A stretch of DNA of 31,150 nucleotides, from the IMG/VR virus record IMGVR_UViG_3300037516_000118, positions 1 to 31,150 of that record; one strand, 5' to 3'. A model generated the notes under the pieces. It saw only the letters and a list, made by a program, of their open reading frames with translations. It ran no database searches and was not told the origin of the DNA. The DNA comes from a virus. Positions within the stretch are counted from its first letter, which is position 1; each line of letters starts with the position of its first letter. Shown here in pieces: positions 1 to 31,150 of this stretch. The position numbers and the translations under genes are program-made.

Positions 1-74
1 GAGCTTCTTACGCGGTTAACTATCATTCAGTTTCTGATATCGTAACTTACGGAATTACGAACGCTGCGAATTAA
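1..74 (+). CDS. 3' end of the major capsid gene (duplicate of 31024-31097)
   Basis: This is the last part of the major capsid reading frame, ending with the TAA at 72-74. It exists only because the circular genome was opened inside the gene; the full gene is at 30144-31097. It is not a separate or truncated gene. Confidence 0.9.
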   Translation, partial: ASYAVNYHSVSDIVTYGITNAAN

Positions 75-94
75 TTAAATTAAATTATAAACTT

Positions 95-127
95 AAAAGG
101 GTGGTGCAATATACGCCACCCTTTTTT
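95..127 (+). terminator. Intrinsic terminator after the major capsid gene
   Basis: GGGTGGTG (99-106) pairs with CGCCACCC (114-121) around a 7-base loop, with one G-U pair. The stem is extended by AAAA (95-98) against TTTT, and a T run follows. The same structure is at 31118-31150. It would end capsid transcription before the tail-tube-like gene at 142. Confidence 0.9.
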
Positions 128-141
128 AATACTTAAATATT

Positions 142-687
142 ATGGCGTGCGATATAGCAAACGGAAGAGCAGAAAGCTGCAAAGATAGCGTAAGTGGTCT
201 ATTGGCTGTTTACCTAATTAATTACGGAATCAGTGCAGATGATGTAACTTATGACGGTACGGATACGGATTTGATTACTGCGGTTAATGGTATAGGTTCT
301 CTATACAAATTTGAGTTGAAAGGTGAAAACTCTTTTGACCAAGATATTAAAACGGATAGAAATACGGGAACAACGTACTTCGAACAAAAATTAAATATCA
401 AACTTAAAAAACAAGATATTGCAACTACTAAAATGATTAAGATTTTATCTTATGGTAGACCGCAAATAGTTGTACATACACGTGCTAATCAATTCTTTTT
501 AGTAGGACTTGAACAAGGTGCTGATGTGGTTTCAGGGACTATTGGTTCAGGTACTAAACTAGGAGATTTTAACGGATATTCTTTGAGCTTTATGGCTGAG
601 GAAAAAATACCTGCTAACTTCTTAGATTGTTCTACTGAAGCAGGATTAATTTCTTTATTTGATGGAGCTGGAGTTGTAGTTTCTTAA
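142..687 (+). CDS. Probable major tail (tube) protein
   Basis: This 181-residue protein is probably a virion structural protein. Near the C-terminus (about residues 130-160) it has a GTKLGDFNGYSLSF segment followed by an acidic E-E-K-I-P stretch. That pattern is typical of tail tube proteins, in which a strand ending in an acidic residue closes the beta sandwich. The N-terminus (MACDIANGR...CKDSVSG) resembles a family I associate with phages of Bacteroidota, but I cannot name it with certainty. It lies directly after the major capsid gene and is framed by terminators on both sides (95-127 and 708-737), which suggests a separately tuned, high-copy transcript. Another virion protein type cannot be excluded. 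Confidence 0.55.
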   Translation: MACDIANGRAESCKDSVSGLLAVYLINYGISADDVTYDGTDTDLITAVNGIGSLYKFELKGENSFDQDIKTDRNTGTTYFEQKLNIKLKKQDIATTKMIKILSYGRPQIVVHTRANQFFLVGLEQGADVVSGTIGSGTKLGDFNGYSLSFMAEEKIPANFLDCSTEAGLISLFDGAGVVVS

Positions 688-707
688 TAAATTATTACCT
701 AATATTA

Positions 708-737
708 AGAGCGTACATTTGATGTACGCTTTTTTTT
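708..737 (+). terminator. Intrinsic terminator after the tail-tube-like gene
   Basis: AGCGTACAT (710-718) pairs perfectly with ATGTACGCT (722-730) around a TTG loop, and an eight-T run (730-737) follows. It separates the 142-687 gene from the portal operon, so that operon needs its own promoter; a candidate starts at 738. Confidence 0.92.
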
Positions 738-774
738 GGTTACAAAAGTAGTATAATTTAGTTTATAAGTATGA
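738..774 (+). promoter_or_regulatory. Late start element, copy A
   Basis: One of three related 37-bp elements (738-774, 20293-20329, 29165-29201). All carry GG(T/G)TACAA at the left and AGTTTATA at the right, and all place the start-codon ATGA at the same distance. In this copy GGTTACAAAAGT is 738-749 and AGTTTATAAGTATGA is 760-774. It begins directly after a strong terminator, so transcription must restart here. Its similarity to the other copies stops at the start codon. I infer a phage late promoter giving a leaderless or nearly leaderless mRNA; a translation signal is the alternative. Confidence 0.6.
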
Positions 775-1103
775 TACTATTAAATGAAGGTGACGCAAAT
801 CAAACTATTAAATTTATTCCACGTGCGAATAGTTACGATACTATGATAGTTACTAATGAAAGTACAAATGTTAGCGAGAATATTACTATCGTTTCAAGTT
901 TAGTAGGTGACTATTATAATGAGATTGTAGCCTCATTTGACCTTACAAAAGATACGTTCTATTCACTTACTATTAAAGATGGTTCTGATATAGTATTTAA
1001 AGATAAGATTTTTATAAGTAATCAAAATAGTGAAACTTATTCACCTAATCAAAACGTATATACTAGCCACGTTTCTACAAATGACTTTATAATATATGAA
1101 TAA
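771..1103 (+). CDS. Hypothetical structural-module protein
   Basis: The protein has 110 residues, no membrane segment and alternating polar/hydrophobic strands, suggesting a small beta-rich domain. I do not recognise the family. It is the first gene of the portal operon, its start codon is the 3' end of a late start element, and its stop overlaps the portal start by 8 bp. A head or neck role is inferred from position only. Confidence 0.75.
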   Translation: MILLNEGDANQTIKFIPRANSYDTMIVTNESTNVSENITIVSSLVGDYYNEIVASFDLTKDTFYSLTIKDGSDIVFKDKIFISNQNSETYSPNQNVYTSHVSTNDFIIYE

Positions 1104-2874
1104 AATAGAAAATAAACGCCCTAATGTACACGTGTTAAGTTTAGCCTCATACGTTGCGCCAGAGCTTACAGAAAGTAAAGACGGGGATTACGTGCAATAT
1201 GGGGACAAAAATAGTTACTATAAATTCCTTATTGATAGATATACTAATTCAGCTACAAATAACGCGGTTATAAACGGAGTAAGTAGATTGATTTATGGTA
1301 AAGGTTTAACGGCATTAGATGCCGCGAGTAAACCAAATGATTACGCTTCATTTATTACTATGTTTAAAAGTGAAGACGTACGTAAATTAGTTATTGATTT
1401 AAAAATGTTAGGTCAATGCGCTATGCAAGTTTTATACTCTAAAGACCATAAAAAGGTTATTTCAGTACAACATATCAGTGTTCATCTTATATGCCCTGAA
1501 AAGTGCAATAAAGAGGGTAAAATTGCTAACTATTACTATTCCGATAATTGGGACAATGTAAAGGAGTACGCTCCGATGAAAGTCCCTGCATTTAATACGT
1601 CTAATTCTGATACTGAAATACTATTTGTAAAACCTTACAGCGTAGGTATGAAGTATTTTAGTGGTGTGGATTATCAAGGGGGTTTACCTTACGCAACCTT
1701 AGAAGAGGAAATAGCACAATACTTAATTACAGAAACTCAAAACAGTTTTAGTGGTACTAAGATAGTAAACGTTAACGGGGGGCGATACACAGATGAACAG
1801 CAAGATGATATTAGCAATAAGATAAAATCTAGTTTAACGGGGTCGAAAGGTCAAAAAGTAATAGTTGCGTTTAATGAAAATCAAGAGTTAGCTACAACCG
1901 TTGTAGATATTCCTTTGAACGATGCGCCAAAACATTACGAATACTTATCTACGGAATCAAGAGATAAGATTTTAACAGCTCACAATATTACAAGCCCTTT
2001 AATGTTTGGTATTATTACGGGTACTGGTTTTAGTTCTAATGCTGATGAGTTAGCTACGTCAATGACTGCTTTTGATAATACAATAGTACGTTCATTTCAA
2101 GACTTGCTAATAGATGCTTTTGATAGTATTTTAGCATTTAATAACATAACTTTAAAGTTACATTTTAAGACGTTAAACCCATTTGAGAAACCTATTGACG
2201 CTGCGCCACAAGTTGCTGCTAGTTTAAGCTCACAAAAAAGTGCTTTACAAGTCATTTTAGATGAGTGTGAGGATGCAGACCAAAATGATTGGATTATTGT
2301 AGATAGTAGAGATGTTGAATTAGATGATGAGGATGTATTAAATAATCATATTGATAGTCTTAATTCAGAACTACACGAAAAGCTAAACAAAAAAACTGTA
2401 TTAAGTAAATTGATTAATCTAGTAAGTACAGGAACTGCAAGACCTACAGCAATATCAAAACAAGATGAACTTGTTAAAGAACGTTATTTTAAAGTTAGGT
2501 ATAAATACGTAGGTAATAAATCCCCAGAACGCGACTTTTGTAACGCTATGCTAAGCGCAAATAAGTTATACAGAAAAGAAGATATTGATAAAATGAGTTC
2601 ACAAATAGTGAATGCAGGATTCGGAGAGTTTGGTGCAGATGTTTACGATATATTCAAATATAAAGGTGGTCCTAGATGCCATCATAAATTTGAACGCGTT
2701 ACAATGATGTACGACTTTAATAATGACAAAGCAGGATTACAAGAGATAGGAACTAGAGCTGCAGAAATTAGAGGTTTCAAAGTTACTAATCCTTTTGAGG
2801 TTTCTATATATCCAAACAATTTACCATTGAAAGGATTTTCTCCTAATAATACAAACTTACCTTCAGACGTTTAA
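1096..2874 (+). CDS. Portal protein
   Basis: At 592 residues this is the best portal candidate: the ring at the capsid vertex through which DNA is packaged and to which the neck attaches. The N-terminal half has the usual portal pattern of a short helix-rich entry (Y-K-F-L-I-D-R-Y-T-N-S near residue 45), an alpha/beta core, and a long stem-like region (about residues 200-340) with the S-T-E-S-R-D-K-I-L and S-P-L-M-F-G-I motifs common in portals of Bacteroidota phages. The C-terminal part (about 460-592) carries GGPRCHHKFERV, a Cys/His-containing tail also seen in large portals of this group, which could be a head-morphogenesis-like extension. The gene overlaps its upstream neighbour by 8 bp and is followed 3 bp later by a connector-like gene. 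Confidence 0.75.
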   Translation: MNKIENKRPNVHVLSLASYVAPELTESKDGDYVQYGDKNSYYKFLIDRYTNSATNNAVINGVSRLIYGKGLTALDAASKPNDYASFITMFKSEDVRKLVIDLKMLGQCAMQVLYSKDHKKVISVQHISVHLICPEKCNKEGKIANYYYSDNWDNVKEYAPMKVPAFNTSNSDTEILFVKPYSVGMKYFSGVDYQGGLPYATLEEEIAQYLITETQNSFSGTKIVNVNGGRYTDEQQDDISNKIKSSLTGSKGQKVIVAFNENQELATTVVDIPLNDAPKHYEYLSTESRDKILTAHNITSPLMFGIITGTGFSSNADELATSMTAFDNTIVRSFQDLLIDAFDSILAFNNITLKLHFKTLNPFEKPIDAAPQVAASLSSQKSALQVILDECEDADQNDWIIVDSRDVELDDEDVLNNHIDSLNSELHEKLNKKTVLSKLINLVSTGTARPTAISKQDELVKERYFKVRYKYVGNKSPERDFCNAMLSANKLYRKEDIDKMSSQIVNAGFGEFGADVYDIFKYKGGPRCHHKFERVTMMYDFNNDKAGLQEIGTRAAEIRGFKVTNPFEVSIYPNNLPLKGFSPNNTNLPSDV

Positions 2875-2877
2875 ATC

Positions 2878-3378
2878 ATGGCAGAAGCATTATTAATAAG
2901 TAGAGCGGATATTGTAAAGCATACAGCTATGAATGGAAACATTGATACTGATAAGTTTATACAGTTTATTAAGATAGCGCAGGATATACATATTCAAGGA
3001 TATACGGGTACTAATTTATTAAACAAACTAAAAGCTGATATTGTAGCGACTACTTTAGCAGGGAACTACATAACCCTAGTGAATACATATTTGAAACCTA
3101 TGTTAATTCACTGGGCGATGGTAGAGTATTTACCATTTGCAGCTTACATGATAGCAAACGGAGGTATATATAAAAAGGGTGCAGAAAATAGCGAGGTTGC
3201 TAGTAAAGCTGAAGTAGATTTTTTGATTGAAAAGGAACGAAGTATAGCAGAAAGTTATAGCAGTAGATTTGATAGTTACATGACTTATAATCAATCTTTA
3301 TTTCCTGAATATACAAATAATTCAAGTGACGATATTTACCCAAAACACAGCACAAATCTAGGAGGATGGAAACTATAA
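2878..3378 (+). CDS. Probable head-tail connector protein
   Basis: This 166-residue protein is mostly helical, with a pattern resembling the connector/adaptor proteins that follow portals in Bacteroidota phages (DUF6712-like). It begins with I-S-R-A-D-I-V-K-H, has a central Y-L-K-P-M-L-I-H-W-A segment and a Y-L-P-F-A motif. It would dock below the portal and seal the head. The call rests on resemblance and on its position 3 bp after the portal gene. Confidence 0.5.
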   Translation: MAEALLISRADIVKHTAMNGNIDTDKFIQFIKIAQDIHIQGYTGTNLLNKLKADIVATTLAGNYITLVNTYLKPMLIHWAMVEYLPFAAYMIANGGIYKKGAENSEVASKAEVDFLIEKERSIAESYSSRFDSYMTYNQSLFPEYTNNSSDDIYPKHSTNLGGWKL

Positions 3379-3473
3379 AGAAAACATACGAGCCTAAACA
3401 AGAGAATTTAGTTAAGCTAAAAGCATATATTAAAGAAATAAACAAAAAAGATGGCAGACAAAAAACTAAGTAG
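3366..3473 (+). CDS. Small basic hypothetical protein (35 aa)
   Basis: An ATG at 3366, preceded closely by GGAGG, opens a 35-residue frame that is rich in Lys (METIKKTYEPKQENL...). It overlaps the connector gene by 13 bp and the fibre gene by 23 bp. The overlaps at both ends match the coupled style of this genome, but the product is short and unrecognised, so a chance frame is possible. Confidence 0.4.
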   Translation: METIKKTYEPKQENLVKLKAYIKEINKKDGRQKTK

Positions 3474-4998
3474 TTATACAGCGAAAGCCGCAAAACCTGC
3501 TGCATTAGATTTACTACCTATATTGGAGTGGAATGGCGCAACGTATGACAATAAAACTATTACGGGCAGTAATTTATATACTGATACATTAATAACGTCT
3601 AATAACCTTTCTGATTTAACTAATGCTACAACAGCTAGAACTAATTTAAGCTTAGGAACTTTAGCTACTCAAAACGGTACATTTTCAGGCAGTTCTAGCG
3701 GAACGAATACGGGTGACCAAATAATTAGTGACGCTACAATTACGACTACTGATATTACTACCAATAATTTTTCTACTACTAAACATGGTTTTGTACCTAA
3801 AGGAACTAATGTAGGTAATTATCTTAAAGACGATGGTACATGGGCGGCAGTTTCAGGCGGTGGTAGTGCTACTGGCATTTGGGGAATATCAAATTCAAGT
3901 GGCGTTTACACTTATTATGCAACTTATCAATTAGCGGTGGCGGCGGCTACAAGTGGACAAACTATTGAAATGTTCGGTTCACAAACTGAATCAACGGCTA
4001 ATCATATCCTTAAGAACGGTGTTAATATTAATTATAACGGATATACTTTAACTTTTACAACTGGGTTTGGATTAATTGATAATAATGTTGCTTGTGAAGT
4101 TCAATTATTAAATGGAGAAATTAAAAAAGGAGTTAGTGGTCAAATTGCTATAACATTATCAAACTCTTCAACTATTATAAGAGGTAACGTATTAGTTAAT
4201 AGTTCTGTTGCTGGTTCTTTTGGATTATACGGACCCGCTACAATTTATGGATTACAATTCAAAGGAAATACTTGTTTATATTTATATTCAGCTAGTGCAA
4301 AAGGAAAGGCTTACGGAGTTACTATTAATTGTGTTGGTGGCAATGCTATTGGTTATGGCGAGATTTATAATTCAATAATTAATTCAACAGCTACAGATGG
4401 TAGTTATGCTGTTCAATATGTAACCGTTATTGCTAATTGTAGTGGCATAATAAATGGATGTATTTCATTTTATATGCAAGGAACACAAATCAGAAATAGC
4501 TCGTTTACAAATTTAACATCTTCTACTTGTACATTTGCATCTCAAGATGATAATTTTATTGACAATTGTTATTTTAGATGTTCGGCTTCTGTTTTTGCGA
4601 CAGGTAATGCGACAGGCAAAGGATTAATGAGTAACACTAAAATCTCTGGAGCTACTTATCTATGGCAAGCCGCTGGATATATTATAAACATGGATAAATG
4701 TACTTTAATTTCAGATACTTATTGGAATTTTTATTTGTCTAACGGTGCGACATTTAATTTCTGTACATTCATTGTCAGAGATACAGTAAATTCATTTGAA
4801 GATTTAGTTTCTGGAACTGTAAAATTAAACAATTGTAAATTTCAATTATTCAATGCTGCAGCTTATCCTGTTTATGGGGCAAGTGCAAAAAACTTCACAG
4901 CATCAAATAACACATATAACACAACAAACTTCCAATTGAATATGACAAACTTACAAACATATACAGCAGATGCAGTTGGTAATCAAAGATTAAACTAA
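3451..4998 (+). CDS. Tail fibre / receptor-binding protein with beta-helix
   Basis: The protein has 515 residues. The first ~45 (KLSSYTAKAAKPAALDLLP) look like a short virion anchor. A Ser/Thr/Gly-rich shaft follows, including NLSDLTNATTARTNLSLGTL and SSGTNTGDQ, a motif widely shared among phage fibres. From about residue 175 to the end, repeated short strands with N-C and N-G turns (for example I-N-C-V-G-G, I-I-N-G-C-I, F-I-D-N-C-Y) indicate a right-handed parallel beta-helix. It probably binds or degrades a cell-surface glycan. No catalytic residues can be assigned by eye. It lies between head genes and lysis genes, away from the tape measure. Confidence 0.75.
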   Translation: MADKKLSSYTAKAAKPAALDLLPILEWNGATYDNKTITGSNLYTDTLITSNNLSDLTNATTARTNLSLGTLATQNGTFSGSSSGTNTGDQIISDATITTTDITTNNFSTTKHGFVPKGTNVGNYLKDDGTWAAVSGGGSATGIWGISNSSGVYTYYATYQLAVAAATSGQTIEMFGSQTESTANHILKNGVNINYNGYTLTFTTGFGLIDNNVACEVQLLNGEIKKGVSGQIAITLSNSSTIIRGNVLVNSSVAGSFGLYGPATIYGLQFKGNTCLYLYSASAKGKAYGVTINCVGGNAIGYGEIYNSIINSTATDGSYAVQYVTVIANCSGIINGCISFYMQGTQIRNSSFTNLTSSTCTFASQDDNFIDNCYFRCSASVFATGNATGKGLMSNTKISGATYLWQAAGYIINMDKCTLISDTYWNFYLSNGATFNFCTFIVRDTVNSFEDLVSGTVKLNNCKFQLFNAAAYPVYGASAKNFTASNNTYNTTNFQLNMTNLQTYTADAVGNQRLN

Positions 4999-5010
4999 TA
5001 AATAAATAAA

Positions 5011-5178
5011 ATGATAGAAATAGGACAAATTATAGCACAGCTAAAAATGGCTGAAAATTTAAGAATAATTACTCAAGACTTAAACGGGGACAATGTTAAA
5101 GTTTTAGTCTGGGAAGATTTTACAGTTGAAGAACAAGCGCAATTAAATTCGTGTGTAGACATGATTAAAGCTAAATAA
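5011..5178 (+). CDS. Small hypothetical protein following the fibre gene (55 aa)
   Basis: ATG at 5011 to TAA at 5178. The product starts M-I-E-I-G-Q-I-I-A-Q-L-K and contains a V-W-E-D-F-T-V-E-E-Q-A-Q-L segment typical of small helical phage proteins. It sits 12 bp after the fibre gene and 11 bp before the membrane protein at 5190. A fibre chaperone role is conceivable but unsupported. Confidence 0.6.
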   Translation: MIEIGQIIAQLKMAENLRIITQDLNGDNVKVLVWEDFTVEEQAQLNSCVDMIKAK

Positions 5179-5189
5179 TTTTTTAAGAT

Positions 5190-5408
5190 ATGTTACAATT
5201 CGTAGAGATAACAAAAAAGTATGGAGTGACAGGAGTGCTAGCTTGTTGGCTATGGATTACAAATTCACGAGTACAAGCATTAGAGGCTAAATTAGAACAT
5301 TGTTACGAGTTAAGAATGGCAAACGGAAATTTAAAAGCTAATAGAATGTATAGTAAATCAATTAATTTTGCTATCTTGCCAGACAAATTTAAAATAAAAA
5401 AAGGATGA
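5190..5408 (+). CDS. Small membrane protein, holin/spanin-like
   Basis: This 72-residue protein has one N-terminal membrane segment (about residues 10-25, Y-G-V-T-G-V-L-A-C-W-L-W-I) and a short coiled segment after it (V-Q-A-L-E-A-K-L). Its position directly before a second small membrane protein and the M15 endopeptidase points to the lysis cassette. A holin or a spanin-like partner is inferred. Its stop overlaps the next start by 4 bp (ATGA). Confidence 0.6.
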   Translation: MLQFVEITKKYGVTGVLACWLWITNSRVQALEAKLEHCYELRMANGNLKANRMYSKSINFAILPDKFKIKKG

Positions 5409-5602
5409 GAAATTTAAAAGAAGTTAAAAAGAGATGGAACGCGGAAACGCCAATGTTTTTTAAGAAGTTAATCCACTTAGGAATAGTAATAGGTTTAGTT
5501 GGTGGCGCGTTAATTACGTTACCTGCTACAGCTTCAGTAGGCGCGGTATTAGTTACAATCGGAACGACTGCGGCAACGGTTTCAAAGTTTGCTAAAATAT
5601 AA
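5405..5602 (+). CDS. Probable holin
   Basis: This 65-residue protein has a basic, tryptophan-containing N-terminus (MRNLKEVKKRWNAETPMFFKK) and two hydrophobic stretches (about residues 24-40 and 43-58) separated by a short turn, as in a class II-like holin. It overlaps the previous gene by 4 bp and ends 2 bp before the M15 endopeptidase. It would permeabilise the inner membrane so the lysins can reach peptidoglycan. Confidence 0.65.
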   Translation: MRNLKEVKKRWNAETPMFFKKLIHLGIVIGLVGGALITLPATASVGAVLVTIGTTAATVSKFAKI

Positions 5603-5604
5603 GT

Positions 5605-6063
5605 ATGATAACAACTGCTGAATGTATTAAAAGATACGGAAAGCCAAACGAGGGCGGGGTCGGTTATTTAGAAAGTATTACTTTGCCTTATCCAATGGTT
5701 TATGATGGCAAGCCTGTGAACAAAATGAGATGCCATAGGCTTGTTAAACAAAACTTTTTAGACGTGTTTAATGAGTTACTAAGTGTTTACACGTATCCTG
5801 AAATTGTACGTTTAGGGATAGATAAGTTTGGCGGTTGTTTCAATTACAGAAAAATGCGAGGTGGTACAGAGTTTAGCCGCCATTCATGGGGCATAGCAAT
5901 TGATTTAGACCCTCAAAGAAACCAATTAAAAGAAACTAATAAGACTGCTAGATTTGCACGTCCTGAGTACGCTAAAATGATTGACATATTCTATAAACAT
6001 GGATTTGTTTCTTTAGGTAGGGAAAAGAACTACGATTGGATGCACTTTCAGATAAAGCGTTAA
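5605..6063 (+). CDS. M15-family peptidase (VanY/endolysin-like endopeptidase)
   Basis: The protein has 152 residues and contains the zinc-peptidase signature SxHxxGxAxD (S91, H93, G96, A98, D100) plus the third metal ligand in DWMHF (H147), at the spacing known for VanX/VanY and phage L-Ala-D-Glu or D-Ala-D-Ala peptidases. It would cut peptide stems of peptidoglycan. There is no signal peptide, so release depends on the holin genes just upstream. It is one of two wall-degrading enzymes in this block; the other is the lysozyme at 6739. Confidence 0.88.
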   Translation: MITTAECIKRYGKPNEGGVGYLESITLPYPMVYDGKPVNKMRCHRLVKQNFLDVFNELLSVYTYPEIVRLGIDKFGGCFNYRKMRGGTEFSRHSWGIAIDLDPQRNQLKETNKTARFARPEYAKMIDIFYKHGFVSLGREKNYDWMHFQIKR

Positions 6064-6137
6064 TTATCAGTAACTTATGATTATAAATAAAATAACCTAA
6101 AAGCATTTATAATATAAAATTATTTCGTATATTTATG

Positions 6138-6190
6138 TTGGAGTTAAGGCTTAGCGGTCTTATGCAAAAGGTTCACGTTCCTGCTCCATT
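6138..6190 (+). ncRNA. Possible tRNA-like leader structure without an anticodon arm
   Basis: TGGAG (6139-6143) can pair with CTCCA (6184-6188). Between them, TAAG and CTTA close a 10-base loop GCTTAGCGGT that resembles a tRNA D-arm. AGG (6169-6171) and CCT (6180-6182) close a loop beginning TTCACG, like a T-arm with one extra base. No anticodon arm is present. It lies in the 159-bp gap before the HNH gene. The short stems make chance folding quite possible. Confidence 0.22.
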
Positions 6191-6218
6191 ATTTTAACAA
6201 CGTGAATAAAAACGTGAA
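6172..6218 (+). promoter_or_regulatory. Hairpin-forming repeats over the HNH start region
   Basis: TTCACGTT (6172-6179) is the exact complement of two downstream copies of AACGTGAA (6199-6206 and 6211-6218). Each downstream copy contains an in-frame GTG start (6202, 6214), and the likely ATG start is at 6223. Two mutually exclusive hairpins could form and mask the start region, suggesting translational control of the nuclease gene. The pairing is seen in the sequence; its role is inferred. Confidence 0.4.
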
Positions 6219-6222
6219 AACA

Positions 6223-6735
6223 ATGGAAGAAATTTTTAGAAATATACCAACCTATGAAGGTTTATATCAAGTAAGTAATTTAGGTAATGTTAAAAGTTTA
6301 TCTAAATATATAATAAGGGGTAATAGTAATTATTACACAAAAGAAAAAATATTAATAAATAAAGTAGATGGAGGTGGATATCTTTTTGTTTGTTTTTGCG
6401 TGAATCAAAATAGAAAATATTTTAAGGTTCATAAATTAGTAGCAATGGCTTTTTTAAATCATATTCCTGACGGCACTCAAAAAATAGTTGTAGACCATAT
6501 TAATAATGATAAAAATAATAATAGATTAGATAATTTACAATTATTAAATCAAAGACAAAACTCATCTAAAAATCATAAAAATAAAACTTCTAAATATGTT
6601 GGAGTTAGTTTTATTAGATATAATAAATGGAGGGCGTCAGTTACATATAAAGGTAAAACAGTAAATTTAGGAGAATATAATTGCGAAACATTAGCATTTA
6701 CTAAATATAATAATTTTTTAAATAAAATAAAATAA
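6223..6735 (+). CDS. NUMOD4/HNH homing endonuclease
   Basis: This is a free-standing homing endonuclease of about 170 residues counted from the ATG at 6223. In-frame GTG codons at 6202 and 6214 are alternative starts. Order of domains: NUMOD4-like (I-P-T-Y-E-G-L-Y-Q-V-S-N-L-G-N-V-K-S-L, near residues 8-27), HNH core (V-H-K-L-V near 69, DHINNDKNNNRLDN near 91-104), then an AP2-like DNA-binding region (KYVGVSFIRYNKWRASV, about 124-140). It would make a site-specific DNA cut that spreads its own gene. It interrupts the lysis cassette, its codons look even more AT-rich than those of its neighbours, and it has its own structured leader; all fit a late arrival. Confidence 0.88.
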   Translation: MEEIFRNIPTYEGLYQVSNLGNVKSLSKYIIRGNSNYYTKEKILINKVDGGGYLFVCFCVNQNRKYFKVHKLVAMAFLNHIPDGTQKIVVDHINNDKNNNRLDNLQLLNQRQNSSKNHKNKTSKYVGVSFIRYNKWRASVTYKGKTVNLGEYNCETLAFTKYNNFLNKIK

Positions 6736-6738
6736 AAT

Positions 6739-7176
6739 ATGAAAACATCACAGAATGCAATTGAATTGATAAAATTATTTGAGGGATGTAAATTGAAATC
6801 TTATAAATGCCCTGCTGGCGTTTGGACTATAGGTTATGGTTCAACTTACTACTTAGATGGTAGCAAAGTTCTAATGGGTCAAAAGATTAGCCAAATAGAA
6901 GCTGATATGTTACTGCTAAAGCTATTGCCTAAATACGAGGCTACAGTAATTAAAAATATTAAGGTTACTTTAAATCAAAACCAATTTGACGCCCTTGTAT
7001 CGTTTTGTTGGAACTGTGGAAGCTCACAAACTTTGTTTAGATTAGTAAACCAAAAAGCTACGGATGAAGTAATTTATGACTGGTTAATAAATCATTATAT
7101 TATGGGAGGTGGTAAAGTGCTTCCAGGATTAATAAGACGTAGAAGAGCTGAAGCTAATTTGTTTATTAAGAAATAA
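6739..7176 (+). CDS. Lysozyme (GH24-type endolysin)
   Basis: The 145-residue protein matches phage muramidases: LIKLFEGCKLKSY followed by GVWTIGYGST. The catalytic set is E15, C24 and T30, the E-8-[D/C]-5-T spacing of GH24 endolysins, with Cys replacing the more usual Asp. W112-L113 and the R-R-R-R-A-E-A-N-L-F ending are also typical. There is no signal-anchor segment, so export depends on the holin. It sits 3 bp after the HNH gene, while the M15 peptidase lies on the HNH gene's other side. The early promoter at 7158-7188 overlaps its 3' end. Confidence 0.9.
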   Translation: MKTSQNAIELIKLFEGCKLKSYKCPAGVWTIGYGSTYYLDGSKVLMGQKISQIEADMLLLKLLPKYEATVIKNIKVTLNQNQFDALVSFCWNCGSSQTLFRLVNQKATDEVIYDWLINHYIMGGGKVLPGLIRRRRAEANLFIKK

Positions 7177-7188
7177 TCACTATATTTG
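7158..7188 (+). promoter_or_regulatory. Early promoter, Bacteroidota consensus
   Basis: TTTG (7158-7161), 19 bp, then TATATTTG (7181-7188): an exact match to the -33/-7 form used by the primary sigma factor of Bacteroidota. The start point would be near 7195. The core AATAATCACTATATTTGTA (7172-7190) recurs at 10672-10690 with one difference. Confidence 0.75.
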
Positions 7189-7194
7189 TATGGG

Positions 7195-7268
7195 TTTTTC
7201 ATAATTTCCCATGTGTTTTAGGTAGGTTAAATTAACGCTATAGGCTCCACGCTTATAGCGTTTCTTAT
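7195..7268 (+). ncRNA. Candidate small RNA of about 70 nt
   Basis: The stretch from the expected start near 7195 to the hairpin 7234-7262 has a perfect upstream promoter and a downstream terminator-like hairpin but no open frame of useful length. The next promoter begins at 7307, so this would be an isolated short transcript. A short pairing ATGGG (7190-7194) with CCCAT (7208-7212) lies at its 5' end. No known RNA family is recognised. Confidence 0.4.
7234..7262 (+). terminator. Terminator-like hairpin after the lysozyme gene
   Basis: AACGCTATA (7234-7242) pairs perfectly with TATAGCGTT (7254-7262) around an 11-base loop, followed by TTCTTATTT, a weak T-rich tail. It would end both the lysis transcript and the short transcript from 7158. 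Confidence 0.7.
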
Positions 7269-7287
7269 TTAGAATCAATATAAATAA
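7267..7287. promoter_or_regulatory. Operator-like palindrome, copy 1
   Basis: The 21 bases here are ATTTAGAATCAATATAAATA plus A, repeated with one difference at 10628-10648. The centre is an imperfect inverted repeat (ATTTAGAAT against ATATAAAT). It lies 19 bp upstream of the -33 box at 7307. A dimeric repressor or activator site is inferred; the TTTAGAAT half-site is reminiscent of Fur-like operators in flavobacteria. Confidence 0.42.
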
Positions 7288-7306
7288 CAATTATTTTATA
7301 ATAAAG

Positions 7307-7337
7307 TTTGTTATAGTCAATATTATAGTTATCTTTG
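7307..7337 (+). promoter_or_regulatory. Early promoter for the ERF operon
   Basis: TTTG (7307-7310), 19 bp, TATCTTTG (7330-7337), matching the Bacteroidota TTTG-N19-TAnnTTTG form exactly. Transcription would start near 7344, 33 bp before the ATG at 7377, and drive the coupled gene run to 10459. Confidence 0.78.
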
Positions 7338-7376
7338 TAAGGTCAATAAGACGTAACAATAATAAAAACACAAATT

Positions 7377-7532
7377 ATGAAAGCAACACAAAACAAATTA
7401 GAAAACATTTACATCGCACCCCCTTTAGGAATATGTATTAAATGGTGGAAATCAAAAGGACAAGCAGAAGCTACAACGGGAAGCTTCAATTATGAGTTAT
7501 ATTTACAATACTTAGCAGCAATAAGCAAATAA
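7377..7532 (+). CDS. Small early hypothetical protein (51 aa)
   Basis: ATG at 7377 to TAA at 7532. The product is compact and tryptophan/tyrosine-containing (I-A-P-P-L-G-I-C-I-K-W-W-K-S-K). It is the first frame after the consensus promoter at 7307 and ends 2 bp before the next gene, which supports real translation. As the leader gene of an early operon it could be a host-takeover peptide; that is position-based inference and no family is recognised. Confidence 0.65.
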   Translation: MKATQNKLENIYIAPPLGICIKWWKSKGQAEATTGSFNYELYLQYLAAISK

Positions 7533-7534
7533 TT

Positions 7535-7804
7535 ATGAGAAACACAATTAAAACCCTAGAAGAATGTATCGCGGATTTAAAGAAATTAATCCCTAGTCAT
7601 GCAAAAACAACATTTATCAATTATAAAGATATTGATTTAGAAGTAGAATTTCAAGATAGCTATGATAATAGATTCCCTGAAGACGGTCAATATGTTTATG
7701 TATTAAGAGTGTACGTTGCTGGCGTAGATATTACAGAATTATTCGAGCAGGAATGGATGCAAAATGAATTAGTAGAAATTTATCTTAAAAATCAAGAGTT
7801 ATGA
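7535..7804 (+). CDS. Hypothetical early protein
   Basis: The 89-residue acidic protein has no recognisable family; it is mixed alpha/beta and soluble (L-E-E-C-I-A-D-L-K-K-L-I at the start, Y-V-Y-V-L-R-V-Y-V-A-G in the middle). It overlaps the ERF gene by 4 bp (ATGA), so the two are probably translated together; an accessory role in recombination is only suggested. Confidence 0.75.
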   Translation: MRNTIKTLEECIADLKKLIPSHAKTTFINYKDIDLEVEFQDSYDNRFPEDGQYVYVLRVYVAGVDITELFEQEWMQNELVEIYLKNQEL

Positions 7805-8313
7805 AAATATACGCAAAAATCCACGCAGCCAAACAAGAGATAGGAGTAGTAAAAAAGAACGCTAAGAACCCTCACTTTAAAAATACATACGCAGATTTAA
7901 ACGCGTTAATCGAAGCAGTTGAACCAATACTACTATCAAAAGGTTTAATACTGTTACAACCGATTAAAGACGGTAAAGTATTCACACAAGTAATAGATAC
8001 CGAAACTTTTGAGATGGTTGAAAGTAGTATTGATTTAACAGCTAATTTAACAGCACAGGCGCTCGGGTCTCAAATAACGTACTATCGTCGTTACACGTTA
8101 CAGAGTCTGATGAGTTTACAAGCTGATGATGACGATGGTCAAAAGGCAAGCGCGCCACAAGCGATAACAAAACCAATTTGTTCTGCTGCATTATTTGAGA
8201 AAGCAATAAGTAGATACGAAGGATTAGAGTTAGATGTATTTGACAAGCTTAAAACAGCATATACATTGACAGCACAACAACAATTAGAAATAAACGAAAT
8301 AACTAAAAGATGA
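7801..8313 (+). CDS. erf: ERF-family single-strand annealing protein
   Basis: This 170-residue protein has both ERF hallmarks: NPHFKNTYADLNALIEAVEP (residues 23-42) with L-L-S-K-G-L after it, and QALGSQITYYRRYTLQSLM (86-104) followed by the acidic D-D-D-D-G (109-113). ERF proteins form rings on single-stranded DNA and anneal complementary strands, helping genome circularisation and replication by recombination. The C-terminal ~50 residues are a short variable region. It sits second in the overlapping early run and overlaps both neighbours by 4 bp. Confidence 0.9.
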   Translation: MKIYAKIHAAKQEIGVVKKNAKNPHFKNTYADLNALIEAVEPILLSKGLILLQPIKDGKVFTQVIDTETFEMVESSIDLTANLTAQALGSQITYYRRYTLQSLMSLQADDDDGQKASAPQAITKPICSAALFEKAISRYEGLELDVFDKLKTAYTLTAQQQLEINEITKR

Positions 8314-8531
8314 GTATAGCAGGAAGAGAGTTTCTACACTTCAGAATGGAAGAGGAACAATATAGACAACTAGAAGACGAGCAAAGAAACGCTTTAAATA
8401 TCTACAAAGTTGAAGTAGATGGTATAGATTATTCAAGCGATGAGATATGGGCAGCATTAAAAAAGAAGTCAACAAAGGCATACATTGATTTAAAAAATAG
8501 AGAGTACGACTTAAGACACGATGTAAGATGA
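8310..8531 (+). CDS. Hypothetical early protein
   Basis: The 73-residue, charged, helical protein (M-E-E-E-Q-Y-R-Q-L-E-D-E-Q-R) is not recognised. It overlaps the ERF gene and the DUF3310 gene by 4 bp each (ATGA), so its reading frame is well supported by context. Confidence 0.72.
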   Translation: MSIAGREFLHFRMEEEQYRQLEDEQRNALNIYKVEVDGIDYSSDEIWAALKKKSTKAYIDLKNREYDLRHDVR

Positions 8532-8806
8532 GCAATAATAAAGAAGAACTATATGAAACTTTTAAAGATAAAGAAGCTGATATATTAAAACATCTTGCTT
8601 TAAGACCAATACACTACGGGGGTGCTAGTAACCCCTATGAAGTGTTCAATGTTTTAGAAGCATGGAATTTAGATAAAGATTTTTACTTAGGAAACGTAAT
8701 TAAATACATAGCCAGAGCAGGGAGAAAAGACGCTAGTAAAGAAATAGAAGACTTGCAGAAAGCTGAAGTTTATTTAAACAGACGAATTAAACAACTAACA
8801 AAATGA
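8528..8806 (+). CDS. DUF3310 protein (SaV-like)
   Basis: The 92-residue protein shows the DUF3310 pattern: HYGG (29-32), NPYEV (35-39), a W in L-E-A-W-N-L, GNVIKYIARAGRK (55-67) and DLQKAEVYLNRR (75-86). The family is widespread in phages. It is often labelled a nucleotide-kinase-like protein, but the biochemical role is not established; links to nucleotide pools or anti-defence are proposals. It lies in the recombination/early block with 4-bp overlaps on both sides. Confidence 0.88.
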   Translation: MSNNKEELYETFKDKEADILKHLALRPIHYGGASNPYEVFNVLEAWNLDKDFYLGNVIKYIARAGRKDASKEIEDLQKAEVYLNRRIKQLTK

Positions 8807-8928
8807 GAGAATTTCAAGACGATGAGAATATAAAAGAGATGAGATTCCTATTAAAATTATTTTTAACAATAATAGGGCTAGTAGGAATAATGATAGGATT
8901 AACAGTTTACGAAATACTTACAAAATGA
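8803..8928 (+). CDS. Small single-pass membrane protein (41 aa)
   Basis: ATG at 8803 overlaps the previous stop by 4 bp, and the stop overlaps the next start by 4 bp. An acidic N-terminus (REFQDDENIKE) is followed by one strong membrane segment (about residues 15-38, L-L-K-L-F-L-T-I-I-G-L-V-G-I-M-I-G). A small early membrane protein might act in superinfection exclusion or host membrane change, but nothing in the sequence shows it. Confidence 0.65.
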   Translation: MREFQDDENIKEMRFLLKLFLTIIGLVGIMIGLTVYEILTK

Positions 8929-9098
8929 AAAGACAACTAAAGAAAAATATAATAGATTTTAGCGAAATAGACCTAACTAACATCTTAATGATAACAGAAA
9001 ATAACGGGTTAAAAGACGATGCTAACAGCCTTGTTAAATTAGCCTTTGAATTAATTAATAGATTAGTAGAAGCAGACCTTAAAATATTGAAACCATGA
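8925..9098 (+). CDS. Small hypothetical protein (57 aa)
   Basis: ATG at 8925 (ATGA overlap upstream) to TGA at 9098 (ATGA overlap downstream). The product is helical and amphipathic (S-L-V-K-L-A-F-E-L-I-N-R-L-V-E-A-D-L-K-I-L) with no recognisable family. The overlaps on both sides make the frame credible. Confidence 0.65.
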   Translation: MKRQLKKNIIDFSEIDLTNILMITENNGLKDDANSLVKLAFELINRLVEADLKILKP

Positions 9099-9421
9099 AA
9101 TTAGAAGAAGCTATAAACCTTTTAAAAATACACCAAGAATGGAGGCTAGGAGGCGATACAGAAATGATATACCCTAAGGAATTAACACAAGCAATTGATA
9201 TAGTAATAAACGAATTTACACTAATAAAAAAAGAAATGACAGCTAAGGAGAAATCAGAACACTTAATAAGACAAATGACAGTAGACTTTAACATAGAGTA
9301 CACACAAAGCAAGTTATGCGCTTTGATATGTTGTGACGAGGTTTTAGAACACTTACAACTTCACGATATAGTAATGATAGATTATTGGGATAGAGTAAAA
9401 TTGGAACTAGAGAAATTATGA
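9095..9421 (+). CDS. Hypothetical early protein with two small phage modules
   Basis: The 108-residue protein looks like two common short phage segments joined: an N-terminal L-K-I-H-Q-E-W-R-L-G-G-D...P-K-E-L-T-Q-A-I-D piece (residues 9-36) and a C-terminal A-L-I-C-C-D-E-V-L-E-H...Y-W-D-R-V-K-L-E-L-E-K-L piece (about 75-108). I have seen each as part of separate hypothetical proteins in Bacteroidota phages. The function of either is unknown. It overlaps the next gene by 4 bp. Confidence 0.72.
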   Translation: MKLEEAINLLKIHQEWRLGGDTEMIYPKELTQAIDIVINEFTLIKKEMTAKEKSEHLIRQMTVDFNIEYTQSKLCALICCDEVLEHLQLHDIVMIDYWDRVKLELEKL

Positions 9422-9678
9422 TAACAGAATATTGTTTAGTAGGGTGCAAAGAAACACACCACCATAAAAACTGCAGCGAGTATACAACAGGAATAGATTA
9501 CGTAAAGCCAAACTTCTTAGAAGCTAAACAAGTTATTGCACGCGCTGGATATGCTAACTTAATAAGTACATTAAATATTTACACAATCATAGAAACTTAT
9601 AAGCAGCAATATAGAATACAATGCGACAACGGTAAAGTACATAATCTATCAAAGAAATTATTTTACAATAAAATTTAA
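9418..9678 (+). CDS. Hypothetical Cys/His-containing early protein
   Basis: The 86-residue protein has a Cys/His-rich start (C6, C10, H14-H15-H16, C19), which could bind a metal, and a basic C-terminal half with G-K-V-H-N-L-S-K-K. It resembles small DNA- or RNA-contacting phage proteins but belongs to no family I can name. It overlaps the previous gene by 4 bp. Confidence 0.68.
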   Translation: MITEYCLVGCKETHHHKNCSEYTTGIDYVKPNFLEAKQVIARAGYANLISTLNIYTIIETYKQQYRIQCDNGKVHNLSKKLFYNKI

Positions 9679-9682
9679 AGAT

Positions 9683-9862
9683 ATGGATAAAGATATAGCA
9701 TACATGAAGTGGTTAAAACAGTTTAAAAGAACTAGATTAATGCCACTAACTAGAGAACACAACGGGGGCATTTTAAGGAACAAATACGAACGTAAAGATA
9801 AGATAGCATTTAACAAGTGTTTAAAAGGCTTAGAATGGTTTAAAAACAACGAATATGAATAA
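9683..9862 (+). CDS. Small basic hypothetical protein (59 aa)
   Basis: ATG at 9683 to TAA at 9862, 4 bp after the previous stop and overlapping the next start by 8 bp. The product is strongly basic and aromatic (M-K-W-L-K-Q-F-K-R-T-R-L, R-N-K-Y-E-R-K-D-K), as expected for a nucleic-acid-binding or inhibitor-type small protein. No family is recognised. Confidence 0.65.
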   Translation: MDKDIAYMKWLKQFKRTRLMPLTREHNGGILRNKYERKDKIAFNKCLKGLEWFKNNEYE

Positions 9863-10151
9863 GAAATTTAAAACACAGGAACGAAAGTTAAAGTTAATCA
9901 ATAATCAGATGCATTACAATAAGCTAATAGCTGAAACAATGACAATGCAACCGTTATTTTTAGAAAACTTTGAGGAGCTTAACGAGGTACTCCCAGAGTT
10001 TTTCACAACGGACTTGCTTAAGAAATTAGAGATGTTTAGCAATAGTCTGTATTATAAGCAATCAGATGAAGACTTAGCGGAACTTGCAGACGAGCAGATA
10101 CAAAATACTAAGGAATTAAGGGAATTTTTTAATAAAAGTTTTGAGTTGTGA
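9855..10151 (+). CDS. Hypothetical early protein
   Basis: The 98-residue helical protein has a basic N-terminus (N-K-K-F-K-T-Q-E-R-K-L-K) and an acidic C-terminus (S-D-E-D-L-A-E-L-A-D-E). No family is recognised. It overlaps its neighbours by 8 and 4 bp. Confidence 0.7.
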   Translation: MNKKFKTQERKLKLINNQMHYNKLIAETMTMQPLFLENFEELNEVLPEFFTTDLLKKLEMFSNSLYYKQSDEDLAELADEQIQNTKELREFFNKSFEL

Positions 10152-10459
10152 GTGGTGGGGCTTTCGAATATTCTCAATATAAAATTAGAGATATTCACGA
10201 ACATATCCAAAATGAATTGGATAAGCAAGGTCAAGAAAAACAAGTTGAATTTTGGAATAAAGAATACTTTGAGAAATATCCCGAAGCAAGATTTGAAGAA
10301 ATTTATAGAGAAGACGTACAGCAAATATTTAAAGATGGTATTGAAGCATTAAAGAAAGCTGAGGTATACGCTCAAAGGATTGATTGGTTTCTTTCAGGTG
10401 ATGACGGAGAAGATAGTTTAGCCTCAAGGTTAAAATCTGATTTAGATAAGTTAACATAG
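10148..10459 (+). CDS. SGGAFEY-type hypothetical phage protein (GTG start)
   Basis: The 103-residue protein starts with GTG at 10148, overlapping the previous stop by 4 bp (GTGA). The N-terminus SGGAFEYSQYKIRDIHEHI is a recurrent motif in small Bacteroidota phage proteins, and the end has A-E-V-Y-A-Q-R-I-D-W-F-L-S-G-D-D-G. It is acidic and helical. Function is unknown. It is the last gene of the coupled early run; two hairpins follow at once. Confidence 0.75.
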   Translation: MSGGAFEYSQYKIRDIHEHIQNELDKQGQEKQVEFWNKEYFEKYPEARFEEIYREDVQQIFKDGIEALKKAEVYAQRIDWFLSGDDGEDSLASRLKSDLDKLT

Positions 10460-10540
10460 CTGCTTAATGCGTGGTACGGTTAAGCAACTGAATAGGGGGA
10501 GTAAAAATAAACGCAATTATTTTGTCTAAGCTCCCCTTAT
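10458..10540 (+). terminator. Double-hairpin end of the early operon
   Basis: Hairpin 1: TGCTTAA (10461-10467) with TTAAGCA (10480-10486), extended past a mismatch. Hairpin 2: ATAGGGGGAG (10492-10501) with CTCCCCTTAT (10531-10540), enclosing an inner 7-bp stem AAAATAA (10504-10510)/TTATTTT (10517-10523). No strong T run follows, so this may be a terminator, an RNA processing site or a structured RNA. The rest of the gap to 10680 is AT-rich, with the operator-like copy at 10628. Confidence 0.6.
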
Positions 10541-10627
10541 TCTTACTTTGGAACTATTATTCATTTAATGCCAAAACACAAATACACTACAAACACAATC
10601 ATTTACCGTATATTTGTGCAAAACACT

Positions 10628-10648
10628 ATTTAGAATTAATATAAATAA
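10628..10648. promoter_or_regulatory. Operator-like palindrome, copy 2
   Basis: Second copy of the 21-base element found at 7267-7287, differing at one base (T for C at the centre). It lies 32 bp upstream of the TATATTTG box at 10681, close to where the -33 region would be, and so could block or help polymerase there. Confidence 0.42.
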
Positions 10649-10671
10649 GAGTAAAAAAATTATAATTAAAT

Positions 10672-10690
10672 AATAATTACTATATTTGTA
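10672..10690 (+). promoter_or_regulatory. Promoter for the replication operon
   Basis: TATATTTG (10681-10688) lies within AATAATTACTATATTTGTA, identical except for one base to the core at 7172-7190. No clear TTTG lies at -33, so use may depend on an activator. The start point would be near 10695, giving an ~84-base structured leader before the helicase ATG. Confidence 0.55.
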
Positions 10691-10693
10691 CTC

Positions 10694-10772
10694 GTGTTGT
10701 CGCTGACACTTATAGAAATTTTACAAATTCCCTGCAATGAAGAGACAGCGACCTCGGATTTGTGGGGTTTTT
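10694..10772 (+). promoter_or_regulatory. Structured helicase leader, possible attenuator
   Basis: GTGT (10694-10697)/ACAC (10706-10709) forms a small hairpin whose loop contains GTCGCTG (10699-10705). That loop is complementary to CAGCGAC (10746-10752), allowing an H-type pseudoknot. Directly after it CCTC (10752-10755)/GGGG (10764-10767) plus TTTTT (10768-10772) looks like a weak terminator. This layout suggests conditional read-through; no known riboswitch is recognised. Confidence 0.35.
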
Positions 10773-10778
10773 ACGTTT

Positions 10779-12347
10779 ATGAGGATTTTAAGAGATTACC
10801 AAAAAGATTTATTAGAGAAAATAAATCAAAACCATCACAAAAAAATATGCGTTCAACTAGCAACTGGCGGAGGTAAAACGGTTATTTTTTCAGAGTTAGC
10901 AGAAAATTATCAAGGAAGAGTTTTAATACTTGTAGATAGTTCTGAGTTGGTTATTCAAACATCTAACCATATTAAAGGTGCTGGAACATTTGAAGCTAAA
11001 AATGATTTTATACCAAATGATAAAATTATTATTTCAATGGCTCAAACTTTGCGTTCAAGGATTAAAAAAACGCCCGAAATGATAAACGATTTTGATTTAA
11101 TTATAATTGATGAATGTCATATTTTATGCTATGAAAAAATATTAAAAATAGCAACTTGTAAAATTATTGGATTTACAGCTACTCCTGTATCAAATAGAGT
11201 TGATAAATACTTCTATGATTTTGACGACAAAAAAATGTATAAAGAACATTTAGAAAATAGAATTGAATTTAAAAAAGATTTTTATTTATCAGATATTTTT
11301 GAAGATATTATTACAGGTATTCCAATTTCTAAACTAATTGAGCGAGGGTTTTTAGTTCCTGACGAAAACTACATTATTCCAATAGATGAGAACGATTTTA
11401 AATTCGATTCATTTGGCGAGGTTTCAAATTCTGAAGAAGTGTTTGATGTTAAATTTCAAATGAACGTTTTACAGAATTACTTAGAATTTTGTAAAGGAAA
11501 AAAGACTTTGATTTTTACTCAAAACACAAATCTTAATAATATTTTATTTGAACAATTTAAACAAGCTGAAATAGATAATGTATTTATGTACGATTCTGTT
11601 AATTGGACAGAACATAGCAGAAGCGAAGTAGTAGATAAATTTAGAAATACACCAGAATCAGTTTTATTTAATGTAGGATGTTTTACAAAGGGGTTTGATG
11701 TTACGGATGTCGAAGCTATAATAGTAGCAAGGCGTGTATCTTCATTATCTTTATGGATTCAAATAGTTGGTCGAGGTTCACGAACTACCAACAAAGTGTT
11801 TAAAGATAAATTCATTGTAATTGATGGTGGTACAAATATTCAAAGACTAGGTAGATGGTCGGAAGATTTTGATTGGAACGATAAATTTTGGTGCAAAGGA
11901 AATTATAAACCAAAAAAAGAAGCACCAGAAGAAGAAACAAAAGACTGTGAAAACTGCGGTCAATTAATGAATATAAAAGCGTGTTTTTGTAAGTCTTGTG
12001 ATTTCAATAACTGTGAGATAAAAGATGTAGAAATACTAAACAGAATTGCAATAAAAGTAAATTCAGTAGAGATTGATGTTGATAAAATAATTAGATATGC
12101 AGAGGGAAAATGTAAGATTTTCGCTTTAAAAGTTTTAACTTCGCAGGCTGTCCGAAAATTTGATAACATAGATAAAGCACAATTTGAAAGAAATTTAAAC
12201 GGAGGAGTTGAACGTTTTTTAAACACAACTTTTAAAAATGGATACTGGCAAATAATAAAATCAGATTTAGAATCATCTTCAAACAGAACATGGGAAAGAC
12301 AAAGAAATATAGTATTAACCAAATTAAAAAAGAAATATGATATTTAG
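10779..12347 (+). CDS. SF2 DEAD/DEAH-type helicase
   Basis: From the ATG at 10779 the protein has 522 residues; an in-frame ATG at 10737 would add 14 residues but lies inside the leader structure, and family members usually start at the LRDYQ segment found here. Motifs: Q-type start L-R-D-Y-Q (4-8), Walker A ATGGGKT (28-34), DECH box (111-114), T-A-T-P motif III (133-136), and motif VI QIVGRGSRTT in the second RecA domain. A C-terminal zinc ribbon (CENCG...CFCKSC, about residues 387-404) follows. It would unwind DNA for phage replication or recombination. Its stop overlaps the primase gene by 11 bp. Confidence 0.9.
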   Translation: MRILRDYQKDLLEKINQNHHKKICVQLATGGGKTVIFSELAENYQGRVLILVDSSELVIQTSNHIKGAGTFEAKNDFIPNDKIIISMAQTLRSRIKKTPEMINDFDLIIIDECHILCYEKILKIATCKIIGFTATPVSNRVDKYFYDFDDKKMYKEHLENRIEFKKDFYLSDIFEDIITGIPISKLIERGFLVPDENYIIPIDENDFKFDSFGEVSNSEEVFDVKFQMNVLQNYLEFCKGKKTLIFTQNTNLNNILFEQFKQAEIDNVFMYDSVNWTEHSRSEVVDKFRNTPESVLFNVGCFTKGFDVTDVEAIIVARRVSSLSLWIQIVGRGSRTTNKVFKDKFIVIDGGTNIQRLGRWSEDFDWNDKFWCKGNYKPKKEAPEEETKDCENCGQLMNIKACFCKSCDFNNCEIKDVEILNRIAIKVNSVEIDVDKIIRYAEGKCKIFALKVLTSQAVRKFDNIDKAQFERNLNGGVERFLNTTFKNGYWQIIKSDLESSSNRTWERQRNIVLTKLKKKYDI

Positions 12348-14520
12348 TAAATATAAGACACATTTTGAGAAGGATAATATCAAAATAGATTTTGAAAAGT
12401 ATGTAGAATTAGTAAAAAACGGAGACCATCAAGGTTTAATTTTTAATGCTAGAGCGAACATAAAAGATAAAGCAATCTACAATAGTTTTAAATCTCAATT
12501 ACCTGCAATAACAGGAAGTTGCACACAGAAGCAAGGCAGTCGTTCAGTTGCGAACGTTGAGGAAATGAACGGATTAATATTGTTAGATATTGATGATATT
12601 GTAGATACGGAACTACGTAAACGTATTGATGAAGATAAATATACAATGTGTTCTAATCGTTCTGTTAGTGGCACTGGATTAGTTGTATTTGTTAAAATAA
12701 ATCCTGAATTATTTACAGAGTCTTTTCATGGATTAGCTCAGTATTATTCTGATACGTTTAATGTAGATATAGATCAATCATGTAAAGATGCTTCACGTTT
12801 AAGGTATATTTCATATGATATGGATATTTATGTCAATGAAAAATCTTTAAAATTTGTAGCTAAAAAACAAAAAAAAGAAGTAAAAAAAGAAACGTTTTTC
12901 TTTGCTCAGGATGACTTTTCATATATTATAGATCAAATTAAAAGTAGAAATATAGACCTTTGCGAAGATGACTACAAGAAATTTTGCGACATTGGTTTTG
13001 CTATTGGTTCTGAGTTTGGTATAAATGGATTAGATTATTTTAAAGCTATTTGTCAAAATGGGTCTAAATACGATGCTAAAAGAATTGAAAAACAATACTC
13101 TAAATTTTGTCAAAAAGGTAGTATAAATATTTCTACATTCTATTTTTATGCTAAGCAAGCTGGATGCGAACTATATTCTGAAACATCAAAGAAAATAATT
13201 AAACGAGTTGCAGTAGGTAAAGCAAACGGAAGTATTCAAACTCCTGAAAGTGTAATAAAAACACTTGAAATTTTAGGTACAACAACAACAGATAAAAAAT
13301 TCATTCAGCAGTTAATTGATTCAAAAGAAAACTTTGTTAAAAATATAGAAGATGAAAATAATGAAACGGTAAAAATAGATAATTTTATAAAAGAAAACTA
13401 TCCAATAATTAAAAATGATTTTAATCAATCGATGGAAATTGGAAATGAAATATTAAACGATGAAATTATTAATACAATAACAGTTCACGCAAAAAAATAT
13501 TTTGATTTTAAAGTAAGTGCAACAGATGTTAGACAGCTTATATTTAATTCAAAAGCATTAAGTTATAATCCGATTGATGACTATTTTAAAAACAATAACA
13601 CAGAAATAACGGGTAACGAAATAGACGAATATGCAGATTTAATTAAACCTTTTAATATATTTAATAGATGGGTTTTCAGAAAATGGTTAGTCGGAGCTAT
13701 ACACAACTGGACCGCTTCATACGAACATGAAGAAGTTAGTCCATTAGTTTTAGTTTTATGCGGAAAACAAGCAAGCGGAAAAACTTCATTTTTTAGAAAC
13801 ATTCTACCATTAGAGCTTAGGAAATACTTTATTGATGAAAGCATGGAAGAAGCTGGTAAAGACGTAATGAAAAGAATGGCGACATCTTTAATTATGTTAA
13901 ATGATGAGTTTGGGGGAATGGCTGGAAAAGATGTTAAAAACTTCAAAAAGATAACAGAAAAAAATAAGATAACAGTACGATTACCATACGGTCATTTAGA
14001 TGTAGACTTAAAAAGACGTACGATGCTTTGTGGAACAACGAACGATTCAGCAGTTTTAAAAGATGAAACGGGCAACAGAAGGATTTTACCTATCGAATTT
14101 AATTCAGTAGATTACGAACGAGCAAAAGAATTTAATAAAGATGCTTTATTAAAATGTGCCTACAAAATGTATAAAGATAATTTTGAATTTAGAATTTTTA
14201 GCAAAGAAGATATAGATTATCTAAATGAAAACACAACAGCAAATCTTGAGATTGATATTTTTGAAGATTTATTTTTTACTGAATTCGCGATTGAACAAAG
14301 TGAAAGCTTTATAAATGAAGTAATACTAAATCAAGGTGAGATTATGAATTACATGGCGATAAAATTTCAAGCTCAACTAAGTAAATATGACATAAAAAGA
14401 TTAGTAACCAAACACAAACTTGATTTGAAAGCTTATAGATATTTAGGGAAATTAAAAAAGGGCTATAAATTATATAAAGAATTTGAATTTCAGAAAAACA
14501 TTAACGAATCACCATTCTGA
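12337..14520 (+). CDS. Primase-helicase (BT4734-like / PriCT-2 / VapE fusion)
   Basis: This 727-residue replication protein has three parts. Residues ~1-180 match the BT4734/VirE-N type primase-like domain (N-G-L-I-L-L-D-I-D-D-I, SVSGTGLVVFVKI, C-K-D-A-S-R-L-R-Y-I-S). Residues ~195-285 resemble PriCT-2 (C-D-I-G-F-A-I-G-S-E-F-G, T-F-Y-F-Y-A-K). Residues ~430-640 are a VapE-type ATPase with Walker A GKQASGKT (near 475-482), Walker B L-I-M-L-N-D-E-F-G, and the arginine-finger-like T-G-N-R-R-I-L-P. It would prime and unwind at the origin. The iteron region starts at its stop codon, as expected for an origin recognised by the product of the adjacent gene. Confidence 0.88.
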   Translation: MIFSKYKTHFEKDNIKIDFEKYVELVKNGDHQGLIFNARANIKDKAIYNSFKSQLPAITGSCTQKQGSRSVANVEEMNGLILLDIDDIVDTELRKRIDEDKYTMCSNRSVSGTGLVVFVKINPELFTESFHGLAQYYSDTFNVDIDQSCKDASRLRYISYDMDIYVNEKSLKFVAKKQKKEVKKETFFFAQDDFSYIIDQIKSRNIDLCEDDYKKFCDIGFAIGSEFGINGLDYFKAICQNGSKYDAKRIEKQYSKFCQKGSINISTFYFYAKQAGCELYSETSKKIIKRVAVGKANGSIQTPESVIKTLEILGTTTTDKKFIQQLIDSKENFVKNIEDENNETVKIDNFIKENYPIIKNDFNQSMEIGNEILNDEIINTITVHAKKYFDFKVSATDVRQLIFNSKALSYNPIDDYFKNNNTEITGNEIDEYADLIKPFNIFNRWVFRKWLVGAIHNWTASYEHEEVSPLVLVLCGKQASGKTSFFRNILPLELRKYFIDESMEEAGKDVMKRMATSLIMLNDEFGGMAGKDVKNFKKITEKNKITVRLPYGHLDVDLKRRTMLCGTTNDSAVLKDETGNRRILPIEFNSVDYERAKEFNKDALLKCAYKMYKDNFEFRIFSKEDIDYLNENTTANLEIDIFEDLFFTEFAIEQSESFINEVILNQGEIMNYMAIKFQAQLSKYDIKRLVTKHKLDLKAYRYLGKLKKGYKLYKEFEFQKNINESPF

Positions 14521-14790
14521 AATGTTACCTTGTTACCTAAATGTTACCTAAATCTTTTGTTTACAGGTAACAGGGTAAATATTTAATAATTAGTAATTTA
14601 AACTACTTTGTTACCTTGTTACCTAAAATTTTATAAAAAAAGTATTATAGAACATATATATTTACATCATATTACACATAATGACATATAATATATATTA
14701 TATAAAAAAGGTTTGAAAAACGCAAAGTAACAGGTAACAAGGTAACAAAGTTGAAAATCAAGTAGTTATAAAACACTAAAAGGTAACAAA
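14521..14790. other. Candidate replication origin with GTTACC/GGTAAC iterons
   Basis: Nine hexamers GTTACC or GGTAAC occur in 264 bp: 14524, 14532, 14543, 14610, 14618 (GTTACC) and 14566, 14733, 14741, 14782 (GGTAAC). Tandem copies have an 8-bp period (AGGTAACA). A perfect 20-bp inverted repeat (14605-14624 and 14732-14751) flanks a very AT-rich core with an 18-bp palindrome (14686-14703, ATATAATATATATTATAT). Iterons, a dyad and an easily melted core next to the primase-helicase gene make a classic theta-origin layout. A regulatory or packaging role is the alternative. Confidence 0.6.
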
Positions 14791-15165
14791 ATGAAGTTAG
14801 AGAGCATAATTAAGATGAGTGAGGCTAAAATTAAAGCATTAAGCAACAAGTCAGAGTTTACAATTCAAGTGGAAATTGTATCATTTTGCAGAAAGAACGA
14901 TATAATTTGTTTTTCAGTACCAAATGAAGCAACAAGGAATAATTCAAAATATATTCAATCAGGAGTTTTAGCTGGTGTAAGTGATTTAATTGTACTTAAT
15001 AACGGGAAAACTCACTTTGTAGAGTTAAAAGATTATAAAGGTAAGCAATCTGAAAAACAAAAAGAATTTGAAAATAAAGTTATTTCACAAGGCTTTGAAT
15101 ATTTTTTGGTTAGATCACTTGATGAGTTTAAAAAAATAGTTATATTTACGAAAAATAAAATTTAA
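14791..15165 (+). CDS. VRR-NUC domain nuclease
   Basis: The 124-residue protein is a stand-alone VRR-NUC nuclease of the PD-(D/E)xK fold: an N-terminal E28 in Q-V-E-I-V, G-V-S-D-L-I-V with D65, ELK with E78 and K80, and Q90 in S-E-K-Q. Such phage enzymes cleave branched or Holliday-junction DNA, fitting recombination-linked replication with ERF. The ATG sits four bases after the last GGTAAC iteron, so an origin-binding protein could also repress this gene. Confidence 0.87.
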   Translation: MKLESIIKMSEAKIKALSNKSEFTIQVEIVSFCRKNDIICFSVPNEATRNNSKYIQSGVLAGVSDLIVLNNGKTHFVELKDYKGKQSEKQKEFENKVISQGFEYFLVRSLDEFKKIVIFTKNKI

Positions 15166-15170
15166 AAATT

Positions 15171-15446
15171 ATGAAGGTTACAGGAACATTAAAAGTAAAG
15201 AAAGATACTCAGGTAGTATCAGAGCAATTCTCAAAACGTGAATTTGTATTAACAGTTGTTGATGGTGCATTCTCAAATGACATCTTAATTCAGTTAACAA
15301 AAGACAAGTGTAATTTATTAAACGCTTTTAACATTGGCGACTTATTAGAAGTTGATATTAATTTGTCAGGGAAGTGTTGGTTAAATCCTCAAGGTGAAGA
15401 AAAATACTTTAACTCACTTAACGGTTGGAAAATAACAAAGGTGTAA
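15171..15446 (+). CDS. DUF3127 OB-fold protein, probable ssDNA-binding
   Basis: The 91-residue protein matches the DUF3127 pattern: V-T-G-T-L-K-V at the N-terminus, S-K-R-E-F-V-L-T-V near residue 21, D-K-C-N-L-L-N-A-F-N-I-G-D-L-L-E-V-D-I-N-L-S-G-K in the middle, and N-G-W-K-I at the end. The family is predicted to have an OB fold and is often found where phages of Bacteroidota would carry an SSB. No other SSB is evident here, so it probably covers single strands at the fork. Confidence 0.82.
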   Translation: MKVTGTLKVKKDTQVVSEQFSKREFVLTVVDGAFSNDILIQLTKDKCNLLNAFNIGDLLEVDINLSGKCWLNPQGEEKYFNSLNGWKITKV

Positions 15447-15447
15447 A

Positions 15448-15654
15448 ATGTGTGCAGACATAACGATGTGCAGCGGCACTAATTGCCCTAAAAAAGAAGA
15501 GTGTTATAGATTTACAGCCTACGCAAATGAATACCGACAAAGCTGGTTTTGTGAGCCGCCATTTAAGATAGTGGATGATAAGTTCACGTGCGAGATGTTT
15601 TGGGGTGATAAGAACGATGGTATTATTAACCAATTAAAAGATATAATGAAATGA
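15448..15654 (+). CDS. Cys-rich small protein, possible zinc binder
   Basis: The 68-residue protein starts CADITMCSGTNCPKKEEC, giving Cys at 2, 8, 13 and 19, and has two more (in W-F-C-E-P-P and F-T-C-E-M-F-W). The C-x5-C-x4-C-x5-C spacing suggests one metal site. Similar small proteins with C-P-x-K-x-x-C-Y-R-F-T-A are recurrent in Bacteroidota phages, function unknown. It overlaps the next gene by 4 bp. Confidence 0.75.
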   Translation: MCADITMCSGTNCPKKEECYRFTAYANEYRQSWFCEPPFKIVDDKFTCEMFWGDKNDGIINQLKDIMK

Positions 15655-15893
15655 ACGAGCTAGATGTATTAGTTGAAAGATTAAAGAAAATAGGTATTGA
15701 TATTCAGTTGACTGGTAATATACCTTGGATTTACTTAAGAAGTGTAAACGGTAATCCGATTAAACGAGATGATTTTAAAAACGCTAATTGGGGTCACTGC
15801 ATTGGTTGGTATCCTTCGTTTAATTATGATACTTATCATATTAATTGGCATGATATTAAGACTACCTTTGAACTAATTAGAAAATACAAATAA
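15651..15893 (+). CDS. Hypothetical early protein
   Basis: The 80-residue, tryptophan-rich protein has a N-I-P-W-I-Y-L-R-S-V-N-G-N motif (residues 23-35) that recurs in small phage proteins; function unknown. It overlaps its upstream neighbour by 4 bp and is followed after 1 bp by the next gene. Confidence 0.72.
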   Translation: MNELDVLVERLKKIGIDIQLTGNIPWIYLRSVNGNPIKRDDFKNANWGHCIGWYPSFNYDTYHINWHDIKTTFELIRKYK

Positions 15894-15894
15894 G

Positions 15895-16131
15895 ATGGGC
15901 AAAGTAACAATTGAGTTTGATTCAGTAGAAGAGCAAGACGATATCAACATGGCTTTGAATGGCTATAAGTATAGCGTAATACTTCATCAGTTAGATAATG
16001 ATTTAAGAAGCATAACTAAGCATGGAGTTTATAGAAATAGAGAAGCTACATCAGAAGAAATAGAACTAGCACAGGAATTAAGAGATAGTATACGGTCGTA
16101 TTTGTCAGAATATAGTTTGTCATTAATTTAG
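15895..16131 (+). CDS. Hypothetical early protein
   Basis: The 78-residue protein resembles a common small phage family with the pattern F-D-S-x-E-E-Q-D-D, A-L-N-G-Y-K-Y and L-D-N-D-L-R-S-I-T-K; function unknown. The TAG stop (16129-16131) is also part of the 5' strand of the tRNA-like stem that follows, so translation and folding of that RNA may interfere. Confidence 0.75.
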   Translation: MGKVTIEFDSVEEQDDINMALNGYKYSVILHQLDNDLRSITKHGVYRNREATSEEIELAQELRDSIRSYLSEYSLSLI

Positions 16132-16252
16132 GGGTGCAATTGGTAGGCACATGAATAAAGGTTAATAGTAAAGATAACGTAGAGTAACCTCGAGAAACCC
16201 GGTGCAAGTCCTGCTCATAAGTTATCACGTAGGTTCGACTCCTACCCCTGAA
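16127..16252 (+). ncRNA. tRNA-like RNA with an enlarged pseudoknot-capable centre
   Basis: TTTAGGG (16127-16133) pairs with CCCTGAA (16246-16252) as an acceptor-like stem. A D-arm GTGC (16134-16137)/GCAC (16147-16150) encloses AATTGGTAG with the usual GG. A T-arm GTAGG (16229-16233)/CCTAC (16241-16245) encloses the canonical loop TTCGACT. Between D and T arms lie 78 bases instead of an anticodon arm: ATGA (16151)/TCAT (16215), AGGTTA (16159-16164)/TAACCT (16185-16190), and GATAAC (16173-16178)/GTTATC (16221-16226), the last two interleaved as a pseudoknot. No standard anticodon loop or linker bases 8-9 exist, so it is not an ordinary tRNA. The gap from here to 16303 holds nothing else but a weak TACCTTTA box at 16292. 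Confidence 0.5.
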
Positions 16253-16303
16253 TATAATATAAATTTAATGTAAGTATTTAAAAAACTTGTTTACCTTTAT
16301 TGC

Positions 16304-17422
16304 ATGATAGAAAACATTGATAGAATAATGGAGCTATTTAATTCTGGAATTGGAAGGACAAATGTAGCCAGAACTATATGCCAAGAACAAGGAATTGAAT
16401 TTAACCATAACCATAGACGAAGCGTAGGTAAATTAATTAATCGTAGGGTAAATAGTGGAATAAATCAGGAGTGCGAAGCCGTAGGAATAGATATAGATAA
16501 AGTAAAACACTATTGGTATAAAGGTGAACACTATTCGATAAATGTTAAAGGTCAAGACACTACGTTTAACTATCATGAATTTAAACAAGATTTTATAGAT
16601 ACAGTTGAAAAGATTAGACCTAACCATATTAAGATTGAACGTTCCGAACTCATCGAGGACTCGCACGCTTTACTTATAGACCCTGCAGACATTCATATAA
16701 ACAAACTTTGTTCAGCATTTGAAACGGGAGAGGAATACAATTCACAGATTGCAGTTCAAAGGGTTAAGCAAGGGGTTTATTCAATACTTAAAAAAAGTAA
16801 ATATTTCAACATTGATAAGATTATTTTAATAGTTGGTAACGATGTTTTAAATACCGATAATGCTAAGAGCCAAACGACAAAAGGCACACAACAGGACACG
16901 CACTTAAAGTGGTTCGATGCCTTCATAATGGCTAAACAATTATACATAGATATTATAGAAACCTTAGTACAGATTGCAGACGTGGAAGTAATTTACAACG
17001 TATCTAATCATGACGAGATGAGCGGTTTTTTTCTAATGGATTCGCTTTATTCATGGTATAACACGCATGAAAATATAGAATTTAATCGTTCACCTTCACA
17101 TAGAAAATATACAACCTACGGAAAGAACCTTATAGGTACAACTCACGGAGACGGAGCAAAGCAAAATGATTTACCTTTATTAATGTGTCATGAAGCTTCA
17201 AATTATTGGCACGATTGTAAACATAGATATTGGTTTACTCACCACGTTCACCACAAGACCAGCCGTGATATTATGAGCGTACAGATTGAGTCATTACGTT
17301 CACCTAGCCCCGCTGATAGTTGGCACCATAAAAGCGGTTATCAACATTCACCTTTAGCTATTGAGGGTTTTATATTTCATAAGGAGTTCGGGCAGGTCGC
17401 ACGTTTAACTACACTTTTTTGA
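16304..17422 (+). CDS. Calcineurin-like metallophosphoesterase with N-terminal HTH
   Basis: The 372-residue protein carries the metallophosphoesterase ligand set: D-x-H in D-P-A-D-I-H (near 127-132), G-N-D in I-V-G-N-D-V-L, N-H-D in N-V-S-N-H-D-E-M, a T-T-H-G-D-G motif, and F-T-H-H-V-H-H-K in place of G-H-x-H. The order and spacing are like Mre11/SbcD-type enzymes. The first ~50 residues look like a helix-turn-helix (G-I-G-R-T-N-V-A-R-T-I). It would cleave phosphodiesters in DNA or RNA; the substrate is unknown. It lies between the tRNA-like RNA and the sigma-like gene, upstream of the terminase, so packaging, late transcription or RNA end processing are all possible contexts. Confidence 0.75.
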   Translation: MIENIDRIMELFNSGIGRTNVARTICQEQGIEFNHNHRRSVGKLINRRVNSGINQECEAVGIDIDKVKHYWYKGEHYSINVKGQDTTFNYHEFKQDFIDTVEKIRPNHIKIERSELIEDSHALLIDPADIHINKLCSAFETGEEYNSQIAVQRVKQGVYSILKKSKYFNIDKIILIVGNDVLNTDNAKSQTTKGTQQDTHLKWFDAFIMAKQLYIDIIETLVQIADVEVIYNVSNHDEMSGFFLMDSLYSWYNTHENIEFNRSPSHRKYTTYGKNLIGTTHGDGAKQNDLPLLMCHEASNYWHDCKHRYWFTHHVHHKTSRDIMSVQIESLRSPSPADSWHHKSGYQHSPLAIEGFIFHKEFGQVARLTTLF

Positions 17423-17474
17423 GAATAATGGATATATTTGAAACTAAAATACTACTTTTACATTTTAACTATCA

Positions 17475-17502
17475 TTGTAGAGCGAAAAAAAACGTATCTT
17501 TG
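17475..17502 (+). promoter_or_regulatory. Promoter for the sigma-like gene
   Basis: TTG (17475-17477), 17 bp, TATCTTTG (17495-17502) fits the Bacteroidota form with slightly short spacing. The start point would be near 17509, 23 bp before the ATG at 17532. Confidence 0.6.
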
Positions 17503-17531
17503 AACATGGTATTTACATATTATTTGAATTG

Positions 17532-18065
17532 ATGAGTAATAAATTAATGATAGAGCTATCAAAGTATCATTCTGAATGGTGTAAGATTGTGCGGTCATTT
17601 GGTGTAAGCTCCGATACTTGCGAGGACGTAGTTCAAGATATGTATTTAAGACTAAACAAATTGTCATCTTACGAAAAGCTATTTAAAAACGGTGTGCTAT
17701 CAAAGTCTTATGTTTGGATTACTTTACGAAATTTGCAGTTCCAACAATTTAAACAAGATAACTTAACTATTTCACTAAGTAACTATGATATACAAATAAA
17801 TGAAAATTGTACATTAGATGAGGTTAAAGCGCGTTCTAATTTCAATGTAAAGATTAACAAAGAAGTAGTCAAGTGGAATATGTACGACCAACTACTATTT
17901 TCTATCTACATGAACGATTCAATTTCAATGCGTGATATTTCAAAAGGTAGTGGAATAACTTTGAGGAGTATACAAAGGACGTTAGAGAATTGCTATCGTA
18001 GGTTAAGGCAAAATGTAGGTGAAGACTATCAAGATTTAATAAATAAAGATTACGAACTAATATAA
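17532..18065 (+). CDS. RNA polymerase sigma-factor-like protein
   Basis: From the ATG at 17532 the protein has 177 residues; the TTG one codon earlier is a less likely start. The N-terminal part has a sigma region 2-like pattern (W-C-K-I-V-R-S-F-G...C-E-D-V-V-Q-D-M-Y-L-R-L). The C-terminal part has a region 4-like helix-turn-helix (S-M-R-D-I-S-K-G-S-G-I-T-L-R-S-I-Q-R-T). The size suits an ECF-type factor. It could direct host polymerase to the three late start elements in this genome. It has its own promoter and precedes the terminase genes. A DNA-binding regulator that is not a true sigma factor remains possible. Confidence 0.7.
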   Translation: MSNKLMIELSKYHSEWCKIVRSFGVSSDTCEDVVQDMYLRLNKLSSYEKLFKNGVLSKSYVWITLRNLQFQQFKQDNLTISLSNYDIQINENCTLDEVKARSNFNVKINKEVVKWNMYDQLLFSIYMNDSISMRDISKGSGITLRSIQRTLENCYRRLRQNVGEDYQDLINKDYELI

Positions 18066-18115
18066 TGGCAAAAATCATAAATAAACACTATAAATAACTA
18101 ATATAATGGCAAAAA
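18055..18115 (+). repeat. 20-bp direct repeat duplicating a start site, with a mini-ORF
   Basis: AACTAATATAATGGCAAAAA occurs at 18055-18074 and again at 18096-18115. The second copy carries the start of the next gene. The first gives a 10-codon frame (ATG 18065 to TAA 18097, MAKIINKHYK) that starts at the stop codon of the sigma-like gene. It is either a recent duplication scar or a coupled leader peptide. Confidence 0.7.
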
Positions 18116-18471
18116 GAAGAGTAAGCAAAGGATTAGGTGACACTGTAGAAAAAATATTACAAGCTACGGGAGTAGATAAATTAGTTCACTTTATTGCAGG
18201 TGAGGATTGTGGATGCGAGGAGCGAAAAGAAAAACTTAACAAGTTATGGAAGTATAAAAAAATAGAATGTTTAATTGAATCAGAACATGAATTTCTTACA
18301 GATTTTTTCAAGACGTTTAAAAACCAAGTTTCACCAGCAGAGCAAGGTTATTTACTCAAGATTTATAACCGTGTATTTAATGATAAACAGATGTCTACAA
18401 GTTGCGGAGACTGTTGGAGGGATATTCTTAAGGATTTGAGATTATTACACGCTGAATATAAACAGGATTAA
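18106..18471 (+). CDS. GLGDTVEK-type hypothetical protein with Cys pairs
   Basis: The 121-residue protein starts M-A-K-R-R-V-S-K-G-L-G-D-T-V-E-K-I and has E-D-C-G-C-E-E-R-K-E-K-L-N near residue 33 and T-S-C-G-D-C-W near 98. The C-x-C and C-x-x-C pairs could bind a metal or form a redox site. It is a recurrent neighbour of terminase genes in Bacteroidota phages by my recollection; function unknown. Its start lies in a duplicated sequence. Confidence 0.75.
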   Translation: MAKRRVSKGLGDTVEKILQATGVDKLVHFIAGEDCGCEERKEKLNKLWKYKKIECLIESEHEFLTDFFKTFKNQVSPAEQGYLLKIYNRVFNDKQMSTSCGDCWRDILKDLRLLHAEYKQD

Positions 18472-18505
18472 TATTGAATAATCAATTAATTGATTTGAAT
18501 TGAAT

Positions 18506-18820
18506 ATGGATAAGCGAAGTTTAAACGGAGGCAATAGCACGAAAGCAGTTCGACCTGATGATAAAAGGTTAATGACTAAAAGTGAATTGCAAGATGCTTA
18601 TGAAAACTTAAAACCATTTTTACCTGAAGCATTGCAGCAGTTAGAATATGCTATGAAGGGAGGGGAGAAATGGGCTATTGAATTGTGGTTTAAATACTTC
18701 TTTAGATTACCTAAACAAGAAACCGATATCACAACACAAGGCGAAAAAATACAGAATATTATTAGTTTAGGAATAGGCATAAACCCCAATACAGATGAAG
18801 TACAAAATATTGAAGACTAA
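18506..18820 (+). CDS. Probable small terminase subunit
   Basis: From the ATG at 18506 the protein has 104 residues; the upstream TTG at 18500 is less likely. It begins D-K-R-S-L-N-G-G-N-S-T-K-A and has E-K-W-A-I-E-L-W-F-K-Y-F-F-R-L-P-K-Q, both like small terminase proteins of Bacteroidota phages. It would recognise phage DNA and load the large subunit. It lies 168 bp before the large terminase gene with one small gene between them. Confidence 0.65.
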   Translation: MDKRSLNGGNSTKAVRPDDKRLMTKSELQDAYENLKPFLPEALQQLEYAMKGGEKWAIELWFKYFFRLPKQETDITTQGEKIQNIISLGIGINPNTDEVQNIED

Positions 18821-18992
18821 AGGAAGTGTAATTACATTCAGGGTAAAAAGCGAGTGTGAATACAACGGGTTAAAATTAGACGTAGATGTGAGTGGAACAG
18901 ACCCGCATAAATTCTTAGATGATTACGTTTGCAGCGGTAAACTACGTGAAGAGATGAATGAGTGGTTTCAAACATTACCTAAAAAAGATTGA
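18795..18992 (+). CDS. Small hypothetical protein between the terminase genes
   Basis: The 65-residue protein has a beta-rich start (V-I-T-F-R-V-K-S-E-C-E-Y) and ends E-E-M-N-E-W-F-Q-T-L-P. Not recognised. It overlaps the small terminase by 26 bp and the large terminase by 4 bp (TTGA). Confidence 0.7.
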   Translation: MKYKILKTKGSVITFRVKSECEYNGLKLDVDVSGTDPHKFLDDYVCSGKLREEMNEWFQTLPKKD

Positions 18993-20290
18993 GATTATTA
19001 GTAAAGCAGGAACACGCAACTTACTATCTAAACGATAGGACAACTGAAGAAGTTTTATATGGAGGCGCTGCGGGTGGTGGTAAATCCGCTTTCGGTTGCC
19101 TTTGGCTTATATCTATGTGCCAAAAATACGCAGGGACAAGGTGGCTAATGGGTAGGGCTAAACTAAAAACATTAAAAGAAACTACACTAAACACTTTCTT
19201 TGAACTATCAGCTGCTTTGAATATTGGAGCTGAATACAACTACAATGCACAATCTAATATTATCTATTTTAATAACGGCAGTGAAATAATACTCAAAGAT
19301 TTATTCCTATATCCTTCAGACCCTAACTATGATAGTTTAGGTTCACTTGAGATTACGGGAGCTTTCATTGATGAATGTAATCAGGTAGTATATAAAGCAT
19401 GGCAGATTGTTAAGTCTAGGATTAGATACAAGCTAAACGAATATGATTTAATGCCAAAGATTTTAGGCACATGTAACCCTGCAAAGAATTGGACGTATAA
19501 GGAGTTCTATTCCCCTGATAAGAATAATACCTTACTACCTTACAGAAAGTTTATACAAGCCCTCCCAAAGGATAACCCTCACTTGCACCCATCTTACTTA
19601 AAATCGTTATTACAGTTAGATAAGAATAGCAAGCAAAGATTGTACTACGGCAATTGGGAGTATGACGATGACCCTAGCACGCTTATAGACCAAGATAGTA
19701 TTATAGACTATTTTAACCCTATTCACATTAAACGTGAAGGACAAAAGTACATGACTATTGACGTTGCTCGTATGGGTAAAGATAAAACGGTTTTTAGAGT
19801 GTGGCATGGTTGGCTTGTCATTGATAGATTTGAGATTGCTAAAAGTGGTTTAGATGTGGTCCTGGAAAAACTATATGAACTACAAAGAAAACACGGTATA
19901 AGCTCAAGTAATGTGATAGCAGATGAGGATGGAGTCGGGGGTGGTTTAATAGATTTCACTAAGCCAAAGATAAACGGGTTTGTAAATAATAGTAAAGCAT
20001 TGAACGGAGAAAACTACGATAATCTAAAAAGCCAATGTTCAATATTAATGGCTAAAAAAATAGTATTAAAAGAAGTAGGTGAGATTTGCAATGATGGAAA
20101 TGTACGTGATATTACAAGTGAGGAAATGGAGCAAATTAAAATGAAGGATATAGATAAAGACGGGCGTTTGTCAATCATTCCAAAGGATAAAATTAAAGAA
20201 ATGATAGGGCGTTCACCTGATGAGTGGGATAGTATAATGATGAGATACTGGTTTGAGATTAAACCAATCGGTAATTACGGTATTCGATAG
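18989..20290 (+). CDS. terL: Large terminase subunit (TTG start)
   Basis: The 433-residue DNA-packaging motor has an N-terminal ATPase with Walker A GGAAGGGKS (25-33), Walker B ending F-I-D-E-C-N (D128, E129) and a C-terminal RNase H-like nuclease with D258 in TIDVARMGKDKT, D312/D314 in A-D-E-D-G-V-G-G-G, and a third acidic motif near D-E-W-D-S. It cuts and pumps DNA into the prohead. The start is TTG at 18989, overlapping the previous stop (TTGA), which fits translation by coupling. The tail module follows directly; the portal is far away at 1096. Confidence 0.95.
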   Translation: MRLLVKQEHATYYLNDRTTEEVLYGGAAGGGKSAFGCLWLISMCQKYAGTRWLMGRAKLKTLKETTLNTFFELSAALNIGAEYNYNAQSNIIYFNNGSEIILKDLFLYPSDPNYDSLGSLEITGAFIDECNQVVYKAWQIVKSRIRYKLNEYDLMPKILGTCNPAKNWTYKEFYSPDKNNTLLPYRKFIQALPKDNPHLHPSYLKSLLQLDKNSKQRLYYGNWEYDDDPSTLIDQDSIIDYFNPIHIKREGQKYMTIDVARMGKDKTVFRVWHGWLVIDRFEIAKSGLDVVLEKLYELQRKHGISSSNVIADEDGVGGGLIDFTKPKINGFVNNSKALNGENYDNLKSQCSILMAKKIVLKEVGEICNDGNVRDITSEEMEQIKMKDIDKDGRLSIIPKDKIKEMIGRSPDEWDSIMMRYWFEIKPIGNYGIR

Positions 20291-20292
20291 GG

Positions 20293-20329
20293 GGGTACAA
20301 AAGTTAAATTAATTAGTTTATAAGTATGA
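20293..20329 (+). promoter_or_regulatory. Late start element, copy B
   Basis: GGGTACAAAAGT (20293-20304) and AGTTTATAAGTATGA (20315-20329) match copy A (738-774) with only a few changes in the spacer. The ATG at 20326 is at the same position in the motif. It is inferred to be a phage late promoter for the tail module. Confidence 0.6.
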
Positions 20330-21012
20330 AGTTAGAAGTTATAAGAGCAACAAACGTAAATGAAATTAGTCTAGGAGCTTATCAAAAGTTTCAAGAGGTT
20401 TGCGCCACTTCAAATGATGAAGAGTTTATCAGTATGAAAATGATTGAGATATTCTGTGGCATTGATTTAAAAGATGTTGTTAAAATTAAGCTTAGTTCAG
20501 TAGCTGAAATGATAACGCATTTTTCAAAGTTATTCTCTACTAAAAATGAGTTTACGCACAGGTTTAAAATAGGGACTCAAGAGTTCGGATTTATACCGAG
20601 TATTGAGGATATTAGTATGGGTGAGTACATTGATATTGTTAAGTATAGTTCAAGTTGGGAGGATATGCATAAGGCAATGGCTGCTATGTATAGACCAATT
20701 ATAAAAACTAAAGGTAACGCATACGAGATTCAGGAGTATTCAGGGACTGTAAACTATGCAGACGTAATGAAGTTTGCGCCTTGTGGTATTGCAATTGCAG
20801 CAAGTGTTTTTTTTTGGACTTTAGGAAACGAATTAATAAAGGCTATCCCACACTTTTTGGAGAAGAAGATGAGCAAGCAGATGAAAACGACTTTAGCGAG
20901 TCAACTCAATTTAGTAAACGATGGGGATGGTATCAATCAATTTATGCAATCGCTAAGGGAAACTTGGAGCGATTCGATGCAGTTACCGAACTTCCACTTC
21001 ATCAATGCTTAA
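20326..21012 (+). CDS. Tail assembly chaperone-like protein (zero-frame form)
   Basis: The 228-residue protein is probably the short (G-type) tail assembly chaperone. Segments F-G-F-I-P-S-I-E-D-I-S-M-G-E-Y-I-D-I (residues 89-106) and H-K-A-M-A-A-M-Y-R-P-I, then a hydrophobic stretch (C-G-I-A-I-A-A-S-V-F-F-W-T-L) match a family found before tail genes in Bacteroidota phages. The hydrophobic stretch is encoded by a run of nine T. From there a second frame (-1) is open to 21080 and also looks like real coding. Chaperones of this kind bind the tape measure during tail assembly. The family link is from recollection and moderately sure. Confidence 0.65.
   Translation: MKLEVIRATNVNEISLGAYQKFQEVCATSNDEEFISMKMIEIFCGIDLKDVVKIKLSSVAEMITHFSKLFSTKNEFTHRFKIGTQEFGFIPSIEDISMGEYIDIVKYSSSWEDMHKAMAAMYRPIIKTKGNAYEIQEYSGTVNYADVMKFAPCGIAIAASVFFWTLGNELIKAIPHFLEKKMSKQMKTTLASQLNLVNDGDGINQFMQSLRETWSDSMQLPNFHFINA
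20807..20815 (+). promoter_or_regulatory. T9 slippery site, probable -1 frameshift
   Basis: The zero frame reads GTT-TTT-TTT-TGG across nine T (20807-20815), containing the canonical T-TTT-TTT heptamer (20808-20814). A -1 slip joins residues 1-163 to an 88-residue extension ending at 21080. Slippage could occur in translation or in transcription. A missing T in the assembly is the competing explanation. Confidence 0.6.
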
Positions 21013-21080
21013 CATATTTAACATTTGAAAAACAAAAACTAGCCGTTGAGGTGGCACAAATAAAAAGACAAAATAGATGA
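20814..21080 (+). CDS. -1 frame extension of the tail assembly chaperone
   Basis: Read in the -1 frame from the T9 site, this segment gives 88 residues: an acidic linker (G-E-E-D-E-Q-A-D-E-N-D-F) and a folded-looking end (FSKRWGWYQSIYAIAKG...LPLHQCLTYLTFEKQKL) that resembles chaperone C-termini in related phages. Its stop overlaps the next start by 4 bp (ATGA at 21077), the usual coupling in this genome, while the zero-frame stop at 21012 leaves a 64-bp gap. That favours real translation of the 251-residue fusion. It is not expected to start by itself. Confidence 0.6.
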   Translation: MDFRKRINKGYPTLFGEEDEQADENDFSESTQFSKRWGWYQSIYAIAKGNLERFDAVTELPLHQCLTYLTFEKQKLAVEVAQIKRQNR

Positions 21081-21532
21081 GCGGATATTATACTTTAATC
21101 GATACTTTAAAACAATTACTAATAGATTCACCTTTTGTAAATCAAGTTACTGAAGGGGATTTGTACGATGTAGATTTATCTAAACAAACTATTTTCCCTT
21201 TAAGCCACATAATAGTTAATAACGTTTCTATACTTCCAAATGTTTTAAAAGCTAACATTAGCATAGTTGCTATGGATATTGTAGATATTTCAAAAGAAGA
21301 GCCTACGGATATGTTTAAAGATAATAACAATAGGCAGGATGTTTTAAACACTCAACTTATAATGCTTTCTAGAATAGTTGCACAACTAACTAATGGAGAA
21401 ACTTTTAAAGACAATTACCAATTAGAGGGTGAGCCAAGTTGTGAGCCGTTTACGGATAGATTTGAAAACTTACTAGCAGGTTGGACTATGACCTTTGATG
21501 TATTAATTCCTAACGAGATGAGTTCATGTTAG
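21077..21532 (+). CDS. Probable tail completion/terminator-type protein
   Basis: This 151-residue alpha/beta protein (Y-T-L-I-D-T-L-K-Q-L-L; P-L-S-H-I-I-V-N-N-V; C-terminal T-M-T-F-D-V-L-I-P-N) fits the size and layout of tail-terminator proteins that cap the tube end next to the neck. It lies between the chaperone-like gene and another completion-like gene. The assignment is based on fold-like pattern and position. Confidence 0.55.
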   Translation: MSGYYTLIDTLKQLLIDSPFVNQVTEGDLYDVDLSKQTIFPLSHIIVNNVSILPNVLKANISIVAMDIVDISKEEPTDMFKDNNNRQDVLNTQLIMLSRIVAQLTNGETFKDNYQLEGEPSCEPFTDRFENLLAGWTMTFDVLIPNEMSSC

Positions 21533-22041
21533 ATAAATCCGAAGTTCAAAAACAGTTAGATAAGTTTAAAGACTACGTAATTAGTGAAAGCCGTAAGAAC
21601 TTAACTAGACTAAAAAAGAATAGCAGTAAGAAGTTATACAATTCTTTAAGGGGTGAGGCTAAAGCTATGCCTAATTCATTTAGTATGGACTTCTTTATGG
21701 AGGATTACGGACACTTTCAGGACAAAGGAGTTAGTGGTATAGAAAAGAAATATGATACGCCTTACAATTATACAACTAAGATGCCACCGCCAAGAGCATT
21801 AGATAAATGGATTGTAAGAAGAGGAATTGCGCCACGTGGAAAGAATGGCAAGTTTATTTCTAGACAAGGTTTAAAATTTGCTATTGCTAGGTCTATATTT
21901 AAGAACGGTATTAAACCGAGTTTATTTTTTACGAAACCTTTTGAAGCTGCTTATAAGAAACTACCATCTGAATTAGTAGATAAGTTTGGTTTGGATGCTT
22001 TAGAATTATTTGATATGACAATACAACAACCTAAGATATGA
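21526..22041 (+). CDS. Probable neck/tail completion protein (HK97 gp10-like)
   Basis: The 171-residue basic protein begins with a long helix and has G-H-F-Q-D-K-G-V-S-G (about residues 64-73), P-P-P-R-A-L-D-K-W-I-V-R-R-G and a late F-F-T-K-P-F-E-A-A motif. This resembles HK97 gp10-like or minor tail completion proteins. It overlaps the previous gene by 7 bp and the next by 4 bp. Confidence 0.55.
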   Translation: MLDKSEVQKQLDKFKDYVISESRKNLTRLKKNSSKKLYNSLRGEAKAMPNSFSMDFFMEDYGHFQDKGVSGIEKKYDTPYNYTTKMPPPRALDKWIVRRGIAPRGKNGKFISRQGLKFAIARSIFKNGIKPSLFFTKPFEAAYKKLPSELVDKFGLDALELFDMTIQQPKI

Positions 22042-23096
22042 GTAATAGAATATTTGCACGAAGCCCTTACATCATTACAATTAATGAAACGGGGCAAACG
22101 AGTAGTAAGATTGATATATTTTTATGGAACGGTACGGGTTCTGCACCCACTTCACCAACTTATACGCTAAGTAAAGCTATACCGAGCAGTACAGCACCCT
22201 CAACTTACTACGATGTTTCACCTTATATTCGTGAATATATAAACTTTAATTTACGTCCTATAAATTACAATACTACGGGTACTACTTTAGGGTCAACTGC
22301 TTACTGTAATGTAAAAATAAAACGGTATAAAAATACGGGAACATTACTAGACACTACCACTTACTATGCTTTTGATGGCTATGCTGAATATTCAGACGGA
22401 TATAACTACGATAGAGGGCAATATTTGTTAGATGAAGGCACTTATTACTACCATTACGATAGTGATTCAACTTATATAACTACTAAAGCGGGGGATTTAA
22501 CATTAGAAGTTACTGCGGGTCAGAAGATAGTGTGGACAAATTTAGTTACAAATGCAGCTTATACGGCTACATTCCCTTCAAGTGGTATGAAAACTTGCCC
22601 TAGAGTATATGGCTTGTATTGGTCATCTGGTAATAAGTTAGAGATAAAAACAAGTGCTGATGCCGTGTTAAGAACATATACTTTCATGCCTAGAGAAGAG
22701 TGTAAATATCAAGTTTTACCTATTGACTTTGTGAATAAATATGGAGCATGGCAACGGGAATTTTTATTCAAGGCTTCAAATGATAGTTTTAACATGACTA
22801 ATCAGGAGTTTAATCTTATGAACAGTTCAATAACATCTTTTAAAGAATTTGAAGGACAAAAGAAAACTTTTAATGCTAACGGTAAGGATTCAATTAAATG
22901 CAATACAGGATGGGTTAAAGAGTCGTTTAAAGAAACTATCAAAGAGATTATGTTAAGCGAAAAAATAATACTTAACGATTTACCCGTAACGATTAAGACT
23001 AAACAAACTGAATTATTTAAATCTATAAATACAAAAAATATTAATTATTCTTTAGAGTTCGATTATTCATTTGATACTATCATGTCTATTATATGA
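22038..23096 (+). CDS. Tail structural protein
   Basis: The 352-residue beta-rich protein has an N-terminus (R-S-P-Y-I-I-T-I-N-E-T-G-Q) and organisation familiar from tail/baseplate genes of Bacteroidota phages, with Y-D-V-S-P-Y-I-R-E-Y-I in the first third and C-terminal Y-S-L-E-F-D-Y-S-F-D. A distal tail or baseplate component is inferred. It overlaps both neighbours by 4 bp. Confidence 0.6.
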   Translation: MSNRIFARSPYIITINETGQTSSKIDIFLWNGTGSAPTSPTYTLSKAIPSSTAPSTYYDVSPYIREYINFNLRPINYNTTGTTLGSTAYCNVKIKRYKNTGTLLDTTTYYAFDGYAEYSDGYNYDRGQYLLDEGTYYYHYDSDSTYITTKAGDLTLEVTAGQKIVWTNLVTNAAYTATFPSSGMKTCPRVYGLYWSSGNKLEIKTSADAVLRTYTFMPREECKYQVLPIDFVNKYGAWQREFLFKASNDSFNMTNQEFNLMNSSITSFKEFEGQKKTFNANGKDSIKCNTGWVKESFKETIKEIMLSEKIILNDLPVTIKTKQTELFKSINTKNINYSLEFDYSFDTIMSII

Positions 23097-25471
23097 AAAG
23101 ATTTGTACAGATATATATTGAGGGGGTTCCTGATAGTAACGATTACAGTAAGATTGAATTATTTGACGAACAAGCTATTGACTTGTCTATGTCGGTGCAG
23201 AATATTGCTGATATATCAAAGACATTCACAGATTTCACTAAGTCGTTTACCGTTCCTGCTTCACCAATAAATAACGCTATATTTAAACACTTTTACAATA
23301 GTGACGTAGATACAACTTTACAGCATGGAGTAAAAAGAAACGCTTATATAGAAATAGAACAAACGCCGTTTAGAAGTGGAAGGATTCAAATAGAAGATTC
23401 AAGCGTAGTAAACGGAAAAGTGTCAAGCTATACGATTACATTCTATGGTAATTTAACGAGCTTAAAAGATATGTTTGGCGTCTTAAAATTAAAGGATTTA
23501 GACTATTCAGATTTTACAAGCCCGTTTACAGGTGACGAGGTTAAGGATAGGATTTCTTTAGATGCTACGGATTATGATATACGTTACCCTTTGATAAGTT
23601 CAAATAGATTGTGGAGCTATGGAGATTCAACGGCAACGGATATAAACACAACTTCGGGTCACATAGCATATAACGAGTTATTCCCTGCAATAAAAGTAAT
23701 ACGAATATTTGATGCTATCGAGTCAATGTTTGGTGTTAATTTTAGCGGTATATTTTTAGGCAATAAGAAGTTTACAAATTGCTTTTTATATTGTAAGAAT
23801 AAAGATGTGAATAGTAATTTTACTCAATCTAAAAAGTTTGATATAATTAGTACGTATTCAGATTATACAACTGGAGGTCATATTACAGGTGATTTTACTA
23901 CTGATATAATTAATTTAAAATATTATGATTTAGGAGCTTTAAGTGCTGTTGATATTTCTTTTTGGGAGATGACAATAAAAATATTTGATTCATCAGATAT
24001 TACAGCTCTTCTTATAGTTGATACTTATATTGATGGTATATTATATTGCACACAAGAAGGTTATGCTACAAATGGTAATATTTTTGGATTTGTTTCTATA
24101 GATAATGATACCGCTTTAAATAGTAATATTTATTGTGTTGTTCGTTCCGATAAAACAGTTACTTTTAATTCTTATTATTTATTTGAAGGTAATTTTATAA
24201 ATTCTTTAGGGGGTGCATATACTATTGTAAATACTTATTTTTATTGTTCAACACAAACACTTTCAGGTAATACGGATATTAATAGTGTAATGCCTGACAT
24301 AACAATAGCTGATTTCTTTAGCGGTGTGTTAAAAGAGTTTAATTTAACTTGCTATGCTTTAGCTTTAGATACCTTTCAAATTGAGCCTTTAGAGGACTGG
24401 TATAATAAAGGGCTTATTCGTGATATAACAACTTACACAACTACTGAAAGCATAATTATAGAACGTATTAAGTTGTTTAAAACTATATCGTTCACTCACG
24501 CGGATTCTGAAAGTTTCTTAAATAAAAAATACTTTGAGTTAAACTCTTTGAAGTATGGAGATGTGAAAACGGCTACCACTTTTGATGGTGCAGACTTTGC
24601 TATTACCGTTCCTTTTGAAAATCTAATAATGCAGAAATTTACGGGTACAGATTTGCAAGTTGGATATTGCTTAACAAAAGAACCTGATTATAAACCTTAC
24701 ATACCTAAGCCTATTTTGCTTTATATGTATGATAAGCAGAATTGTAGTTTTAAGTTTAACAACGGGATTACCACAACAACGGTTTCAACTTATATGCCGT
24801 TCGGTCAAGATATGAAATTGTCGGGAGTTAATTATTCTTTGAATTTTGGTAATGATAATTCTAGTTTACTATTAACACCTATTGAAAACTCACTTTACAA
24901 AGTATATTACGAGCCTTACTTATTAAACTTATTCAATAATAAAAATAGGTTAACAAAAGTAAAATGTGTATTTCCGTTGTCATTAATTACTAAGCTAAAA
25001 TTAAATGACCGTTTAATAATACGAGATAAGCGTTATATAATTAACGAGATTAAAAGTGATATTACAAAGGGCATTGTTAACTTAGTATTATTGAACGATT
25101 TTAGGAGTGTAAGAAGTAAAACGTGGAGCGGTGGTAAACCTTTTAAAACAGATTATTTGGGGGGTGATATTCATGTAGGAGTATTAATGAAAACGGAAAC
25201 TAAAAGCTGCGTATTAACGTCAACTACTCCTGGTGTTACGTTTTCAGAATCTACAATTTACACTGATACTGATGTAATCGTTACTATTCCTGCGGTTACT
25301 GCTAACTACTTTAATTTAATAGGTGAGGATAGTAGCAAATTAATTGATGAAACACACGTTAATCTAAGGTCTGAATTGGGTGATAGTCAAGTAATATCAA
25401 TAGACTTGCTTTATACGTACAACGATGATACAACTGAAACAATATCCATCCCTGTAATACAAACGAAATGA
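23093..25471 (+). CDS. Large tail/baseplate structural protein
   Basis: The 792-residue protein has an N-terminal domain with T-D-F-T-K-S-F-T-V-P-A-S-P-I-N-N-A-I-F-K (about residues 48-67), a signature of large tail proteins in Bacteroidota phages, and a long beta-rich remainder ending in an Ig-like region (T-S-T-T-P-G-V-T-F-S-E). Size and position before the tape measure suggest a tail-tip or baseplate hub protein. It overlaps the small gene at 25468 by 4 bp. Confidence 0.65.
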   Translation: MKRFVQIYIEGVPDSNDYSKIELFDEQAIDLSMSVQNIADISKTFTDFTKSFTVPASPINNAIFKHFYNSDVDTTLQHGVKRNAYIEIEQTPFRSGRIQIEDSSVVNGKVSSYTITFYGNLTSLKDMFGVLKLKDLDYSDFTSPFTGDEVKDRISLDATDYDIRYPLISSNRLWSYGDSTATDINTTSGHIAYNELFPAIKVIRIFDAIESMFGVNFSGIFLGNKKFTNCFLYCKNKDVNSNFTQSKKFDIISTYSDYTTGGHITGDFTTDIINLKYYDLGALSAVDISFWEMTIKIFDSSDITALLIVDTYIDGILYCTQEGYATNGNIFGFVSIDNDTALNSNIYCVVRSDKTVTFNSYYLFEGNFINSLGGAYTIVNTYFYCSTQTLSGNTDINSVMPDITIADFFSGVLKEFNLTCYALALDTFQIEPLEDWYNKGLIRDITTYTTTESIIIERIKLFKTISFTHADSESFLNKKYFELNSLKYGDVKTATTFDGADFAITVPFENLIMQKFTGTDLQVGYCLTKEPDYKPYIPKPILLYMYDKQNCSFKFNNGITTTTVSTYMPFGQDMKLSGVNYSLNFGNDNSSLLLTPIENSLYKVYYEPYLLNLFNNKNRLTKVKCVFPLSLITKLKLNDRLIIRDKRYIINEIKSDITKGIVNLVLLNDFRSVRSKTWSGGKPFKTDYLGGDIHVGVLMKTETKSCVLTSTTPGVTFSESTIYTDTDVIVTIPAVTANYFNLIGEDSSKLIDETHVNLRSELGDSQVISIDLLYTYNDDTTETISIPVIQTK

Positions 25472-25617
25472 TACAAAAAATAATAGAACTACTAGCAATT
25501 GATGAATTTTACGGACAAAGTGAATTGATTGATATTGCAAAAGGAAAGTATAAGATACAGAATACAATAGTCGATAAGTATAAACAAAAGAAACGTATTA
25601 GAAATGGCAGAAAGTAA
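25468..25617 (+). CDS. Small hypothetical protein before the tape measure (49 aa)
   Basis: ATG at 25468 overlaps the previous stop by 4 bp (ATGA); the TAA at 25615-25617 overlaps the tape-measure start by 14 bp. The product is a short helical protein with a basic end (Y-K-Q-K-K-R-I-R-N-G-R-K). Position directly before the tape measure would suit a small assembly factor; that is inference. Confidence 0.62.
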   Translation: MIQKIIELLAIDEFYGQSELIDIAKGKYKIQNTIVDKYKQKKRIRNGRK

Positions 25618-27760
25618 AGTAATTGACTTAGAAGTAAAAACAAACTTAGGCAGTTTAAAGTCACAATTACGGGAAGCGCAAGCGGAGGTTGCTAAGATGT
25701 CGGAAAAGTTTGGAGCGGCTTCGATTGAGGCTTCCAATGCTGCAAAGGCTGCTGGTATTCTTAAAGATAAAATTGGAGATGCTAAGGCGTTAACTGATGC
25801 GTTCAATCCTGATGCTAAGTTTAAATCTGTAACGGCTTCGATTAGTGGTGTAGCGGGTGGATTTGCTGCGTACGAAGGTGCAATGAATTTAGTAGGTGTT
25901 AAGTCTCAAGAGGTAGAAGCAGCATTGTTGAAAGTTCAAAGTGCTATGGCTATTTCACAAGGTTTGCAATCTGTTGGAGAAAGTATAGACAGTTTTAAGC
26001 AATTAGGGGCAGTAATTAAATCTACTTCTATTTTTCAAGGTATATATAACTTTATACAAACGGGTAGTTTTAAAGCTGCTAAAGATACTACTAACGCAGT
26101 AATAGAGGAAACGGTAGCCACTAAGTTGCAAGGTTCTGCAATGGTAGTAACATCTACTAGCACGGGTATTGCAACGGTTGCTATGAAAGCTTTTAGAGCT
26201 GCAATGATAGCAACGGGAATAGGTGCGTTAATAGCGGGGCTTGTTATGGCGGTGCAGGCGTTAAGTTCATTTGGAGGTGAAACTGAATCTACTGAAGATA
26301 AGCAAAAAAGATTAGACGCTGCATTAGCCGCTACTAATAAAACCTTAGATGCTCAAAAATTAGCTTACGACCGAGCAGGTGATGCTTCAAAATTTGCAAA
26401 TGATAAACAGTTAATTGATGCTTTAAATGCGGGAGCAAGTGAAAAGGAATTAAACGCTATAAAATTAAAAGGTTCTAAAGATAGATTAGCTATTATAAAA
26501 GCTGAATACGATAAGACTAAAGAAAATGTGCTTACAATGTATTCTGATTCAAAAATTAGCGCAGCTCAAGTAAACGCATTATTAGTAGCTAGAAATCAAG
26601 CAGGTAAAAAATACGCTGATGAACTTATCAATCTTGAGATGTCTCAAGCTGAAGCTAAGAATGCAAGTATAAAGGCAGCACAAACAAAGCAAGATGAAGC
26701 TAATAAAAAGAATAGAGAAGCTAATAAAGCTCACAACGATAAGAAAAAAGCAGACGATGCAAAACACCTTGCAGATTCAGCTAAGGCAATAGAAGATAAT
26801 AGGATTGCTATACATAATAGCGAGGTTGGATTCTTTGAAGCTGAAATTGCATCTAATGATAAATTAAGTAAAAAAGCTTTTGAAGCACAAAAAGGATTAT
26901 TACTAGAAAATAGAGATTTTGCCCTAACAGAATTAAAATTAACTGAAGGACAAAAAGAAGCTATTAAGGCTAAATATATTGCAGACGATATACAGCTACA
27001 AAAAGACCATGACTTAGCCGTAAAAGAAGCCGCGCAAAAAGTAGATGAAGATATATATAAAAGTAAAAAAGGATTTATAGAGGGTGCAATAAGTGATGAT
27101 GAAAAAAACCTACAATTTAAAAAAGATTTATTATTAGTTGAAAGAGATTTTACATTATTAAATACTGAATTAACTGAAGGTGAAATTTTCGCTATTAAAC
27201 AAAAATATGCTAAGGACGTTGCTGATTTAGATAAAGCTGAAATTGTACAAAAACAAGAGGGACAAAAACAAAAGCTAGAAATGGCGGTTCGAGCGTTTAG
27301 TATATTACAAGATGCGACTACCCTATTCACTGCTAAAAACGATAAAGATGCACGTAATCAATTTAAAATAAACAAAGCTTTATCTTTAAGTTCTGCAATT
27401 GTTAACACGGCTTTAGGGGTTACAAGTGCTTTGAAGATGCCTATTGAACTATTCCCCGGGCAAAGATTTGTAGAAGCTGCTTTAGTAGGTGCTGCGGGTG
27501 GTGTTTCTATTGCTAAAATTGCAGGAACTCAATATGCTGCTGCAGGCGGTGGTGGTTCAGGTGGTGGTGGTGGTGGTAGTGGTGGTGGTGGTTCTACTCC
27601 TGCTGCTCCACAAAGCGCGCCCAACTTTAACTTAGTAGGTGCAACGGGTTTAAATCAATTAGATATGCTAGGCAAACCAATACAAGCGTTTGTTGTTGGC
27701 GGTGAAGTTACAACTTATCAAGAGTTAGAACGCAATAGGTTACGAAATGCAACTTTATAA
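25604..27760 (+). CDS. Tape measure protein
   Basis: The 718-residue, Ala/Lys/Glu-rich protein has coiled-coil segments at both ends of the middle region and a hydrophobic block (about residues 195-220, A-M-I-A-T-G-I-G-A-L-I-A-G-L-V), as usual for tape measures. It sets tail length and threads through the tube; at about 0.15 nm per residue the tail would be near 100 nm. Residues ~400-550 contain two diverged ~77-residue repeats (L-L-L-E-N-R-D-F-A-L-T-E and L-L-L-V-E-R-D-F-T-L-L-N). A GGT-repeat-encoded poly-Gly/Ser linker lies near residue 650. Confidence 0.88.
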   Translation: MAESKVIDLEVKTNLGSLKSQLREAQAEVAKMSEKFGAASIEASNAAKAAGILKDKIGDAKALTDAFNPDAKFKSVTASISGVAGGFAAYEGAMNLVGVKSQEVEAALLKVQSAMAISQGLQSVGESIDSFKQLGAVIKSTSIFQGIYNFIQTGSFKAAKDTTNAVIEETVATKLQGSAMVVTSTSTGIATVAMKAFRAAMIATGIGALIAGLVMAVQALSSFGGETESTEDKQKRLDAALAATNKTLDAQKLAYDRAGDASKFANDKQLIDALNAGASEKELNAIKLKGSKDRLAIIKAEYDKTKENVLTMYSDSKISAAQVNALLVARNQAGKKYADELINLEMSQAEAKNASIKAAQTKQDEANKKNREANKAHNDKKKADDAKHLADSAKAIEDNRIAIHNSEVGFFEAEIASNDKLSKKAFEAQKGLLLENRDFALTELKLTEGQKEAIKAKYIADDIQLQKDHDLAVKEAAQKVDEDIYKSKKGFIEGAISDDEKNLQFKKDLLLVERDFTLLNTELTEGEIFAIKQKYAKDVADLDKAEIVQKQEGQKQKLEMAVRAFSILQDATTLFTAKNDKDARNQFKINKALSLSSAIVNTALGVTSALKMPIELFPGQRFVEAALVGAAGGVSIAKIAGTQYAAAGGGGSGGGGGGSGGGGSTPAAPQSAPNFNLVGATGLNQLDMLGKPIQAFVVGGEVTTYQELERNRLRNATL

Positions 27761-27771
27761 ATTATATAGAT

Positions 27772-28359
27772 ATGGAAAAGAGACAATGTATAGAAATGAT
27801 TATTAATGATGAGATGTTGGATGGTGTGTTTGCTATTTCACTTGTTGATAAACCTGCAATAGAAGAAAACTTTATTAAACTTTCATCTGAAAAAATACAG
27901 TTAAAGGTAGTTGATGAAGAACGTAGAATAGTTGTTGGGTTTGCTCTAGTTCCTGAAAAGAAAATATTAAGACGTGCTGAAGACGGAACGGAATACGATA
28001 TAAAATTTAGTAGAGAAACGGTACAATTGACTGCTGAATTATTTATGAAAAACCAAAAAGGTAATGAGTTCACTTTGGAGCATGAAGACGACACCGACGG
28101 AGTTAACATAATTGAAAGTTGGATAGTTGAAGATGCTAAAAACGATAAATCTAACATCTACAATTTAGGTGCTAAGGGTGGTGAGTGGTGTTTGATGTCT
28201 AAAATTGATAATCAAAAAGTGTGGGATGAAATTAAACTAGGAACTTATAACGGTTATTCTATTGAGGGTAAATTCTTTTCTAGTAAAGAAGCTTTAAAAG
28301 AAGTTGAAACTATTGATGAAGACTTAGAAGCGTTAAAGAAATTCCTAAAAACTTTGTAA
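27772..28359 (+). CDS. XkdF-like prohead serine protease
   Basis: The 195-residue protein matches the XkdF/S78_2 protease family: S-L-V-D-K-P-A-I-E-E-N-F (residues 23-34), V-V-G-F-A-L-V-P (54-61), F-T-L-E-H-E with H104, I-I-E-S-W-I-V-E (113-120), and G-T-Y-N-G-Y-S-I-E-G with S163. H104 and S163 are the likely catalytic pair. It would cleave scaffold or capsid protein during maturation. It opens the head module, 11 bp after the tape measure. Confidence 0.85.
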   Translation: MEKRQCIEMIINDEMLDGVFAISLVDKPAIEENFIKLSSEKIQLKVVDEERRIVVGFALVPEKKILRRAEDGTEYDIKFSRETVQLTAELFMKNQKGNEFTLEHEDDTDGVNIIESWIVEDAKNDKSNIYNLGAKGGEWCLMSKIDNQKVWDEIKLGTYNGYSIEGKFFSSKEALKEVETIDEDLEALKKFLKTL

Positions 28360-28360
28360 T

Positions 28361-28975
28361 ATGGCTACGATATTAAATACGGCTTATAACGTACGAACTG
28401 ACATACTAGAATCTGAAAGTAATATTTCAGTAGAGAATGGAACTTTACACGTATATAACGATAAGCTAAAAGTACATTTACAAAATACGATTAAAGAAAT
28501 AGTGACTACTGATAGTTCAACTTCTATTGCTAAGAACGGTTCATTTTTAGATTTAACTACTCAAACAGTAACTTCGGGAGCAATTGCAGCGGTTAAGTTA
28601 GGTACTACAATCTTTTCAAATGGAGTAACTGTAAGTAATAATTCTCGAATAAATGTAGATTATGCAGGTATATACAATTTACAGTTTTCCATGCAATTAA
28701 GACGTACTAGTGGAGGGGGTACAAAACAAGCTAGTATTTGGATTAGAGTAAACGGTGTTGACGTTCCTAATTCTGCTACTCACGTAACCTTTCAAGCTAG
28801 TTCTGATTACTTAGTCCCTGCATGGAATTTCTTTATAGATATGACAGCAGGGCAATATGCGGAGTTAATGTGGACTCAAGACGATGCAATAGTATTAACT
28901 TATAATGCTGCTGATACTATCATTCCACATCCTGCCGTTCCAAGTGTAATATTAACAATGAATAAAATAAACTAA
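28361..28975 (+). CDS. Virion protein with TNF/C1q-like beta-sandwich
   Basis: This 204-residue protein has an N-terminal segment of about 70 residues, then a domain with the jelly-roll pattern of TNF/C1q-like proteins: V-D-Y-A-G-I-Y-N-L-Q-F-S-M-Q-L, A-S-I-W-I-R-V-N-G-V-D-V, and A-G-Q-Y-A-E-L-M-W. Such trimeric domains occur in head fibres and decoration proteins. It lies between the protease and capsid genes, so exposure on the head is likely. Confidence 0.62.
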   Translation: MATILNTAYNVRTDILESESNISVENGTLHVYNDKLKVHLQNTIKEIVTTDSSTSIAKNGSFLDLTTQTVTSGAIAAVKLGTTIFSNGVTVSNNSRINVDYAGIYNLQFSMQLRRTSGGGTKQASIWIRVNGVDVPNSATHVTFQASSDYLVPAWNFFIDMTAGQYAELMWTQDDAIVLTYNAADTIIPHPAVPSVILTMNKIN

Positions 28976-29161
28976 ATGAAAACAGTAAAAGTAAGCCCTA
29001 CGGGTGGTAAAAGAGGTTGTGCGTGTCCAGATGGAACGTACTCTAAAAAGTGTTGTGATGGTTCATTACAAGCGCAAGGTATTGGCTCACTAGAAAGTCA
29101 ATCTACATCTACAATAGTAATTAACAATTCAGGTACAACAACGACCACTCAAAGAGGGTGA
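28976..29161 (+). CDS. Small Cys-rich protein
   Basis: The 61-residue protein has K-R-G-C-A-C-P-D-G-T-Y-S-K-K-C-C-D-G-S near its start: four Cys in 13 residues, followed by L-Q-A-Q-G-I-G. This motif recurs in small proteins next to head genes in Bacteroidota phages; function unknown. The rest is Ser/Thr-rich. It starts directly after the previous stop (TAA-ATG). Confidence 0.72.
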   Translation: MKTVKVSPTGGKRGCACPDGTYSKKCCDGSLQAQGIGSLESQSTSTIVINNSGTTTTTQRG

Positions 29162-29164
29162 AAA

Positions 29165-29201
29165 GGTTACAATAATAAATTAATAAAGTTTATAGTTATG
29201 A
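29165..29201 (+). promoter_or_regulatory. Late start element, copy C
   Basis: GGTTACAATAAT (29165-29176) and AGTTTATAGTTATGA (29187-29201) match copies A and B, with the ATG of the next gene at the same position in the motif. It would drive the scaffold-like and major capsid genes separately from the protease. Confidence 0.58.
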
Positions 29202-29539
29202 GAGATAATATTTTAAAAGATATATACGCAAATGACAAAATAGAGTTAAGTTCTATTGAGGTGAAGTTAGCTTTAATTGATAAATTTAGAAATGAATATA
29301 ATAAAATACAAAGCGGAAACACTGCTAAATATGTAGAGCAATTACAATCAATTAGAACCAATGTATTAAAAGGTATTGAACAAGTTGGAACCTATCAAGA
29401 AAAGATTGGAAAAACTATACAAGGATTAAATACTATAGGTCTTACAGATGAGATAAAACCTTTTCAAAGTTTATACAATGACATTAAAAATGATTTTGAT
29501 GAATTAGTATTTATTAATGATAAATTAAAATCTATTTAA
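29198..29539 (+). CDS. Hypothetical coiled-coil head-module protein
   Basis: The 113-residue protein is almost entirely helical, with heptad-like spacing (I-E-V-K-L-A-L-I-D-K-F-R; Y-V-E-Q-L-Q-S-I-R-T). No family is recognised. As the first gene after late element C and upstream of the scaffold-like and capsid genes, it may be a minor head or assembly protein. Confidence 0.7.
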   Translation: MRDNILKDIYANDKIELSSIEVKLALIDKFRNEYNKIQSGNTAKYVEQLQSIRTNVLKGIEQVGTYQEKIGKTIQGLNTIGLTDEIKPFQSLYNDIKNDFDELVFINDKLKSI

Positions 29540-29565
29540 AATAATTTAAAATAAATAATACAACT

Positions 29566-30135
29566 ATGAACATAAAAGAAGCAATTAACACAATTAAAAC
29601 TTACCTAAATATGGAAGTTAAATTAGCAAAAATGATGCTTGTAGACGGAGTTACCGTTTTAGAAGCAAATGAATTTGTATCAGGTCAAGAGGTTTATATC
29701 GTTTCTGATGAAGAAAAAATTCCTTTACCAATTGGAGAATACGAACTTGAAGATGGAAAAATCTTAGTAGTTTCTGAAGATGGTATTATAGGTGATATTA
29801 AAGATGCTGCTATGGAAGAAGAAGAAGCGGTTGAGCCTGAAGCTGAAACAGAAGTTGAAGCTACGGTTGAAACAGTAGAATCTACTCCTAAGAAAATTAT
29901 TAAATCTGTAAGTGAAGAACATCATTTTGCTGAATTGGCAAAACTACAGTCAGAAATTGATGCACTTAAACTTGCTGCGGTTGAAGTAATGGAAACAGTT
30001 GAAGAGGTTGAACTAGCGAAAGCAATCGTTTATAACCCTGAAAACAGAAATGAAGTTAACTATGTTGACTTAACACCTAACGCGCCAAAGGGAATGCGTG
30101 ATAGAATTTTAGAAGAAATATACAATAATAAATAA
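29566..30135 (+). CDS. Probable capsid scaffold or capsid-associated protein
   Basis: The 189-residue protein has an N-terminal beta domain (V-K-L-A-K-M-M-L-V-D-G-V, E-V-Y-I-V-S-D-E-E), a very acidic linker (A-M-E-E-E-E-A-V-E-P-E-A-E-T-E-V-E near residues 85-105), a coiled coil (A-E-L-A-K-L-Q-S-E-I-D-A-L-K-L), and a C-terminal M-R-D-R-I-L-E-E-I-Y. The acidic-plus-coiled-coil layout immediately before the capsid gene fits a scaffold cleaved by the XkdF-like protease; this is inferred. Confidence 0.6.
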   Translation: MNIKEAINTIKTYLNMEVKLAKMMLVDGVTVLEANEFVSGQEVYIVSDEEKIPLPIGEYELEDGKILVVSEDGIIGDIKDAAMEEEEAVEPEAETEVEATVETVESTPKKIIKSVSEEHHFAELAKLQSEIDALKLAAVEVMETVEEVELAKAIVYNPENRNEVNYVDLTPNAPKGMRDRILEEIYNNK

Positions 30136-30143
30136 AAAAAAAG

Positions 30144-31097
30144 ATGGCTACAACAGCAACAATTACGACTACATATGCTGGTCAAGATTCAAAAATGTGG
30201 GTAAAAGCTGCTCTATTGAGCGGTAACACATTATCAAATGGGGGTATGACTATTATGCCTAACATCGCGTACAAAACTACGCTTCACAAACTTGCAACTG
30301 ATGGTCTTTTAAAAGATGCAACTTGCGACTTTACTGCAACGTCAACTGTAACTATTACAGAAAGACAATTAACACTTGAGCCTTTCCAAGTAAATTTGCA
30401 ACTTTGTAAAAAAGACTTTTTATCTTCATGGGGAAGCGAAGAAATGGGATTTTCTGCTCATAAAGTTATGGCTAAATCTTTCCAAGATTACCTATTAGCT
30501 TACGTAACAGAGAAAGTTGCTGCTTCTGTAGAGACTGCTATTTGGGTAGGTGCAAACGCTACTTCAGGTCAAATTGATGGTATTTCTACTTTGCTTGCTG
30601 CTGATGCTGCTTTACCTTCTGCTAATGAAGTTGCTGGAACTACTGTAACTTCTGTAAATGCTATTGCTGAATTAGGCAAAATTGTAGATGCTATACCTGC
30701 TGCATTGTACGGTAAAGAAGATTTAAGAATTTACGTTTCTCAAAACATTGCTAAGGCTTATGTTAGAGCGTTAGGTGGTTTTGTTGCTGCTGGTGTTGGT
30801 GCTAATGGTACTGAAAACAAAGGGACTCAATGGTACAATAACGGTGAACTTTCTTTTGATGGTATTCCATTATTCGTAGCAAACGGATTAGCTGCTAATA
30901 CTGCTATTGCTGCTCAAACTTCAAACTTGTTTTTCGGTTGTGGATTGCTTGCTGATACTAACCTTGTGAAAGTTTTGGACATGTCTGATTTGGACGGCTC
31001 AGATAATGTAAGATTGATTTTAAGAGCTTCTTACGCGGTTAACTATCATTCAGTTTCTGATATCGTAACTTACGGAATTACGAACGCTGCGAATTAA
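30144..31097 (+). CDS. Major capsid protein
   Basis: The 317-residue protein fits an HK97-fold capsid subunit: an N-terminal arm, an E-loop-like region (about residues 55-85, T-S-T-V-T-I-T-E-R-Q-L), a helix-rich P-domain with Q-D-Y-L-L-A-Y-V-T-E-K-V (114-125), and a C-terminal A-domain with L-R-I-Y-V-S-Q and G-I-P-L-F-V-A-N-G-L. It is encoded after the protease and scaffold-like genes and is followed by the strongest terminator in the window, as expected for the most abundant protein. The window ends are inside the 3' end of this gene. Confidence 0.85.
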   Translation: MATTATITTTYAGQDSKMWVKAALLSGNTLSNGGMTIMPNIAYKTTLHKLATDGLLKDATCDFTATSTVTITERQLTLEPFQVNLQLCKKDFLSSWGSEEMGFSAHKVMAKSFQDYLLAYVTEKVAASVETAIWVGANATSGQIDGISTLLAADAALPSANEVAGTTVTSVNAIAELGKIVDAIPAALYGKEDLRIYVSQNIAKAYVRALGGFVAAGVGANGTENKGTQWYNNGELSFDGIPLFVANGLAANTAIAAQTSNLFFGCGLLADTNLVKVLDMSDLDGSDNVRLILRASYAVNYHSVSDIVTYGITNAAN

Positions 31098-31150
31098 TTA
31101 AATTAAATTATAAACTTAAAAGGGTGGTGCAATATACGCCACCCTTTTTT
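31024..31150. repeat. Terminal direct repeat (right copy)
   Basis: Identical to 1-127; see the left copy. Joining the two gives a circle of 31,023 bp. Confidence 0.95.
31118..31150 (+). terminator. Intrinsic terminator after the major capsid gene (right copy)
   Basis: Same hairpin as 95-127: GGGTGGTG (31122-31129) with CGCCACCC (31137-31144), AAAA/TTTT extension and a T run that reaches the window end. Confidence 0.9.

Follow-up and report, generated by a model that had tools for sequence, protein, structure and literature searches.

Sigma factors that phages encode for late transcription are, as such, classic and already well known. The late promoters of phage T4 consist of TATAAATA, and we know of no description of them as leaderless. 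In T4 (gp55) and SPO1 (gp28/gp34), phage sigma factors serve the middle and late genes (PMC9429907). The system described here is similar in that a phage protein is proposed to bring the host polymerase, by way of short promoters of its own, to structural genes; it differs in that the protein is of the ECF type and the promoter is bipartite and ECF-like. The jumbo phage AR9 likewise has a short, phage-specific late motif containing AACA (AACA-N6-TA), although this is read by the phage's own multisubunit polymerase and gives rise to leaders of 26-491 nt (PMC5312081). For ECF sigma factors the solved initiation complex of Mtb sigma-H provides the reference geometry, with a -35 box of GGAACA, a -10 box of G-11 T-10 T-9 and a best spacer of 17 (PMC6411747). 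The phage system resembles sigma-H in its small two-domain sigma, AACA-like -35 box, GTT at -11 to -9 and near-fixed spacer; it differs in being phage-encoded, in a -35 of (GGTT)ACAA rather than GGAAC, in a spacer of 16 instead of 17, and in a start codon that would coincide with +1 (PMC6411747).

Bacterial leaderless genes similarly show a -10-like signal about 10 nt before the ATG, and a survey found them to be rare in Bacteroidetes/Chlorobi (1 of 37 genomes, 2.4%; PMC3160421). The Bacteroidetes host promoter consensus is TTTG/TAnnTTTG, and in F. johnsoniae 4-5 nt separate the box from the transcription start while leaders average 33 nt (PMC6847099). Our search of the literature found neither an ECF-type sigma with its own promoter set in Bacteroidota phages nor a late regulon with promoters built onto the start codon.

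Elements abutting start codons in the window

The stretch analysed here, referred to as the window, is a complete virus record (G000) of 31,150 bases; given its 127-base direct end repeat, the record represents a circular map of about 31.0 kb. The window most likely derives from a Bacteroidota phage, judging by its matches: in DNA sequence its TerL gene matches Cellulophaga phage phi10:1, the Nonlabens phages P12024S/L give matches to its portal and tail proteins, and a scan of host genomes with the sigma profile described below returned four MAG contigs only (Psychroflexus, Bacteroidetes). The features relevant to the argument are as follows.

1-127 and 31024-31150: direct end repeat, 127 bases
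707-737, + strand: intrinsic terminator (hairpin and U run) abutting element A
738-770, + strand: candidate late promoter element A; -35 GGTTACAA (738-745), -10 AGTTTATA (760-767)
1096-2874: portal (PHROG match, E 3e-88)
17433-17502, + strand: two host-type -7 boxes upstream of the sigma gene; TATATTTG (17433-17440) and TATCTTTG (17495-17502)
17532-18065, + strand: phage ECF-type sigma factor by profile, fold and PHROG; proposed reader of the elements
18989-20290: TerL
20293-20325, + strand: candidate late promoter element B; GGGTACAA ... AGTTTATAAGT
27738-27771, + strand: possible degenerate fourth element; GGTTACGA ... ATTATATAGAT, before ATG 27772
29165-29197, + strand: candidate late promoter element C; GGTTACAA ... 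AGTTTATAGTT

A sequence-only reading of the window had described three copies of a start element with shared sequence and a fixed register to the ATG. We recovered these at the same positions as one ungapped 37-nt family, the other two copies being 84% and 76% identical to A. When anchored on the ATG, the three copies agree in 20 of 33 columns and the best pair in 27 of 33, compared with maxima of 17 and 25 columns, respectively, in 40 first-order shuffles. A gap-tolerant pattern matched the record exactly three times, always on the + strand, while the reversed pattern gave no matches in the same record. Furthermore, a matrix built from the three elements and their close copies scored them at 33.7-42.9 bits, with the next best window position at 11.6, and scanning both strands of the window with it gave no further copy of comparable strength. 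Similarity stops at the start codon, as had been claimed, with 10-15 of 30 matches between copies in the following 30 nt, which is about chance level.

Element A ends at ATG 771, the start of a 110-aa gene that opens the portal operon; element B follows the TerL stop and precedes ATG 20326, in the tail operon; and element C runs up to ATG 29198, ahead of the presumed capsid genes. The earlier assignment of the three starts to portal, tail and capsid therefore describes the operons correctly but not their first genes, which encode products of 110, 228 and 113 aa and precede the portal, tail-type genes and presumed capsid, respectively. The strong terminator said to lie immediately ahead of copy A was also found (a hairpin with a U run, -15.3 kcal/mol, z = -5.2), and a T run occupies its place in most orthologous loci of relatives. 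The TAnnTTTG box, the -7 element of the host primary sigma, is absent inside all three elements, again as previously noted, and a sigma-70 promoter scan gave no excess above shuffles. A weaker, degenerate fourth site may exist at 27738-27771, overlapping the end of the gene at 25604-27760; a clear element occupies the orthologous site before the 27772 gene in 14 of 18 sigma lineages.

A phage ECF-type sigma and its association with the elements

The product of 17532-18065, previously regarded as sigma-like, is by profile and predicted fold an ECF-type sigma. It has the composition of this class, namely sigma regions 2 and 4 only within about 150-200 aa. A 14-member profile of the family (A1) matches the ECF factors SigL (E 8e-9) and SigW (9e-5), and 10 of the 14 members match the PHROG "RNA polymerase sigma factor" (to E 7e-10); the Pfam match of the window protein as a single sequence falls below the cut-off. 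Foldseek with an AF2 model (mean pLDDT 78) placed sigmaE 1or7, SigL 6dv9 and SigH first with a probability of 1.00, at whole-chain TM values that are low (0.3-0.4), probably because the relative placement of the domains differs. The two host-type boxes upstream of the gene are consistent with earlier synthesis of the sigma by the host polymerase. Directly after the sigma gene lies a 121-aa gene (18106-18471) with orthologs in 32 of 32 sigma-bearing and 2 of 11 sigma-less genomes, whose product could conceivably be a sigma partner or anti-sigma.

The sequence-only reading had suggested looking for the motif in related phages, where it does recur before orthologous late genes with the same ATG anchoring. 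Close relatives, with nearly identical TerL or portal, carry the element at the same places, and copy C is kept in them although the gene behind it differs (at the N-terminus, and in length, about 113-138 versus 188-192 aa), which indicates that it is the element and not the gene that is conserved. Phages whose TerL is 74-88% identical have a different sequence at the same place, once more abutting the ATG, and in several distant genomes the local version recurs a second time, at the ortholog of the pre-portal gene (G002 at 5960 and 25480, and G006 at 22238 and 33669, are examples). A sigma-like gene lies upstream of TerL in the element-bearing distant phages and was not found in the other distant relatives examined. 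The sigma proteins of relatives are only about 20-47% identical, yet their diverged elements stay at the same genes, with ACAA near -30 and, taking the A of the ATG as reference, GTT at exactly -11 to -9.

To quantify this association, orthologs of window genes were gathered from 32 sigma-bearing and 11 sigma-less genomes, and sigma lineages were clustered at 70% identity, although related genomes are still not independent of each other. The bipartite element precedes the ortholog of the 771 gene in nearly all sigma-bearing relatives that keep this gene (26 genomes, 20 lineages). A position weight matrix was trained on this promoter, leaving out the whole sigma lineage of the test genome, and used to rank all ATGs of each genome (several hundred to about 1,100, roughly 800). 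The ATG was among the top ten in 19 of 20 lineages for the 771 gene, 16 of 18 for 20326, 14 of 18 for 27772 and 4 of 11 for 29198, compared with 0-3 lineages for eleven control genes (portal, 2878, 21077, 21526, 22038, 23093, tape measure, capsid, sigma, 18106 and TerL). The highest scores belong to genes that open structural operons, and those of internal late genes, of TerL and of the sigma gene are at background level. At gene starts there were 58 sites of at least 9 bits in the 32 sigma-bearing genomes and none in the 11 sigma-less ones, which are mostly more distant phages, only G016 keeping the orthologous genes without a sigma. Additional sigma contigs outside the training set, mostly short fragments, carried such a site in 22 of 53 cases, as opposed to 1 of 33 unrelated contigs.

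The elements share the geometry of ECF promoters. The GTT starts exactly at -11 in 16/20, 14/18, 14/18 and 4/11 lineages (771, 20326, 27772 and 29198) and in 0-1 for controls, ACA lies at -30 or -29 with a spacer of 16 nt, and T occupies -1 in 19/20, 16/18 and 14/18 lineages. Moreover, when the 771 and 20326 promoters are compared, their -10 regions are more alike within genomes (9.8/14) than between them (7.0/14; permutation P < 2e-4), a likeness to which shared ancestry contributes; the -35 showed no such effect (P 0.11), and a coding control was weak (P 0.05). Such concerted drift of the -10 within genomes is what would be expected if one factor read both promoters. The co-occurrence of element and sigma across about 20 lineages fits the proposed tie to the 17532-type protein, and the earlier interpretation of the elements as phage-specific late promoters is supported in every part that could be checked. 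Our analysis adds to the earlier reading the ECF class of the promoter (AACA-N16-GTT), the likely degenerate fourth site and a cultured phage with the same system.

Several candidates were set aside during these searches. About half or more of the 79 matches in an exact-pattern scan of IMG/VR fell in unrelated phages, lacked GG before TACAA and mostly preceded ORFs of a few codons, and were attributed to chance in coding sequence, as was an element-like match in L137, a contig without a detected sigma. Looking de novo for ATG-anchored repeats by pairwise comparison gave too much noise inside individual genomes, and the ortholog-based test was used instead. One contig listed as sigma-less (L128) in fact bears the sigma.

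Initiation at the start codon and alternative readings

The family geometry (AACA or ACAA, a 16-nt spacer, and GTT at -11 to -9 relative to the A of the ATG) places GTT in the same register as in the sigma-H promoter, so that +1 would fall on the A of the ATG and leaderless late mRNAs are predicted, with the 5' end at the A of the AUG or within about 2 nt of it. The window copies have the same 16-nt spacer but lie 1 nt closer to the ATG than the family norm. Under the sigma-H register, +1 of these copies would be the T of the AUG unless start-site selection shifts by 1 nt, and the window +1 may thus be the A of the ATG with a spacing one base shorter than that of sigma-H. In the same genomes most host-type TAnnTTTG boxes stand 21-24 nt ahead of the ATG, while the ECF motif ends 7 nt before it (50 cases).

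In the explanation that we favour, the host RNA polymerase with the host primary sigma would first make the phage ECF-type sigma from TAnnTTTG promoters, after which the host core polymerase carrying the phage sigma would initiate at the three elements, perhaps four. Region 4 of the sigma would read the -35 box (GGTTACAA; family core ACAA) and region 2 the -10 box (A/C-GTT-A/T), and RNA would begin at the A of the start codon or no more than about 2 nt away, giving leaderless late mRNAs. We consider this explanation as a whole very probable; reading by this particular sigma, firing late in infection and the exact 5' end are the parts that we infer.

Two other readings would keep the elements as promoters. 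In one, the phage sigma would read the promoter but the message would have a short leader, through a true start codon further downstream or initiation several nt before the ATG. The choice of transcription start site is flexible by 1-3 nt, and the window copies are offset by 1 nt from the family norm, as such a reading would allow. However, the distance from GTT to the ATG varies by no more than 1 nt in almost every lineage, the ends of orthologous proteins align at these ATGs, and only 3 nt separate AGTTTATA from the ATG in the window, a geometry with which a leader beyond a few nt is hard to reconcile; we regard a short leader as unlikely. Slightly less likely still is that the elements belong to a host alternative (ECF) sigma or a variant of the host primary sigma, the phage sigma doing something else. 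Bacteroidota do have many ECF sigmas of their own, and one genome with the phage sigma (G019, below) shows no element in the 27.5 kb covered, but the element is unlike TTTG/TAnnTTTG, it tracks the phage sigma across 32 genomes, 11 sigma-less relatives lack it, and its -10 drifts between lineages while staying in concert within genomes, as expected of a private factor.

Far less probable is an element that works at the RNA level, by enhancing translation or as a leader bound by a regulator, on transcripts coming from upstream. Its A/T-rich sequence and position against the start codon would suit such a role in a phylum that tunes translation through leader sequence (PMC6847099), yet a strong terminator stands directly before copy A, the internal late genes of the same operons lack the element, and neither ECF-promoter geometry nor co-occurrence with a sigma gene fits an RNA signal. 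Least probable of all is chance similarity or a recombination junction between gene modules; although the elements lie at operon borders and copy C stays in close relatives while the gene after it differs, the similarity exceeds that of shuffled controls, and divergence of the sequence across lineages with retention of position and core is unlike a junction.

Broadly, we lean towards a still wider proposal, in which a large group of Bacteroidota phages would use ECF sigmas of their own, promoters fused to the ATG and truly leaderless late mRNAs as a coupled switch of transcription and translation. Given the rarity of leaderless genes in this phylum and the 33-nt leaders of F. johnsoniae, late phage messages may be translated differently; if so, they would enter translation by a route rarely used by the mostly leadered messages of the host. 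The family also offers roughly 20 natural sigma-promoter pairs for studying the evolution of ECF specificity, possible orthogonal promoters for Bacteroidota genetics, and a simple marker for the late operons of uncultured phages.

A cultured phage, exceptions and host-type starts

The same arrangement was seen in P12024S, one of the cultured Nonlabens phages P12024S and P12024L (JQ823122, JQ823123; Inhavirus), with a homologous sigma upstream of TerL, and is thus directly testable. In the marine phage P12024S (L350) the sigma homologue is P12024S_33, and seven ACA(A)-N14/15-CGTTA elements, one of them before the pre-portal gene, abut the ATGs at 179, 3031, 5412, 21280, 23961, 25201 and 26802. 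With P12024S left out of training, the matrix ranked 3031, 5412, 21280 and 23961 first to fourth among 1066 ATGs, and all four are annotated gene starts. Unlike the window, these cultured phages have a different gene content and a -10 of CGTTAATATA, and their TerL overlaps with the next gene, which lacks an element. The link was found through the portal and tail proteins; when cultured phages were searched directly by tblastn, neither the window sigma nor the 771 gene gave a match.

One incomplete genome departs from the pattern. G019 (L209, L210) combines a sigma that is 98% identical and a shared early module with a foreign structural module, and no such element occurs in its 27.5 kb, a contig that ends before TerL and leaves the tail promoter outside its coverage. 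Instead, TAnnTTT(A/G) boxes stand 3-4 nt ahead of the ATGs of its structural genes. G019 may be a recombinant whose sigma now serves fewer promoters, or the sigma may not always be paired with the element. In a 7-kb fragment with no sigma found within it (L157), positions 4608-4659 hold a terminator followed by GGTACAG...CAGTTATAAAGGT-ATG, before an ortholog of the tail gene; the element looks convincing, and the sigma region may simply have been cut off.

In the sigma-less G016 a host-type box, TATATTTG, lies seven nt before the ATG of the tail gene, so starts that are nearly leaderless may also occur outside the sigma system. In the sigma-bearing genomes, the distance of exactly 4 nt from TAnnTTTG box to ATG forms a small peak of 13 starts, including those of two sigma genes (L203 19578 in G006 and L314 11047 in G025), and 6 starts have the box at 5 nt in sigma-less phages. 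These positions suggest that some leaderless starts arise from host-type promoters too.

Follow-up and report, generated by a model that had tools for sequence, protein, structure and literature searches.

What does the run of short repeats between the primase-helicase gene and the VRR-NUC gene of this virus do, and which protein reads it? The window, that is, the whole stretch of DNA analyzed here, is a virus record of 31,150 bases from a Flavobacterium-type phage, and an earlier note had proposed that the gap at 14521–14790 is a candidate iteron origin of replication.

Nine iterons surround an AT-rich core

Nine GTTACC/GGTAAC hexamers lie at 14524–14787, with the primase-helicase gene on one side and the VRR-NUC gene on the other, each at the position given by the earlier note, and the 8-bp spacing that it had described for hexamer pairs was likewise recovered, in three such pairs. 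Two of its details needed correction. The common unit of the repeats is not the hexamer but the 8-mer AGGTAACA, with an array spanning 14523–14788, and the distance from the last hexamer to the VRR-NUC ATG is 3 nt rather than four bases. The window holds 18 hexamers in total (~9.8 expected from shuffles), half of which sit in this gap, where ~0.08 would be expected in 264 bp. The computed repeat statistic reached g = 41 at the array, compared with a median of 5 and a 99% value of 12.7 for ordinary 300-bp windows. Only one other repeat peak is comparable, a coding GGT/ACC run (27301–27800) in the Gly-rich part of a tape-measure-like gene of the window.

The iterons form two groups (Table 1). 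Five of those on the left point one way and one is reversed, and the three on the right point opposite to the left five. Between the groups lies the AT-rich core; no 100-bp stretch of the window is less stable than the one beginning at 14620, with near ties at 29460 and 6497. GC skew, which had been suggested as a check, was positive along the whole window without a switch and gave no support for an origin; lacking a turning point, it is uninformative. An Rfam search returned only a sub-threshold miRNA match, which was disregarded.

Table 1. Coordinates of features at the array and of nuclease genes in relatives (relatives in their own numbering)
Feature	Coordinates	Strand	Remark
Primase-helicase gene, 727 residues (proposed initiator)	12337..14520	+	Pfam matches far above cut-off; PHROG DNA primase/helicase
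Predicted winged helix of the primase, codons 660–714 (proposed iteron-binding domain)	14314..14478	+	AlphaFold2
Wing codons 699–708 of the primase	14431..14460	+	Residues 699, 701, 706, 708 track p5, p8, p5, p3
Iteron 1	14523..14530	-	AGGTAACA on - strand
Iteron 2	14531..14538	-	
Iteron 3	14542..14549	-	
Iteron 4	14565..14572	+	Opposite orientation
Inverted repeat (20 bp), left arm	14605..14624	+	Iterons 5–6 plus 4 bp
Iteron 5	14609..14616	-	Inner left pair
Iteron 6	14617..14624	-	Inner left pair
AT-rich core (proposed unwinding element)	14625..14724	not assigned	85% AT
AT-only palindrome (18 bp) in core	14686..14703	not assigned	Probably incidental
Inverted repeat (20 bp), right arm	14732..14751	+	Iterons 7–8 plus 4 bp
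Iteron 7	14732..14739	+	Inner right pair
Iteron 8	14740..14747	+	Inner right pair
Iteron 9	14781..14788	+	Directly 5′ of VRR-NUC start codon; position kept in 51/66 relatives
VRR-NUC nuclease gene, 3′ of array	14791..15165	+	PF08774, E 2e-5
T5orf172 nuclease gene, L279	4692-5261		
T5orf172 nuclease gene, L283	6470-7051		
T5orf172 nuclease gene, L289	6236-6808		
T5orf172 nuclease gene, L294 (= mumin6-1)	6241-6801		
T5orf172 nuclease gene, L387	5731-6303		
T5orf172 nuclease gene, L424	5670-6245		

The array keeps its place and layout among relatives

Primase scans of viral contigs and phage records yielded approximately 85 distinct loci with 37–95% identity, including isolated Muminvirus phages of Flavobacterium, which have been described as lytic (PMC7077304). 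A search of genome contigs yielded a single relative, a contig of a Flavobacterium MAG. Two scans at the DNA level were set aside: matches of a loose pattern for the AT core in viral contigs looked like chance, and the exact GTTACCTTGTTACC was too unspecific.

Behind the primase gene, the repeat-word threshold was passed by 61 of the 67 uninterrupted loci versus 9 of 706 control windows, and the six loci below it (score, 9–11) still had recognizable repeats. The earlier note had named related phages that keep the primase gene and lose the repeats as grounds for refutation, and this situation was not encountered. The layout was kept as well: of 66 loci, 44 had the first iteron at most 12 nt from the primase stop codon, and 51 had the last one at most 12 nt from the next start codon. 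With a median gap of 251 bp from the primase to the next gene, this is the arrangement expected of an origin located directly downstream. No clear array was found at the same place in the distant relatives Cellulophaga phi46:1 and Nonlabens P12024S/L (~30% identity).

The two symmetric elements described by the earlier note are real but are not part of this conserved layout. The 20-bp inverted repeat is perfect in the window, where it merely results from two inner iteron pairs that face each other plus four matching bases, but relatives mostly lack a long one: a length of at least 16 bp is reached in only 15 of 65 (median, 9 bp). The 18-bp palindrome is exact but AT-only and not conserved (median of the relatives' longest palindrome, 8). 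These counts bear on a stem-loop origin of the pRN1 type, in which the inverted repeat would extrude a long hairpin and the primase would recognize its shape. ORF904 of pRN1 is a primase-helicase with a winged helix, and the origin, with a 100-nt stem-loop, lies 3′ of its gene (PMC4234260). The phage enzyme is of the same class (primase, SF3-type helicase, and winged helix), its proposed origin is also 3′ of the gene, and the window does contain the perfect repeat. The relatives, however, keep the number and position of the iterons rather than a hairpin, and the covariation described below is base specific. Because the hairpin is not conserved, with iterons here in place of the stem-loop of pRN1, we regard a pRN1-type origin as very unlikely.

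The place of the last iteron, close to the start codon in most loci, would also suit an operator, to which the primase-helicase binds to repress or time VRR-NUC and later genes without any origin being involved. One relative, L339 (= L025), has a downstream gene other than VRR-NUC and lacks the last iteron by the start codon, as an operator would predict, but it retains the rest of the array despite the different gene. Moreover, the Bacteroidetes promoter pattern TTTG/TAnnTTTG was not found in the gap, and nine iterons placed on both sides of a 100-bp AT core far exceed what an operator needs. We therefore consider it unlikely that the array is an operator and no origin. The two functions can coexist, and the last iteron may still serve to regulate VRR-NUC.

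All iterons of an array change their word together

Within nearly every locus the iterons have one word in common (few arrays are mixed), and this word differs among loci. As determined by a Markov-corrected word count (an earlier motif finder had drifted to poly-A), the words comprise AGGTAACA, AGGTTACA, AAGTAAACA, AAGTTACA, AAATTACA, and ATATTACA, as well as ACATTACA, TATTACCT, CCTTACCT, AGGTAGTG, AGGTAAAA, AGGTAACC/T, and others. When placed on a tree of the remainder of the primase, the words show repeated switches. Between L306 (= snusmum; word, AGGTAACC) and L292 (word, ATATTACA), DNA identity is 95–98% across most of the primase body and ~99% in the 90-bp core, yet every iteron to the left and right of this core is different. 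Since changed iterons flank an unchanged core, a single one-block exchange cannot explain the pattern. Near-identical primase bodies with different words and differing wings were also found in the pairs L306/L296 (99.4%) and L301/L299 (99.1%).

Some arrays contain two words (GGTAACA and GAAACA in L327, TATTACC and CTTACC in L324, and GGTTACC and GGTAACC in L305) and have possibly been caught in transition. Other arrays fall outside the common frame, namely AGGGGGAA in L346/L345 and the words of a AATGACAA clade (listed loci: L346, L345, L336, L430, and L423). Perhaps these out-of-frame words reflect another reading mode of the same winged-helix domain.

The primase-helicase ends in a predicted winged helix

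The primase-helicase comprises a BT4734-like_N domain (residues 51–165), PriCT_2 (209–272), a VapE-like helicase domain (442–632), and a C-terminal winged helix. The VapE-like domain reached 104 bits (cut-off, 25), which qualifies the enzyme as an AAA+/SF3-like helicase, and among solved structures the closest to the helicase part is PDB 7pds, annotated as "similar to D. nodosus vapE" (profile match, E = 5e-12). AlphaFold2, run on 60 natural sequences, predicted the winged helix with a pLDDT of ~85–95 and a beta-alpha-alpha-beta-beta topology, with a recognition helix at ~683–692 (YDIKRLVTKH) that shows little variation and wing strands at ~697–702 and ~705–714. In a fold search with this domain, the PDB look-alikes were winged-helix proteins with weak scores (Z up to 6.9), and no Foldseek match was significant; thus, we claim no specific structural relative.

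Wing residues track individual bases of the word

In a first ranking of all primase columns against the iteron bases, the words had been framed by hand after the protein had been seen. For this reason the ranking was redone blind, with the DNA as the sole basis for words, orientation, and frame and with a tree built from primase residues 1–640 only. Hand and blind words differed materially at two loci, L318 (displaced array, misoriented) and L324 (mixed).

Four wing residues, 699, 701, 706, and 708, ranked at the top of all primase columns for their respective bases. At p8, Arg701 was paired with A and Lys701 with C or T without exception (46 of 46 loci), and each of the 11 switches inferred on the tree coincided with a switch at residue 701 (hypergeometric P = 1e-11). 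Base p5 was T in the presence of Val706 or Leu699 and A otherwise in 50 of 51 loci, the exception being L318, whose displaced array the program had oriented wrongly; 11 of 13 switches coincided with column 706 (P = 3e-8), and among hand-framed GGTWAC words Leu699 was paired with T in three separate clades. Base p3 was G with Lys708 (Arg in one case) and a different base with Phe, Met, His, Val, or Ile, again excepting the misoriented L318. Despite this near-perfect association, tree coincidence alone was weak for p3 and residue 708 (4 of 11; P = 0.02).

The covarying columns were found by search, though a family-wise null was applied: with random switches simulated on the same tree, 0 of 150 runs reached the observed best-column value for any of p3, p5, and p8. 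The best columns scored 0.35–0.45 in VRR-NUC and 0.28–0.57 in primase residues 1–600, compared with 0.62–0.98 in the primase C-terminus; that is, neither in the equally linked VRR-NUC protein nor in the rest of the primase does any column track the iteron bases as the wing does. A partial distance correlation ranked windows 651–670 and 691–710 first and second but only slightly above the others, and it is too blunt here; the per-column tests are sharper. Seven loci outside the blind set carry the words that the code predicts, namely L279 (xGGTAAAA), L289 (xGTTACA), L294 (AGGTAACC), L387 (xGGTTACA), L438 (AGGTAACA), L327 (GGTAACA), and L424 (xxGTTAC(C/T)). As most of these sequences were known when the rule was applied, this is a consistency check and no blind forecast. 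The mixed array of L347 is at odds with its predicted word.

The covarying residues alternate along the two predicted wing strands (699 and 701 on one, 706 and 708 on the other), and their order from the base of the hairpin to its tip (708; 699/706; 701) parallels the order of the bases (p3; p5; p8). A wing lying along the DNA would give such matching orders, an inference that rests on the secondary structure of the model and on no docked complex.

Covariation with the wing singles out the primase as the iteron-binding protein, albeit without binding data, and it also bears on the idea that the array serves in packaging, as a pac site, or is some other structural phage signal. Terminase genes do lie downstream in the window and in Muminvirus, but the terminase of the window is ~4 kb away, and a word that follows the primase wing is not what packaging would lead one to expect. 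We give this idea hardly any credence. A candidate iteron origin, as the earlier note had suspected, that is read by the primase-helicase is the best-supported reading, carried by the conserved array and its covariation with the primase wing.

Proposed initiation mechanism and comparison with known origins

With no binding or replication data at hand, we infer that the primase-helicase is very probably the reader of the iterons and the array its origin. We hold with considerable confidence that the gap at 14521–14790 is a replication origin whose nine AGGTAACA iterons are bound by the winged helix of the primase-helicase and rewritten together with its wing. In the mechanism we propose, the C-terminal winged helix would bind the iterons just 3′ of its own gene, with the choice of bases made mainly by beta-wing residues 699, 701, 706, and 708. 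The two iteron groups that face each other across the 100-bp core are inferred to seat two helicase assemblies, which would melt the AT-rich DNA and load the helicase, and the enzyme itself would also prime synthesis. Relatives rewrite all iterons and the wing residues jointly, and from this joint rewriting we propose that each phage keeps a private origin.

An iteron origin as such is of a known kind; what is new here is the concerted rewriting with its residue-level match, together with a nuclease that shares the reading domain (see below). In SaPI-type origins, multiple short iterons flank an AT-rich region, and the phage gap fits this description. SaPI Rep helicases recognize, through their C-terminal domain, iterons directly 3′ of their own gene, and SCCmec Cch2 is alike (PMC7581432). 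SaPI Rep/ori, SCCmec Cch2 with its putative ori, and the phage system thus share a self-loading helicase and short iterons directly 3′ of its gene, with binding and helicase loading inferred in the phage. In contrast to SaPI, the tailed phage has a fused BT4734_N primase, its iteron sequences are unrelated, and the natural series of rewritten words in its family exposes links between single residues and single bases. Judging from ORF translations without a family search, genes of the window resemble those for terminase, portal, major capsid, and tape measure. The proposed system would work like SaPI Rep/ori, yet the virus, having structural genes of its own, does not qualify as a satellite and is no SaPI.

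The iterons of geminiviruses are conserved in position, differ in sequence between close relatives, and match the cognate initiator (PMC12548392). In the phages, too, the place is kept and the word changed; geminivirus Rep, however, is an unrelated rolling-circle protein of plant single-stranded DNA viruses, and the likeness is an analogy only. In the PLE RepA_N/ori system, the DNA-binding domain of the initiator and the origin covary by module exchange (PMC8263062).

It has long been puzzling how an initiator can change in step with the many scattered copies of its binding site. Natural matched pairs are available in this family, with enzyme bodies up to 99% identical and words differing at several positions, and the named residues and bases can now be put to the test. 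The code also provides a cheap route to locate origins in VapE-type phages and to predict potential competition between phages at one another's origins.

A nuclease at the proposed origins of relatives carries the same domain

Six distinct relatives have a T5orf172 nuclease gene (PF10544/PF13455 matches) inside or just past the array (Table 1). The insert is present in mumin6-1 (gp040) and absent from snusmum6-1 and from the window. The C-terminal 69 residues of the nuclease match the primase winged helix (hhalign, 98.3%; E = 1.3e-14) and have the same predicted topology, and the residue equivalent to 701 is that of the same genome's primase in 4 of 6 cases.

ICP1 encodes Odn, a T5orf172 nuclease joined to an initiator-type DNA-binding domain; Odn cleaves the origins of satellites at their iterons and is regarded as a driver of origin switching (PMC8263062). 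As in Odn, the T5orf172 protein of several relatives carries a copy of the initiator domain, here the primase winged helix. In contrast to Odn and PLE, the binding domain has an unrelated fold (not RepA_N), and the gene lies inside or beside the phage's own origin, with no activity shown. The nuclease is thus a candidate Odn-like origin-directed nuclease, in which the domain fusion is present and cutting has not been demonstrated. Its presence suggests a possible independent emergence of the origin-targeted warfare seen in ICP1 and PLE. We tentatively raise the possibility, which we rate below an even chance, of an arms race in which nucleases that have captured the winged helix and inserted at the origin would cleave the origins of co-infecting competitors with the same word and thereby select for repeated concerted rewriting. 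If so, it would have produced a readable amino-acid-to-base code and mutually private origins among near-identical phages, with all iterons and three or four wing residues rewritten around an unchanged core.

The window also contains another nuclease gene, for a homing-type endonuclease (NUMOD4/HNH), at 6202–6735 between peptidase and lysozyme-like genes.
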